From: Pseudovibrio sp. Ad37
GTDB taxonomy: Bacteria; Pseudomonadota; Alphaproteobacteria; Rhizobiales; Stappiaceae
Reading direction: 5' to 3'
Assembly: GCF_001623075.1 (NCBI RefSeq)
Contig: NZ_LMCF01000137.1
Span: forward strand, 1-58,439
DNA: 58,439 nucleotides
Part shown: positions 1 through 58,439 of the stretch, piece after piece
Numbering within the stretch: position 1 is the stretch's first letter
How the letters are laid out: each line of letters begins with the position of its first letter
Program-made: the position numbers and the translations under genes
The notes under the pieces: generated by a model
Told to the model about the DNA's origin: nothing
Databases searched by the model: none
What the model saw: the letters and a program-made list of their open reading frames with translations, nothing else

Positions 1-400
1 CTCATTCGTCGGCCTCCCCATCGCCTGTCATGCTTTTTTAAAGAAGCTGCAGTTCAAGGGCCTGCTCTGCAAACACTTCTTTGAGGTCGCGAGCTTCTTT
101 ACGCAGCTGCTTAACCTCACCGGTGTTTGCCTGACGAGCTGTGTCACCGGCAAGCCGTTTCTTGCCAGTTTCAAGAAACTCTTTGGACCAGCTGTAATAG
201 AGCCCTTCCTGCCTACACAACTCGGCAATGCTGTCCTCGCCGCGTAACCCGGCAAGTACAATGCGGATTTTGTCTTCAGTGGAATAGCGCTTGCGGGCCT
301 TGCGCCGGATATCCATGACCGTGCGTTCTACAGCAACGCTTGCAGTCTTGGTATTCTGCCCCACATCTCACTCCTGTCGTCATGATCATGGGTCAAAACA
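1..400 (-). mobile_element. partial IS3-family insertion sequence (orfA end)
   Basis: The left edge of the window holds the 5' part of an IS3-family element read on the minus strand. Only orfA is inside; orfB would lie to the left of base 1. The outer boundary near base 400 is a guess, because I could not identify the terminal inverted repeat. The element lies next to a truncated dehydrogenase gene, which suggests that insertion or an IS-mediated deletion removed the rest of that gene. Confidence 0.6.
38..364 (-). CDS. IS3-family transposase OrfA, shortened by a stop codon
   Basis: The 108-residue product is a helix-turn-helix DNA-binding OrfA. It has the typical RKRYSTEDKIRIVLAGLRGE start of the HTH, followed by a leucine-zipper-like tail with KQLRKEARDLKEVFAEQALE. 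The start is GTG at 364, with AGGAGTGAG just upstream. The frame ends with TAA at 38-40. Translation past this stop continues in frame for about 10 codons as KSMTGDGEADE before a TGA near base 4, which is the usual end of this OrfA type. A single A-to-T change therefore appears to have cut off the tail. OrfB normally overlaps that tail and is outside the window. The element may be inactive if the stop blocks coupling to orfB. Confidence 0.75.
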   Translation of the reverse strand: MGQNTKTASVAVERTVMDIRRKARKRYSTEDKIRIVLAGLRGEDSIAELCRQEGLYYSWSKEFLETGKKRLAGDTARQANTGEVKQLRKEARDLKEVFAEQALELQLL

Positions 401-542
401 CTCCCTTATTCAATTCAATCGATCTGTCCATAAGGCGGCGACGGGGAACAGTTCGCGTTGTCAGCAAACGAGCAAGCCACTTGAGTTGAGAGGTTGCAGA
501 GTTGAAAATGAGCTATCAAGAGTCGTCTGAGTTTCAAGACAG

Positions 543-860
543 TCTTACCAAACCAAGCACCTGCCAAGCCTCTTGCGCAGCCAGATTGAACTGAAGCGCG
601 CAAAACTGGAGCAAATGGGAACAACAGTGTTCTCACTGCCTCCATCTGAAGATCTGGCTGAAAAGACAGTTGATGCGATTGAAGAATTCTACCAGCAACT
701 AGCCATGCCAATTCGTCTGTCCGATGCCAATATTACTGATCAAAACGACATCGACACGCTCATGCACATTATCGAGAGCCGCGATTTTTTTAAAGCCATC
801 GGTGAGCATGGAAAAATTACGCCGAATGTGATCAAAGACATCGTGTACTCAGCACGCTGA
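543..860 (+). pseudogene. 3' remnant of a YqhD-like iron-containing alcohol dehydrogenase
   Basis: The frame codes for only the last 90-100 residues of an iron-type alcohol dehydrogenase of the YqhD (NADPH-dependent aldehyde reductase) group. KRAKLEQMGTTVF aligns with the KRAKLLQYAERVW segment I recall for E. coli YqhD. FYQQLAMPIRLSD matches its FFEQLGVPTHLSD, and GEHGKITPNVIKDI matches the C-terminal helix before the stop. Full-length proteins have about 385 residues, so the cofactor-binding domain and most of the metal-site region are missing. Homology begins near base 560, just after a stop in the same frame at 528-530. The nearby IS3 fragment is the likely cause of the loss. No ribosome binding site precedes any start in the remnant. 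Confidence 0.7.
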
Positions 861-1009
861 GCCAAAAGACAGCCCACTGCACAAACGGCGAGCTTTTTTG
901 TGCATACACCCCGTTTCTCGCGAAATCTCAAGTGACAAACACATTCGTCGCCCACTAGTCCTGTGAGATATCAGAGCATCTTTTCGCAAATTATAAGGGA
1001 GAAACGGAT

Positions 1010-1966
1010 ATGTTACAGTTATCCGATACCCAAACTAAAAACGCCCTGCCCTTCCGACCATTGGTCGAGGCCTTGAGAACAATGTTCAAAGAGGGCTGCG
1101 AGATGCCTGTTCGGCACCATCATACCATGGGCGTGCCAGATAAAGCTGATGCCACCTTGTTACTCATGCCTGCCTGGCAATCAGGCGCCTATTTTGGCGT
1201 AAAGCTCGCCAGTGTGTTTCCGAGTAATGCAGATATTGGGCTTCCTGCAGTCTCCGCCACTTATCTGCTTTCTGATGGCAAAACAGGCGCACAGCTTGCG
1301 TTGGTTGATGGCGGCGAACTTACGGCCCGCCGAACTGCAGCAGCCTCAGCACTTGCTGCAGACTACCTTGCTCGCAAGAACGCAACGAGCCTTACAATGG
1401 TCGGCACAGGCCGTCTCTCAGCAAACCTCATTGAGGCACATTGTTCAACAAGACAGATTGAAACTGTAACCCTCTGGGGCCGTAACTACGACAAGGCAAA
1501 GGATAATGCGCAGGACCTGAGCACAAAACTTGGCGTTAAGGTTGTCGCAGAGCAATCTCTTCCAAAAGCTGTTGAGCAAGCTGATATCGTTTCCGTTGCA
1601 ACACTGTCCAATGCTCCCCTGATACAGGGTGAATGGCTGTCCGATGGATGTCATCTTGATCTTGTGGGCGGTTTCACTCCAAAAATGCGCGAAGCAGATG
1701 ACGCTGCTATCTCCCGCTCACGCATTTTTGTCGACACTCGTGCAGGCGCAATGAAGGAAGCTGGAGACCTGACCATCCCGCTAGCAAACGGTACGTTGAA
1801 ACCTGAAGATGTTCAGGCTGATCTTTATGACCTCACCAGAGGCGACAACATCGGCAGAGCAAGCGAAAATGAAATCACCTTCTTCAAATCTGTCGGTGCT
1901 GCATTGGAGGACTTGGCAGGAGCAATCCTCGCCTATGAGAACTCAAAAGAATTGCTAAACGCGTAG
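1010..1966 (+). CDS. ornithine cyclodeaminase/mu-crystallin family protein, probable delta1-pyrroline-2-carboxylate reductase
   Basis: The 318-residue cytosolic enzyme belongs to the OCD/mu-crystallin family of NAD(P)-dependent oxidoreductases. Family marks seen are GVKLASVFPSN (substrate-carboxylate lysine region), ELTARRTAAASALAA, the dinucleotide-binding glycine motif MVGTGRLS, and the late block FKSVGAALEDLA. HLDLVGGFTPKMREAD resembles the reductases that convert delta1-pyrroline-2-carboxylate or delta1-piperideine-2-carboxylate to proline or pipecolate, rather than true ornithine cyclodeaminase. That subfamily choice is inference. The ATG at 1010 follows AAGGGAG at about 993-999, a good ribosome binding site. 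It stands alone, with the type I secretion locus convergent downstream. No hydroxyproline-catabolism partners are visible nearby. Confidence 0.85.
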   Translation: MLQLSDTQTKNALPFRPLVEALRTMFKEGCEMPVRHHHTMGVPDKADATLLLMPAWQSGAYFGVKLASVFPSNADIGLPAVSATYLLSDGKTGAQLALVDGGELTARRTAAASALAADYLARKNATSLTMVGTGRLSANLIEAHCSTRQIETVTLWGRNYDKAKDNAQDLSTKLGVKVVAEQSLPKAVEQADIVSVATLSNAPLIQGEWLSDGCHLDLVGGFTPKMREADDAAISRSRIFVDTRAGAMKEAGDLTIPLANGTLKPEDVQADLYDLTRGDNIGRASENEITFFKSVGAALEDLAGAILAYENSKELLNA

Positions 1967-1987
1967 ACAAATCTATGCTCAGCACAG

Positions 1988-2824
1988 TTATCCATTTCTG
2001 TGCTGAGCCCAAAACCGTTGCCGCATCTCTGCCGTTCTGAAGTGTGTAAAGTGTAAATCCCGCTGCATGGACACCAACGGCTGATAATGAAGCAGATCGA
2101 TTTCCTTGGTCGCAACTGGCCTCAAACTATCCAGCACATAGCATGCACCTTGAAATTGAACCGTGGTCACAGCGTGTATGACCTTCCGCCTGCTATCCTT
2201 CACCACAACAAACCGCAGATCTGGTTCCTCATAGCCCAGCGCTAACAGACTGAAATATTTAGCAATCGCATAGTCCTCACAATCACCATGAAAGCCCAGA
2301 AACTGCAAAGGTGCACGCCAGACGTCCGCTTGCCCAGCGGCAATCGCCTGAGGATCATATCCAGCACTTTCATTGATATAAGAATTGAGCAGCGAAAGCT
2401 GTCGCAGTGACTTGCTGTGTCCCACACCACGAATAATGCGTGACCAATAGTCAACGGAACCTGCGCACCGCAGATTTCCAGCAAAACATTCCTTTAAGGA
2501 GGCCAATTGTTGGTCACATTCAGGCAAGACGACCTGCCATTTCCTGAAAGCCCTGCTATTGCCGCCATTAATTTCAACCGACCCAAACAACCCAAAGCTT
2601 TCCTGCTTTTTTGTGGCATTTGGACCCGTAAACCTCATCAGAGAGAACAGACGACGGCGGCGCACTTTATTTTGATAGCTAAACCGCAGATTATGGGCTT
2701 GCGCACTGGACATACTGGACACAATGCCAGTCAGAAATGCTGCTTTAACCACCATCCCTACAAAGCTTCGTCGCAAAAAACCGCGTTTCCTGCGGTGTTT
2801 GCCTCGGTATTCCGGAAGAGCCAT
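1988..2824 (-). CDS. lapG: LapG-like periplasmic transglutaminase-like cysteine protease
   Basis: The 278-residue protein belongs to the bacterial transglutaminase-like cysteine proteinase family (BTLCP, DUF920), typified by LapG of Pseudomonas fluorescens. LapG is a calcium-dependent periplasmic protease that cuts the N-terminal anchor of a surface adhesin. A basic N-terminus is followed by a hydrophobic export signal at about residues 22-43. The catalytic triad is visible: Cys182 in GDCEDYAIAK, His217 in KVIHAVTT and Asp232 in YVLDSL. It starts 6 nt after the stop of the HlyD-type gene, so the two are co-transcribed. The exporter and adhesin nearby support adhesin processing as its role. 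No LapD-like inner-membrane receptor is encoded in this window. Confidence 0.85.
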   Translation of the reverse strand: MALPEYRGKHRRKRGFLRRSFVGMVVKAAFLTGIVSSMSSAQAHNLRFSYQNKVRRRRLFSLMRFTGPNATKKQESFGLFGSVEINGGNSRAFRKWQVVLPECDQQLASLKECFAGNLRCAGSVDYWSRIIRGVGHSKSLRQLSLLNSYINESAGYDPQAIAAGQADVWRAPLQFLGFHGDCEDYAIAKYFSLLALGYEEPDLRFVVVKDSRRKVIHAVTTVQFQGACYVLDSLRPVATKEIDLLHYQPLVSMQRDLHFTHFRTAEMRQRFWAQHRNG

Positions 2825-2830
2825 AACGCA

Positions 2831-4273
2831 TTACCGTTCTCTTAGCGCCTCCTCACGTGCACGATTGACTGGCTTAAGAATGTAAGAAAGCACACTCTTT
2901 TCTCCAGTGAGTATATCGACGGAGGCGACCATCCCTGGAAGGATGGGAAGACTCTTGTTGCGACTTTCTAACCCTGTTTGTTTGGTTTTGATAATTACGG
3001 AGTAAAATTGCTCACGAGTACTTTCATCGTAAACAGTGTCTGCAGAAATTCCTTCGACTTGCCCGTCCAAGCCGCCATAAATGGAAAAATCGTAAGCGCT
3101 GAGCTTAACAAGCGCTTGTTGCCCTTGATGAATAAAAGCAATGTCCTGAGGTTTGACCTTGGCCTCAACGAGCAAAACATCCTCAACGGGCACAATGGTC
3201 ATAAGCTGCTGAGAAGGCGAAGCCACGCCGCCAATTGTACTCACATCAATCGTGTTGACGATGCCGTCCATGGGTGCGCGAATCTCTGCGCGATCAACCT
3301 TATCACCGGCCCCCTTGGAAGCTTCTGCAATAATGTCCAGTTGCGCTTGCACTTCGCTCAGCTCAGCGCGTGCTGTCTGTCGGAACTTGGTGTAAACACC
3401 TTCAATCTCCTGTTCGGCTTCCTCAACAGCCGCCTGCAATCGCCCCTCCGTGACCTGAAGCGTGTTGACCTGCCCTTCAAGATCGCCAATTTCACGCTGA
3501 AGCTTGAGCATGTCTGTACGGGGAATAATCTGCTTTTCGGCAAGCGGTGCTTTCAACTCTCGTTCTTCATTTGCAAGGCGCAGTAAATCAAGAACATTCC
3601 GTCTCTGGTTTTCTGAGGCTTCAAGTTCCGCCATACGCTGCGCAACACGCGAACGATTGATTGCGACTTGGCCCTCCAATCCTTCCAGATTGGCTTGAAA
3701 AAGAGACAGCTCAGACGCAACAATCTGCTCAGCATTTTCATGATAGTGATAACTATATGCCAGCTCCTCCCCACGCTCCGGCCAAACGGATTGGAACTCT
3801 AAACGTTCACGAGCAATTTCCAACGCCAGTTGTTTTGCGACCAGCTCACCCAGATTGGAAGAAAACCCCGTATCATCCAAACGGATCAGAATATCGCCTT
3901 TACTGACAAGATCGCCCGTCTTTACGAGCACCTCTTTAACGATCCCTCCTTCAAGGCTCTGAATGACCTGTATCTTTGCAGATGGAATGACACGCCCATC
4001 TCCACGTGTCACTTCTTCCAGTTGCGCCCAACCGGCCCAAAGGACGAACGAAATCAAAAGCAACCCGATCATCAGGACCAACAAGCGCGTGCGTGCAAAC
4101 ACGGCATTTTCCAATCCAACGGACACCTGAGCAGCTCCACGCGGAAGTCGCTTGGTTTCAACGCCTAGCCTCATCCAATTTGTGACCCGTTCCATCAGAT
4201 GCAATAGGCGCAAAGATAATCCCCCTAGAAACTCCCCAACAAGTTCCAGAGGCACGCGACCAACCGGAATCAA
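2831..4273 (-). CDS. lapC: type I secretion membrane fusion protein, HlyD/LapC family
   Basis: This 480-residue periplasmic adaptor links the inner-membrane ABC exporter to a TolC-type channel. A cytoplasmic N-terminus is followed by one membrane helix at about residues 64-84. Next comes the lipoyl/barrel-sandwich half VIQSLEGGIVKEVLVKTGD, a long coiled coil rich in Glu, Leu and Arg (about residues 150-330), and the second half-motif IRAPMDGIVNTIDV with a beta-barrel domain after it. The chosen start is TTG at 4273, with AAGGA immediately upstream. An ATG at 4195 has no ribosome binding site. The gene is divergent from the exporter gene, with only 72 nt between the two starts, so both promoters must lie in or around 4274-4345. 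Confidence 0.9.
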   Translation of the reverse strand: MIPVGRVPLELVGEFLGGLSLRLLHLMERVTNWMRLGVETKRLPRGAAQVSVGLENAVFARTRLLVLMIGLLLISFVLWAGWAQLEEVTRGDGRVIPSAKIQVIQSLEGGIVKEVLVKTGDLVSKGDILIRLDDTGFSSNLGELVAKQLALEIARERLEFQSVWPERGEELAYSYHYHENAEQIVASELSLFQANLEGLEGQVAINRSRVAQRMAELEASENQRRNVLDLLRLANEERELKAPLAEKQIIPRTDMLKLQREIGDLEGQVNTLQVTEGRLQAAVEEAEQEIEGVYTKFRQTARAELSEVQAQLDIIAEASKGAGDKVDRAEIRAPMDGIVNTIDVSTIGGVASPSQQLMTIVPVEDVLLVEAKVKPQDIAFIHQGQQALVKLSAYDFSIYGGLDGQVEGISADTVYDESTREQFYSVIIKTKQTGLESRNKSLPILPGMVASVDILTGEKSVLSYILKPVNRAREEALRER

Positions 4274-4345
4274 GCTATCCTTACCAAAGGTAACCCTCCT
4301 TGGTTTTTCTGAATACTACGGGGATCTATTGCGGAGAATTGCAGA

Positions 4346-6685
4346 TTGGAACTGACAAAAACGGCCAAGCCGAAAACAAGAAAAGAAAAGATACCGCCTT
4401 CCGTAAAAAAGGAAGACACAACGTCGACTGAAGTCGCTTCCTCACACAAAGAGAGTGTTACAGTTGTTGAAGCCACAGTTTCGGTTGCAACATCAGAAGA
4501 AAACCAAAAAGCAAAACAGGAACCTGAAAGCACAACACCTGTTAATGACACCAAATCAGATATTCACCCTACGGACTTGATCGACATCGACCCGTTACGG
4601 GGATGTCTCGAAATTTTGCTGGTTCAACATAACATGCCAGCAAACTCAGAGAACCTTATTGCAGGCCTGCCGCTAGAAAATGGTAAGCTCACCGCCGATT
4701 TGTTACAGAAGGCTCTCAAACGCGCAGGCTTTTCGACCAAGGCTTTCCGCCAGAAAATCACTGGTCTTTCTTCCCTTTTGTTTCCTGCCGTTCTGCTCCT
4801 TAAATCCGGCGGAGCATTGGTCATTCTAGAGAAGTACGATGAGAAATCCTATGCAGTCGCCCTCCCACATGCAGATGGCGGCGCCGTATTGGCGAAGCTG
4901 GATGAGCTCCAGGCGCTCTGCAGTGGAGAAATCATCGTTGCAAAACCGTTTTACAAACCAGAGGGCTCACAGGAACAAACAACGAAGGAAGACCGTTCCC
5001 ATTGGTTCTTCGGTGGGATCCAAGCTGTTGCACGAGACTACGCCTTCGTTGCGCTTGCTGCAGCCTTCATCAACTTACTAGCACTGGCTTCACCACTCTT
5101 CACCATGAACGTATATGACCGTGTCTTACCCAACTCGGCCTTCCCTACACTTTGGGTTCTCACTCTTGGCGTAGCGGGCGCGTTACTATTTGACCTGCTG
5201 TTGAAGTCACTGCGTGCTTCCTTAATCTATTTTGCAGGCAAACGAGCTGATCTGATAATTTCCTCCAAACTGTTTGATCAGGCAATGCACTTGAAAATGG
5301 CGCATCGCCCTGCAAGCACTGCAGGCTTCCTCAACGAAATGCGTGAGTTCGAAACCATTCGCGAGTTCATGACATCAGCAACAATCGCAGCCATCACAGA
5401 CCTTGCCTTCCTCGGCATGTTCCTTGGTCTGATCTGGTATATCGGCGGTCCCATGGTTTATCCGCTTCTTGCAGCAATCATGAGCGTGGTCACAATTGGA
5501 CTGCTGATGCAGTTCCCTCTCAAAAGAGCCGTGGAAGCAACAGTTGCTGATGCTACGCTGCAAAATGCACTGCTGGTAGAAAATCTCTACGGCTTGGAAA
5601 CAATCAAACTCCAACGCGCAGAAGGACAGCTTCTTGGCAAATGGGAGAGTGCCACAGCCGCAGCAGCCTCAGCGCAAAACAAAGTCAGATCGCTTTCTAC
5701 CTGGGCTTTAAACCTAACGGGCTTTTTGCAGCAACTCACCACAGTCGCCCTTCTGGTCACAGGCGCATATCTGTTCTCAGAAAAGCTTATCTCCATGGGC
5801 GGGATTGTGGCCTGTGTGATCCTTGGGGGACGAGCTGTTGCCCCACTAGCAACACTTTCCAGCTTTCTCGCACGGTTCCAACAGGTCAAAGCCGCTTACA
5901 AAAGACTGGACGCCATCAATCAGTTACCACGAGAAACACCGTGGGCCTCCAGGCACCTGAGCAAAACAATTGATCACGCTCAGGTTTCGCTAAAGAATAT
6001 GAGCTTCACCTATCCGCAGGCTGCAGAGCCAACATTGAAAAACCTGAACCTATCCATTTCCGCAGGAGAGCGCATCGCCATACTCGGCCCTGTCGGCTCT
6101 GGAAAATCCACTCTGGGCCGAATATTGAGCGGTCTTTATTCTCCAGAGTCAGGAAGTTACGCCATCGACAATTTGGATCATCAGCAATTTGCACCCACGG
6201 AACTGCGAAGATCCATATGTTACATCGGGCAGGATGCTAGCCTTTTCTCTGGATCCATCAGAGACAACATCAAATTAGGTCGCCCTGAAGCCTCAGATGC
6301 AGAGCTGGTCAAAGCAAGTGAGCTTTCCGGAGCATTGGAGTTTATCGATGCCCATCCGCACGGATTTGCCAGATTGATTGAGGAAGGTGGCCGTGATCTG
6401 TCATCCGGGCAAAGACAAAAGCTCATCCTGGCCAGAGCATTCATGGGCACCCCAAAACTACTGTATCTGGATGAACCAACAGGCATGATGGATGGCCAGA
6501 CCGAACAGCAGTTCATCAATGCCCTCTCATCCTCGGTCACCCCGCAGCAAACCTTAATCATTGCTACACACCGCACAGCGCCACTTTCTCTGGTTGATAG
6601 GCTGATCATTCTGGATAAGGGCCGTATTCTCGCTGATGGCCCAAAGGAAAAAGTCATCCATATCCTTTCAAAAGGAACTGGATGA
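4346..6685 (+). CDS. lapB: type I secretion ABC exporter with degenerate C39 domain (LapB-like)
   Basis: The 779-residue inner-membrane exporter should power secretion of the giant adhesin. Residues 1-80 are a charged, Thr/Glu/Lys-rich extension. A C39-like domain follows (about 85-215). It lacks the catalytic cysteine: the usual Cys region reads LLVQHNMPAN, so it should bind substrate rather than cleave it. Membrane helices fill about 235-500. The ATPase domain has Walker A GPVGSGKST at 581-589, the ABC signature LSSGQRQK, Walker B LLYLDEPT and a switch His in ATHRTAP. The start is TTG at 4346, with GCGGAG about 9 nt upstream. The first in-frame ATG falls inside the C39-like domain, so it is less likely. 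Confidence 0.9.
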   Translation: MELTKTAKPKTRKEKIPPSVKKEDTTSTEVASSHKESVTVVEATVSVATSEENQKAKQEPESTTPVNDTKSDIHPTDLIDIDPLRGCLEILLVQHNMPANSENLIAGLPLENGKLTADLLQKALKRAGFSTKAFRQKITGLSSLLFPAVLLLKSGGALVILEKYDEKSYAVALPHADGGAVLAKLDELQALCSGEIIVAKPFYKPEGSQEQTTKEDRSHWFFGGIQAVARDYAFVALAAAFINLLALASPLFTMNVYDRVLPNSAFPTLWVLTLGVAGALLFDLLLKSLRASLIYFAGKRADLIISSKLFDQAMHLKMAHRPASTAGFLNEMREFETIREFMTSATIAAITDLAFLGMFLGLIWYIGGPMVYPLLAAIMSVVTIGLLMQFPLKRAVEATVADATLQNALLVENLYGLETIKLQRAEGQLLGKWESATAAAASAQNKVRSLSTWALNLTGFLQQLTTVALLVTGAYLFSEKLISMGGIVACVILGGRAVAPLATLSSFLARFQQVKAAYKRLDAINQLPRETPWASRHLSKTIDHAQVSLKNMSFTYPQAAEPTLKNLNLSISAGERIAILGPVGSGKSTLGRILSGLYSPESGSYAIDNLDHQQFAPTELRRSICYIGQDASLFSGSIRDNIKLGRPEASDAELVKASELSGALEFIDAHPHGFARLIEEGGRDLSSGQRQKLILARAFMGTPKLLYLDEPTGMMDGQTEQQFINALSSSVTPQQTLIIATHRTAPLSLVDRLIILDKGRILADGPKEKVIHILSKGTG

Positions 6686-6726
6686 ACTGAGGACTTAAAG
6701 TAGTTCGCATTTAAGTTGAAACATCT

Positions 6727-6800
6727 AAACTGCTTTAGTCTTTGTTTTTGCGTATCTTTATCCGAAAACCGGTTTCCACTTTTCGGAGATACTCTCTAGT
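6727..6800. repeat. intergenic palindromic repeat of the Hyphomicrobiales type
   Basis: CCGAAAACCGGTTTCC starts at 6762 and is followed by CACTTTTCGG, ending at 6786. This gives a CCGAAAA...TTTTCGG palindrome around the core AACCGGTT. I recall similar units scattered between genes in many Hyphomicrobiales genomes. It lies after the exporter stop and reaches the convergent small gene, whose last codons overlap its edge. It could also act as a bidirectional transcription end. Confidence 0.45.
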
Positions 6801-7194
6801 ACTCTCTCATGTATTCGCGAAAACAAAGACAGCGATTGACAGCTTCATCATCCCAAACCGCATCTTTCATGTAGCCAATGGCAACTCCACACCAGTCTCT
6901 TGTTTCCAACGCCCAATCAAATCGCAACTGCACGATTGAGCTGCGCTGCGCAGAGACAACAACGGTATTTGCCTCCTCAAAATAATCACGTACCCGAACA
7001 GAAATTTCGCTGTGCAGCTCCTCGGGGTGTCGCAGGTTGAAATTGTAGCACACACCACCGCGATAATAATCAGAGGTCGCAACGGCAAGGTCCGCGCTGA
7101 CAGCATCTCCTGCCCATACCGAAAGAGACATGGCAGCCCCCCAGATGAGGAGTGCAGGACCGCTCATGCCCGTTGCAAATTTAAGTCTGCCCAA
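6796..7194 (-). CDS. small exported protein of unknown function in the adhesin secretion locus
   Basis: The product has 132 residues from TTG at 7194. I chose this start because GGGAGGGG at about 7201-7208 lies 6-8 nt upstream and overlaps the stop of the TolC gene. An ATG at 7167 would give 123 residues but has no such site. The open frame extends far back into the TolC gene, which I treat as chance. A hydrophobic signal segment ALLIWGAAMSLSVWAG ends near an Ala-rich cleavage region, so export is likely. The mature part has four cysteines (GVCYNF, DWCGVA, NRCLCF). I recognise no family. Its 13 nt spacing from the TolC stop implies co-transcription and a job linked to adhesin export or surface state. 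Confidence 0.6.
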   Translation of the reverse strand: MGRLKFATGMSGPALLIWGAAMSLSVWAGDAVSADLAVATSDYYRGGVCYNFNLRHPEELHSEISVRVRDYFEEANTVVVSAQRSSIVQLRFDWALETRDWCGVAIGYMKDAVWDDEAVNRCLCFREYMREY

Positions 7195-7207
7195 AAAATC
7201 CCCTCCC

Positions 7208-8635
7208 TCATTGTTTCGGTTTAGGCATGGCAACAGGTGTCCCACGCGCCCACTGAGCTGAAACGCCTGGCAACACTTTCCCCGGCAGCCAGCCCTCTGT
7301 TTCCTCATCATCCCGTACTTTACGATAGCCCGCTTCGGCTTGGGCAGGAGGTTGAACATCAAACGATTCCAGCAAACCGCCCATTGCTGCCAGCAATCGG
7401 TAGTTGGCAAAGGTTTGCGCATAGCGGGCAGAAATCTCGGAGACTTCAGTAAAAAAGACTGTGTTTTGTGTATCCAAAACATCCAGCAGAGTTCGTTGTC
7501 CAACGGTGAACTGGCCTTCATATGAAATGAGAAGCTGTTGTGATGCTGAAAGCTGTTTTTTGATGATTGCAAGCTGCTTGGAAAGCTCAACACGCCGGAT
7601 CCAGGAAGCACGCGTTTCCCGCTCAACTTCACGAAAAGCCCGCGCCGTTCTCATCCGTGCCTCACCCGCCCGCTCAACCTGCTCAGCACGCCTGTTCTTC
7701 GTGATATTGCCATTAAAGAGGTTCCAACGCATGACAACCAGCGCTGTAGCCTGATTATTGACGCCAGGAAATCCGTTCAGGTTTTCACCAACACGCGAGG
7801 AAAGCTCCAGATCCAATCTTGGATAATAATCTGCCTCTGCAATCTTAATCTGCGCATTTGCAGCATCTACATCGGCTTTGCGCAACGCGATCAGTGGATT
7901 GTTCCGCCGTGCTACATTCAAAACATCAGGAAGCGTGCCAGGAATGCGTCGTGAAACACTGGGGACGCCCCCCAAGCGTCCTACAGGCTTGCCCACCACC
8001 TCAATAAATGTGGCTTCAGCAAGTTCAAGCTCTTCAACAACCTCCTGTAATGCAAGCCGTGCAGCAAACACCCTTTCACTTGCCTGCTGAACATCTGCAA
8101 CGGAGACAACCCCGCGAGACAAACCTGCCCGCATATCCGAGGCAACTTTGGAGTGATAAGCAATATTGCGTTGAGCAGACTGTTTCACTTCAAAAAGACG
8201 GGAAACTTCCACATAGGCACGCACCGCACTCAGACCGATAAACTCAGACCGCTCCCAAACTCTGAAAGACGTGGCATCCAGACGAGCTCTCTGACGCTCA
8301 ATCTCATAGGTCGTCGCAAATCCATCAAAAAGCTTTTGCCGACCTGTCGCTCTCACTTCATAAGGGCCATAAAAGAACTGATCCCGCTGACGGGTAAAAC
8401 TGCGATCAGCCCATTCGGCACCCCCGCGAAACTCAAGATCAAGACGCGGCAACCATTCGCCTTTAGCTTGTTTCAGCTCAAAGCCAATCGCATTGCGGTC
8501 AAAAACCGCTTCTCCGATTTCAGGATTGCTATAGACAGTAAGGTTAACTGCATCTCTGAGAGACATCGCGTGGCCTGCTCCGCTCAACAAGCCAACGGCA
8601 GCAACGCCAAGAATAAGTGGCGCAAACAACTTCAT
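7208..8635 (-). CDS. TolC-family outer membrane channel of the type I secretion system
   Basis: The 475-residue outer membrane efflux protein is the exit duct for the adhesin. Export signal MKLFAPLILGVAAVGLLSGA is followed by HAMSLRDAVNLTVYSNPEI, the usual first helix of TolC/LapE proteins. The two-fold repeat of long amphipathic helices is visible, ending with FTVGQRTLLDVLDTQN and a YRLLAAMG helix. ATG at 8635 is chosen over the longer frame from 8674 because AGAGGG lies 5-7 nt upstream and the signal peptide begins there. It is divergent from the adhesin gene across a 305 nt AT-rich gap and is followed by the small exported protein. Confidence 0.9.
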   Translation of the reverse strand: MKLFAPLILGVAAVGLLSGAGHAMSLRDAVNLTVYSNPEIGEAVFDRNAIGFELKQAKGEWLPRLDLEFRGGAEWADRSFTRQRDQFFYGPYEVRATGRQKLFDGFATTYEIERQRARLDATSFRVWERSEFIGLSAVRAYVEVSRLFEVKQSAQRNIAYHSKVASDMRAGLSRGVVSVADVQQASERVFAARLALQEVVEELELAEATFIEVVGKPVGRLGGVPSVSRRIPGTLPDVLNVARRNNPLIALRKADVDAANAQIKIAEADYYPRLDLELSSRVGENLNGFPGVNNQATALVVMRWNLFNGNITKNRRAEQVERAGEARMRTARAFREVERETRASWIRRVELSKQLAIIKKQLSASQQLLISYEGQFTVGQRTLLDVLDTQNTVFFTEVSEISARYAQTFANYRLLAAMGGLLESFDVQPPAQAEAGYRKVRDDEETEGWLPGKVLPGVSAQWARGTPVAMPKPKQ

Positions 8636-8940
8636 ACACACGCCCTCTACGCAATACTTGAGACAACCGGGCAACTGAAGCTTTAATTTACTTTATTTTA
8701 ATATAATGTCATTCCTCACGCAATTAAGTGTAATAAATATCAATAACTCAAAAAGTAATAGCAACCTCAATTCAACAGACGCGGCCTCTAATATTGTCAG
8801 TTATGCGTATTGTATAATGTATATATAAATTTGAACTCCATTTGATTTAGAATTCGGCAGCACAATTTCAGCGAGACGTTGTCTTCTCACTCAGAAAAGG
8901 CGCGCTAACGTCCTGTTCCAGTTTGCAAAGGGAGCCTTGC
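8636..8940. promoter_or_regulatory. AT-rich divergent control region between tolC-type and adhesin genes
   Basis: This 305 nt gap has no open frame worth calling. It is clearly more AT-rich than its surroundings. It should hold the promoters for the TolC gene (leftward) and the adhesin gene (rightward). A TATAAT hexamer lies at 8813-8818, but the nearest TTGTCA (8794-8799) is only 13 nt away, so I do not claim a standard sigma-70 promoter. A good ribosome binding site for the adhesin, AAAGGGAG, is at 8927-8934. Confidence 0.45.
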
Positions 8941-11900
8941 ATGCCGAATACCAAAACCGGTGAGCCTCAAGCGCTTCCAAGCAATCAAACAACGCCTGAA
9001 CAGGCCCCAGGGCTGGAGAATGCATCTCAACAAGAGGCCAGTTCAACAACGTCAAATGTCAGCCAGCTCATTATCCAACTTCCTGATAACATTGAAACAA
9101 CGTCAGAAACGCAGTTAGATGGCCAACCACGTGGCATGAACCTGCTTCTTAACGAAGTGGAATGGGATCCTGTCAGAGAAATTCTGCTGTTGCCATCAGG
9201 TTTGGAGCTTGCAGACATCCAGACCGCCAATGGCACCACCGAGATCACCCTGTCAGATGGCACACGTCTGATCATTGAAGGTCACAGCAACAATCCGCCT
9301 TCCATTGAGATTGAAAATCAACTCCTCACCGCGCAGGAAATTCAAACAGCATTTGCAGCTGCGCGAAACGCAGAACCAAGTGCTGGTCCAGAGACCTCAT
9401 CGGGTGCACCAAGCGCTTCTGAGCCCTCAAGCGACAACCATGAGCCTCAGTCTCCGTTACCTGCCAACGATGAACTCATTGGCAGCGGAAATGACTTCGA
9501 GCCAATCTCAATCGTCGTCCAGCCAGCTTTCCCAATCACCCCACTTCTGTTGCCCTCAGAGCTCAATGAAGAGGTTCTCGAACGTGAATTTGGAGATGGC
9601 ACATTCGAACCTGACCAGCAAACCACATCCACGCCAGACCTATCCAATCCGCGAGTGACACCTGCCTTTTTCGCAGGCAACACTGATGATGTGTACGAGT
9701 CCGGCCTCGCGTCTGGTACTGCAGCAGGACAGGCCGCCACTCAAACTGCTGGGCCGATGAACATCCAAAGCGGTTCCTCCCCGCTCCAGACGCTCGAAGT
9801 TTGCGATCCCATTCAAAATGTCTGGGTAGATGTCACCAATGGCGGCCAGGTCACAACCTCCCATGGGACCTACGCTATTACGGTTAATCCAGATGGAACC
9901 TACAACTGGACCTACACTCTCAGCACCTCAGGTGATCACAGCAACAGTGCGCAGCAAGACCTCCTGAAGGTCCGTGTGACCAATGAAGAAGGCAATCAGG
10001 CAACTGGTGACATCACCATCAATATCCTCGATGACACTCCTCTGATTGATATTGCGGACGCACCAGCCACCGTCGCAGAGGGCAACACGCTCGCTAGCAC
10101 CTGGTCCCTTGCCTCAGGTGCTGATGGCGTCAACCATGTCACTATTTCAGTGCCCAGAGAAGCCAACCAGACCATCTCCCTTTCCAGCAACACCTCTGCC
10201 ACGTTCACGCTGCCCAAAGGCATACTCACCATCAACTCGGATGGCACTTACTCCTTTGAAGCAGCGACCAATCTTGACCACGACGATCCACAAGAGCAAA
10301 CCTTCACCATCACCGCAACAGATGCTGATGGAGACACCACGTCAGACACACAGACCATCACCATCATCGACGGCACATCACCAACACCACCAGACAACTT
10401 GCCCGGTGAAGCAGTAGATCTGATCCTCATCGTCAACGAAGCAGCACTCGATACAACGCAGGATCAAACTGATCTGGCAGCAAGCAACATCACTGGCTCA
10501 AATCCAACCAGCACTGCTGAGACAGACACCTCCAACACTCTGACGTTCACTGCGGGCTCTGATGACCTATCTACATTCATATTTGGTGATCCTTCAGGCA
10601 TCACTATCACCAATGGAGATGCGGCCCTCAATATCAGTTGGGCAATCTCGAATGGTCAACTTATTGGTTCAATAAACGGCACCCCTGCTATCATTTTGGC
10701 ATTGGATGCTTCAGCCATCCCAGCAGGTCAACAAGGCTCGGTAAAGGTCACAGCAACGCTGACAGATGCCTTTCCCCATGATGCAAGCGGAGATCCTATC
10801 AACATCAACGGCATCACCATAGACGCCTCAGACCATGACGGAGACATGGTCACAGCTGACATTCAGATCAACATCATTGACGATGCACCACAGCTGGACA
10901 TTGCAGAAACACCAGCCTCAGTCGCAGAAGGCAACACCTTAAATGGCACGTGGTCGCTCACTTCCGGAGCAGATGGCATCACCCATGTCACTATCTCAGT
11001 GCCCGGAGAAGTCGACCAAACCATCTCTCTTTCCGGCAGCACATCTGCCACGTTCACCCTGCCCAAAGGCATACTCACCGTCAATCCAGACAGCACTTAC
11101 TCCTTTGAAGCTGCTACCAATCTGGACAACGACGATCCACAAGAACAAAGCTTCACCATCACCGCAACAGATGCTGATGGAGACACCACGTCAGACACCC
11201 AGACCATCAAGATTACCGATGGCACGTCACCAACACCACCAGACAACCTGCCCGGTGAAACGGTAGATCTGATCCTCACGGTGAGCGAAGCAGCCCTTGA
11301 TACAACGCAGGATCAAAATGATCTGGCAGCGGCTAATATCACCAGCTCTGATCCAACCAACACTACCGAGACAGATGTCTCAAATACACTCATCTTCACG
11401 GCTGGTTCTGATGACCTAACCGCATTCTCATTTGGTGATCCTTCAGGCATTACAATCACCAATGGAGAGGCGGCCCTCAATATCAGTTGGGTAATCTCGA
11501 ATGGTCAGCTTATTGGTTCAATAAACGGCACCCCTGCTATCATTTTGGCATTGGATGCTTCAGCCATCCCAGCAGGTCAACAAGGCTCGATACAGGTCAC
11601 AGCAACGCTGACAGATGCCTTTCCCCATGATGCAAGCGGAGATCCTATCAAGATCAACGGCATCACCATAGACGCCTCAGATCATGACGGAGACACGGTC
11701 ACAGCTGACATTCAGGTCAACATCATTAACGATGCACCACAGCTGGACATCGCAGACACACCAGCCTCAGTCGCAGAGGGCAACACACTCAACGGTACGT
11801 GGTCGCTCACTTCCGGAGCTGATGGCGTTACTGACGTCACCGTTTCCATTTCTGGTGAGATCGACCAGACCGTCTCTCTATCTGGAAACACCCCTGCTAT

Positions 11901-13368
11901 CTTTGACATGCCTAAGGGTATCCTCACCGTCAACCCGGATGGCACTTACTCCTTTGAAGCTGCTACCAATCTGGACAACAACGGTCCGCAAGAGCAAACC
12001 TTCACCATCACCGCAACGGATGCTGATGGAGACACCACGTCAGACACCCAGACTATCAAGATCACCGATGGCACAAATCCGTTCGGTGGCGACATTATCG
12101 CCTTAAGTCTTGATGAGAGTGCTTTGGGAGATCAGGTCGGTAACAATGAGCCGACAGGAGATGTAATTGGATCAAAACCAGCAAGCACAGCAGAAACACA
12201 AAGTGATACACTGAGTTTCACAGCTGGTTCTGATAATATCATAAGCTTCACGATTGGAGACACATCCAGTATCGAGGTCCGTGATGACAGCGGCGCTGTC
12301 GTCACCTCCATCAACTGGGCGCTTTCAGCTGATAAACAGACATTCACAGGCTCAATTAATGGCCAAAACATTATTCAATTGGCCCTGACAAGCGCATCCA
12401 TTGCTGCAGGAACCACGGGTTCAGTTCAAGTAACTGCCACACTGCTTGCAGATTTTCCGCATGTGACCAACGGAACCAGCGATTTCACAATATTAGGTGT
12501 CCCGATTGTCGCAACGGATACAGACGGCAGCACTGCTCTGGGCATCACCAACATCTCAATCAAAGATGACAATCCAGACATCGACATCTCAGACACACAG
12601 AACGTCGTAACTGAGGGAGAGACAATCAGCGATACCTTCTCACTCAGCTCTGGTGCTGATGGATACGCGCAAGTGACTGTCTACACGGACGTAAACGACC
12701 AACACATCGTCAATCTGGCTCCTAACACACAAACCACGCTGAACACGCAGCAAGGTGAACTTACCATCCATTCCGATGGCACATGGGAGTTTACAGCCGA
12801 CACGGGGCTGGACTTTCCCCAAAACCAAACACTGCAGTTTTTCATTTCAGTTGAAGATGGGGATGGCGATACAGATACGGACAGCCATCTCATTTCCATC
12901 AAGCAGGCAGCATCGCCCATACTTGGCACATCCGGGGATGATGTGCTGACAGGGACGCAAACCAGCGAGCTGATCAAAGGTCTCGACGGTGACGATCACA
13001 TCTCCGGCATGGAAGGGCGAGACAAGATTGCAGGAATGGGTGGCAGGGACACACTTGAAGGTGGAGCCGACAGCGATACATTTGTGCTCGATCTCTCCAA
13101 TCTCACAATTGCAGATCTCATCACTGACTACGATTCATCTGGAGATGATGCTGATCGGCTGGATGTGACAGAATTGATTGGATCAGAACAAGTCACGCAG
13201 CAAAATGTGGGAGACTACTTCCAGCTATCAGGAGGCGTTCTGAGTTTTGATCAGGATGGAGCTGGAACGACCCACAACATAGTACAGGTCATGGAGTTTT
13301 CGTCGCCTCCAGCTCAATTGGAGCTCATCGTGGATGAAAATCAGGCACCACTCATTGTCACTGCATAA
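8941..13368 (+). CDS. giant type I secreted adhesin with T1SS-143-like repeats and RTX C-terminus
   Basis: The 1475-residue protein is probably held at the cell surface and used for attachment or biofilm formation. ATG at 8941 is preferred over TTG at 8923 because AAAGGGAG sits 6 nt before it. Order of parts: an N-terminal retention-type region (1-170, with SQLIIQLPDN and LSDGTRLIIEGH), an acidic linker, TAAG at residues 260-263 (candidate LapG-type cut site), a VCBS-like domain (about 277-367), then three tandem units starting at residues 369, 652 and 935. A fourth, diverged half-unit begins at 1214. After that come RTX motifs (GTSGDDVLTG, GLDGDDHISG, GMGGRDTLEG, about 1327-1380) and a VCA0849-type C-terminal secretion region. 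Two adjacent units are nearly identical in DNA. Confidence 0.9.
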   Translation: MPNTKTGEPQALPSNQTTPEQAPGLENASQQEASSTTSNVSQLIIQLPDNIETTSETQLDGQPRGMNLLLNEVEWDPVREILLLPSGLELADIQTANGTTEITLSDGTRLIIEGHSNNPPSIEIENQLLTAQEIQTAFAAARNAEPSAGPETSSGAPSASEPSSDNHEPQSPLPANDELIGSGNDFEPISIVVQPAFPITPLLLPSELNEEVLEREFGDGTFEPDQQTTSTPDLSNPRVTPAFFAGNTDDVYESGLASGTAAGQAATQTAGPMNIQSGSSPLQTLEVCDPIQNVWVDVTNGGQVTTSHGTYAITVNPDGTYNWTYTLSTSGDHSNSAQQDLLKVRVTNEEGNQATGDITINILDDTPLIDIADAPATVAEGNTLASTWSLASGADGVNHVTISVPREANQTISLSSNTSATFTLPKGILTINSDGTYSFEAATNLDHDDPQEQTFTITATDADGDTTSDTQTITIIDGTSPTPPDNLPGEAVDLILIVNEAALDTTQDQTDLAASNITGSNPTSTAETDTSNTLTFTAGSDDLSTFIFGDPSGITITNGDAALNISWAISNGQLIGSINGTPAIILALDASAIPAGQQGSVKVTATLTDAFPHDASGDPININGITIDASDHDGDMVTADIQINIIDDAPQLDIAETPASVAEGNTLNGTWSLTSGADGITHVTISVPGEVDQTISLSGSTSATFTLPKGILTVNPDSTYSFEAATNLDNDDPQEQSFTITATDADGDTTSDTQTIKITDGTSPTPPDNLPGETVDLILTVSEAALDTTQDQNDLAAANITSSDPTNTTETDVSNTLIFTAGSDDLTAFSFGDPSGITITNGEAALNISWVISNGQLIGSINGTPAIILALDASAIPAGQQGSIQVTATLTDAFPHDASGDPIKINGITIDASDHDGDTVTADIQVNIINDAPQLDIADTPASVAEGNTLNGTWSLTSGADGVTDVTVSISGEIDQTVSLSGNTPAIFDMPKGILTVNPDGTYSFEAATNLDNNGPQEQTFTITATDADGDTTSDTQTIKITDGTNPFGGDIIALSLDESALGDQVGNNEPTGDVIGSKPASTAETQSDTLSFTAGSDNIISFTIGDTSSIEVRDDSGAVVTSINWALSADKQTFTGSINGQNIIQLALTSASIAAGTTGSVQVTATLLADFPHVTNGTSDFTILGVPIVATDTDGSTALGITNISIKDDNPDIDISDTQNVVTEGETISDTFSLSSGADGYAQVTVYTDVNDQHIVNLAPNTQTTLNTQQGELTIHSDGTWEFTADTGLDFPQNQTLQFFISVEDGDGDTDTDSHLISIKQAASPILGTSGDDVLTGTQTSELIKGLDGDDHISGMEGRDKIAGMGGRDTLEGGADSDTFVLDLSNLTIADLITDYDSSGDDADRLDVTELIGSEQVTQQNVGDYFQLSGGVLSFDQDGAGTTHNIVQVMEFSSPPAQLELIVDENQAPLIVTA
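10045..12579 (+). repeat. three long tandem intragenic repeats (849, 849 and 837 bp)
   Basis: Units begin at 10045, 10894 and 11743, each at the codons for a (I/L)DIA(D/E) motif followed by PA(T/S)VAEGNTL. A fourth related start is at 12580. Units one and two differ at only a few positions over their last roughly 300 bp and contain identical stretches of more than 70 nt. This points to recent duplication or gene conversion. Unit three is more diverged in its second half. Confidence 0.9.
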
Positions 13369-13387
13369 CTCACCAGGCTCAGCACAA

Positions 13388-13416
13388 ATAAAAGCCCCGA
13401 AAGCGATAGCCTCGGA
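13388..13416 (-). terminator. possible terminator after the glyoxalase-like gene
   Basis: On the minus strand, CCGAGGC-TATC-GCTTTCGG forms an imperfect hairpin with G-U pairs and is followed by GGCTTTTATTT. It lies between the convergent stops of the adhesin and the glyoxalase-like gene. Confidence 0.35.
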
Positions 13417-13428
13417 GTTTAAAAAGGA

Positions 13429-14283
13429 TCAGCTGCAAATCACGGCAACACCGGCCATTCGTTCTGGCTCAATCACCCAGAAATCATTGGATTTGCGTCC
13501 ACCAAGCGCTTCAGCATATTTACCAAAGCTCTCCAGATTCGCAGCCAAAAAGCCTAGGGCCACCAATTTAAGGCCTGCCCGATTAGCTGGAGCTTTAACC
13601 CCATAAAGGCTCTCATAGGCACTCGGAGAAAGAACTTTGACTACCCCGCGAGACGTTTCAATCTCGACACCAAGACTGGAGAGCCGTGCAGTACGCTCAC
13701 CAATAAACGCCTTCAGGAATTCATGATGATCAGCAGGGTCGTCAGCAACAAAGATGACTTCGCTCAGATCGCGCACAGTGTTCGGGTGGGATTGATACTC
13801 TGCCTTCCAGAAGTTTTCTGGAAACTTGTTATGGCAAGTAAAAAAGCCAAGCTCCGTGCTGAGGGGATCTGCCGTAAACGTCAAATCAAAAGCAACCTGA
13901 CGTTCTTCGCCCTCAGGAGAAACAGCAATCCGCTCAAAGGAGAATGGCGCATACTCAGGAAGACCGGCAGCAGTGTATGCTTCACGGTCGTCCGCCGCGC
14001 TCGTGCTATCCATCACGAACATGGAAGCACCTTCTCCCTTCAGCAGGAAATCGCGATTGAACACTCCGAAAGAGAAAACACCTTCACTTGGTTCTGTCAG
14101 TTCAGCGTTTTCGCCAATCGCCAAAACCTCAAGAAAACTGCCATTCAGCTGAACGAGGCGGTTTTCAGTACCCCAAGGATGACGCGCAGTTGGCGTCACC
14201 TTAAATCCGAGCTGTTCCCAAAGCCCTGCAGCATCCCGCAAAGAGTTTACAGCAAGAACAATATGGTCAATTCCCTTGGTCAA
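13429..14283 (-). CDS. VOC-superfamily glyoxalase-like protein
   Basis: The 284-residue cytosolic protein begins GIDHIVLAVNSLRDAAGLWEQLGF, the hallmark of a vicinal-oxygen-chelate fold. It matches the glyoxalase-like (Glyoxalase_3) group, whose members have two fused VOC halves and mostly unknown substrates. His5 and Glu53 (in LEVLAIGE) could be metal ligands by analogy. A second half starts near residue 170 (DLSEVIFVADDPADHHEFL). It sits 23 nt upstream of the pyrG stop-proximal region in map order but is transcribed after pyrG, so readthrough from pyrG is possible. The exact reaction cannot be told from the sequence. Confidence 0.8.
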   Translation of the reverse strand: MTKGIDHIVLAVNSLRDAAGLWEQLGFKVTPTARHPWGTENRLVQLNGSFLEVLAIGENAELTEPSEGVFSFGVFNRDFLLKGEGASMFVMDSTSAADDREAYTAAGLPEYAPFSFERIAVSPEGEERQVAFDLTFTADPLSTELGFFTCHNKFPENFWKAEYQSHPNTVRDLSEVIFVADDPADHHEFLKAFIGERTARLSSLGVEIETSRGVVKVLSPSAYESLYGVKAPANRAGLKLVALGFLAANLESFGKYAEALGGRKSNDFWVIEPERMAGVAVICS

Positions 14284-14306
14284 AGTATTTCCCCCAAAAG
14301 GTCCGA

Positions 14307-15941
<1,635 letters not shown>

Positions 15942-16046
15942 CTACCACGTTTGAAAGGGCGGAAATTATCAAAAAGGGAAGCACGCCGGGGTGGGTGCCT
16001 GATAATCCAATACCCTGGATAATTGAGTTATGTCTGAACGCACGAA

Positions 16047-16079
16047 TGACGGACACTGCACAGGAGTGCGGTGCCGTCA
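16047..16079 (-). terminator. imperfect long hairpin between secG and pyrG
   Basis: TGACGG-CAC-GCAC pairs with GTGC-GTG-CCGTCA around a 4 nt loop with three interior mismatches. On the minus strand it lies after the secG stop and before pyrG. There is no clear T-run, so it may be a processing or pausing structure rather than a full terminator. Confidence 0.4.
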
Positions 16080-16114
16080 GACGTATATTTCAACTGTTCC
16101 TGCTTTACAGCAGA

Positions 16115-16480
16115 TTACTGAGCAGGTGGGACCTGCGGGCCAGATGGCTGACTTTGCTGCTGAAGCTGGTCAAGAAGACCATTGCCAGCGCCCTCTTCTG
16201 TTCCCTGTGTTGCTGAACCGGCAGGAACCTGATCAAGCAAAGAGCCTGGACGCTCGTCATAACGAGCCAACAGAGAAAGAGCGAGTGAAGTTGCAAAGAA
16301 GCAGACAGCTAGAATCGCAGTACCGCGAGTCAGCACATTAGCTGTGCCGCGGCTGCTCATCACACCGCCGCCGCCGCCGCCGCCAATACCCAATGCGCCG
16401 CCTTCAGAGCGCTGTAGTAGAACCAGTGCTACCAGCGCCACGACGACCATCAGGTGGATAACAATCAGAACGGTTTCCAT
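16115..16480 (-). CDS. secG: protein translocase subunit SecG
   Basis: The 121-residue inner-membrane protein is an accessory part of the SecYEG channel. The first membrane helix is METVLIVIHLMVVVALVALV. The conserved loop LLQRSEGGALGIGG is followed by a glycine run, and the second helix is around TAILAVCFFATSLALSLLA. A Gln/Pro-rich tail follows, which is common in alphaproteobacteria. Placement between tpiA and pyrG is the usual arrangement. Confidence 0.95.
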   Translation of the reverse strand: METVLIVIHLMVVVALVALVLLQRSEGGALGIGGGGGGGVMSSRGTANVLTRGTAILAVCFFATSLALSLLARYDERPGSLLDQVPAGSATQGTEEGAGNGLLDQLQQQSQPSGPQVPPAQ

Positions 16481-16525
16481 AGGTATCCGTAGGTTTAATG
16501 AATTCGTTAGTCGGCCTTCTAACCG

Positions 16526-16564
16526 AATTTGCTGCGCCTTTCTACCCTAAAGGCGCAGCAAATT
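16526..16564 (-). terminator. perfect 16-bp hairpin between tpiA and secG
   Basis: AATTTGCTGCGCCTTT at 16526-16541 and its exact complement at 16549-16564 enclose a 7 nt loop. It lies after the tpiA stop on the minus strand and ahead of secG. The stem is strong, but no T-run follows, so partial termination or RNA stabilisation are both possible. Confidence 0.55.
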
Positions 16565-16602
16565 GGTGGACTGCTAAGAATATTATAAAAAACCGGCTAT
16601 TA

Positions 16603-17352
16603 TTAACCGCGATAAGCTTCGGCAATTCCAAGGAAATCCGTGGCTTTCAAGCTTGCGCCGCCAACCAGAGCACCGTCAACGTTTTCAACCGCAAGCAGCT
16701 CTTTTGCATTGGTAGGCTTAACAGAGCCACCATAAAGGATGCGCATTTTACCGCCAACATCACCACCAAATTGCTTGATGAGAGTCGCGCGAATAGAAGC
16801 ATGAACCTCAGCAACGTCTGCTGGAGTTGGCGTCAATCCAGTGCCAATCGCCCAAACTGGCTCATAAGCAATTACAGTGTTTTCGGCAGTTGCGCCTGCT
16901 GGTACAGAACCCAGAACCTGCTTGGTAACCACGTCAAGCGTCGTACCCGCGCGGCGCTCGCTCTCAACTTCACCAACACAAACAATAGCAATAAGGTCAG
17001 CGCGGTAAGCAGCTTCAGCCTTCTCACAAACGTCCGCATCAGATTCGCCATGATCTTCGCGTCGCTCGGAGTGACCAACAATCACAAACTTGCCGCCAGC
17101 ATCGCGGATCATTTCCGCAGAAATATCGCCAGTATGCGCACCGCTTTCTTTAGCGTGGCAGTTTTGTGCACCAATCGCAATTTTGTCTTGGGAAGCCAGC
17201 TGCGCAACCAGCAATGCAGGTGGGCAAATCAGAAGCTCTACATTTTCGGCAAGTGCTGAGTCGTATCCCGCGCCCATAGCTTCCAGCTCTACAGCTGAAG
17301 CCTTGGTACCATTCATTTTCCAGTTACCAGCAACAAGTGGCCGATTAGTCAT
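16603..17352 (-). CDS. tpiA: triosephosphate isomerase
   Basis: The 249-residue glycolytic TIM-barrel enzyme interconverts dihydroxyacetone phosphate and glyceraldehyde 3-phosphate. Active-site marks are the Lys in AGNWKMNG, the His in IVGHSERR, the catalytic Glu in [11 protein letters not shown] and the phosphate loop YGGSVKP. I start at ATG 17352, because the longer frame from 17421 adds 23 residues with no homology. GGGGA precedes 17352 by 9 nt. It is divergent from ppiD across about 245 nt. Confidence 0.96.
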
Positions 17353-17597
17353 ATGATCTGTTCCCCAAATATGAATTCCAAATTCCCAAATGGAATGAGT
17401 GCTCACTAGCAGAAAAAACACTTAAGTCCCATAGCGGATTACCGCTAGTACGATGAACTTCGTATCTCCTGCCGAATCTCACAGCCTTTATGGCGTGTAA
17501 ACTTGCCCCAGGGCGAAAGGAACACTATTATCCGGCGGCCTTGCATGTGTGCGCGGGGAGACTGTCCCTCGCCTTCAACAAGAGAACGGATAAAATT

Positions 17598-19484
17598 ATG
17601 CTCGACGCGCTGCGTAATAGCGTAGGTTCCTGGTTTGCAAAACTGCTGATCGGCCTTCTGGTCCTCAGCTTTGCAGTTTGGGGGATCGCTGACGTCTTTA
17701 CTGGAATCGGCTCCACACCTGTTGCCTCAGTTGGCGACAAAGAAATTTCGGCTCAGGATTTCCAACGAGCTTATTCACGCGAGCTCGACCAGCTGTCACG
17801 CCGCGTCGGCCAGCCTGTCACTCAGGAACAGGCCGCGGCATTTGGCGTACCAGCTCAGGTTCTGGGCCGCCTCATCGCCGAAGCTGCGCTTGATTATGAA
17901 GCATCACAGCTGCGCATCGGTGTATCTGATGAAGCTATTGTCAAAACAATTCAGGAAACACCGGCATTTCAGGGTGTAAATGGTTACGATCGTAATCGCT
18001 TGAGCCAGGTACTTTATAATCTGGGCATAAGCGAAGACGAATTCGTGATGCAGCAACAGCTCGTCGCAGAGCGTCAACAGCTTGCAGAAGCTGTTATCGG
18101 CGGCATCGTTGTGCCTAAAGCAATGCTCGAAGCCTTCGACAAATACGCAATGGAAGAGCGCACTGTTGAGTACCTCGTGCTGCCACAAAGCTCTTTGACA
18201 AATGTTCCAGCTCCGACTGACGAAGAACTGGCTACGTTCTTTGAAGAGAACAAAGGCAACTACAAAGCACCTGAATACCGCAGTGCCACTTTGATAGAGC
18301 TGACAGCAGACAAGATCGCAAAGCCGGAAAATGTGACTGAAGCGGAACTCGCTCAGGAATATGAGCGCACCAAAAACCGCTATCAGTCTCAGGAACAGCG
18401 CCGCATCTTCCAGATTTCCTTCCCAACCAAACAGGAAGCAGAAGCTGCTGTTGTTGAAATGGAGTCCGGCAAGACCTTTGAAGACCTCATGAATGAACGC
18501 GATCTGACCGAAAAAGACGTCGACCTCGGCCTCATGAACAAATCCGGCTTCCTTGACCAAAAAATTGCAGATGCAGCTTTTGCTCTCAAAGAAGGTCAGG
18601 CAAGCAACATGGTCGAAGGTCAGTTCACTAACGCGATTCTCTTTGCCAAAGAGGTCAAAGCAGCAGCAGTACAGCCTCTGGAAGACGTTAAAGACGAACT
18701 ACGCGGTGTCGTTGCTCAGGCAAACGCAGCCGATGAAGTAGAAGACCTCTTCAACGAAGTCGAAGACGCACGCGCAGGCGGCAGCACCTTTGAAGAAATC
18801 GCTGAGCGCTTTGATCTGGCTCTGATCAACACACCTTCATTTGACGCTTCCGGTAAAAACGAAGCGGGCGAAACTGTTGATCTTCCACAAGCAAGCGCAC
18901 TGACCACAGCAGTCTTTTCAACCGATGTTGGCGTTGAAAATAATCCGCTGGAAATCGGCCGTACAGGTCACCTGTGGTACGAAGTGAAAAATGTCACCCC
19001 TTCCCGCGACAGAGAACTCTCTGAAGTAAAAGAAGCCGTGACTGCTGACTGGACAGCCAACCGCACAGCGGAACTGCTGGAAGAAAAAGCCCAAGCTCTG
19101 ATCGCAGAAGTCGAAGCAGGAAAGCCTCTTTCCGAAGTCGCAGCTGCCGAAGGTCTGACAACAGCCACATCCGCACCGTTCACCCGCAACGGCGGCATCG
19201 CGGAGCTTTCCGGCTCTGCTGTAACTGCAGCATTTTCCGGACCAAAAGGCACCGCCTCTCAGGTTCCTGGCAACAACGAAGACCGCATTCTTCTTGTCCT
19301 CACCGACACGACGTCTCCAGCTTTCATGACAGAATCTGAAAACGTGCAGCGCATTGACACTCAGCTGACAGGCGCACTGGAAAGCTCCTTGCTCAACCAG
19401 TTCATCTCTCAGCTGGAGCAAACAGAAGGTGTCCGAGTAAATCAGGCAGTCTTCAACCAGCTGACCGGACTGGATCGTCAGTAG
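17598..19484 (+). CDS. ppiD: PpiD/SurA-type periplasmic peptidyl-prolyl isomerase
   Basis: The 628-residue inner-membrane-anchored chaperone faces the periplasm and helps exported proteins fold. MLDALRNSVGSWFAKLL precedes one membrane helix (about residues 15-34, ending AVWGIADVF). Next come a SurA-like N-terminal domain and a parvulin-type region around residues 230-360 (EQRRIFQISFPTKQEAEA). The parvulin motif is degenerate, as is usual in this family. A long helical C-terminal part follows. The ATG at 17598 is chosen because the membrane anchor starts there; the frame upstream to 17490 shows no family similarity. A strong terminator follows the stop. Confidence 0.92.
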   Translation: MLDALRNSVGSWFAKLLIGLLVLSFAVWGIADVFTGIGSTPVASVGDKEISAQDFQRAYSRELDQLSRRVGQPVTQEQAAAFGVPAQVLGRLIAEAALDYEASQLRIGVSDEAIVKTIQETPAFQGVNGYDRNRLSQVLYNLGISEDEFVMQQQLVAERQQLAEAVIGGIVVPKAMLEAFDKYAMEERTVEYLVLPQSSLTNVPAPTDEELATFFEENKGNYKAPEYRSATLIELTADKIAKPENVTEAELAQEYERTKNRYQSQEQRRIFQISFPTKQEAEAAVVEMESGKTFEDLMNERDLTEKDVDLGLMNKSGFLDQKIADAAFALKEGQASNMVEGQFTNAILFAKEVKAAAVQPLEDVKDELRGVVAQANAADEVEDLFNEVEDARAGGSTFEEIAERFDLALINTPSFDASGKNEAGETVDLPQASALTTAVFSTDVGVENNPLEIGRTGHLWYEVKNVTPSRDRELSEVKEAVTADWTANRTAELLEEKAQALIAEVEAGKPLSEVAAAEGLTTATSAPFTRNGGIAELSGSAVTAAFSGPKGTASQVPGNNEDRILLVLTDTTSPAFMTESENVQRIDTQLTGALESSLLNQFISQLEQTEGVRVNQAVFNQLTGLDRQ

Positions 19485-19505
19485 ACAAATCCTTGTCGAA
19501 AACAG

Positions 19506-19540
19506 GCCCGCCACATTTATAAGTGTGGCGGGCTTTTGTT
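19506..19540 (+). terminator. rho-independent terminator after ppiD
   Basis: GCCCGCCACA at 19506-19515 pairs perfectly with TGTGGCGGGC at 19524-19533 and is followed by TTTTGTTT. It separates ppiD from the trp genes. Confidence 0.9.
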
Positions 19541-19629
19541 TATCTCCTAGACAGCTCTCCGAAAGCTATCTAATAGTTAGCCCTTGTGTATGCTAAGGAA
19601 TTACCTGAGAGATTGAGGGGGTTTTCGCC

Positions 19630-20667
19630 GTGAGCAATTTGAAAAATCTCATTGGAATTGTCGCTGACGGAAACACGTTGGACCGATCTCAGGCCCGCGA
19701 GGCCTTCGAGATCATCATGTCAGGCGCTGCAACTCCCGCACAGATCGGTGGCTTCCTCATGGCCTTGCGCTTGCGCGGCGAAACCATCGACGAAATTTCT
19801 GCAGCTGTAGAAACCATGCGCGCCAAAATGATCCCGGTGAAAGCACCAGATCACGCCATCGACATTGTTGGCACAGGTGGTGACGCATCCGGCTCCTATA
19901 ACATTTCAACCTGCACAGCCATTGTTGTGGCGGGCTGCGGCGTGACCGTTGCAAAACATGGCAACCGGTCCCTGTCCTCCAAATCCGGTTCAGCAGAAGC
20001 ACTTGCCGAGCTTGGCATCAACCTGGACCTGGATGCGAACGGCATCAGCCATTGCATTCATGAGGCCGGTATCGGCTTCATGTTTGCACCAAACCACCAC
20101 AAGGCCATGCGCCATGTCGGCCCGGCCCGCATTGAGCTGGGCACCAGAACAATCTTCAACCTGCTAGGCCCGCTCGCCAACCCGGCAGGCGCAAAGCGCC
20201 AGATGACAGGCGTATTCGCACAGCAATGGGTTGAACCACTCGCCAACACCCTTCAGGAAATGGGCACCGAAAAAGCCTGGATCGTCAACGGCTCCGATGG
20301 AATGGACGAAATCACCACCACCGGAACCACCTTTGTCGCCGAACTGAAGAACGGAAACATCAACACCTTCACAGTGTCTCCTGAAGATGCGGGCCTGCCG
20401 CTTGCAAAGACAGAAGATCTGAAAGGCGGCGATCCAAAAGAAAATGCTCAGGCACTGCGCGAAGTGCTGCAAGGAGCAAAAAACGCTTACAGGGATATCG
20501 TCCTGCTCAATTCAGCGGCCTCCCTTATCGTCGCAGATAAGGTCTCCACCCTCGCTGAGGGTGTCCAGATGGCTGCGCATGCGATTGACCAAGGTGCAGC
20601 CCTTTCCCGACTGGACAAACTTGTTGAAGCCTCCGACGCTGCAACAGCTGCCAATATGAAACTCTAA
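19630..20667 (+). CDS. trpD: anthranilate phosphoribosyltransferase
   Basis: The 345-residue enzyme carries out the second step of tryptophan synthesis, joining anthranilate to phosphoribosyl pyrophosphate. Marks include the PRPP loop [32 protein letters not shown], and [19 protein letters not shown]. The start is GTG at 19630, with GAGGGGG 8 nt upstream. It heads a run trpD-trpC-moaC-moeA with short gaps. There is no trpG or trpE in the window; in many alphaproteobacteria trpE-trpG lies elsewhere. Confidence 0.97.
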
Positions 20668-20680
20668 GACCACGGATCCC

Positions 20681-21472
20681 ATGTCAGATATCCTTAAGAA
20701 AATCGAAGCTTACAAACGTGAAGAAATTGCTGCTGCCAAAGCGCAAACTTCATTGGCTGATCTGAATGAGGCGATTAAAGCAGCAACACCAACACGCGGC
20801 TTTGCAGATGCTTTGAAAGCCAAGCATGCGAATGGTGAGTACGCCCTGATCGCAGAGGTAAAAAAAGCAAGTCCATCCAAGGGGTTGATCCGCGCTGACT
20901 TCAACCCGCCCGCACTCGCCAAAGCCTATGAAAACGGTGGTGCAGCATGCTTGTCCGTATTGACAGACACACCATCCTTTCAGGGCAAACCAGAATATCT
21001 CGTCACAGCTCGCGCTGAAGTCTCCCTGCCAGTTCTGCGCAAGGACTTCCTTTATGACACCTATCAGGTTCATGAAGCACGTGCATGGGGCGCTGACTGT
21101 ATTTTGATCATTATGGCAGCTGTTGACGACCAACTGGCCAAAGAGTTGGAAGACGCCGCATTTGAACTGGGCATGGATGCGCTTATCGAAGTTCATGACG
21201 AAGCTGAGTTGGAACGCGCACTGAAGCTCTCCTCTCCGCTTGTTGGCATCAACAATCGCAATTTAAAAACCTTCGAGACATCTCTGGAAACCAGCGAGCG
21301 GCTCGCACCACTGATCCCGCAAGATCGGATCATCGTTGGCGAGAGCGGCCTGTTCACTCCGGAAGACCTCTCCCGAATGGAAAACTCCGGTATCTCCACC
21401 TTCCTCATCGGCGAAAGCCTGATGCGTCAGGAAGATGTGGAAACCGCAACCAAAGCTTTGCTTAAGCGCTAA
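20681..21472 (+). CDS. trpC: indole-3-glycerol phosphate synthase
   Basis: The 263-residue TIM-barrel enzyme catalyses the fourth tryptophan step, ring closure to indole-3-glycerol phosphate. Motifs seen are [13 protein letters not shown] (catalytic Lys), [24 protein letters not shown] and [10 protein letters not shown] with the phosphate site. It is a stand-alone TrpC without a fused TrpF. It starts 13 nt after trpD. Confidence 0.97.
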
Positions 21473-21529
21473 AAATCAACTGCTTGGCAAAAGCAGACAC
21501 CTGAACAAACTGTGTCCAGAGGCAAGACA

Positions 21530-22033
21530 ATGTCAGAACTTTCTCCAAAACTCACTCACTTAGATGACAGCGGTGCGGCTCATATGGTCGACATTTCGGA
21601 GAAAGAGGTTACCTCACGCATTGCCCGTGCAGGCGGTCAGGTAAAAATGCAGCCTGAAACTCTGGACATGATCCTTTCAGGCAACGCCAAGAAAGGCGAC
21701 GTGCTCGCAACAGCGCGCATTGCTGGCATCATGGCGGCCAAGAGAACTCACGAGCTGATCCCGTTGTGCCATCCTCTGGCGCTTTCCAAGGTTCAGGTGG
21801 ACTTCACACCCAATCCTGAACTGCCGGGAATTGAGATCGAAGTCTTCGCAAAGGTATCCGGCCAGACTGGCATCGAGATGGAAGCACTTACAGCCGCCTC
21901 CGTTGCCTGCCTGACAATTTACGACATGGCAAAAGCCGTTGACCGTTCTATGGAGATCGGTGAAATCCGGTTGCTGGAGAAGAAGGGCGGCAAGTCCGGT
22001 CACTATCTGGCTGAGGAGGATAACTCCCAATGA
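21530..22033 (+). CDS. moaC: cyclic pyranopterin monophosphate synthase MoaC
   Basis: The 167-residue enzyme catalyses the second half of the first step of molybdenum cofactor synthesis. Seen are [16 protein letters not shown] at the start, [15 protein letters not shown] with active-site His and Cys, and [23 protein letters not shown] at 21530 is preferred over GTG at 21512, because AGAGGC lies just upstream and the family starts there. Its stop overlaps the moeA start (ATGA), so the two are translationally coupled. Confidence 0.97.
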
Positions 22034-23244
22034 GCTTGATCAGTATTGAAGAAGCGCTGGACCGCCTTCTAAAAGATGTGAGGCCAACCGGCACCGAGCA
22101 GCTTCCACTACTTGAAGCTGGAGAACGCATTCTGGCAGAAGATGTTGCTGCAACGAGAACGCAGCCTCCATTTTCGGCCTCAGCGATGGATGGATATGCT
22201 GTCAAAGCTGCTGATACGGTCGATCCAGAGACTGCTTTGAAGGTCATTGGAGAAGTAGCTGCCGGGCATAACTTCGATGGCACGCTGCAAGCCGGAGAAG
22301 CTCTGCGCATCTTTACAGGTGCACCTGTTCCAGCAGGCGTCGACGCGATTTTAATGCAGGAAAACGCCCGCCGTGACGGGGATAACCTGTTTTGCGAGGA
22401 AGCTGTTTCTGTTGGTAAGTCCATCCGTCCGGCAGGCCTCGACTTCAAAGAAGGTCAGGTCCTCCTGAAGGCAGGTGCCCCACTCGGCTTCCGCGAACTG
22501 TCTCTTGCAGGCGCCATGAACCACGCATCCCTTCCGGTACGCAAAAAGCCAGTCGTTGCGATCCTCGCAAATGGTGATGAACTCGTCGAACCGGGCCAGA
22601 TACCCGGCCCGAATCAAATCATAGCGTCAAATCAGGTCGGCATTGCAGAGTTCGTCAGAAACTGCGGCGGAACGCCGATGATGCTCGGCATCGCCCCAGA
22701 CCAGCCTGAGGAAATCGCAGCACGCGTGAAGCAGGCCATCCAAGCAAAAGCCGATGTACTGGTGACACTCGGCGGAGCCTCTGTTGGCGACCACGATCTC
22801 ATTCAGGACGTACTGGGAGCTGAAGGCATGGAGCTTGGCTTCTGGCGCATCGCCATGCGCCCGGGCAAACCCCTCATGGCCGGCGCCCTAGGCCCAATGA
22901 AAGTCCTCGGCCTTCCTGGCAATCCAGTCTCCAGTCTTGTATGCGCACTCCTCTTCCTTGGCCCGCTTCTGGATAAGATGCTAGGCCGCACGGTCTCTGT
23001 GACAAATCAAGGCGTTACCAAAGCAACTTTGGCAGATGATTTGCCTGTAAATGATATGCGTCAGGACTACCTGCGCGCCAGTTTGGGTACAGACAAACAC
23101 GGAGATCTGATAGCAACGCCGTTTGGCAAACAGGACTCTTCCATGCTTGCCTTGCTGACAAAAGCAGACGCCCTGATCATTCGCCCGCCACACGCACCAG
23201 CTGCAAAGGCAGGTGAAAAAGTGGACCTGCTCAAGCTACGCTGA
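22030..23244 (+). CDS. moeA: molybdopterin molybdenumtransferase MoeA
   Basis: The 404-residue enzyme inserts molybdate into adenylylated molybdopterin. Typical segments are [31 protein letters not shown], a [14 protein letters not shown] loop in the molybdopterin-binding domain, and [12 protein letters not shown] followed by GLPGNPVSS. The four-domain length is normal. The ATG overlaps the moaC stop. lexA follows after 249 nt with its own control region. Confidence 0.97.
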
Positions 23245-23340
23245 ATCCAGTCATCAGAAGTGGGCAACCCCTGCCCACTCACCCACCAGAAACCAAATCC
23301 CCCAGTTCTAGCAGGGCTTAACCTCAACAAACCCATTGCA

Positions 23341-23381
23341 GAACACAATGAGAACAGGTAGAGTACGTTCGTGTTTTGTCC
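23341..23381 (+). promoter_or_regulatory. tandem LexA (SOS) boxes before lexA
   Basis: GAAC-N7-GAAC at 23341-23355 is a perfect alphaproteobacterial SOS box (GTTC-N7-GTTC on the other strand). A second site, GTTC-N7-GTCC at 23367-23381, matches seven of eight defined bases. The two lie about 26 nt apart and 113-153 nt ahead of lexA, as expected for LexA autorepression. Confidence 0.8.
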
Positions 23382-23493
23382 TTCCAATCGCAGAAGTTGA
23401 AGTCTTTAAGCTTCTTGGAATTACAAAACCGCGATTGGTCAGGAATGGCCGCTCACTTTCAATCAGCGCCTTAGGAGCGAACGGGGATAAAAG

Positions 23494-24216
23494 ATGCTTA
23501 CACAGAAGCAACACGAGCTTTTGATGTTCATCCATCAACGCTTGAAGGAAGCCGGTGTTCCACCCTCCTTCGATGAGATGAAGGACGCGCTGGACCTCCG
23601 TTCCAAATCCGGCATTCACCGGCTGATCACAGCTCTGGAAGAGCGCGGCTTCATTCGCCGCTTGCCGAACAGAGCTCGTGCACTTGAAATCCTCAAACTG
23701 CCAGACTCTATTTCTCCGGGCCTGAAGCCTGCCGCCAAGGAAAAAGGCTTTGCACCTGAGGTGATTGAGGGCTCCCTGAGCAAGAAAGTAGCAACGCCGC
23801 CACCTCCACGCACCACATCACCAGACGAAGTGCCAACGCTGGAAATCCCGGTCATGGGCCGCATTGCTGCAGGCGTCCCAATCGAAGCAATCCAGACACA
23901 AAGCCATACCATCGCAATGCCTGCTGATCTGATGGGGCGTGGCGAGCATTATGCATTGGAAGTCAAAGGCGATTCCATGATCGATGCCGGTATCTTCGAT
24001 GGAGATACCGTGTTGATCAAACGTGGTGACACGGCTGATAACGGCGAAATCGTTGTGGCGCTGATTGATGAAGAAGAAGCAACCTTGAAGCGCCTGCGCA
24101 AAAAAGGCGCCTCAGTCGCGTTGGAAGCGGCCAACCCCGCCTACGAAACTCGCATCTTCGGCCCGGGCCGCGTCCACGTTCAAGGCAAGATGATTGCGCT
24201 CTTCCGCCGCTATTAA
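23494..24216 (+). CDS. lexA: SOS repressor LexA
   Basis: The 240-residue repressor binds SOS boxes and cuts itself when RecA filaments form. The N-terminal winged helix ([38 protein letters not shown]) is followed by a linker of about 45 residues. The S24 protease domain comes last. The self-cleavage site is Ala126-Gly127 in RIAAGVPI, with catalytic Ser161 in GDSMID and Lys199 in EATLKR. It is probably autoregulated through the boxes at 23341-23381. Its last 105 nt overlap, tail to tail, the 3' end of the comEC frame. Confidence 0.98.
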
Positions 24217-26664
24217 GTCATTGGTTGCCTGAGGCAATTTTGGATTCCAAGGTCTGCGCTGAGCATCATATGCCCAGCGCACTTTTTTTATTCTTTCCCC
24301 GCCCTCAACATTAGCAGAAAGCCAGATGTAAGCTGAACCGCGCTCTCCGAAAACCTTCTGGTCAAGAACCAACTCAGCCCGACAAGCCGGAGGCGCCTGA
24401 GCCTGTGTGATGACGATGGTGGCAAGATGGCAGTCAGCCTCCAAAACTTCAGCTACTTTAGACTGTGCCAACAGGATCGGCGCAGAGCTTATCCTCCCTC
24501 CCTCCGCAGGCTGCTGAGGGAATATCTCAATCACACAGCCGCGCTCATCACAGGACCGATCTGAAGCCCTCACCTTGTGCTGCTTGAACGAACCCGCTGA
24601 AACCCCACCAGCGCGCAACAAGCTGTCAGCAGCAAACGACATACGTGAGGACGTCAGTAGAAACGCACCATCCTGCCCATAATAAGCAATGTGCTTGCCC
24701 GCATCCGCAATCATCAGATCAGGCGCCTTGCCACCGGCAAACATCAGGACACTCACCGTAAATGCCGGAAGCGAAAGCCATTTCAGGCGCAGTGGCATCA
24801 CACACAGCACAACAATAGCAAAGATCACAAGCAGATAACCCGGGGCACTAGCAACCCCGAGACTGGTCAGCCCCTCACTGAGTGAGCTCACCCAGTAAGC
24901 GGCTTTCAGCACCAGCGCCAACCCAGCCTCCATCCCTTGCAGAAAGAACGCATCCGCACCAAACGGGATCGCCAACAGACTCAATAACCCAAGGGGCATA
25001 ACCACAAAAGTCACCAATGGCATAGCAAGGATATTCCCCAGAACTCCATAAGGCGCAACCTGCTCAAAATGCATCGCCGCAACTGGCCCCGTGGCAGCAC
25101 CTGCAATCAACGAGGTCAACGTACAAGCTAGAATCCACCTTAAGCTTACACGACTAACCTTATGAAACCATGAGACATTCCGTCTGCGCGAACTATCTCG
25201 ATCACCGAGCAACCAATCCTTCCCAAGCATATAGGCTGAGAGCAAGGCGAGCACTGCAATGAAGGACATCTGAAACCCGGGAGCCAGAACTTCCTCCGGC
25301 CTCAGGCTTAAAAGAACAAGGCAAGCCAGCGCCAGACCACGCAGACTGAAGGCCCGCCGACCAAGCAGACCCGCGCATAAAATCATCGCCGCCATCAAAA
25401 AAGCCCGCTGCGTTGCCACAGAAGCTCCTGACAAACCAAGATAAACAATCGCCGCAATCAGTGCTGCCACGCTGGCATAAACGTGAATATGTCCTTTCAG
25501 CGCAAGCGACTGGCTGAGGGATAGGATCAGACGGGCACCAAGGAAGACCAGAGAGGTCACAAGACCCATATGCATACCGGAGATGGCGAGGACATGAGCA
25601 AGTCCGGCATTGCGTAACGCATCCTTGTCAGCGGTGGCAAGGTAGTCTCGCTTGCCCACCAGAAGCGCAACAGCAAACGCACTTTCCGCGCTGTTATCCA
25701 ACACCCGCCGGATCCGCTGCGCAATTCCGCTACGTACACGCTCTATCCCTTGCAGAAAACTTGTACCCTCTACGGGTGCCACAACAACCGGCTTGGAAAG
25801 CGCGTAGCCAACCGCACCAATCCCACTGAAAAACGCAGTTCGGGCAAAGTCATACCCACCGGGGCGCACCGCACCTCCAGGCGGCAACAACCGAGCCTTC
25901 AGCTGCATCCTGTCCCCCATCACGGGTGCCTCTTTCATCCCCTTGATGCTGATCCGGATGCGATAAGAAAGAGGAGTTACGCTCTTCTGCGAAAGTGTTG
26001 TCACATCTGCAAAAATGACGGAGTAAGCCCCTTTGCCAGAATGCTTCACTCCAGCAACCACACCCTCCACTTTACGTGTAACCGGACGCTCCAGCGGGTC
26101 GCCGCGCGCATACTCCACGCGCAAATCAGCAAGGAAGAACCCGGCTAAAAAGAACAAAAGCGCGGTTAGACCAACCGTCAATCGCCCGCCCCTCCAACGT
26201 TGAAAAGCAAATAATACCAATAAGATAAAAGGAATTCCGCTTAAAACGCTATAAGGTTCCGCGGGGAGCGAGAAATAAACCAGCACACCAGCTAAATGGC
26301 AAAGCGCATACCAGAGGATGCCATGCCCCTTGTTCCAATCCTGCACGAGCGCAGAGCGGGCATAAGTCATGACAGCTGACCAATCCGGCCTCAGCACGAA
26401 ACGCAGCAACTCACGTGTCTTTTGGACCACATCACAAAGCCTAAGGCGCTGTTTCTCTTCAGCAAACCTCGTGCTTGCGTTGCTATGTGCGTTTCTTGCG
26501 TTGACTTGCGTTTTTGTGCGTTGCTGTGTGGCTCGCCCAGCAAGCGCCGTATCGGTCTCAAACAGCACAGAAGAAAACTTATCCTCCTCAAGGCAAAGCT
26601 CACCTATTCTGGGAGCACAGCCACCAGATTGCGTCTTGTCTGAGGATGATTGCCCCTCGCGCAC
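24112..26664 (-). CDS. comEC: ComEC/Rec2-family DNA uptake channel
   Basis: The 850-residue polytopic inner-membrane protein should move single-stranded DNA into the cytoplasm. A DUF4131-like N-terminal part is followed by the competence domain with [15 protein letters not shown] and [13 protein letters not shown], then many helices. No metallo-beta-lactamase domain is seen at the end. The start is uncertain. GTG at 26664 has AAAGGGA 7 nt upstream; the frame stays open up to 26787, and the first ATG close to the conserved part is at 26370. The C-terminal 35 residues come from the antisense strand of lexA, and homologues I recall end near the RPW motif just before that. Confidence 0.85.
26476..26522. 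repeat. five TGCGTT repeats at helical-turn spacing
   Basis: TGCGTT occurs at 26476, 26488, 26497, 26507 and 26517, so the steps are 12, 9, 10 and 10 nt. On the other strand these are AACGCA boxes. They fall in the poorly conserved N-terminal part of comEC, about 270-310 nt ahead of gltX. They may be binding sites, or simply a low-complexity coding stretch. Confidence 0.6.
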
Positions 26665-26789
26665 CCTTAAGTCCCTTTCTGCCACTTGGGAACTTTTCAA
26701 TGCTATGGTACACAGCCCGCAGAGGTACGGCGCCCCGCCGTAATTACCCCAAACTATTCGAAGTAACTTGAAACTTTTCCGGAACACCT

Positions 26790-28214
26790 ATGACTAAACC
26801 TGTTGTGACGCGCTTCGCGCCTTCTCCTACTGGCTACCTGCATATTGGCGGCGCCCGTACAGCCCTGTTCAACTGGCTTCTGGCAAAACACAGCGGCGGT
26901 AAAATGCTGCTGCGTATCGAAGACACCGATCGCTCCCGCTCCACCGAGGAAGCCGTAGATGCGCTGCTGGACGGTCTGTCCTGGCTGGGCATGGACTGGG
27001 ACGGCGAGCCGATCTCCCAGTATGGCCGCGTTGACCGCCACCGCGAAGTTGCTGAGCAGATGGTCAAGGACAGCACTGCGTACTACTGCTACTGCTCCCC
27101 GGAAGAAGTGAACGAGATGCGCGAGAAGGCCCGCGCAGAAGGTCGCCCGCCGCGTTATGACGGCACTTGGCGTGATCGTGACCCATCTGAAGCACCGGAA
27201 GGCATCGCACCGGCTATTCGCCTGAAAGCACCGCTCGAAGGTGACACCATCGTGGAAGATCAGGTTCAGGGCACCGTCAAGTTCGCCAATAAGGATCTGG
27301 ACGACCTGATCCTCGTGCGCTCTGATGGCAACCCAACCTACATGCTGGCTGTTGTGGTAGACGACCACGACATGGGCGTCACCCACATCGTACGTGGCGA
27401 TGACCACCTGACCAACGCAGCGCGCCAGTCCCTAATCTATAAGGCTCTGAACTGGGATGTCCCGGTCATGGCGCACATTCCGCTGATCTACGGACCAGAT
27501 GGCGCAAAGCTCTCCAAGCGCCACGGAGCAGTTGGTGCAGAAGCGTACCGGGCTATGGGCTACCTGCCATCCGCCATGCGCAACTATCTGGCACGCCTCG
27601 GCTGGTCCCACGGCGATGACGAGATCTTCTCTACCGATCAGATGATCGAGTGGTTCGGTCTGGACGCTGTAGGCAAATCCCCGTCCCGTTTCGACTTCAA
27701 GAAGCTGGAAAACCTGAACGCTCACTACATGCGCTCAGAAAATGAGGAGGAGCTGCTCGGCCACTTCCTCACCTATCTGATGGACGTGGAAGGCGGCGCA
27801 GACGTTATGGCGTGGATTGCGGGCGACGGAAATCAGGACAAACTGGTTGAAGCTCTGCCTGGCCTGAAAGAGCGCGCAAAGACCCTTGTCGAACTGCTGG
27901 AATCTGCTCGTTACCTCTGGGTTCAGCGTCCGCTGGATCTGGATGCAAAGGCTGAAAAGATCCTCTCTGACGAGGCACGTGCTGTTCTTGGCAAGGTTCT
28001 GGTTGCTCTGGAAGCACTGGACGAGTGGACCGTGGAAAGCACCGAGGCTGCCGTTAAGGCAGTTGCTGAAACAGAAGAGCTGAAACTCGGCAAAGTTGCT
28101 CAGCCATTGCGCGCTGCACTCACTGGTCGTGGCACATCCCCAGGCATCTTTGACGTGCTCAAAGTGCTCGGAAAAGACGAATCCTGCGCACGCATTCGTG
28201 ATCTTTCAGCTTAA
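26790..28214 (+). CDS. gltX: glutamate--tRNA ligase
   Basis: The 474-residue class I aminoacyl-tRNA synthetase charges tRNA-Glu and in alphaproteobacteria often tRNA-Gln too. The HIGH motif is seen in [17 protein letters not shown] and the KMSKS motif in [11 protein letters not shown]. The anticodon-binding C-terminal half is complete and ends with the usual [15 protein letters not shown] block. The gene is divergent from comEC and directly upstream of gltA, as in Hyphomicrobiales. Confidence 0.98.
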
Positions 28215-28233
28215 TTCGCTGAATTCTAAAAGA

Positions 28234-28272
28234 AACTACCGCTGCAAATACTAGTCATTCGTAGCGGTAGTT
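28234..28272 (+). terminator. perfect 10-bp inverted repeat after gltX
   Basis: AACTACCGCT at 28234-28243 pairs with AGCGGTAGTT at 28263-28272 around a 19 nt loop, 20 nt after the gltX stop. No long T-run follows, so termination would be weak or factor-assisted. Confidence 0.5.
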
Positions 28273-28417
28273 ACACTTATAGCTAAAAGCATTGGTTGCG
28301 GGCGCTTGCCCCATCGCGGCAAATGATATAGGCAGTTCCACGACAACACTCTCCTCCGGGCGGAAACGTCAGATCATGCAGTGTATTCATTTGTACACAA
28401 ATGAAGCAAGTCGCATG

Positions 28418-28448
28418 AGGAGATACAAAATGGGGGTTGCCTGATATG
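28418..28448 (+). promoter_or_regulatory. four-codon leader ORF directly before gltA
   Basis: The best ribosome binding site, AGGAG at 28418-28422, lies 7 nt before an ATG at 28430 that codes only for Met-Gly-Val-Ala and stops with TGA at 28442-28444. The gltA ATG comes one base later, at 28446. This layout could couple gltA translation to the mini-ORF. Confidence 0.45.
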
Positions 28449-29738
28449 AGCGACAAAACAGCGAAACTGACTATTGGAGACAACAGCTGGGACTTTAACG
28501 TCCACTCTGGCTCCATGGGCCCTGATGTTCTGGACATCGGTTCGCTTTATAAGCAAACTGATCACTTCACACTGGACCCTGGTTTCACATCAACTGCCTC
28601 ATGCGAATCCAAGATCACTTACATCGACGGTGACGCAGGCGTTCTGCTTTACCGCGGTTACCCGATTGAACAGCTCGCCGAACACGGCGACTTTTTGGAA
28701 AGCTGCTATCTGCTGCTGTACGGCGAACTGCCAACACGCGCAGAGAAGGACGATTTTGTTCATCGTGTAACCTACCACACCATGATCCATGATCAGATGA
28801 GCTCTTTCTTCAAGGGTTATCGTCGTGACGCTCACCCAATGGCAGTCATGACCGGTACCGTTGGAGCTCTCTCTTCCTTCTATCATGACAGCACCGACAT
28901 CTCCGATCCACACCTGCGCATGGTTGCATCCCTGCGCATGATCGCAAAGATGCCGACCATTGCTGCAATGGCCTACAAATACCACGTTGGTCAGCCATTC
29001 GTTTACCCAAGAAACGATCTGGACTACGCATCCAACTTCCTACACATGTGCTTCGCAGTTCCATGTGAGGAATATAAAGTAAATCCGGTTCTGGCACGCG
29101 CCATGGACCGTATCTTCATCCTGCACGCTGACCACGAGCAGAACGCTTCCACATCCACCGTACGTCTTGCTGGTTCTTCAGGCGCAAACCCATTTGCATG
29201 TATTGCAGCTGGCATTGCATGTCTGTGGGGTCCATCTCATGGCGGTGCGAATGAGGCAGCTCTGAACATGCTTTCCGAAATCGGTTCTGTTGACCGTATT
29301 CCTGAGTATGTGGCACGTGCAAAAGACAAGAATGATCCGTTCCGCCTCATGGGCTTCGGTCACCGCGTCTACAAAAACTACGACCCACGCGCACGCATCA
29401 TGCAGAAAACCTGTCATGAAGTGCTTGCAGAGCTGGGCCACCAGGACGATCCGCTTCTTGAAGTGGCAATGGAACTGGAAAAAGTTGCCCTCACCGATCC
29501 TTACTTCGTTGAGAAGAAGCTCTATCCAAACATTGACTTCTACTCCGGCATCACCCTGCGTGCTCTGGGCTTCCCAACCACCATGTTCACCGTGCTCTTC
29601 GCACTGGCTCGTACAGTAGGTTGGATCGCACAGTGGAAGGAAATGATTGAAGATCCTTCCCAGCGTATCGGTCGTCCACGCCAGCTGTACACCGGCTATT
29701 CCGAGCGTGACTATCAGCCAATCGACCAGCGTCGTTAA
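28446..29738 (+). CDS. gltA: citrate synthase
   Basis: The 430-residue enzyme condenses acetyl-CoA and oxaloacetate at the entry of the TCA cycle. It is the large type II form ([22 protein letters not shown]), with active-site blocks [32 protein letters not shown] and [18 protein letters not shown] at 28446 is used; a TTG at 28437 in the same frame would add three residues. A strong terminator follows. Beyond it the core gene order is interrupted by the nine-gene island. Confidence 0.97.
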
Positions 29739-29814
29739 AAACATTTCCCCGAAAGCGGACACCGCTGTTCGGGAAATGCAGCAAAGCTGATTGAGCTGAG
29801 AAGTTAAACTTCAG

Positions 29815-29842
29815 AAAAAGGAGGCATTTTGCCTCCTTTTTT
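29815..29842 (+). terminator. rho-independent terminator after gltA
   Basis: GGAGGC and GCCTCC form a stem, with five As before it and a T6 run after it and a 5 nt loop ATTTT. It is nearly symmetrical, so it could act on both strands. Confidence 0.9.
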
Positions 29843-29979
29843 ATTTGAAAAGCACCATTTGCTTTCAGCACCCACAAACCATGAGGCGGCTTAATCCTGT
29901 TCATGCCTCACCACATCCCTATCCTTGATGCTTGACCAAGTGCCCAGCACTGCCACCGGCATCAGAAAAGGATGTATTG

Positions 29980-30432
29980 ATGCGTCTTGCCCCCCTCCCT
30001 GTTTTTGCAGCCTTCACGCTCCTCTCTGCCGGTCTGGCAAGCTATTCCTCAGCAAACACCGAAACCGCACAAGCTTCCCGGGACGTTGCCTTCTCAAACC
30101 TGAGCATGCAGGACGGCACATCAGACAATTCCATCTGCGTTGAGCGTTATGGTGACGGGTACACAGTCTCCCCCTCCAAAGAAGCCCCCAAACGCACCTA
30201 CATCAGCGACAAGGGACACACCGTAACGCTGGTGGATAGAAACGAGATTTTAGGACAAGGCATTTTTGCTGAACATGACCGGTTCATGATGACATTCCCC
30301 GGCAATGAAGGTGAAGAGATTGAGGTCACTCAATTCGTGACCGGCCTGATCGGCGGCGACAACTACAGTGGCGTATTCACAGACGGCACATGCACCGGAA
30401 AGGTTTCTGTTGGCCCATTGGAATACAAATAA
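29980..30432 (+). CDS. array protein 1: small exported two-cysteine protein, unknown family
   Basis: This 150-residue protein is first in a tandem set of nine paralogues (29980-35744). ATG 29980 is used because AAAAGGAT lies 8 nt upstream and the export signal MRLAPLPVFAAFTLLSAGLA begins there; the frame opens further up at a TTG at 29932. The mature part follows the family plan: FSNLSMQDGT, first cysteine in SICVERYGDG, SDKGHTVTL, GIFAEHDRF, TGLIGG, and second cysteine in SGVFTDGTCTG near the end. It is intermediate between the two groups, with group-B style at the N-terminal side and group-A features such as AEH. Two cysteines in an exported protein suggest one disulfide. I do not recognise the family, and no enzyme motif is visible. 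Confidence 0.8.
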   Translation: MRLAPLPVFAAFTLLSAGLASYSSANTETAQASRDVAFSNLSMQDGTSDNSICVERYGDGYTVSPSKEAPKRTYISDKGHTVTLVDRNEILGQGIFAEHDRFMMTFPGNEGEEIEVTQFVTGLIGGDNYSGVFTDGTCTGKVSVGPLEYK

Positions 30433-30498
30433 AGACAGCTCATAGCTGCTGCGCTGGCACAAGAAGTTAGGCAAAACAGATTTGAAACGGGAGCACAT

Positions 30499-30978
30499 AT
30501 GCACCTTACTAAACTGCAACAGTCCGGCGTTGTCCTCGTCCTTGGAATGCTCGGATCAGCCAGCAGTCAAATCATCCTCCGCGAGAACAGTGCCAATCCG
30601 TTCACCGACATGAAGCGCGTCTCCCCGTCAAGACAAGTTTCAGTTCATGGCCTGACTGTTCTGACAGATGACGTGGGGATTGAGCTTTGCAAAGAACGTT
30701 ATGGCGACGGCTACATCCTTTATCCCACCCCAAATGGAGGACAGAAACAGTTTGTCTCCGATAAAGGTCACACGCTCACCATCTACGCCCGAAGTGAGCT
30801 GCGCGAAGAAAGCATTTATGCTGAACACTCACAAATGCTCATCACTTTCTCCAATGATCCTGATGTGGAAGTCGAAGTCACCGTATTCATAACCGGCTTC
30901 GTGAACTCCAGACTATTCAGCGGCGTCTTTTCAGATGGCACCTGCGCCGGGCACTTTTCCATCACAGACACCAAGTGA
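30499..30978 (+). CDS. array protein 2 (group A)
   Basis: This 159-residue member has ATG at 30499 and GGGAG 5 nt upstream. Export signal GVVLVLGMLGSASS is followed by the group-A linker NPFTDMKRVSPSRQ. The core has LTVLTDDVGIELCKERYGDG, SDKGHTLTIYARSELR, IYAEHSQMLITF, ITGFVN and SGVFSDGTCAG. The only cysteines are the two family cysteines. It is closely related to copies 3 and 4 (long identical segments such as TVFITGFVNS). The gap from copy 1 is 66 nt, so the two may share a transcript. Function unknown; secretion or periplasmic location is inferred from the signal. Confidence 0.8.
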   Translation: MHLTKLQQSGVVLVLGMLGSASSQIILRENSANPFTDMKRVSPSRQVSVHGLTVLTDDVGIELCKERYGDGYILYPTPNGGQKQFVSDKGHTLTIYARSELREESIYAEHSQMLITFSNDPDVEVEVTVFITGFVNSRLFSGVFSDGTCAGHFSITDTK

Positions 30979-31002
30979 TCACTCAATAAACGTAGTGGAT
31001 TA

Positions 31003-31180
31003 GAAACTGACTAAATCTGGACACCGCACAATACGCATTTTTCATTCTAGAGAACATCAAGTTGGGCGCAGAACAGTTACATTAAGCTAGCAGGACCATT
31101 CTTTGAGGCGCATCAGTCCTGAAAAGCAAGATGTGGCAGCACCTCATAAAGAAGTCATTGTGTGCAACAGCAAGTCGCAA
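31003..31180 (+). repeat. repeated leader block, copy ahead of array gene 3
   Basis: About 178 bp align with 31751-31930 and 33139-33320. Shared landmarks in order are AACTGACTAAA, CATTCT, TTACATTAA, GCAGGAC and the codons of a group-B signal-peptide start. Here the signal start reads as KKSLCATAS, but its ATG has become ATA, so it can no longer start at that point. Array gene 3 starts 62 nt after the block. Confidence 0.75.
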
Positions 31181-31241
31181 CGCGATCAACAGGAGCTCTG
31201 AGAACAAAATCAGACACAACAGATCCGAAGTGAGAGAATAC

Positions 31242-31727
31242 ATGCACTTTCCAAAACTGAAACAGTCTGGAGTAGTCTTCATCCTCAACCTTGCAATGCT
31301 GGGGGTAGCCAGCAGCCAAGTCATCCTCCGCGAGCACAGAGCAAATCCGTTTACCGACATGAAACGCGTGTCCCCATCACGGCACATTCTGGTCGACAAC
31401 CTGACAGTCCTGACAGATGCCGTGGGCATCGAGTTCTGCAAGGAACGTTATCGCAACGGGACCACGGTTTACCCCGACCCAGACGGACGACACGGACAGT
31501 TTATCAGCCAAGAGAACGACAAGCTCACTCTCTACGATCGCAGTGAGCTGCGTCAGGACGGCATTTATACTGAACACTCGCAACTGGTCATCACCTTTAA
31601 GAACGATCCGGATGTAGAAGTCAAGGTCACCGTGTTCATAACAGGCTTCGTGAACTCTAAGATGTTCAGCGGCGTCTTCTCTGATGGCATTTGCACCGGA
31701 CACTTTTCCGTTGTCGAAGCCAAGTGA
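31242..31727 (+). CDS. array protein 3 (group A)
   Basis: This 161-residue member starts at ATG 31242, which aligns with the start of copies 2 and 4; the frame is open back to 31131, but that part is the relic of a group-B leader. Export signal is GVVFILNLAMLGVASS, linker NPFTDMKRVSPSRH. Core: LTVLTDAVGIEFCKERYRNG, YTEHSQLVITF, TVFITGFVNSKMFSGVFSDG and final ICTGHFSV. The usual SDKGH motif has drifted to SQENDK, and RYG to RYR, so this copy is under looser constraint at those sites. Both cysteines are kept. Confidence 0.8.
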   Translation: MHFPKLKQSGVVFILNLAMLGVASSQVILREHRANPFTDMKRVSPSRHILVDNLTVLTDAVGIEFCKERYRNGTTVYPDPDGRHGQFISQENDKLTLYDRSELRQDGIYTEHSQLVITFKNDPDVEVKVTVFITGFVNSKMFSGVFSDGICTGHFSVVEAK

Positions 31728-31750
31728 TCCTGCAAAACGTTGCTTCGAGA

Positions 31751-31930
31751 AATTGACTAAACCCAGACAATCACGCGAAACACATTCTTCATCTTAAAGA
31801 AAATCAAATTGAACCCAGAGCATTTACATTAACGCAGCAGGACTATTCTCTGCGGGTCGTGAGGCCTGAACAGCAACGAGTGGAAGCTCCCCATGAAGAA
31901 GATTTTCTGTGCAGCAGCAAGCCTCAGTCC
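31751..31930 (+). repeat. repeated leader block, copy ahead of array gene 4
   Basis: The block aligns with 31003-31180 and 33139-33320. It keeps an intact ATG at 31893 that opens a 27-codon frame (MKKIFCAAASLSPVV, stop TGA at 31974-31976). That frame matches the signal-peptide start of array protein 5 and then dies. Array gene 4 starts at 31990, 14 nt after that stop. Confidence 0.75.
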
Positions 31931-31976
31931 TGTCGTCGACAGATCCGGGACGAGAGGTCAGGCACAGCAGGTCTGA
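31893..31976 (+). pseudogene. relic of a group-B signal peptide start
   Basis: The 27-codon open frame begins MKKIFCAAASLS, nearly the same as MKKLLCAAASLG of array protein 5, and then runs into unrelated sequence and a TGA. No mature domain follows. It is best read as the stump of a group-B gene whose body was replaced by a group-A gene. If still translated, it could couple to gene 4, which starts 14 nt later. Confidence 0.6.
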
Positions 31977-31989
31977 AATGGGAGTAGAC

Positions 31990-32475
31990 ATGCGCCTTAC
32001 AAAACTGAAACAGTCCGGTGTAGCTCTCATCCTCACCATTGGAATGCTGGGGCAAGCCAACGGTCAGGTTACCCACCGCGACAACCGGGGCAATCCCTTC
32101 ATCGACCTGAAACGCCTTTCTGTATCACGGCAAATCGCCATCCAGAACCTAACAGTCCTGACTGATGCAGTTGGGGTCGAGTTCTGTAAAGAACGCTATG
32201 GCAACGGATACATTGTCTATCCCGATCCAAACGGACGGCGCGGGCAGTTTGTCAGCGACAAAGGGCACAAGTTCTCCCTCTACGCCCGCAGCGAGTTACG
32301 CGGTGACGGCATTTATGCCGAACACTCGCAAGTCCTCATCACGTTCCCCAATGATCCGGATGAAGAAGTTGAGAACACCCAGTTCATAACCGGCTTCGTG
32401 AACTCCAAAATATTCACCGGTGTCTTTTCAGATGGCATCTGCTCCGGAAGGTTTTCTGTCATCGACGCCAAGTGA
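31990..32475 (+). CDS. array protein 4 (group A)
   Basis: This 161-residue member starts at ATG 31990 with GGGAG 5-6 nt upstream. Signal GVALILTIGMLGQANG is followed by linker NPFIDLKRLSVSRQ. Core: LTVLTDAVGVEFCKERYGNG, SDKGHKFSLYARSELR, GIYAEHSQVLITF, TQFITGFVNSKIFTGVFSDG and ICSGRFSV. Two cysteines only. It ends TGA at 32473-32475 directly against the stop of the convergent acetyltransferase gene, giving the palindrome TGATCA. Copies 2 and 3 also end AAGTGATC, so this junction is part of the repeat unit. Confidence 0.8.
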   Translation: MRLTKLKQSGVALILTIGMLGQANGQVTHRDNRGNPFIDLKRLSVSRQIAIQNLTVLTDAVGVEFCKERYGNGYIVYPDPNGRRGQFVSDKGHKFSLYARSELRGDGIYAEHSQVLITFPNDPDEEVENTQFITGFVNSKIFTGVFSDGICSGRFSVIDAK

Positions 32476-32961
32476 TCACTTCGGGACCGGCGCAGTTTCC
32501 GCAGTCAGCTCAAGGCATTTACTGACAGAACCCTCGTTTGTCTTATAGGTGCGAAAGCCAACCGCCTCATAATAACCCAGTCCTTCCGGATTGGAGGCAC
32601 CAATCGTGGCGTCAATTTTCTCAAGCCCGGCTTGTCTGGCAGCATCAAACGTTTCAGCAAACAAGGCACGCCCGACACCGCGACGCCCAGCACTCGGGCG
32701 CACATGGGTGCCAATAATGCCCCAACCCGCCGTCACGCCATAAGTGTTGCCCTCTGATGCCCGTTTCAGGATCTGCAGCCCAAGCAGAGTCCCATCCACA
32801 TCTTCAACCACAGAACAGCGGACTTTATCTGCATGAGCAATGTAGTGAGAGATCACATAGGCCTCATCACTCGGCAAACTGCGCTTTCCCAACGCAGCAA
32901 GCTCCTGCAAAAAAACGCTGATTTCTTCAGCATCGGCCAGAACCGCGTCTCTGACTTTCAT
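32476..32961 (-). CDS. GNAT-family N-acetyltransferase inside the array
   Basis: The 161-residue cytosolic enzyme is predicted to move an acetyl group from acetyl-CoA to an amine; the substrate is unknown. VRDAVLADAEEISVFL is the usual N-terminal start. The acetyl-CoA pyrophosphate loop is seen in HVRPSAGRRGVGRALF, and ASNPEGLGYYEAVGF is the late family block. ATG 32961 is preferred over 32994 because GAGG lies 5 nt upstream. It is the only gene on the minus strand within the array and separates group A from group B. Its stop abuts that of array gene 4. It may have been carried in during array growth or be an older resident. Confidence 0.85.
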   Translation of the reverse strand: MKVRDAVLADAEEISVFLQELAALGKRSLPSDEAYVISHYIAHADKVRCSVVEDVDGTLLGLQILKRASEGNTYGVTAGWGIIGTHVRPSAGRRGVGRALFAETFDAARQAGLEKIDATIGASNPEGLGYYEAVGFRTYKTNEGSVSKCLELTAETAPVPK

Positions 32962-33284
32962 AAAAACCTCAAAATCTGTAGCTGGCCTGCACACCCCTGC
33001 TCATACCAAACACGACAGGCAAAAAAAGAACGATGCATCAATGCAATTAAGAACATAGCCTATCATAAGCCCCGGATTTTCCAGCCCCCGCACTCCGTAA
33101 ATCTTCAGTTTTCACGGATGTTTATGCATAGTGCATTAGAAACTGGCTAAATCCAGCAACATCCCCCAAACCCATTCTTCATCCTAAAGAAAATCGAAGC
33201 TCAGCAAAAACATCTACGTTAACGCAGCAGGACTACTCTTTGCGCGGTTTTAAGCCAGAAAAATAACAAATGCGGTGGCACCCT
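32962..33284. other. 323 nt gap holding the upstream control region of array genes 5-9
   Basis: No gene is seen here. The left part should hold the promoter of the acetyltransferase. The right part, 33139-33320, is the third copy of the leader block and overlaps the true start of array gene 5. Conserved bases TACGTTAACGCAGCAGGACTA at 33218-33238 recur ahead of copies 3 and 4, so they may mark the promoter or an operator. Confidence 0.5.
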
Positions 33285-33320
33285 ATGAAAAAACTTCTCT
33301 GTGCAGCAGCGAGCCTTGGC
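33139..33320 (+). repeat. repeated leader block, functional copy ahead of array gene 5
   Basis: The block aligns with 31003-31180 and 31751-31930. Here it runs without break into the coding sequence MKKLLCAAASLGAIA of array protein 5, so this copy shows the original arrangement: control region plus signal-peptide start. Confidence 0.75.
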
Positions 33321-33740
33321 GCAATTGCTTATATCAGCAGCACGGCTCTGGCAGACGATCACAGTCTGGGCAGTGACAATGAAACCGTCACATTCTCCAA
33401 TCTGACATTAGCAGACGGTACGCCAGACGACGGCATCTGCGCAAAACGCTACGGGACAGGTTACAAAACCGCAGACCATCCCGACACATCTTCACCAGAC
33501 GCTCAGAAGACGACGGCAGAAGGCCACGACATCATCATCTCCTCCACCGGAGGCACCATTGGGGATGGCATCCTGTCCATCGAAAACGAGTACGAGATCA
33601 TCTTCCCCAATGACGAACACAAAGAGACCATTGATGTGAAGATGTTCGCAACCGGCCTGATTGGCAGCGGAACAGCCTCAGGCGTGTTCTCAGATGGCAT
33701 GTGCCGCGGCAAGGTCACCATTCAATCTGCCCAGCAGTAG
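33285..33740 (+). CDS. array protein 5 (group B, head of operon)
   Basis: This 151-residue member starts at ATG 33285 (GGTGG 6 nt upstream; ATG 33270 in frame is less likely). Signal MKKLLCAAASLGAIAYISS ends near ALADDH. Core: VTFSNLTLADGTPDDGICAKRYGTG, DHPDTSS, AEGHDIIIS, GILSIENEYEIIFPND, MFATGLIGSGTASGVFSDGMCRG. It defines group B, marked by DHPDST-like and IENEYEI(I)FP motifs. Genes 5 to 9 have gaps of 12, 7, 47 and 54 nt and probably form one transcript. The function is unknown. Confidence 0.8.
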   Translation: MKKLLCAAASLGAIAYISSTALADDHSLGSDNETVTFSNLTLADGTPDDGICAKRYGTGYKTADHPDTSSPDAQKTTAEGHDIIISSTGGTIGDGILSIENEYEIIFPNDEHKETIDVKMFATGLIGSGTASGVFSDGMCRGKVTIQSAQQ

Positions 33741-33752
33741 GACCCGAGCCCA

Positions 33753-34262
33753 ATGAAAATCGCCCTTTGCACAATGTTGAGCCTATTTATGCTTATACAT
33801 GCAACAATCCCAGCTCACGCTCTTAGCAGTCGAGTTGGTCGTGGTGATAAAATCACAACGTTCTCAGACATCTCCACGACTGACAGCACAATAGATCGCA
33901 GCATTTGTCAAAACCGTTATGGGAAAGTGTTCTTAACAAAAGATCATCCTGCAACAATTGAGGGCGAACAGCTGGTAACCACATCAGAAGGCCAAAAAAT
34001 TGAATTAATTTATCAGGGTGGTCACATTGGCAATGGGATTTACTCCATTGAAAATGAATATAAATTCACTTCCCCCAATAACGAGAATGGGAAATCAGTT
34101 GATCTACAGCTTGCAGCCACAGGTTTCATTGGCGGCGGACGAGCCTCTGGCGTGTTCTCAGACGGCACTTGCACTGGCAACGTCACAATTGAGTTGATCA
34201 CACCAGATAACAGTAAGAAAACGTCACCTAAACACAACACTGATCCCATCACTAAACAATGA
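33753..34262 (+). CDS. array protein 6 (group B, with extended C-terminus)
   Basis: This 169-residue member has a signal MKIALCTMLSLFMLIHATIP ending AHA. The core keeps ITTFSDISTTD, SICQNRYGK, KDHPAT, SEGQKIEL, GIYSIENEYKF, AATGFIGGGRASGVFSDGTCTG. It is the most diverged group-B copy: the FPND motif has become SPNN, and about 20 extra polar, Lys/Pro/Thr-rich residues follow the conserved end. The DNA looks more AT-rich than that of copies 5 and 8. It starts 12 nt after gene 5 with only a weak ribosome site. Confidence 0.8.
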   Translation: MKIALCTMLSLFMLIHATIPAHALSSRVGRGDKITTFSDISTTDSTIDRSICQNRYGKVFLTKDHPATIEGEQLVTTSEGQKIELIYQGGHIGNGIYSIENEYKFTSPNNENGKSVDLQLAATGFIGGGRASGVFSDGTCTGNVTIELITPDNSKKTSPKHNTDPITKQ

Positions 34263-34269
34263 CAACATC

Positions 34270-34737
34270 ATGAGATCATTACTCTGTATCGCAATAAACC
34301 TTGCAGTGCTGGCCATCACCAGCACCTCAGCGCTGGCAATTGCAGAGAGATTGAATCCCCACAATAAGAAAGTCACGTTTACGAACTTATCCATGGCAAA
34401 CGGCAACCCGGATGACGGCACATGCCAGCAGCGTTACGGCGCAAGCATTACAACACAAAGCGTCCCCAGCTCTACCAATGACATACTCAAACGTAAAACG
34501 GATAAGGGACACATCATTCAGGTTATCTCAATCGATGACAGCGTCAATACTGGAATCCTGTCTGTCCGAAACCAATACGAAATCATATTTCCCAATGACA
34601 AAAGCAAGACACCCGTTAGATTGAAACTCTTGGCAACTGGTCTGGTCGGAAGTAAGGAAGCCTCAGGCGTCTTCTCCGACGGCACCTGCCGGGGAAACCT
34701 ACACATTCAGATAATAAAGGAAGATGCGCCTCAATAA
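34270..34737 (+). CDS. array protein 7 (group B)
   Basis: This 155-residue member has signal MRSLLCIAINLAVLAITSTS ending ALA. Core: VTFTNLSMANGNPDDGTCQQRYGAS, KTDKGHIIQV, GILSVRNQYEIIFPND, LLATGLVGSKEASGVFSDGTCRG. The DHPDST motif has drifted to SVPSST. It starts 7 nt after gene 6, suggesting translational coupling. It is closest to copies 8 and 9 in the second half (KTPV, GLVG, CRG). Confidence 0.8.
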   Translation: MRSLLCIAINLAVLAITSTSALAIAERLNPHNKKVTFTNLSMANGNPDDGTCQQRYGASITTQSVPSSTNDILKRKTDKGHIIQVISIDDSVNTGILSVRNQYEIIFPNDKSKTPVRLKLLATGLVGSKEASGVFSDGTCRGNLHIQIIKEDAPQ

Positions 34738-34784
34738 TATTAAGCACTGTGCTTTATTACCCAACCGCATGGACGGATAAAACA

Positions 34785-35240
34785 ATGAAAACATTGCTCC
34801 TGACCATCTTCAGTGTTCTCGCGCTGACCATCACCAGCACAGCCGCATTGGCTGTCGCACAAAGGTTGGGTCCCGGCGACAAGACAATCACCTTCTCCAA
34901 TCTTTCCATGACAGATGGCAGCCCGGATGATGGAACCTGCGAAAAGCGTTACGGCGAAGGTTTTACGACAAAAAACCACCCCGACTCCACCAATGACACT
35001 CTCAAACGCAGCACGGACAAAGGCCACGACATTCTGGTCATCGCTATAGGTGGCAGCGTCAGCGGGGGCATCTTCTCAATCGAAAACGAGTACGAGATCA
35101 TTTTCCCGGGAGATGAAAGCAAAACACCTGTTGATGTGGAACTCGCCGCAACAGGTCTGGTCGGCACTCAGGAAGCGTCCGGCGTCTTCTCCGATGGCAC
35201 CTGCCGCGGAACCCTGCACATCAAGGTATTGGAACCATAA
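34785..35240 (+). CDS. array protein 8 (group B)
   Basis: This 151-residue member starts at ATG 34785 with GGACGGA upstream; the frame is open to 34749 but the signal MKTLLLTIFSVLALTITS starts at the chosen ATG. Core: ITFSNLSMTDGSPDDGTCEKRYGEG, NHPDSTNDTLKRSTDKGHDI, GGIFSIENEYEIIFPGD, ELAATGLVGTQEASGVFSDGTCRG. It is a close match to the group-B consensus. Mature cysteines are the two family positions only. Confidence 0.8.
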   Translation: MKTLLLTIFSVLALTITSTAALAVAQRLGPGDKTITFSNLSMTDGSPDDGTCEKRYGEGFTTKNHPDSTNDTLKRSTDKGHDILVIAIGGSVSGGIFSIENEYEIIFPGDESKTPVDVELAATGLVGTQEASGVFSDGTCRGTLHIKVLEP

Positions 35241-35294
35241 GTGTAATGATACGGGCCATCTCAACTCACCAATAAAGACGTAATGGAGTGAACG

Positions 35295-35744
35295 TTGAAA
35301 ATACTCTTCCTGACCACTTTCAGCGCACTGGCGTTGATCATCGCAAGCACCTCTGCACAAGCAATAATCGAGAAGCTGCATTTCAACGACAACATAATCA
35401 CCTTCTCTAATATCTCTATGATCAATGGAAGTGCGCCAGACGACATCTGTTTGAAACGATACGGTGAGGAGTTAGCAACAAGAGATCACCCCGACTCCAC
35501 AAAGTTTTCCATCAAACGTATGACCGACAAAGGCCATGACATCACAGTAGCTTCACGAAGCATCAATGTGACCGAAGGCATCTTTTCCATCGAAAGCCGA
35601 TATGAAATTCTCTTTCCAGATGATGACAGCCAAACACCCGTTCACTTAACCATAACGACGACCGGACTGATCGGAGACAAAGAAGCGACTGGACTGTTCT
35701 CAGACGGCACCTGCAGAGGGGCCATCAAGGTCAAAAATAAATAA
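35295..35744 (+). CDS. array protein 9 (group B, last copy)
   Basis: This 149-residue member starts at TTG 35295, with GGAG 6-7 nt upstream and the signal MKILFLTTFSALALIIASTS following at once; no ATG is near. Core: ITFSNISMINGSAPDDICLKRYGEE, DHPDSTKFSIKRMTDKGHDI, GIFSIESRYEILFPDD, TTGLIGDKEATGLFSDGTCRG. It ends 176 nt before the convergent lpxB stop. No clear terminator follows; that gap holds nothing else I can identify. Confidence 0.78.
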   Translation: MKILFLTTFSALALIIASTSAQAIIEKLHFNDNIITFSNISMINGSAPDDICLKRYGEELATRDHPDSTKFSIKRMTDKGHDITVASRSINVTEGIFSIESRYEILFPDDDSQTPVHLTITTTGLIGDKEATGLFSDGTCRGAIKVKNK

Positions 35745-35920
35745 GTTGACTAATATACTCGAGAAAAACTAGATAATCCATTCGAGGCGTACTCATTCAC
35801 AGCATTAAACTAGTACTGTAGAGAACACCTTACACTTAATGCATCACTTTAAGCGCAACACCAAATGACTCTTGGTTTTCAAAGAGCTACACCCATTTAA
35901 TGAATCACTTTGAAAAGCAT

Positions 35921-37117
35921 TTAAACTGAGTACTCTGCCGTCTCAAGGATGATCCTCGCAGCTTTTCCGGCCTGACTTTCGCCCTCAGGTAAACACATCT
36001 TTTCATCGATACGAGAGAACGCATCCAACTGCGCCCGGCGCTCTGGACTGTCGCAAAGCAGCGCGAGCACAGCCTGGCTGAGCGCCTCAGGATGCGCTTC
36101 GTCTTCGATATATTCTTTGATGCTGTGATCCCCAAGCACCAGATTAGGCAGCACAATGGTGTCCACCGCAACAATCTTGATGAACCGGTTGATCTGCTTC
36201 AAACGGCGGAAGAACCAATCCAGCTTGTAAGCAATGACCATAGGCACGCCAGCAATCGCAAGTTCCAAGGAGACAGTACCACTGGCCGCCAGCGCTGCAT
36301 TCGCCTGTCGCAGAGCCGCAAACTTTTCCGCTTCACCCGTCACAATACGCGGCTGTACCTTCCAGGAAGCCACACCATCGCGAATGCGCTGCTCCTGATG
36401 AGGCACTGCAGGAATGATCACATCCACATCCGGATCTTGCGCGCAAATCAACGCGACCGCATCGCCAAACGGCTCCAACAACCGCGAAACCTCGCTCGTC
36501 CGGGAGCCCGGAAGCACCACCAATTGCTTTCTGCCTTCACCGAGTTCTGCGCGCTCCCCTGGAGCAGGCCGCAAATCTGCAAGCCGCTCAATCAACGGAT
36601 GCCCCACATAATCACAGGAGGGACCGCCAAGGCGTTTGTGAGCCTCAGGCTCAAACGGCAACAAGGCGAGCAATTGATCCACATAAGCGGCCATCTTCTT
36701 CGCCCGCCCCGGACGCCACGCCCATACAGATGGGCTCACATAGTCCACCACCCGTATATGAGGCGCTTTCTTGCGCACGCGCTTTGCCACGTTGTGAGTG
36801 AAATCAGGAGAGTCGATGATCAACAGTAAATCGGGTTGCTCGGCAATAACCGCATCAACAGTTTGATGTACACGGCGAATAATCGTCGGCAAACGTTCCA
36901 ACACCGCTGTAATGCCCATCACGGCAATATCATGCAGTGGAAAGATCGACTGTACGCCTTGTGCCGCCATACGCTCACCGCCCAGACCACAGACCTGAAG
37001 ACGATCACCAATCGATGCGCGCAGGGCTTTTATAACCTCTGCACCGAGCTGGTCACCAGACTCTTCGCCAACAACAAAGAAAACCTTGAAGGGTTTGACA
37101 GCGTCCAATTCGCTCAT
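35921..37117 (-). CDS. lpxB: lipid-A-disaccharide synthase
   Basis: This 398-residue glycosyltransferase joins UDP-2,3-diacylglucosamine and lipid X to make the lipid A disaccharide at the inner membrane. Seen are VFFVVGEESGDQLGAEVI, GLGGERMAAQGVQSIF, IDSPDFTHNVAKRV, DYVSPSVWAWRPGRAKKM, VGHPLIE and the GTVSLELAIAGVPMVIAYK block. Length fits. It is the last gene of lpxD-fabZ-lpxA-lpxI-lpxB and starts 3 nt after lpxI. Confidence 0.97.
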   Translation of the reverse strand: MSELDAVKPFKVFFVVGEESGDQLGAEVIKALRASIGDRLQVCGLGGERMAAQGVQSIFPLHDIAVMGITAVLERLPTIIRRVHQTVDAVIAEQPDLLLIIDSPDFTHNVAKRVRKKAPHIRVVDYVSPSVWAWRPGRAKKMAAYVDQLLALLPFEPEAHKRLGGPSCDYVGHPLIERLADLRPAPGERAELGEGRKQLVVLPGSRTSEVSRLLEPFGDAVALICAQDPDVDVIIPAVPHQEQRIRDGVASWKVQPRIVTGEAEKFAALRQANAALAASGTVSLELAIAGVPMVIAYKLDWFFRRLKQINRFIKIVAVDTIVLPNLVLGDHSIKEYIEDEAHPEALSQAVLALLCDSPERRAQLDAFSRIDEKMCLPEGESQAGKAARIILETAEYSV

Positions 37118-37120
37118 ATC

Positions 37121-37990
37121 TCAGCGCTCACCAGCTTCAAAATTATCATCACGCGTGCAGCCATAAAGGAAAACACCAAGTTCATCGCAAAGCCGCTCGA
37201 CTTCATCGCGATGAGCAACCAGAACACGCCCCGCCTCAACACACACGCCTTTTAACTGCGCGTCAGAAGCTTTCTGTATAGTTTCCGGCCCGACAGTCGG
37301 CATATCAAGGCGAAGGTCCTGTTGCGGTTTAGAGCACTTTACAAGCACACCTGCCGCCCCTTTGGACCGGACCCGGCCATTGGCACGCAAGCCGGCCACA
37401 CGCTCAAGCATGGCATCCGTGCCTTCTGCACCTTCAACAGCCACAACGCGCGCGCCAACGGCAATAGCACCCTGCCCGATATCCAATTGGCCAACGGCAT
37501 CCACCGCCTCAATAGCAAGCTTCATATCTCTCAGAGCCTTGGCATCTGGCTTCGGCCCTGCCACGTGACCTGGGCTGGCAACCAGCCCCGGAGCAACTTC
37601 ATGAGCACCAACCACGTGCAAACCCTCTCGTTCAAATATCCCGGCTACTTTCACCAGCAAATGATCATCACCACCAACAACAGCCTTGATGATACGCGGC
37701 AACCGCCAAATCGTTCCAAAATCGCCAAGGATCGATGTAAAATCAGGCCGCTTCTGCACAGCACCGATCAACACCACATCCTGAACGCCTCTGGATTTCA
37801 GCGTTGAGAACAGTTTGCCAATCTGCCCCCAGCCAAGTTCCACTGGATTAAACGCAGAAAGGGAGGCATCTGCCTCCCCCTTGATTGCGATGGTCACCAC
37901 ATCGCGACCTTGTTCCATAGCGGACCGAATGACCAGACCGGGCAGATCGCCACCGCCAGCAATCACAGCAATAGGTGCCTGTTTCATCAT
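37121..37990 (-). CDS. lpxI: UDP-2,3-diacylglucosamine pyrophosphatase LpxI
   Basis: The 289-residue protein of the LpxI (DUF1009) family hydrolyses UDP-2,3-diacylglucosamine to lipid X, the step done by LpxH in enteric bacteria. Seen are IAVIAGGGDLPGLVIRSA, GWGQIGKLFSTLKSRGVQDVVLIGAV and LRLDMPTVGPETIQKASDAQ with conserved acidic residues. Placement between lpxA and lpxB is typical for alphaproteobacteria and supports the call. Two ATGs stand side by side at 37990 and 37987; either could start. Confidence 0.95.
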   Translation of the reverse strand: MMKQAPIAVIAGGGDLPGLVIRSAMEQGRDVVTIAIKGEADASLSAFNPVELGWGQIGKLFSTLKSRGVQDVVLIGAVQKRPDFTSILGDFGTIWRLPRIIKAVVGGDDHLLVKVAGIFEREGLHVVGAHEVAPGLVASPGHVAGPKPDAKALRDMKLAIEAVDAVGQLDIGQGAIAVGARVVAVEGAEGTDAMLERVAGLRANGRVRSKGAAGVLVKCSKPQQDLRLDMPTVGPETIQKASDAQLKGVCVEAGRVLVAHRDEVERLCDELGVFLYGCTRDDNFEAGER

Positions 37991-38007
37991 AAATTCAAAA
38001 CAGACCC

Positions 38008-38808
38008 TTATTCACTGGTGTTGCGCGGCGTACAGAACCGGCGCTTTTCATCTTCCAGCATGAACGACGTCATCGTCTGCACACCTTCAAACTCAGCGTA
38101 CTTGGTCCGTGCAATCTCAGCACGAGCACGCAACGTACCCTCTTCACTGTTGAAGACTTCCTTATACGCACCGCGCAGGGCGTGGATTTCTTCGCGAGAG
38201 AAGTTGCGGCGCTTCAAACCAATCAGGTTAAGGCCTGCAAGACGCGCACGATCACCAATCACAGACCCATAAGGGATCACATCAAACTCAACACCAGTCA
38301 GACCGCCAATGATGGAATGAGCACCCACACGGCACCACTGACGCACAGCAGACAAACCGCCGAAGATCACATGATCTTCAACTTCAACATGCCCGGCAAG
38401 CGTCGCGTTGTTGGCAAGAATAACGTTATTGCCAACAACGCAATCATGTCCGACATGAGTCCCCATCATGAACAGGCCGCCATTACCAACTCGCGTTACA
38501 CCTCCACCGCCGGCAGTGCCAGGGCTCATGGTTGAGTGCTCACGGATCTGGTTGTCATCACCGATTTCCAGTAGCGTATCTTCGCCGGAAAACTTCAGAT
38601 CCTGCGGCTGATGCCCCAAGCTGGCAAACGGGTAGACCTTCGACCGGGCGCCGATCATTGTCCGTCCAGCGATCACCACATGGGAAACAAGCTCTACATC
38701 ATCGCCAAGTGTTACCTTGGGACCCACCATGCAGTAAGGACCGATCTTGACATTCCCTCCAAGTACGGCCCCATCCTCGAGGATTGCGGTGGGATGAATC
38801 TGTTGCAT
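38008..38808 (-). CDS. lpxA: acyl-ACP--UDP-N-acetylglucosamine O-acyltransferase
   Basis: The 266-residue left-handed beta-helix enzyme carries out the first step of lipid A synthesis. Hexapeptide repeats run from IHPTAILEDGAVLGGNVKIGP on. The catalytic His lies in GTHVGHDCVVGN by family knowledge. The C-terminal helical domain ends the protein. ATG 38808 is preferred over TTG 38820, because GAGG, which overlaps the fabZ stop, lies just upstream. Confidence 0.97.
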   Translation of the reverse strand: MQQIHPTAILEDGAVLGGNVKIGPYCMVGPKVTLGDDVELVSHVVIAGRTMIGARSKVYPFASLGHQPQDLKFSGEDTLLEIGDDNQIREHSTMSPGTAGGGGVTRVGNGGLFMMGTHVGHDCVVGNNVILANNATLAGHVEVEDHVIFGGLSAVRQWCRVGAHSIIGGLTGVEFDVIPYGSVIGDRARLAGLNLIGLKRRNFSREEIHALRGAYKEVFNSEEGTLRARAEIARTKYAEFEGVQTMTSFMLEDEKRRFCTPRNTSE

Positions 38809-38816
38809 CAATGACC

Positions 38817-39293
38817 TCAATTCGCCTCGTCAGAATCGACAAGCATTGCGCTGATTTCCGCTTCAGCAACCTTCTGCCCGTCTACCATTGCAACACCTTC
38901 AAACTTCCAGATGGTCGCGCGGTTGCGGACTTTTTTCACATGAAAGTGCACCTGATCACCAGGAACCACAGGCTTGCGGAACTTACACTTATCAATGGTC
39001 ATGAAGTAAACCAGAGAAGGTACATCTTTCTTATCACGACCATGGACGCAAAGCGCACCAGCAGTCTGAGCCATCGCTTCGATAAGCAACACACCTGGCA
39101 TTACAGGCTGGCTTGGAAAATGTCCCTGAAAATGTGGCTCATTGATGGTTACATTCTTAATACCAACACCTGAGTTATCGCCGTCCATATCAACGATACG
39201 GTCAATCATCAAAAACGGATAACGATGGGGCAAAAGCTCCATAACCCGCATGATATCAGCGCTTTCAAGTGTTCTGGTCTCTACATCACTCAT
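38817..39293 (-). CDS. fabZ: 3-hydroxyacyl-ACP dehydratase FabZ
   Basis: The 158-residue hot-dog-fold dehydratase acts in fatty acid elongation. The motif [14 protein letters not shown] with catalytic His and the block [20 protein letters not shown] with catalytic Glu are intact. Its stop overlaps the ribosome binding site of lpxA, so the two genes are tightly coupled. lpxD lies 123 nt upstream. Confidence 0.97.
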
Positions 39294-39416
39294 AATAATG
39301 CCTCAGCAATATCGGTTCGACTGGCATATGCCTCACTCGGAGCATCTGAGGACACGCCCTCCTCATTTACCAGCCAATCTAGTTAACTATCGGGATCAGA
39401 TCCCGGGTCTAATCTG

Positions 39417-40481
39417 TTATTTCTTGCCACCTTGAGCGGCCAGGCGGCGAAGCGCCGTCATTTCCTTGAACCATTCACGGATTGGCCGTGCCGGTACACC
39501 ACCATAACGCCCACCTGGCGCCAGATCGTCGTGTACAGCACTTACGCCAGCAACTTGCGCGCCCATTCCAATGCGAACGTGCCCGGAGACACCAGTCTGT
39601 CCGCCAAGAACCACATAATCCTCAAGACTGGAACTTCCAGAAATCCCTACCTGAGAAACAATGACGCAATGCTTGCCGATATTAACGTTGTGACCAACCT
39701 GAACCTGATTATCAATCTTGGTTCCATCACCCACAGTCGTATCACGGTTTGCTCCGCGGTCTATACAGGAGCCAGCGCCAATTTCAACATCATTTCCTAG
39801 CACAACTCGGCCCATCTGGGGAACCTTGATATGTCCACCTGGTCCCATCGCAAACCCAAAGCCATCCTGCCCTATGCTAACGTTTGGGTGAATAATGACA
39901 CGATCGCCAAGCACCGCGTGCTGCAAACTGGAATTTGCTCCGATAGAGCAGTCATCACCCAGCTGACAATTGGCAGCGATCACAGCATTAGGACCAACAC
40001 GAGATCCAGCACCAATCACCACATGAGCACCAATAACAGCCCCAACCTCAACAACAACGCCCTCACCCAGCTTCGCACTCTCATCAACGTAAGCACGCGA
40101 ACTGATCGCGGTTTCACCAGTTACTGGAAGCGGCCGCATTGCAGTTGGGTAAAGCTCAGCCAGAACTTTCGCCAGCGAGCGGTACGGCTCTTTGGCAAGC
40201 AAAGGCACAACACCATCGGGCACTTTATCGACATGCTTTTTGCTAACGAGACAAGCTGTTGCCTTCGTGCTCTCAAGCTGATCCAGATATTTCGGATTAT
40301 CGATAAACACAAGCGTTCCGGGAACGCCTTCATCCAGAGGAGCAACACCAGTAATGGCAAGCTCACTATCACCACGAACAATCTCCGCCCCAGCCCACTC
40401 AGCTACTTGTTTCACTGTTATTGATCGAGCTTCAGGGAAGAAAACCGGGCTAACTTCAGATTGATTTGATGGTTCTGTCAT
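39417..40481 (-). CDS. lpxD: UDP-3-O-acylglucosamine N-acyltransferase
   Basis: The 354-residue enzyme adds the second acyl chain in lipid A synthesis. An N-terminal uridine-binding domain (ITGVAPLDEGVPGTLVFIDNPKY) is followed by the left-handed beta-helix of hexapeptide repeats. The catalytic His region is seen in VQVGHNVNIGKHCVIVSQVG. The start follows a strong terminator of bamA, so the lpx genes probably have their own promoter or depend on readthrough. Confidence 0.97.
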   Translation of the reverse strand: MTEPSNQSEVSPVFFPEARSITVKQVAEWAGAEIVRGDSELAITGVAPLDEGVPGTLVFIDNPKYLDQLESTKATACLVSKKHVDKVPDGVVPLLAKEPYRSLAKVLAELYPTAMRPLPVTGETAISSRAYVDESAKLGEGVVVEVGAVIGAHVVIGAGSRVGPNAVIAANCQLGDDCSIGANSSLQHAVLGDRVIIHPNVSIGQDGFGFAMGPGGHIKVPQMGRVVLGNDVEIGAGSCIDRGANRDTTVGDGTKIDNQVQVGHNVNIGKHCVIVSQVGISGSSSLEDYVVLGGQTGVSGHVRIGMGAQVAGVSAVHDDLAPGGRYGGVPARPIREWFKEMTALRRLAAQGGKK

Positions 40482-40491
40482 AGGATCCTAC

Positions 40492-40522
40492 AAAAAAACG
40501 GCCGCCGAGGGCATCGGCGACC
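40492..40522 (-). terminator. rho-independent terminator after bamA
   Basis: On the minus strand GGTCGCCGA and TCGGCGGCC form a 9-bp stem with one G-U pair and a 5 nt loop. It is followed by a CG pair edge and T7 at 40492-40498. It lies between the bamA stop and the lpxD start. Confidence 0.85.
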
Positions 40523-40546
40523 GATTATAATCAAATTATCACTAGA

Positions 40547-42904
40547 TCAGAAGCGTGTACCACCACTGAGCTTGAATACCTGCGTTTCATCAACATCGTT
40601 TTTGAGCACAGGCCAAGCAAAGTCAGCACGCAGCGGCCCAAACGGCGACTGCCACAACACACCAACACCAACAGACGCACGAAGATCGAAATCTTCAGAC
40701 TGGATACCGCTTCCGATTACAGAAGACAGTTCGCTATCCACACCCCAGAGAGAACCCGCATCAGCGAAGACTGCGCCCGACAATCCAAGTTCTTCAGGGA
40801 AGACTGGGAATGGGAATTGGCCTTCAACAGTACCTGCAACGTAGTATTTACCACCCAAAGCATCGCCACCGTTTTCATCACGAGGGCCATAACCATTGGT
40901 CGCAAAACCACGAATTCTGTCAGGTGAACCCTGGAACTGATCAGTTACACGCAGACGGTTACCGATAGATTCGATGTAACCGGCAGAACCCTTCACAAAG
41001 CCAACAAGACCCCATTCAGCGTAGAGCTCTTCAAACGCACTACCCTTAAACTGACCACGCAGATACTGCGACTGACCACCCAAACCAGCAATTTCCTGCT
41101 CGTAGGATGCAACGTAACCATCACGTGGGTTCAGATTGTTGTCCAGAGTATTGTAGACCAGTGAGAAGCCCGCAAGAGACGTTGTATACTCTCCAAGAGA
41201 GTCACAAACACCAAGCGAAACACCAGGCTCACAGTCACTAATACCGGTTGAGTCGCTACGCGTCAGATCACGCTGGTAAAGCTTGTAGAACAGGTTGAGC
41301 GTCAGTTCGTCTTCACGAAGCGGAAGACCAAAGTTAATCGCACCACCAGTTGTCTGCTCCTCATAAGCACGGGAGCTGTTCTGATCGTATACGCGGCGGT
41401 ACACATCCAGACCTGCAGAGATACGGCGCCCCATGAAGAACGGCTCAACGAACTTGAACTCATACTTCTGGTTATCGGTACCACCACCAACAGCAGCTTT
41501 CACGTACTGGCCACGACCAAGGAAGTTGCGCTCGGTGATGGAGATATCACCAATCACACCGTCAGATGTAGAGTAACCCACACCAAATGAAACTTCACCG
41601 GTTGGCTGCTCTTCAACATCCACGTTGATGATCACACGGTCAGGTGCACTGCCCTGCTGACGCGTAATACGCACATTCTGGAAGTAACGTGTATTGCGCA
41701 GACGACGCTCAGCCTTATCCAGAAGGATACGGTTATAAGCATCACCCTCAGCGAGATCGAATTCGCGGCGGATCACGTATTCACGTGTACGGTCGTTACC
41801 ACGAACGTTGATACGCTCAACATAAACGCGTGGACCTTCTTCGATCAAATAAGTGATTGAGACTGTCTTGTTCTCATAATCACGTTCACCACGAGGGCGA
41901 ACCTGAGCAAACGCATAGCCTGCCTTGGAAACTTCCAGCGTCAGAGCTTCAAGTGTCTTTTCAACTTCCAGTGAGTTGTAGGTATCACCAGACTGAGTGC
42001 GCAGATACTGGCGCATCGCCTCTGGGTCAACAGCAGACAAGGATGTATCGATTTCGATATCACCGAACTCGTACTGCTCACCTTCATCAACAGTGAAAGT
42101 CACGTAGAAGATGTTTTGCTCACGGTCCAAATCTGCAACAGCAGAAACAACGCGGAAATCAGCATAACCCTTCTGGTAGTAGAACTGACGCAAAGATTCT
42201 TCGTCGACATCGAGACGGTCAGGATCATAAACATCGGTCGTACGCAACCAGCCGAGGAAGCCACTTTCGCGGGTCTGGATCTGCTCACGCAGGTAGCCGT
42301 CGGAGAAGGCTTGGTTACCGATGAAGGAAATACGGGCAACACCCGTCTTATCACCTTCTTCGATTTCAAAAACCAGATCCACACGGTTATTAGCGCGCTC
42401 AATAATCTTCGGCTCAACAGACGCACGATAGCGACCGGAGCGACGATAAGCCTCCAGAAGGTTCTGAGCATCAGACTGAACACGCGCTCGTGTCAGCATG
42501 GACCGCTCAGAAGAACGAACAACTGATTGCAGAGCTTCGTCCTTCAGTCGCTTGTTACCCTCAAAGGAGATTTTGCCGATAACTGGATTTTCTTTAACAC
42601 CAACAACAAGAGTGCCGCCGCGTTGCTCGATGGAAACATCAGCAAACAGACCAGTCGCATAAAGCGTGGTCAGACTCTCGTCGATATCAATTGCAGAAAA
42701 CGATTTTCCTGGACGGATAGTCAGGTAGTTGCGAACTGTTTCGCTTTCGATGCGCGTTGCACCGTTAACGACAATCTTGTTAACCACCGCGGCCTCGGCA
42801 ATCCCTGCTCCGATAAACGGAACACCAACCGGAGCAACTGTACTAGTAGCTGCAACGGCCATTGCCAAAAGCGACACACGTGACAGGTTCTTAAATGACT
42901 GCAT
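40547..42904 (-). CDS. bamA: outer membrane protein assembly factor BamA
   Basis: The 785-residue Omp85 protein inserts beta-barrel proteins into the outer membrane. Its signal peptide ends near residue 38 (GIAEAA). Five POTRA domains follow (starting VNKIVVNGATRIESETVRNYL; about residues 40-360). The barrel (about 360-785) includes the VRGF-type block RIRGFATNGYGPRD. The C-terminus ends in Phe (LSGGTRF), as expected for an outer membrane barrel. The gene lies between rseP and lpxD, the standard order. Confidence 0.97.
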   Translation of the reverse strand: MQSFKNLSRVSLLAMAVAATSTVAPVGVPFIGAGIAEAAVVNKIVVNGATRIESETVRNYLTIRPGKSFSAIDIDESLTTLYATGLFADVSIEQRGGTLVVGVKENPVIGKISFEGNKRLKDEALQSVVRSSERSMLTRARVQSDAQNLLEAYRRSGRYRASVEPKIIERANNRVDLVFEIEEGDKTGVARISFIGNQAFSDGYLREQIQTRESGFLGWLRTTDVYDPDRLDVDEESLRQFYYQKGYADFRVVSAVADLDREQNIFYVTFTVDEGEQYEFGDIEIDTSLSAVDPEAMRQYLRTQSGDTYNSLEVEKTLEALTLEVSKAGYAFAQVRPRGERDYENKTVSITYLIEEGPRVYVERINVRGNDRTREYVIRREFDLAEGDAYNRILLDKAERRLRNTRYFQNVRITRQQGSAPDRVIINVDVEEQPTGEVSFGVGYSTSDGVIGDISITERNFLGRGQYVKAAVGGGTDNQKYEFKFVEPFFMGRRISAGLDVYRRVYDQNSSRAYEEQTTGGAINFGLPLREDELTLNLFYKLYQRDLTRSDSTGISDCEPGVSLGVCDSLGEYTTSLAGFSLVYNTLDNNLNPRDGYVASYEQEIAGLGGQSQYLRGQFKGSAFEELYAEWGLVGFVKGSAGYIESIGNRLRVTDQFQGSPDRIRGFATNGYGPRDENGGDALGGKYYVAGTVEGQFPFPVFPEELGLSGAVFADAGSLWGVDSELSSVIGSGIQSEDFDLRASVGVGVLWQSPFGPLRADFAWPVLKNDVDETQVFKLSGGTRF

Positions 42905-43105
42905 AGAACTGCTATGCCTTTTATTTTCAGCCTAAAGTTGCATTAGTCCCCTGATCCTCAGATCACTAATGCGCCTCAGGGTAATGGATAGAATCTGAAA
43001 CACCTAGGAACTTTGTACAAGGTTTTCAGAGTAAAGCAAGGCGACACAACTGGATTTAATGCAATTTGCCCAATCCTTTGCCCAAGCTTTGGTTACGCAA
43101 CTTAC

Positions 43106-44242
43106 CTAAGAGCCGATTATCGACCGCAGATCATTCCAGGTCGCAAAAACCATTAGAAGCAGAACCAGAGTGATCCCTATCCGGAACCCGAAATCCTGCA
43201 GTTTTTCACTCAACGGCTTACCCCTTACAATCTCGATGATGTAGTACAGCAGATGCCCGCCATCCAGCATGGGAACAGGCATAAGGTTGAGTAAACCAAT
43301 AGAAATTGACAAAACTGCGGTAAGGTTAATTAGCGGTAAAATACCATGGGTCGCAACTTGCCCGGAAATTTGCGCTACGCGAATCGGACCACCTAGTTGG
43401 TCCGGATCTTCTTTACCGAGGAAAAGACCGCCAATATAACCTAATGTCCTATCAAGAATATACCATGTCTCTTTTACCCCTTCACCCACGGCTTCCACCG
43501 GGCCAAAACGCTTGACTATGATATCTTCCTGAGAAGTATTTCGCTGAATTCCAAGAATTCCAACCTTCTGCGTATTCCCAAAACCATCATTGATTTCCTG
43601 TAGTTCTGGCGTTGCAGTAAGGCGCTCGACCGCATCCCCGCGTTCCACATCGATCTGCATGGGAACGCCCGCACTCGCCGTCACGACCCGCTGCACATCA
43701 TTGAAACTTTCTACAGGATTGCCATCAATTGAGAGGATCAAATCTCCTGGCAAGATGCCCGCCATTTCAGCCGCACTACCAGGTCGAACCTGATCCACAC
43801 GCGGCAATGTTTCGAATTTTCCTAAAAATCCAAACATTCCTGCAAAGATAAGAATAGCGAGGATAAAATTAGCAATGGGCCCTGCGGCCACAATTGCGGA
43901 GCGCTGCCACGGGTTCTTTGCAAAGAACGCTGTCCGGCGCATCTCCTCATCCATTTTGGCTTGCTCATCACGGTCTGGCACACTTGCAGCATTCTCATCA
44001 CCTGAGAACTTCACATAGCCACCCAGCGGAATGGCACAAACCTTCCAGCGCGTCCCATGTTTGTCATTGCGACCCAACAGTTCCGGTCCAAACCCGACTG
44101 AGAATGCAAGAACCTTCACCCCGCACCAACGCGCGACGAGGAAATGCCCTAGCTCATGGAAGAAAACAACCACAGTAAGCACAGCCAAGAAGGGAATGAT
44201 GACTCCGAGCGAACCACCAAGAACTGAACTCAGAACGTCCAT
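43106..44242 (-). CDS. rseP: RIP metalloprotease RseP
   Basis: The 378-residue membrane-embedded site-2 protease cuts anti-sigma factors or signal peptide remnants inside the membrane. The zinc motif HELGH is at residues 29-33, within FFHELGHFLVARWCGVKV. A PDZ domain follows at about 130-205 (GILPGDLILSIDGNPV). The second metal-binding block NLMPVPMLDGGHLL is near the end. It lies 39 nt after dxr and 201 nt before bamA; the latter gap shows no clear feature. Confidence 0.96.
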   Translation of the reverse strand: MDVLSSVLGGSLGVIIPFLAVLTVVVFFHELGHFLVARWCGVKVLAFSVGFGPELLGRNDKHGTRWKVCAIPLGGYVKFSGDENAASVPDRDEQAKMDEEMRRTAFFAKNPWQRSAIVAAGPIANFILAILIFAGMFGFLGKFETLPRVDQVRPGSAAEMAGILPGDLILSIDGNPVESFNDVQRVVTASAGVPMQIDVERGDAVERLTATPELQEINDGFGNTQKVGILGIQRNTSQEDIIVKRFGPVEAVGEGVKETWYILDRTLGYIGGLFLGKEDPDQLGGPIRVAQISGQVATHGILPLINLTAVLSISIGLLNLMPVPMLDGGHLLYYIIEIVRGKPLSEKLQDFGFRIGITLVLLLMVFATWNDLRSIIGS

Positions 44243-44281
44243 GCGAACAGCCTTACCTTATTTTTTAAAGGAAGCGCCGGA

Positions 44282-45454
44282 TTAGGCGGCCATCTTCCCA
44301 ATAACTTCGTTTGCAACTCGACGCGCTACCTGATCCAACTGAAGAATCTCCTCCAGCTGATCTGAACAATCTAGCATATTTTGCGTATGAAGCCGATTCA
44401 GAACATCCTCAAGAAGCTCTGGGATCTGGAGGAAGCCGATCTTCCGTCCAAGGAAGGCTTCCACCGCCACTTCGTCAGCTGCGTTAAAAATCGTCCCTGC
44501 CCCATCGCCAAGTTCCATCACTTTACGTGCAAGTGACAGCGCAGGAAAACGCTCAAAATCAGGCTTTTCAAAGTCCAGACGCCCAATCATCCCCAGATCA
44601 AGATCCGCAACCGGAGCCGTCTTTCGGGTTGGGTATGCCAGACAATGAGCAATTGGCCCGCACATGTCCGGAACCGACATATGGGCCAATAATGACCCAT
44701 CACAATATCTAACCATGCCATGGACAATTGATTGTGGATGGACAACCACATCCAGCTGATCAGCGGTAATAGGGAACAGATGATAGGCCTCAATCAGCTC
44801 AAGACCTTTGTTCACCATCGAAGCACTATCAATGGTAATCCGCCGCCCCATGGACCAGTTCGGATGCTTCAGCGCCACCTCAGGCGTAGCAACACGCATC
44901 TCATTCAGTGTCGATGTCCGGAACGGTCCACCGGAAGCTGTGACAATCACTTTGTCGACAGCTTTGGGGTCATCCTGCTCAAACACCTGAAAAATCGCAT
45001 TATGCTCTGAATCCATCGGCAGCAGTTTGGAGCCATGCTTTTCAGCCAGCTCACACACAATCGTGCCTGCACACACCATGGTTTCTTTATTGGCAAGAGC
45101 GATATTACTGCCTGCCTTGATCCCCTCAATGGTCGGCTCCAGTCCTGCGGCTCCCACCATGGCAGAAACCAGCACATCCACCTTCTGGCTAGCCGCCTCC
45201 AGCACAGCCTCACGACCTGCGGAAACCTCTACACCAGTTCCGGCAAGTGCCGCTTTAAGATCTTCGTATTTGGAGGCATCACCAATGATCGCACGCTTTG
45301 CGCCGGTCTCCCGGCACGCCTTCGCAAGCGCATCAACATTGCGGCCTGCAACAAGTACATTGACGTCATAACGCTCAGGGCTGTGCGCAATAACTTTGAG
45401 CGTACTGGCTCCAACCGATCCGGTTGCTCCCAACACACTGAGAGATTTTGTCAT
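44282..45454 (-). CDS. dxr: 1-deoxy-D-xylulose 5-phosphate reductoisomerase
   Basis: The 390-residue NADPH-dependent enzyme carries out the second step of the MEP isoprenoid pathway. Seen are the dinucleotide-binding start SVLGATGSVGASTLKVI, LANKETMVCAG, the metal and substrate site PMDSEHNAIFQ, TASGGPFR, and HPNWSMGRRITIDSASMVNKGLE. The position between rseP and cdsA is standard. Confidence 0.97.
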   Translation of the reverse strand: MTKSLSVLGATGSVGASTLKVIAHSPERYDVNVLVAGRNVDALAKACRETGAKRAIIGDASKYEDLKAALAGTGVEVSAGREAVLEAASQKVDVLVSAMVGAAGLEPTIEGIKAGSNIALANKETMVCAGTIVCELAEKHGSKLLPMDSEHNAIFQVFEQDDPKAVDKVIVTASGGPFRTSTLNEMRVATPEVALKHPNWSMGRRITIDSASMVNKGLELIEAYHLFPITADQLDVVVHPQSIVHGMVRYCDGSLLAHMSVPDMCGPIAHCLAYPTRKTAPVADLDLGMIGRLDFEKPDFERFPALSLARKVMELGDGAGTIFNAADEVAVEAFLGRKIGFLQIPELLEDVLNRLHTQNMLDCSDQLEEILQLDQVARRVANEVIGKMAA

Positions 45455-45510
45455 ATCAACAACCCTTGCAAATCAACAGAACCGTGGGCGAAGCACAAAA
45501 ATCAGCAGTA

Positions 45511-46401
45511 TCAGGATGCAAACAGCATCAACCCTGCATTTGGATCGAACAGCTGACCGCCAAATACTACACCAACCACATAGGCAAACACAGCGGCAGC
45601 GACAAGGCCATCAACGCGATCAAGCAACCCACCATGCCCGGGAATAAGGCGACTGGAGTCTTTCACCTTAAAGCGGCGCTTCATGGAGCTTTCAAACAGG
45701 TCTCCAAGCTGAGAGACTGCAGAAAGAACAACAGCAAGCCCAAAAGCCCAGACCAGCTGAGAACCACCAGCAACAGCAACAAAACCCATTCCTAAAAGCG
45801 AAGAAAAGACCACGCCACCAATAGCACCGCTCCAGGTTTTGTTTGGAGAAACAGCAGGCCAAAGCTTAGGTCCGCCAAAGCTGCGGCCACACACATAGGC
45901 CGCAATATCGGTACCCCAGACCACAAGGAAGAGATAGATGATGAAGAAAAGCCCTTCATCCCCTTCCCGCAGCGCAAGCAATGAGACAAAGGTCAGGCCA
46001 GCGTAAACGTAGCCCTCACTCACCCAGCGCGCCGTCCGGTCAAAGCCACCAGCACCGTAAAGTACCGCAGCACCAGCAATCAACGCTCCGGCAATCCAGA
46101 GCGGCTGCGCCTGAAAGTAACTAAAGCCAATGAAGAGAAGAAACAGATAGCCCAGCAGCACAACAGGTCGCTGAGCGTTTTGCAAAATGATCTTATACCA
46201 TTCCCAGTAAACAATCAGCATGCCAACAAGCACGAGGCCAGCAAACCAGAAACCACCTGCCCATGTCAGCGCCAGCGCGACAGGAGCAAGAATAACTGCA
46301 GAAAGAGCGCGTACCAGCAAATCAGGATTTGCATTTAGCACGCGCCGGATAATTCCTCCGGAAGCGCCTTCAGAATTGTTCTGATTGTTTTTGTCAGGCA
46401 T
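45511..46401 (-). CDS. cdsA: phosphatidate cytidylyltransferase
   Basis: The 296-residue polytopic membrane enzyme makes CDP-diacylglycerol for phospholipid synthesis. Multiple helices are followed by the family signature near the C-terminus, seen here as SSMKRRFKVKDSSRLIPGHG with GGLLDRVDG after it. The start ATG overlaps the uppS stop by one base (TAATG), so translation is coupled. Confidence 0.96.
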   Translation of the reverse strand: MPDKNNQNNSEGASGGIIRRVLNANPDLLVRALSAVILAPVALALTWAGGFWFAGLVLVGMLIVYWEWYKIILQNAQRPVVLLGYLFLLFIGFSYFQAQPLWIAGALIAGAAVLYGAGGFDRTARWVSEGYVYAGLTFVSLLALREGDEGLFFIIYLFLVVWGTDIAAYVCGRSFGGPKLWPAVSPNKTWSGAIGGVVFSSLLGMGFVAVAGGSQLVWAFGLAVVLSAVSQLGDLFESSMKRRFKVKDSSRLIPGHGGLLDRVDGLVAAAVFAYVVGVVFGGQLFDPNAGLMLFAS

Positions 46402-47174
46402 TACGTCCCAGTCGCGTCAGAGCTCAAACCCCCATACCGCCGGTCACGGTTAGAGAACGCCAGCAAAGCATCATCAAAAGCATCTGAGTTAAACTCAGGC
46501 CAGGGCGTCGGAGCAAAATAAAATTCGGCATAAGCAGCCTGCCACAACAGGAAGTTGGAAAGTCTCTGCTCTCCCCCTGTACGGACTATGAGGTCTGGAT
46601 CCGGAATATCACGGGTATCCAGACAAGTGCTGACATCATCCTCCCCAATGTCAGCAGCTCTCAACTCACCAGCTTCCACGCGCTGCGCCAGTTGCCGTGC
46701 AGCTCGGACGAACTCGTCCCGCGCTCCGTAGTTAAAAGCAATAACCAGCACCAGCCCGGTACAATGAGCAGTCTCTCGTTCCGCATCATTAAGCAGGGTC
46801 AGCATGGATTTATCGAGATTTTCTTTGGACCCGATGACACGAACTCTCACATTAGTCTTGGTGAGTTCCTTAATGTCATCGCGTACAAACCGGCGCAGCA
46901 AGGCCAACAGGAACGAGACTTCCTGTTGCGGGCGCGCCCAGTTCTCGGAAGAAAAGCTAAAAAGCGTCAGGTAGGAGATCCCGCGCTTTTGTGCGTGTTT
47001 AACGGCTTCGCGCAGTGTTTTCACACCGCGCCGATGCCCTTCAGTGCGCGGAAGGCCCCGGCGAGTTGCCCAACGGCCATTACCATCCATAATGATGGCG
47101 ACGTGACGAGGCACACTCAAAAGTCCGATTTCGGAATTTGTATCAACTGCCTCAAATTCAACGCTCGCCGCCAT
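46401..47174 (-). CDS. uppS: undecaprenyl diphosphate synthase
   Basis: The 257-residue cis-prenyltransferase makes the C55 carrier for cell wall and surface polysaccharides. Seen are VAIIMDGNGRWATRRGLPR with the catalytic Asp, GHRRGVKTLREAV, LTLFSFSSENWARP and the end block LIVRTGGEQRLSNFLLWQAA. The start has GGGGGC just upstream. It follows frr by 23 nt. Confidence 0.97.
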   Translation of the reverse strand: MAASVEFEAVDTNSEIGLLSVPRHVAIIMDGNGRWATRRGLPRTEGHRRGVKTLREAVKHAQKRGISYLTLFSFSSENWARPQQEVSFLLALLRRFVRDDIKELTKTNVRVRVIGSKENLDKSMLTLLNDAERETAHCTGLVLVIAFNYGARDEFVRAARQLAQRVEAGELRAADIGEDDVSTCLDTRDIPDPDLIVRTGGEQRLSNFLLWQAAYAEFYFAPTPWPEFNSDAFDDALLAFSNRDRRYGGLSSDATGT

Positions 47175-47197
47175 ATAGCCCCCGCTTGCAAACAGGA

Positions 47198-47755
47198 TTA
47201 AACCTGCTTGATTTCCTGTTCTTTTTTGGCAAGTACAGAATCAACTTCACCAATAATGTCGTCAGTCATCTTCTGAACCCTGTCAGAAGCTGACCGCGCA
47301 TCGTCTTCCCCCATCTCACCAGCTTTTTCGAGCTTTTTGATGGTTTCCATGCCATCGCGGCGAACATGACGTGCAGCGATCTTCGCTTGCTCGGCAAATT
47401 TATGCGCAACTTTGACAAGCTCTTGACGACGCTCTTCATTAAGCTCAGGAATTGGCAAACGCAGCACCATGCCATCCACAACCGGGTTCAGACCAAGGCT
47501 GGATTCACGGATAGCTTTTTCAGTGGCCTGCATCATAGAACGATCCCAGACCTGAACAGAAATCATGCGCGGCTCTGGAACACTGACTGTCGCGACCTGG
47601 TTGATCGGCATTGGAGCGCCATAAGCCTCCACAGTGATTGTGTCCAGCATACTTGCAGAAGCACGACCAGTACGAAGACCAGCAAATTCATGCTTCAAAG
47701 CTGTGATCGCACCATTCATGCGGCGGTCAAGATCGTCATAGTCCAGCTCTGACAT
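47198..47755 (-). CDS. frr: ribosome recycling factor
   Basis: The 185-residue factor splits ribosomes after termination, together with EF-G. Seen are [36 protein letters not shown], and the late block [18 protein letters not shown] 47755 is chosen over 47770, because the extra codons contain the ribosome binding site AGAGGA and the family length is 185-186. Confidence 0.97.
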
Positions 47756-47853
47756 AATTTCCTCTTTCACCTATCATTTTAACGGACCGGCATTCCAAAA
47801 CTAAAAACCGGCCCGGGTCAAAATCCGACAGTTAAGACACCAGTTGATGCCTG

Positions 47854-48573
47854 TTAGTCTTCAATGACCGTAAACAGCCCCTGCCCGCGCAGCACATTAA
47901 CAAGCGCGCTGGAGGTCTTGATGGAAAAGACAACTACAGGAATAGAGTTGTCCCGGGCAAGTGCAATCGCGGTCGCATCCATGACTTTAAGGTTCTTTTC
48001 AAGAACTTCCCCCGGTGTAAGCGTGTCAAAACGCTTTGCATCAGGCTTAAGCTTAGGATCAGCGTCATAAACGCCATCAACACTGGTACCCTTGAGGAAC
48101 ACATCACACTGCATCTCTGCCGCACGCAGTGCCGCACCAGAATCAGTGGTAAAGAACGGATTGCCCGTACCACCGGCAAACAGAATAACGTCCCCGTCTT
48201 CCATGTAACGCTCTGCGCCGCGCTGAGTAAAGCTCTCACAAATCGACGGCACAGGAACAGCGGAAAGCACACGCGCCTGAATACCGCGCTGACGAAGCGC
48301 ATCGGCAAGCGTGAGCGAATTCATAATGGTTGCCAGCATACCCATATGGTCGCCAGTAACACGGTTTGCGCCTTTGGCTGCCAGAGCCACACCGCGGAAG
48401 ATGTTACCGCCACCAACAACAATGCCGAACTGGGCACCTAGATTTACAGCCTCTGAAATTTCCGCTGCTACCCGTTCAACCACCTTTGGATCGATACCAA
48501 AGTCCTGGTCGCCCATCAGCGCTTCCCCTGAAAGTTTCAGAAGAACTCGTTTCCAGCGAACACCCTCAGACAT
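47854..48573 (-). CDS. pyrH: UMP kinase
   Basis: The 239-residue hexameric kinase makes UDP from UMP and ATP. Seen are RVLLKLSGEALMG, FGIVVGGGNIFRG, DHMGMLATIMNSL and LFAGGTGNPFFTTDSGAALRA. The start at 48573 has AGAGG about 8 nt upstream; the frame from 48594 is longer without support. It lies after the tsf terminator-like hairpin. Confidence 0.97.
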   Translation of the reverse strand: MSEGVRWKRVLLKLSGEALMGDQDFGIDPKVVERVAAEISEAVNLGAQFGIVVGGGNIFRGVALAAKGANRVTGDHMGMLATIMNSLTLADALRQRGIQARVLSAVPVPSICESFTQRGAERYMEDGDVILFAGGTGNPFFTTDSGAALRAAEMQCDVFLKGTSVDGVYDADPKLKPDAKRFDTLTPGEVLEKNLKVMDATAIALARDNSIPVVVFSIKTSSALVNVLRGQGLFTVIED

Positions 48574-48605
48574 AGTAAACCTCTTTTCATGCATCCAGAT
48601 ACAAA

Positions 48606-48632
48606 GAGGGCGTCGACTGAGTCGACGCCCTC
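48606..48632 (-). terminator. perfect 12-bp hairpin between tsf and pyrH
   Basis: GAGGGCGTCGAC at 48606-48617 and GTCGACGCCCTC at 48621-48632 enclose a 3 nt loop. On the minus strand only TTTG follows, so termination is probably partial. It would set the pyrH level relative to tsf. Confidence 0.7.
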
Positions 48633-48638
48633 AATAAA

Positions 48639-49562
48639 TTAGTTACCAGCAGCAGCAGCAACTTCAGCCGCGAAGTCTGATTCTTCTTTTTCAATACCTT
48701 CACCAAGGGCGATGCGAACAAAGCCGGTGAGTTTGATTGGAGAACCGATTTCTTTAGCTGTTTCTTCAACGGCCTTCTCTACAGTCAGATCAGGGTTGAT
48801 AACGAAAGACTGCTTAACCAGTGTAACTTCTTCATAGAACTTACGCAGGCGACCTTCAACCATCTTCTCGATGATGCTTTCAGGCTTACCAGACTCACGA
48901 GCCTGTTCCATGTAAACAGTGCGCTCACGCTCAACAGCGTCCGCGTCCAGCTCGTCAGTGTTCAGTGCCATTGGGTTGGTCGCTGCAACGTGCATTGCAA
49001 TCTGTTTACCCAAAGCTGCCAGCTTGTCTGCATCACCTGCAGATTCGAGAGCAACCAGAACACCGATTTTGCCAAGGCCGTCACCAGCAGCGTTGTGCAT
49101 GTAAGAAGCAACAACACCTTCGGAAACAGACAGACCAGCAGAACGACGAAGGGTCATGTTTTCACCGATGGTGCCAACAGCTTCCTTCAGTTCGCCTTCA
49201 ACGCTCTTGTCAGAACCTGGGTAAGGTGCTGCAGCAAGCTTCTCAACGTCACCATCAACAGTAAGCGCGGTTGCAGCGATATCGCGAACCAGCTTCTGGA
49301 AGTTTTCGTTACGAGCAACGAAGTCTGTTTCGGAGTTAACCTCAACAACAACAGCTTTGTTGCCATCTGCAGCAACTGCAACAAGACCTTCAGCCGCAAC
49401 ACGACCAGCCTTCTTAGCAGCCTTTGCAAGGCCTTTGGTACGCAGCCAGTCAACAGCTGCTTCCATATCACCGCCTGTTTCTTTCAGGGCAGCTTTACAA
49501 TCCATCATGCCAGCACCGCTTGTTTCGCGGAGCTCTTTTACCATAGCAGCGGTAATGCTCAT
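48639..49562 (-). CDS. tsf: elongation factor Ts
   Basis: The 307-residue nucleotide exchange factor for EF-Tu starts [20 protein letters not shown]. Next comes the EF-Tu contact block with [17 protein letters not shown], and [17 protein letters not shown] follows. ATG 49562 has TGAGGCG 5 nt upstream and is preferred over 49574. It lies after rpsB, as in nearly all bacteria. Confidence 0.98.
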
Positions 49563-49697
49563 CGTACGCCTCATGGACGGGAGTGTGTCATAAAAAAATC
49601 AGAGGAAGCCGACTTCCCTGCGGATTCATCCGATTTATCGCATAGCGACCGTGACCCTTCGCAGTAAAACAGACGAAAAATCACATAAAAACTGGAG

Positions 49698-49721
49698 GGG
49701 AAGCGCATAAATGCGCTTCCC
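49698..49721 (-). terminator. attenuator-type hairpin between rpsB and tsf
   Basis: GGGAAGCGCA and TGCGCTTCCC form a perfect 10-bp stem with a 4 nt loop, just after the rpsB stop on the minus strand. CCTCCAG and then T5 follow. A partial terminator here is common in rpsB-tsf operons. Confidence 0.75.
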
Positions 49722-49732
49722 GAGAGAAAACC

Positions 49733-50530
49733 TTAGCCTTCGCTCTTGTCAGCTTCAGCTGCAGGAGCAGCTTCTTCAGCAAGAACAGGCTCTTCAAGGA
49801 GTTCTTCAGATTCGCCGAGATCGATACCCATAGAACCGGATGCGCGTGCGATGCCGTCAATAGCAGCGCGTGCGATCAGGTCTGTGTAAAGAGTAATTGC
49901 ACGACCAGCATCATCGTTACCCGGTACAGGGTAAGTAATGCCATCCGGATCACAGTTGGAATCCAGGATCGCAGCAACCGGAATGCCCAGACGACGAGCT
50001 TCCTGAATTGCGTTAGCTTCGCGGTTGGTGTCGATAACAAAGATCAGGTCGGGAATACCGCCCATGTCTTTAATACCACCAAGGTTGCGCTCAAGCTTCT
50101 GACGCTCACGGTCAAGGAACAGACGCTCTTTTTTGGTCATGCGGTTCGCATCACCACCGTCGAGCAGCTCTTCAACTTTACGCAGACGCTGGATGGACTG
50201 AGAGATCGTCTTCCAGTTGGTCAGCATGCCGCCGAGCCAACGAGCGTTTACGTAGTACTGAGCAGAGTTGCGAGCAGCTTCTGCAACAGCTTCCTGAGCC
50301 TGGCGCTTGGTACCAACCAAAAGCACGCGACCACCAGCAGCAACAGTGTCAGACACAGCTTTAAGAGCCTGGTGCAGAAGCGGAACTGTCTGACCAAGAT
50401 CGAGAATGTGAATGTTGTTGCGAACACCGAAGATGTAGTTGTTCATCTTTGGGTTCCAGCGGTGCTTCTGGTGACCAAAGTGGACGCCTGCTTCAAGAAG
50501 CTGACGCATAGTAAAATCAGGCAAAGCCAT
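49733..50530 (-). CDS. rpsB: 30S ribosomal protein S2
   Basis: The 265-residue protein has the S2 blocks [48 protein letters not shown] and [19 protein letters not shown]. An acidic, Ala/Glu-rich C-terminal tail of about 30 residues is common in alphaproteobacteria. ATG 50530 with AAGGAG 9 nt upstream is chosen over the longer frame from 50614, which runs through the structured leader. Confidence 0.98.
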
Positions 50531-50678
50531 GCCTTTATTCTCCTTAGTTTTCCGGTTTAATCCTCCGCAGGGCAGCACAACCGTGCAACTCTCTAACCGG
50601 ATGGAGCTCGCCACAAGGACAAACCCCGCCCTGCGTGCGGGATGGGGCGCTTATAGAACCCCTTTTCAAGAAGATCAA
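50531..50678 (-). promoter_or_regulatory. rpsB promoter and structured 5' leader
   Basis: A sigma-70-like promoter is seen on the minus strand: TTGATC at 50673-50678 and TATAAG at 50650-50655 with a 17 nt spacer. The leader of about 110 nt can fold. CCGGTT at 50595-50600 pairs with AACCGG at 50552-50557. CGCAGGGC at 50628-50635 is complementary to GCCCTGCG at 50566-50573, but it also takes part in a local GC hairpin with the CCCC-rich segment upstream. Such mutually exclusive pairing suggests feedback control by S2. The rest of the 357 nt gap up to 50887 (50679-50887) is AT-rich and should hold the promoter of the divergent lipoprotein gene. Confidence 0.6.
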
Positions 50679-50887
50679 GCACTCAAGGATTAAGATCAAC
50701 ACATAGGCCCGAATTAGTAAATCAGATGCTCTCCAGCCCTGCTTACACAACTCTAAATTTTATCATCTCTACCACAGCAACCAGACACCAAACCAAACTG
50801 TGGGTATGCGCATTACATATTAGTAATTCCGAAAAGTTATAGTTAACAAAACATCAACAAAATGACTCAATTCGGACACATTTTAAA

Positions 50888-51574
50888 ATGGCACCAAACA
50901 AACTGATAGTAGCAGCACTTGTGGCTTTGACATTGAGTGGCTGCGCCAAAACCGTCAAGCTCTCGGACATTGATGCAAAGACGATCTCCAAATCCTCAGT
51001 AAAGCCCATCAAAAACCGACATGTGAGAGAAGGCCACATCAACACCCATGGCATCCAGCATGGTCTGCTGGGTATTGTTGTGACCACAGCCATGAATGCA
51101 GCCTCTGGCGCCTATGGCGAGATGGCCTCCATTCCCGCAGCGAAGCACGATCCACAAACCGCCATGCGCGACCGGTTGACCAAATATCTGCAGAGCACCC
51201 ACAAGTTCCGCTTTAAGGGCACGATCAAGGGCCCATATAGCAAACCGACCATCAGCGAGGAGAAACGCGCAAAAGCTCTCACAAAGCTCGCCAGAGAAAC
51301 CGGTTACTATGGTTATTACTTGGATGTATCGACAGTCACCTATCAGTCAGAAATGCAGGGCGCAGGCTGGTTCGCAAATCTCGCTTATCGCTACCGCGGA
51401 CGCGCACTCCTGGTTTCCGCCAAGGATGGCAAAATCCTCGCTGCCTCAACCTGCAACGTTACTGATCATGCCGATTTAACTGATCTGGCTGAGAAAGGAC
51501 AAAAGAGCGTAGACCGCTTCGCCAGAAACCTTGGTTACTCCTGCGCTGAACAGGCCATACAAAAAATCTTTTAG
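50888..51574 (+). CDS. putative lipoprotein of unknown function
   Basis: The 228-residue protein has a lipoprotein signal: KLIVAALVALTLSGC with the lipobox LSGC, so Cys19 should be lipidated. The mature part has no family I recognise. It contains a Lys/Arg-rich helix segment (EEKRAKALTKLARETGYYGYYLDV) and a Ala/Gly-rich stretch IVVTTAMNAASGAYG. Two further cysteines near the C-terminus (TCNVTD, SCAEQA) could form a disulfide. No clear ribosome binding site precedes the ATG. A strong terminator follows and separates it from the convergent dnaE. Confidence 0.75.
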   Translation: MAPNKLIVAALVALTLSGCAKTVKLSDIDAKTISKSSVKPIKNRHVREGHINTHGIQHGLLGIVVTTAMNAASGAYGEMASIPAAKHDPQTAMRDRLTKYLQSTHKFRFKGTIKGPYSKPTISEEKRAKALTKLARETGYYGYYLDVSTVTYQSEMQGAGWFANLAYRYRGRALLVSAKDGKILAASTCNVTDHADLTDLAEKGQKSVDRFARNLGYSCAEQAIQKIF

Positions 51575-51627
51575 TATCGGAGCAGCTGGCACGAACACCA
51601 ATAAACACAACATGCTCTAAAATTGAA

Positions 51628-51661
51628 AACCCCGCCGAACATCTTCAGCGGGGTTCTTTTT
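51628..51661 (+). terminator. rho-independent terminator between the lipoprotein gene and dnaE
   Basis: AACCCCGC at 51628-51635 pairs with GCGGGGTT at 51648-51655 and is followed by CTTTTTT. The As before the stem let it work for dnaE on the other strand as well. Confidence 0.85.
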
Positions 51662-51679
51662 TGCATATACCGAAGCATC

Positions 51680-54600
51680 CTAGGACATCTGAACGTCCAT
51701 CACACCCGGCAGTGTCTTCAACGCGCCAGAGAGTTGTGGTGAGAGCTGGTAGTTACCAGGAAGCTTGACCTCGACTTCACGCTGACCATTATCCAGCAGC
51801 ACAACGCAGCTCACTTCACCATCACCGCCGCGGCGCAGTTGGCGCTGCAGGCTCTGGATCGGTTCACTGGATCCGAGGAAAATCCGCAGGGTTCGATGCA
51901 CCCTGCCCGCCACTTTCTCCAGCGGCTCTACCTGTGAAATGCGAACACTGACTTCCTCATCACGCATATCCGCCTGCACCAGCAGCACGACAGATTGCCC
52001 CGGCTCCAACAGATCACGGCATTGGTTCAGTGTCTCAGAGAACATCACCGCTTCATACTGCCCGGTCGGATCAGAAATACGAACGATGCCCATCTGGTTG
52101 CCAGTACGGGTCTTACGCTCCTGCTTTGCCGTCACAGTTCCTGCAAGGCGCCCCGCAGAAGACCCAGCTTTCACAGAGCGTTCAAAATCTTTCCAAAGCT
52201 GCACGCGCAACTTGGTAAACAGCTCGCGATACTCATCAAGCGGATGGGCGGAAATATAAAAGCCTACCGCTGCATATTCTTTTTGCAGCCGTTCGGATGG
52301 AAGCCACGGATCCGTCGGGTTGAGGATCAAAGACTCAGGCGCATTGTCTCCGCCAAAGAAGTCGTTTTGACCGGACGTCTTGTTCTGTTCTGTTCGCTGC
52401 GCCATGCCGATGATGCGATCCAAACCATCAAGCAACTGCGCACGGTTCGAATTAAGTTCATCAAAGGCACCAGCGGCAATGAGGTTCTCGATTGTGCGTT
52501 TATTGAGAACCTTTGGACTTATGCGCGTCGCAAAGTCACCCAGATCCTTAAACGGCTCATCTCCGCGCACCTCGACAATATGCTCAACCGCCTGCTCGCC
52601 CACACCTTTGATCGCGCCCATGGCGTAAACAATCTTGCCATCCAGCACATCAAAATGAACACCGGACTTATTGACGGAAGGCGGCACCACCTCGATGCCC
52701 ATACGCACCGCTTCCTGACGGAAGTCACTCAGCTTATCTGTATTGCCCAGATCAAGCGTCATGATACCAGCAAGGAACTCAACTGGATAGTTCGCTTTCA
52801 GCCATGCGGTTTGATAGGCTACAAGCGCATAAGCAGCCGCGTGGGATTTGTTAAAGCCGTAGTTCGCGAACTTGGCCACCAGATCGTAGATCATCCCGGC
52901 CTGGTTTTTATCCACCTTCTGCGCAACTGCCCCCTCAACAAAGCGGGCACGCTGGATCTCCATCTCAGCGGCAATCTTCTTACCCATCGCACGGCGCAGC
53001 AAATCCGCTTCACCAAGAGAGTAACCAGACAGCACCTGAGCGATCTGCATCACCTGTTCCTGATAAACGATAATGCCGTTTGTCTCAGTCAGGATTGGTT
53101 CTAGCAACGGGTGGAGATAATCAGGCTCCTGCTCACCATGCTTCACAGCATTGTAGATCGGGATATTGTCCATCGGGCCCGGGCGATAGAGCGCCACCAG
53201 AGCAATGATATCCTCGAACCGGTCAGGCCGCATACCAGCAATGGCGCGGCGCATGCCCTGACTTTCCAGCTGGAACACGCCAACCGTCTCGCCAGCAGCC
53301 AGAAGCTTATAGGTCGCGGGGTCATCAATCGGTATTTCATCGATCTTAACTTCAATACCACGCTTCTTGATGTGCGAAACCGCAGTATCAATCACTGTCA
53401 GCGTTTTCAGACCCAAAAAGTCAAACTTGACCAGACCGGCTGCTTCAACCCATTTCATGTTGAACTGAGCCACAGGCATGTCTGAGCGAGGATCTCGGTA
53501 AAGCGGTACCAGCTGCTCCAGCGGACGGTCCCCAATCACCACACCCGCCGCGTGGGTAGACGCGTGACGATAAAGGCCTTCCAGCTTCTGCGCCATCTTC
53601 AAAAGGCGGTCGACAACCTCCTCCTGCTTAGCAGCTTCACGCAGCCGTGGTTCCTGCTCCAGCGCCTCTGGCAGTGTGCACGGATTGGCCGGGTTGCCGG
53701 GAACCAGTTTACTTAGGCGGTCCACCTGACCATATGGCATCTGCAGCACACGGCCCACATCACGCAGCACAGCCTTGGCCTGCAGCGTTCCGTAAGTGAT
53801 GATCTGCGCCACCTGCTCGCGGCCATACTTGCGCTGCACATACCGGATTACTTCTTCACGGCGGTTCTGGCAAAAGTCGATATCAAAATCCGGCATGGAC
53901 ACACGGTCCGGATTCAGGAAGCGTTCGAACAGCAACGAGAACCGCATCGGATCAAGGTCAGTAATGGTCAGCGACCACGCAACCAGCGACCCCGCACCGG
54001 AACCACGCCCCGGTCCCACAGGAATATCTTCGTTCTTCGCCCACTTAATAAAGTCTGCAACGATCAGGAAGTACCCAGGGAACTTCATGCGGATAATGAT
54101 GCCAAGCTCATAATCCAGACGGTCCCAGTAATCTTTCTCTTCAAGATCCGGCGCCAGACCATGCAAATCAAGACGCGCTTGCAAGCCTTCCTTCGCCTGC
54201 CGCGTTAGCTCTTCCGCCTCGGCACGCTCTGCTTCTCCAGCATCAGCATCCGCACCTGCAAAGCGCGGCAGAATAGGATCTCGCTTCAGCGGGCGATAAT
54301 GACAACGCCGCGCAATCGTCACAGAGTTATCAAGCGCCTCCGGAAGATCGGAGAACAGCTCCATCATCTGCTCACGGGTTTTGAAACAATGATCCGGTGT
54401 CAGCTGGCGGCGATCGGTCTCGACAAGAACACGGCCTTCGGAAATCGCGATCAGCGCATCATGCGCTTCATAATCATCCGGATTGGGGAAATAAGCCTCG
54501 TTGGTCGCAACGATTGGAATATTCAGCTCATAGGCAAGGTTCAGGAGCGCAGGCTCAACATCTTCCTCACCTTTCATGTTGTGGCGCTGTAATTCCACAT

Positions 54601-55114
54601 AAAGACGATCGCCAAATGTGGCTTGCAAAAGTGCCAGACGAGACTTGGCAAGATCAACATGGCCTTCTCGCAGCTGCGAGTTAATCGGGCCATCACTGGC
54701 ACCAGTCAGCGCAATCAGACCACTGGACTTGTCCAACACACGTGAAAGAGGAACATTGGCTTTGAACCCCGGCTCTGTATCAAGAAAGGCTCTTGATACA
54801 AGGTCCATGAGGTTTTCATAACCTGTCTCATTCACGGCGAGAAAAACCAGATCACTGACAGCTTCATCTCCCACCGCGTCAGGCTGATCGCCAAAGGTCA
54901 CCGATATCTGACAACCAATGACAGGCTGAATACCCGCGCCAAAAGCTTTTTCAGAAAACTCGAGCGCACCAAACAAGTTCCCGCTGTCAGTAATGGCCAG
55001 TGCCGGCTGCTCATCCTTGGAAGCCAGATCAAGCAGCTTTCCAATTGGGAGAGCTCCTTCCAGCAAAGAATAAGCCGAGTGAACACGGAGATGGACGAAA
55101 CCTGGAGATGACAT
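51680..55114 (-). CDS. dnaE: DNA polymerase III subunit alpha
   Basis: The 1144-residue replicative polymerase starts with a PHP domain (FVHLRVHSAYSLLEGALPI). The palm aspartates are in MPDFDIDFCQNRREEVI (codons near 53860-53900). Other family blocks are GRGSGAGSLVAW, STHAAGVVI, NYGFNKSHAAAYAL and the tandem helix-hairpin-helix region. A C-terminal OB-fold (TVTAKQERKTRTGNQMG) and tail follow. ATG 55114 is preferred over 55135 by homology. The order near rpsB differs among relatives. Confidence 0.98.
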   Translation of the reverse strand: MSSPGFVHLRVHSAYSLLEGALPIGKLLDLASKDEQPALAITDSGNLFGALEFSEKAFGAGIQPVIGCQISVTFGDQPDAVGDEAVSDLVFLAVNETGYENLMDLVSRAFLDTEPGFKANVPLSRVLDKSSGLIALTGASDGPINSQLREGHVDLAKSRLALLQATFGDRLYVELQRHNMKGEEDVEPALLNLAYELNIPIVATNEAYFPNPDDYEAHDALIAISEGRVLVETDRRQLTPDHCFKTREQMMELFSDLPEALDNSVTIARRCHYRPLKRDPILPRFAGADADAGEAERAEAEELTRQAKEGLQARLDLHGLAPDLEEKDYWDRLDYELGIIIRMKFPGYFLIVADFIKWAKNEDIPVGPGRGSGAGSLVAWSLTITDLDPMRFSLLFERFLNPDRVSMPDFDIDFCQNRREEVIRYVQRKYGREQVAQIITYGTLQAKAVLRDVGRVLQMPYGQVDRLSKLVPGNPANPCTLPEALEQEPRLREAAKQEEVVDRLLKMAQKLEGLYRHASTHAAGVVIGDRPLEQLVPLYRDPRSDMPVAQFNMKWVEAAGLVKFDFLGLKTLTVIDTAVSHIKKRGIEVKIDEIPIDDPATYKLLAAGETVGVFQLESQGMRRAIAGMRPDRFEDIIALVALYRPGPMDNIPIYNAVKHGEQEPDYLHPLLEPILTETNGIIVYQEQVMQIAQVLSGYSLGEADLLRRAMGKKIAAEMEIQRARFVEGAVAQKVDKNQAGMIYDLVAKFANYGFNKSHAAAYALVAYQTAWLKANYPVEFLAGIMTLDLGNTDKLSDFRQEAVRMGIEVVPPSVNKSGVHFDVLDGKIVYAMGAIKGVGEQAVEHIVEVRGDEPFKDLGDFATRISPKVLNKRTIENLIAAGAFDELNSNRAQLLDGLDRIIGMAQRTEQNKTSGQNDFFGGDNAPESLILNPTDPWLPSERLQKEYAAVGFYISAHPLDEYRELFTKLRVQLWKDFERSVKAGSSAGRLAGTVTAKQERKTRTGNQMGIVRISDPTGQYEAVMFSETLNQCRDLLEPGQSVVLLVQADMRDEEVSVRISQVEPLEKVAGRVHRTLRIFLGSSEPIQSLQRQLRRGGDGEVSCVVLLDNGQREVEVKLPGNYQLSPQLSGALKTLPGVMDVQMS

Positions 55115-55248
55115 CTGGAGCCTTTTGGTTCGCAAGGTGTGTGCGACAGTAGCACCTCATTTGGAGGACCCAAAAGCAAAATGCAATTGTCTGGCAAATC
55201 GCACCACCGGTTATCCCGAGTTTCCCAACCTCTCTTCCTCAGTATTTT

Positions 55249-55350
55249 CTAAGGAAGCATCCGGGTCAGCGCATCACCCCACATCAGGCAGCTGCTTGCA
55301 AAAAGAACGATAGAACCGAATGCTGCTGCTTCACGAAGTACAAATGACAT
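55249..55350 (-). CDS. 33-residue predicted membrane peptide
   Basis: The frame starts at ATG 55350 with GGGTG 6 nt upstream and ends TAG at 55249-55251. The product has the short start MSFVLREAAAFGS, then the hydrophobic stretch IVLFASSCLMW, and an end ALTRMLP. I recall similar 30-40 residue peptides starting MS(F/L)(V/I)xRE and with one helix in Hyphomicrobiales genomes, usually called hypothetical. Its upstream AT-rich region fits a promoter. It is below the size limit of most gene finders. Confidence 0.45.
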   Translation of the reverse strand: MSFVLREAAAFGSIVLFASSCLMWGDALTRMLP

Positions 55351-55489
55351 AACAAACACCCTTAATTTGAACCCTATTTGTATCTGTTATGTTCTATTAA
55401 TGTTCTTATTGTTTCAACCCTTAATTTGGCTGGGTCTAACTCATAGTTAATGAGTGGTATACGCATTACCTCTCCGACATCACTGAAGC

Positions 55490-55545
55490 GGGACACTTCG
55501 ATTTGGAGTATGGGACACTTGAATTTAGAACACTTCAGTTTTAGG
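55490..55545. repeat. iterated (G/A)GACACTT-type repeats next to the phage remnant
   Basis: GGGACACTTCGATTTGG at 55490, GGGACACTTGAATTTAG at 55512 and AGAACACTTCAGTTTTAGG at 55527 are imperfect direct repeats. Several IS21-type and related elements carry such iterated terminal repeats, so this may be the worn end of a lost insertion sequence. The identity is inference. Confidence 0.4.
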
Positions 55546-55619
55546 GGTCTTTTTGCCCTTTAAGGGCATGAAGCGCGATTTTCCGTTCTCTTCACACCTC
55601 ATGCTTCACCTTCGAAGAA

Positions 55620-56618
55620 CTAGCTTCGAACCCTCTCCAGATCTAGCTTCGAAGTGTATCCGACGCCCTTTCGAACGCTGTGTGTTACTCTTCGAATGCT
55701 CCACGCGCCTGCTAACTCTGGTTGTACAGGTGGCAAGAGAATCGCTCCTTCAGCTCGTGCGCTGGCATCCCCGACAATTGTCACCCTGGCCGTCTGCGCT
55801 CCAGCAATCCCATCCTTCAAAGCGGCATCCGCCGCTTTTTGTGCTTCTGCCTTGCTTGCAAAGGTTTTGCAGAGCGTGTGAACAGGCTCTTCGCTTCCAG
55901 CTTCAGCATAAAGGCGCGTGGCTTGGTCCTGGTCGTGATAGGCAGCTTTTACGGTTTTGTATTCGGTCCGCTGTGCACCGCTCCATTCATAGCTGATGAT
56001 TTGGGTGGCAAGCGGCTGTAGAGGTGGGATTTGAGCACCAGAAGCTTTCTTTGTAGTTCCTTTTTCAACGAACATGAGCTTGTCATGAGCGACCTTAAAG
56101 ATGGCTCCCAGTTCTTTTGCCCACTCAGTCAGAAAGTGCATATCACTGACATTGGTCTGATCTTTGTGAGGGACTGAGATAGAGGCAAGGCTTTTGCTCA
56201 CAACAGGCTCTAATGAATGACGGCCAGCAATCACTTCAACAACCTTCTTGAGTGTTGTGCTGTCGTAACTTTGCGTGCGCTTTTCCTTCAGTGATCCACC
56301 CATGTCAGCAGCGGTTCCGCAAAGCGTCATCAAATGCCCGCCTTGCTTGCTTCCGAAGGTTTGGGGAGCGTCGCTGTAATAGATCCCCATAGGCATCAAC
56401 AAGCCGGCTGCATTGGGCAAGCTGACAATGATCTGTGCTCCTTTGGGTGGCAAGGCAATCTGATGATCCCGAACCAGCTTCAGCGTCACCTTGTCGGACT
56501 TGCCGCCCGCCTCATCATCAACCTGAATATCGATCAGAGTTGATGCGCTTTTGTCGCTTAGCAGGTTTTGCAAAAAGCCCGTGACATCCTTGCCATTGAT
56601 GGAGACAAACAGGTTCAT
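55620..56618 (-). CDS. phage late control protein D / tail hub (P2 gpD family)
   Basis: The 332-residue protein belongs to the P2 gpD/late control D family, which forms the tail hub above the spike. Seen are LFVSINGKDVTGFLQNLL at the start, the DEAGGKSDKVTLKLVRD block, LPPKGAQIIVSLP, and the C-terminal part RRVTHSVRKGVGYTSKLDLE that is typical of gpD. It starts one base after the gpX stop. Order T-U-X-D matches P2. It is the last phage gene before the junction with core DNA. Confidence 0.88.
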   Translation of the reverse strand: MNLFVSINGKDVTGFLQNLLSDKSASTLIDIQVDDEAGGKSDKVTLKLVRDHQIALPPKGAQIIVSLPNAAGLLMPMGIYYSDAPQTFGSKQGGHLMTLCGTAADMGGSLKEKRTQSYDSTTLKKVVEVIAGRHSLEPVVSKSLASISVPHKDQTNVSDMHFLTEWAKELGAIFKVAHDKLMFVEKGTTKKASGAQIPPLQPLATQIISYEWSGAQRTEYKTVKAAYHDQDQATRLYAEAGSEEPVHTLCKTFASKAEAQKAADAALKDGIAGAQTARVTIVGDASARAEGAILLPPVQPELAGAWSIRRVTHSVRKGVGYTSKLDLERVRS

Positions 56619-56619
56619 T

Positions 56620-56856
56620 TCAATCCCATAGGTTTATGTCTGGTGTAATGATCTGGGGTCGCTCTTGTGCGGGTAAATCCGGCATATAGACCTGTATGCG
56701 GCTATCCAGAGTGAGAGGCGCATCAGGAGCGCAAAGGTGCTTGTTTTGCTCTTGTTGCATCACCAGATCCAGCAGCTCATCACTCTGCCTGCCATAATGA
56801 TCCATAATCATGCTCTCAACCGTATCCCCACGGATCGCCCGCTTTAAAACGGCCAT
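56620..56856 (-). CDS. phage tail protein X (P2 gpX family)
   Basis: The 78-residue LysM-like tail protein starts MAVLKRAIRGDTVESMIMDH and ends DINLWD, the two ends typical of gpX. It helps join the tail hub to the tube. ATG 56856 has GGAGCAAG upstream; the frame is open back to 57123 but overlaps gpU there. It overlaps the gpU stop by 13 nt. Confidence 0.85.
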   Translation of the reverse strand: MAVLKRAIRGDTVESMIMDHYGRQSDELLDLVMQQEQNKHLCAPDAPLTLDSRIQVYMPDLPAQERPQIITPDINLWD

Positions 56857-57254
56857 AGTGAACTTGCTCCTGAATAGCGGCTTAAGTTGATGGAAAACTC
56901 CATGGCCGTGCCTGAGCCCGCTTTCACAAACTCGGTTTCTTTCTTGAAGATCTCCTCCACACACCAGCGCCCAAGCACCCGGCCAGAACTTAAAATAAGA
57001 GTCATGGGCTGGCCTGATCCGGCGCGTGCTGCAATGGCTTCCATTTTCCATGAGCCTGCTGGCTGGATCTCCGGCCAGATCCCGCCTTTGATAATAAGGG
57101 TCTGATCTCCTGGCCCCGTCCACTGCTTCACAGGAGCTCCGCCAATAGGGTCAGGCTTTGCCCATATGAACTTCCAGCGTCGTTCCAATTCTTCAAAGGA
57201 ACCAACATCAGGCGCGAAAACAAACATTCCAAGGGCTGCAAGTGGTCTACTCAT
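56844..57254 (-). CDS. phage tail protein U (P2 gpU family)
   Basis: The 136-residue tail terminator/assembly protein starts LAALGMFVFAPDVGSFEELE, with GGAGATGAAGT before the ATG. The RRWKFIWAKPDPIGGAPVKQ segment and PAGSWKMEAIAARAGSGQPM are familiar from gpU proteins. It lies between the small ORF and gpX, the P2 order. Confidence 0.88.
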   Translation of the reverse strand: MSRPLAALGMFVFAPDVGSFEELERRWKFIWAKPDPIGGAPVKQWTGPGDQTLIIKGGIWPEIQPAGSWKMEAIAARAGSGQPMTLILSSGRVLGRWCVEEIFKKETEFVKAGSGTAMEFSINLSRYSGASSLWPF

Positions 57255-57265
57255 ACTTCATCTCC

Positions 57266-57445
57266 TCACTTGGTACACCAACGGAGATAGAGTGAGATTT
57301 TTCCTGCATTCCAACGTTCACCCTTTCGGTTTGCCAGTGCCTTCCGTTTTGAGCGAAAGCATTTCATTGTGGCTCCACGCCACTTGCAGAGCGTCCAAAA
57401 CTTCCCGTCCTGAGTTTCCCTGATTGCATAGCTTCTATCCATCAT
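57266..57445 (-). CDS. small basic protein between tape measure and gpU
   Basis: The 59-residue frame starts at ATG 57445 (TGAGGA 6 nt upstream; an adjacent ATG is at 57442). It begins MMDRSYAIRETQDGKFWTLC and ends SLYLRWCTK, with many Arg, Lys and Trp. I recognise no family. Its start lies 8 nt after the tape measure stop, and it ends 11 nt before gpU, so it is part of the tail operon. P2 itself has no gene here. Confidence 0.55.
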   Translation of the reverse strand: MMDRSYAIRETQDGKFWTLCKWRGATMKCFRSKRKALANRKGERWNAGKISLYLRWCTK

Positions 57446-57453
57446 CAGTATCC

Positions 57454-58317
57454 TCAATCAGACAAAAGGTTTTGTGCATCCGTCATGGCGCGACCCAGAG
57501 CATTTGCAACAGCTTCCTCAATAACGTTTCCAATATCCGGATCTGTAGTTGTGATATTGCCGAACTGAATTGAGATCTCAAACTTCGGCCCTGTAGTTGC
57601 AGCAGGTGCCATAGCCGCTGGCATGCCTGGCAGGATTGGCGCAGCAGCAGCCACTGAAGGCATAGGTGCAGCAATCGCTCCGGCCACAGCTCCAATGCGA
57701 GCTGCCTTGCGAATACGGTCAGACATCCGCACCATGCGCTTCAGGTTATCGTTGTGAGCGATATAGCCACCTTCATTGGCATATTTCAGTTCCGGGCCTC
57801 GCTCACCAACCAAAAGCGGACCTGAGCGATAAGAGCCGCCAGAGGCACGGGCTTGCACGTTTTGTCCTGATCCTTTGTCTCCGCCGCTTTCGCCGCGCAT
57901 CCATTCCGGAATCATGCCAACAAGCCTGGATTTAATGTCGTCTACCATCTGCCCGACCTTGGAACTCATACCGTCCCAAAGGGTTTTGATCGCATTTTGA
58001 CCGATCTCAAACAGGTCAATTCCCGTGAACTTCTCCACGATCGTATTGATCGCGGTTGGGACGCCCATGCCCATGACTTTGAGCCAGTTGATCTCTTTGA
58101 CAAACTTACGCCAGTCAAAGTTGGTCAGCTCATCCGGCCACTTCACGGCACCAAACAACATGCCCCAGTCAACTTTGGGTATCCATCCATCCCAGGAGAA
58201 TGCCCCAAAGACTTCGGACCATTCAATGCTGGGCAGATATTTGTCCCAGCCAAGCGGCTTGATCAGAAGATGCCACGCCAGATCCCCGGCCAACATCGCC
58301 CAGCCAATTCCTGGAAT
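57454..58317 (-). pseudogene. 3' part of phage tail tape measure gene (P2 gpT family), cut by an insertion sequence
   Basis: About 287 residues of the C-terminal part remain. Blocks seen are TGIDLFEIGQNAIKTLWDGM, MIPEWMRG, GPLLVGERGPELKYANEGGY and a Pro/Ala-rich segment near PGMPAAMAPAAT. The typical large N-terminal part with coiled coil and membrane helices is missing. In-frame coding reaches back to about 58317, where sequence resembling an insertion sequence end begins and brings a stop. The full-length gene may continue beyond the window on the far side of the element, or may be lost. Confidence 0.8.
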
Positions 58318-58439
58318 GTCAATGAGCGTTCAAAATTGATCCGGCATCATCATTTAAAATTGACCCACCTTGGTTGGCACAAATCCAGCAGGCGAACAGC
58401 TCTCATCTAGCAGGTTCGTCTGCTGGCTTTGTGCCAACC
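58318..58439. mobile_element. end of an insertion sequence, probably IS21 family
   Basis: Starting TGTCAATGAGCG at 58318, the DNA carries iterated near-repeats TTCAAAATTGATCC (from 58329) and TTTAAAATTGACCC (from 58352), then CACC. Multiple short repeats inside a TGTCA-type tip are typical of IS21-family ends. Only 122 nt are inside the window, and no transposase is seen, so the family is inferred. Confidence 0.6.
58372..58439. repeat. near-perfect 26-bp inverted repeat at the right edge
   Basis: GGTTGGCACAAATCCAGCAG from 58372 and its complement ending at 58439 match at 24 of 26 positions, with a loop of about 16 nt. It lies inside the insertion sequence end and stops exactly at the window edge. 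It may be an internal hairpin terminator of the element. Confidence 0.7.

Follow-up and report, generated by a model that had tools for sequence, protein, structure and literature searches.

A tandem array of putatively exported two-cysteine proteins at a fixed gltA-lpxB site in Pseudovibrio

Results

Nine paralogous genes lie between gltA and lpxB

The window analysed here, a stretch of 58,439 nucleotides from a Pseudovibrio genome, contains nine plus-strand paralogous genes that span positions 29980-35744 and sit exactly between two genes which, from their sequences, we take to be gltA (citrate synthase) and lpxB. All nine ORFs were found at the starts given in the initial annotation, and their products, from copy 1 to copy 9, are 150, 159, 161, 161, 151, 169, 155, 151 and 149 aa long. 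That annotation had described nine genes in a row; the nine paralogues were confirmed, but the row is interrupted after copy 4 by a GNAT acetyltransferase gene on the minus strand. The features of the locus are as follows.

28449..29738, plus strand: left flank, gltA
29980..30432, plus strand: family copy 1 (slot f1), same-slot counterpart in 9/9 other arrays (broken in G008, end altered in G004)
30499..30978, plus strand: family copy 2, accessory duplicate of slot f4, counterpart only in G015
31002..31179, plus strand: duplication scar 1, a copy of the f5 upstream region and first f5 codons (repeats D6/D7 and three-copy profile)
31242..31727, plus strand: family copy 3, accessory duplicate of slot f4, counterpart only in G002
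31748..31926, plus strand: duplication scar 2, a copy of the f5 start region (repeats and profile)
31990..32475, plus strand: family copy 4 (slot f4), counterpart in 8/9 other arrays, none in G008
32476..32994 (about), minus strand: GNAT acetyltransferase gene (PF00583, E = 3e-8), between copies 4 and 5
33138..33319, plus strand: original f5 upstream region and f5 start (repeats and profile)
33285..33740, plus strand: family copy 5 (slot f5), in 10/10 arrays
33753..34262, plus strand: family copy 6 (accessory slot f6), GC 0.43, counterparts in G005, G008 and G009
34270..34737, plus strand: family copy 7 (accessory, close to f8), possible counterpart in G015 that the tree does not resolve
34785..35240, plus strand: family copy 8 (slot f8), counterpart in 7/9 other arrays, none in G006 and G008
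35295..35744, plus strand: family copy 9 (accessory slot f9), TTG start, counterparts in G009 and G015
35921..37117, minus strand: right flank, lpxB (synteny)

By synteny, the GNAT gene lies inside nine of the ten arrays and is absent from that of G004. A purely regulatory role for the repeats that separate copies 2, 3 and 4 was considered and dropped, since these repeats duplicate the start region of f5. Searching the whole window with Rfam gave no match, and promoter and terminator patterns in it were fewer than in shuffled sequence.

The copies form one family with two fixed cysteines

The alignment of the nine proteins contains 13 invariant columns, including both cysteines, R-Y, T-G and G-x-F-x-D-G-x-C-x-G. 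With copy 8 as query, the other eight copies were matched within the genome at E values from 3e-59 to 3e-6, and both this search and a nine-row profile, itself made from the nine copies, recovered a tenth, solitary copy on another contig of the same genome; the homology of the family is therefore not due to chance. In 11 genomes, arrays and solitary loci together yielded 61 family rows, of which one low-scoring fragment was excluded. All 60 remaining rows carry two cysteines in the mature part, and in 58 of them the pair lies within CxxRY and D[GSE]xCxG; the two deviating rows, from G004 and G015, have the look of genes in decay. Sec-like signal peptides were found in 9/9 window copies by a lenient home-made rule (n-region charge, hydrophobic core and cleavage site), and a regular-expression test of the same nine copies found no lipobox pattern. 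The lengths of 149-169 residues, the signal peptides, the two fixed cysteines and the missing lipobox are thus as initially annotated. Chou-Fasman averages give weak evidence of a beta-rich propensity, as the home-made rule does of export.

The family had been described as unrecognised, and the profile searches proposed as a check placed no copy in a described family. No score exceeded the gathering cut-off in Pfam-A (best E 0.028; nine proteins at E ≤ 10, 40 mature members at E ≤ 1, G010 and G774 members at E ≤ 0.1) or the curated cut-off in NCBIfam (best E 0.03). PHROGs gave no significant profile match (best E 0.19), PADLOC no match to the family proteins, and a profile search of PDB sequences no significant match (best E 0.74, with none at E ≤ 10 in two further searches). 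The array goes unmentioned in those passages of PMC5959193 and PMC4811931 that contain our search words (12 of 13 places in PMC4811931).

The family is restricted to Pseudovibrio and one further genome

A count of copies across related genomes, as the initial annotation had suggested, was made in 87 genomes of the taxonomic family. The family is present in 11/16 genomes of the genus, its own included, and in 1/71 others, the single carrier outside the genus being G774, of another genus. The source genome holds the nine array copies and the solitary one, and arrays are also present in P. japonicus KCTC 12861 and P. denitrificans JCM 12308. In samples of genomes drawn from the order, the class and the phylum, no credible further member was found; across 385 class genomes, a 15-row profile that included the G010 and G774 members had no match outside the own genome. 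Two weak matches, each with E ~0.04, were taken as chance: one in an order genome, antisense to a frame that is presumably PurM-like, and one with an internal stop in a phylum genome. A tblastn search with one copy (P0008) in plasmids and phages returned nothing at E ≤ 1, and among viral contigs 11 stretches fitted a pattern, with none confirmed as family. In the genomes sampled, its range is thus limited to a single bacterial family, where it occurs in Pseudovibrio and in G774.

The insertion site is fixed and the paralogues look old

The gltA-lpxB interval holds the family in ten arrays and in G010 and G774, and gltA and lpxB are direct neighbours in seven of the nine examined loci that lack it there. 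Arrays contain from 3 copies (one a fragment, in G008) to 9, some of them broken. Slots f1, f4, f5 and f8 recur across species, and several slots stand in the same order elsewhere. Because synonymous sites are saturated in 20 of the 36 paralogue pairs and the slot order recurs in other species, the nine copies are not the product of a recent burst. The local amplification that had been proposed is supported.

Orthologues are under purifying selection

For dN/dS we took up to five members per slot, in each case the first ones. Values for slots f1, f4, f5 and f8 were 0.03-0.15 (39 of 40 orthologue pairs estimable). The other slots gave 0.24 for slot 2 and 0.15 for slot 3 (one pair each), 0.15-0.18 for slot 6 (5/6 pairs), 0.21 for slot 7 (one pair, whose orthology is uncertain) and 0.18 for slot 9 (1/3 pairs); the solitary copy gave 0.06-0.24 (10 pairs). 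In five orthologue and two paralogue sets, pN exceeded pS in 0/79 windows of 20 codons. The orthologues are under purifying selection and the paralogues look separately conserved. The diversifying selection that the initial annotation had offered as one possibility, and for which it had proposed the dN/dS comparison, is not supported, orthologue values being 0.03-0.24 where computable. That annotation had also allowed for frames that are not translated; since selection is visible at the codon level, there is strong evidence that they are.

Single-copy and solitary family genes lie beside candidate partner genes

In the single-copy genomes G010 and G774, the family gene shares the gltA-lpxB interval with a GRDP-like gene and a PLP-aminotransferase-like gene. 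At the second locus, that of the solitary gene, a GRDP-like gene follows in two genomes (G006 and G014) and an EEP-type phosphatase gene in five, so that 7/7 complete solitary loci have one or the other and never both. A short GRDP-like gene therefore adjoins a family gene in four genomes. The motifs WHTHILFT, DC and LHH are invariant in five GRDP-like sequences. Against PF07173, the G774 neighbour scored 18.4 bits, below the gathering score of 22.7, and the G010 neighbour gave no match at E ≤ 0.1. The GRDP-like family is a neighbour of family genes and not a relative, the array proteins having no PF07173 match.

In the own genome neither GRDP (at E ≤ 1e-3) nor PLP (at E ≤ 1e-30) was matched, and eight of the ten array-carrying genomes likewise lacked a GRDP match at E ≤ 1e-3. 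A named-gene search of the arrays, with our own array read directly, found neither partner near array copies. The partner link is thin, because both query genes were picked for their adjacency; we set aside a joint chance value, the genomes being related and the queries so chosen. Independent support comes from two of three further strong GRDP places, both representing one orthologous locus. The fifth strong place (L137) has no family neighbour; neither there nor at the seven weak places examined, of 31, was there a family or PLP match at E ≤ 1. A five-row GRDP profile found 14 weak places in 397 order genomes (E 3e-12 to 9e-8), with no family member within 1.5 kb on each side (best E 0.22) and, by eye and on plus-strand frames only, no clear secreted two-Cys neighbour. 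Four GRDP and PLP proteins had no PADLOC match.

Discussion

We tentatively favour, with less than even confidence, the explanation that this is a Sec-exported orphan family which was amplified in tandem in the gltA-lpxB interval and serves as a panel of extracytoplasmic binding proteins. The single-copy form with its GRDP-like and PLP-aminotransferase-like genes would be ancestral, tandem duplication in the interval would have amplified the family within Pseudovibrio, and the paralogues would have been retained as a separately conserved set. Two conserved cysteines and no recognised enzyme motif lead us to infer a disulfide and a binding function: each protein may be a soluble domain, rich in beta structure and clamped by the disulfide, that resides outside the cytoplasm. 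In it CxxRYG and GxFSDGTCRG, joined by the disulfide, could make up a site shared by all copies, and variation in the N-terminus and middle loop would set the ligand or partner of each slot. On this view the set would consist of binding proteins, with neither an enzymatic nor an immunity function. The GRDP-like protein probably worked alongside the ancestral family protein or processed it, and this partner would later have disappeared from most Pseudovibrio.

The proteins could instead be secreted factors facing a host or neighbours (adhesins, inhibitors or effectors), amplified for host interaction in a marine bacterium of a frequently animal-associated genus. Their confinement to Pseudovibrio and one other of the 87 genomes, the export signals found by the lenient rule and the origin of Pseudovibrio isolates from seawater, sponges, sea squirts and corals, as given in passages of PMC12080928, are consistent with such a role. 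However, passages of PMC12080928 and PMC5959193 describe P. japonicus KCTC 12861 as a seawater strain and P. denitrificans JCM 12308 as free-living, and both carry the array; moreover, orthologue selection is purifying and not diversifying. We therefore regard this role as rather unlikely.

Less probable still, the exported protein may be the substrate of a maturation system, in which the GRDP-like protein and the PLP enzyme would modify or prepare it ahead of export or in its course, and the EEP-type phosphatase would later have taken the place of GRDP at the solitary locus. The three-gene association in G010 and G774, the adjacency in G006 and G014, the mutual exclusion of GRDP-like and EEP genes and the invariant GRDP-like motifs argue for it; the eight array genomes without a GRDP match, the lone place L137 and the only putative catalytic role of GRDP argue against it. 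A slightly more doubtful version would be an exported-protein system of a new kind: a cytosolic GRDP-like protein (joined by the PLP enzyme in the fullest form) would have matured or loaded a small disulfide protein, whose gene, later separated from its partner genes, would have radiated into a panel of up to 10 specialised extracytoplasmic proteins.

An immunity or resistance set against the secreted toxins of rivals, as the initial annotation had also considered, is unsupported by these data and we hold it to be highly doubtful. Tandem paralogues with accessory and decaying copies do resemble the immunity gene strings described in parts of PMC9484751, but inspection by eye revealed no toxin gene next to the array or the solitary gene, PADLOC gave no match, and different species keep the main slots with low dN/dS, so that these are conserved and not polymorphic. 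Equally doubtful is the idea that a signal-peptide protein was amplified selfishly or neutrally, its copy number having no selected role, which would fit the variable and partly broken arrays but not the recurrence of f1, f4, f5 and f8 across species with dN/dS ≤ 0.15 in 39 estimated pairs.

Lineage-restricted tandem families of small exported proteins typically combine a signal peptide, few cysteines, local duplication, and birth and death of copies. The Pseudovibrio array shares all of these, and differs in its confinement to one genus and one further genome, its purifying selection, its fixed gltA-lpxB site and its single-copy partners. Like the esaG strings of staphylococci, as portrayed in parts of PMC9484751, it is a row of non-identical paralogues with variable copy number; compared by description only, it differs from them in having no recognised toxin partner, in its export signals and in its conserved main slots.

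The family matches nothing in the searched libraries and marks 11 of the 16 genomes of its genus. Its history is readable, with a single-copy form with partners, a fixed site, scars and conserved slots, and functional division among tandem paralogues is therefore directly testable. A GRDP-like partner would, in addition, give a bacterial handle on a family that has been described in plants (PMC4299439).

Gene array and protein features

Nine genes had been proposed in the array (29980-35744, plus strand), and open frames were confirmed at every proposed start. A full-length alignment of the nine proteins contained 13 invariant columns. The genome, searched with one copy and with a profile, yielded these nine copies and, on a different contig, a solitary tenth (G000:C223:86736-87170). 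The array also encloses a further gene:

32476-32994, minus strand, GNAT acetyltransferase gene between copies 4 and 5

This gene was retained inside the array in 9 of 10 arrays, and its top NCBIfam likeness was ArsN1 family A (28.4 versus 170 bits, far under cut-off).

By a lenient home-made rule, the signal peptides noted in the initial annotation looked Sec-like, with putative cleavage sites, and no lipobox was seen, in line with that annotation. We collected 61 family rows from 11 genomes and excluded one low-scoring fragment. All 60 remaining rows had two cysteines in the mature part, and in 58 of them these lay in the CxxRY and D[GSE]xCxG motifs, which bears out the claimed fixed positions; the two rows with cysteines elsewhere, one each from congeners G004 and G015, look like decaying copies. 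The family had been called unrecognised, and it remained so in our searches: Pfam and NCBIfam gave no family match at cut-off (best E ~0.03), and PHROGs, PADLOC and PDB sequences gave no significant match.

Distribution and genomic location

At E ≤ 0.01 the family was matched in 12 of 87 genomes of the taxonomic family. Eleven of these, counting the window's own genome, were among the 16 sampled from its genus; the remaining one (G774) was the only match among 71 genomes of other genera. Samples of 397 order, 385 class and 398 phylum genomes added nothing credible, and in a scan with one peptide pattern only, all nine loci with named records were titled Pseudovibrio. One congener, G010, carried a single divergent copy. 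The five congeners lacking the family have genomes of 3.7-4.4 Mb, and a recent revision separates small-genome species from Pseudovibrio and gives a core group of 4.96-6.18 Mb (PMC12080928). Together, these size ranges suggest that the family may be a marker of Pseudovibrio in the strict sense.

The array lay between the same flanking genes in 10 genomes. We take these genes to be gltX-gltA on one side and lpxB-lpxI-lpxA on the other. Nine gltA loci without the family were fetched, from five congeners and four other genera. The gltA and lpxB matches were ~130-690 nt apart in seven of them; in the congener G013 the distance was ~4.5 kb, with other genes between, and in G001 no lpxB was found within the stretch taken. 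The single copies of G010 and G774 occupied this same interval. Because other genes occur in the G013 interval, it may be a general insertion site. By eye, some genes in that interval (L106:4328-8551) were glycosyltransferase-like. In G010, two adjacent transposase-like frames, presumably IS630-like by eye, separated gltA from the lone family gene (L058:9017-10110); this genome also had a second, partial gltA-like match on another contig (G010:C3:6490-7317; 84% identity, query residues 68-344).

Array history and selection

Over the 10 arrays, the slots f1-f9 (copies 1-9) were unevenly kept: f1 and f5 in 10, f4 in 9, f8 in 8, f6 in 4 and f9 in 3, with f2 and f3 each in one genome besides the window's own. 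The f1 gene was broken in G008 and altered at its end in G004; broken or odd family copies occurred in G002, G008, G004 and G015. A tree was consistent with old slots, though 16 of its 56 internal branches were left open and some of the long ones meet. A ~180-nt stretch, comprising the f5 upstream region and first f5 codons, was repeated between copies 2/3 and 3/4, inside a unit of ~748 nt. With a profile of the three window copies, additional scars were found in G002 and G015, genomes carrying f3 or f2, and were absent from the other array genomes, the G003 match being partial. These repeats are the footprint of tandem duplication of a unit of f4 plus the f5 start; the duplicates are without the GNAT gene.

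Diversifying selection had been proposed as one possible reading of the array. Nei-Gojobori comparison of orthologues (first five members per slot at most) gave estimable dN/dS in 58 of 62 pairs, every value being 0.03-0.24 and rough because many pairs are close to synonymous saturation. Values were 0.03-0.15 for f1, f4, f5 and f8 (39 of 40 pairs), 0.06-0.24 for the solitary copies and, from few pairs, 0.15 (f3), 0.15-0.18 (f6), 0.18 (f9), 0.21 (f7) and 0.24 (f2) for the accessory slots. None of 79 windows of 20 codons had pN > pS, across five orthologue and two close-paralogue sets, with f4 orthologues left out. These results do not support diversifying selection. Among window paralogues, 20 of 36 pairs were saturated and the other 16 were estimated at 0.17-0.69.

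Neighbouring genes and proposed function

In G010 and G774, the single family gene had two co-oriented genes downstream of it, a short GRDP-like gene and a PLP aminotransferase-like gene (PF00155). No other genome of the 87 had the PLP gene at E ≤ 1e-30. The GRDP-like gene of G774 matched PF07173 at E = 0.004, under the gathering score, and that of G010 had no match at E ≤ 0.1. A profile from both genes hit 36 places in 32 of 87 genomes, and none in the window's own. Beyond the query genes, three places were strong (E < 1e-29): those in G006 and G014 adjoined the solitary family gene, and the third, in G010, had no family neighbour. Family-to-GRDP gaps were 78-437 nt.

Of eight solitary loci, seven had complete neighbourhoods and the eighth (G008) was cut by a contig end; no solitary copy was seen in G003 or G004. 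In two of the seven (G006, G014) the next gene was GRDP-like, in the other five it encoded an EEP-type phosphatase, and no locus had both; the own genome's phosphatase was assigned by PF03372. At L045:9409-10269, the phosphatase (PF03372) has a hydrophobic N-terminus and follows the solitary gene in the position taken by the GRDP-like gene in two other species. The initial pair of GRDP genes had been picked for adjacency, and G006/G014 represent one orthologous locus, so independent support for the family-GRDP link amounts to about one to two events. A bolder explanation, in which an exported protein was matured by GRDP and afterwards freed from its partners, appears improbable.

The explanation we prefer is much firmer in its evolutionary part than in its mechanism. 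The proteins would be exported domains, beta-rich by a crude propensity average, each closed by one disulfide that would bring both conserved motifs into a common site; the variable N-terminus and middle loop would provide each slot with its own partner. Taken as a whole, this explanation is tentative.
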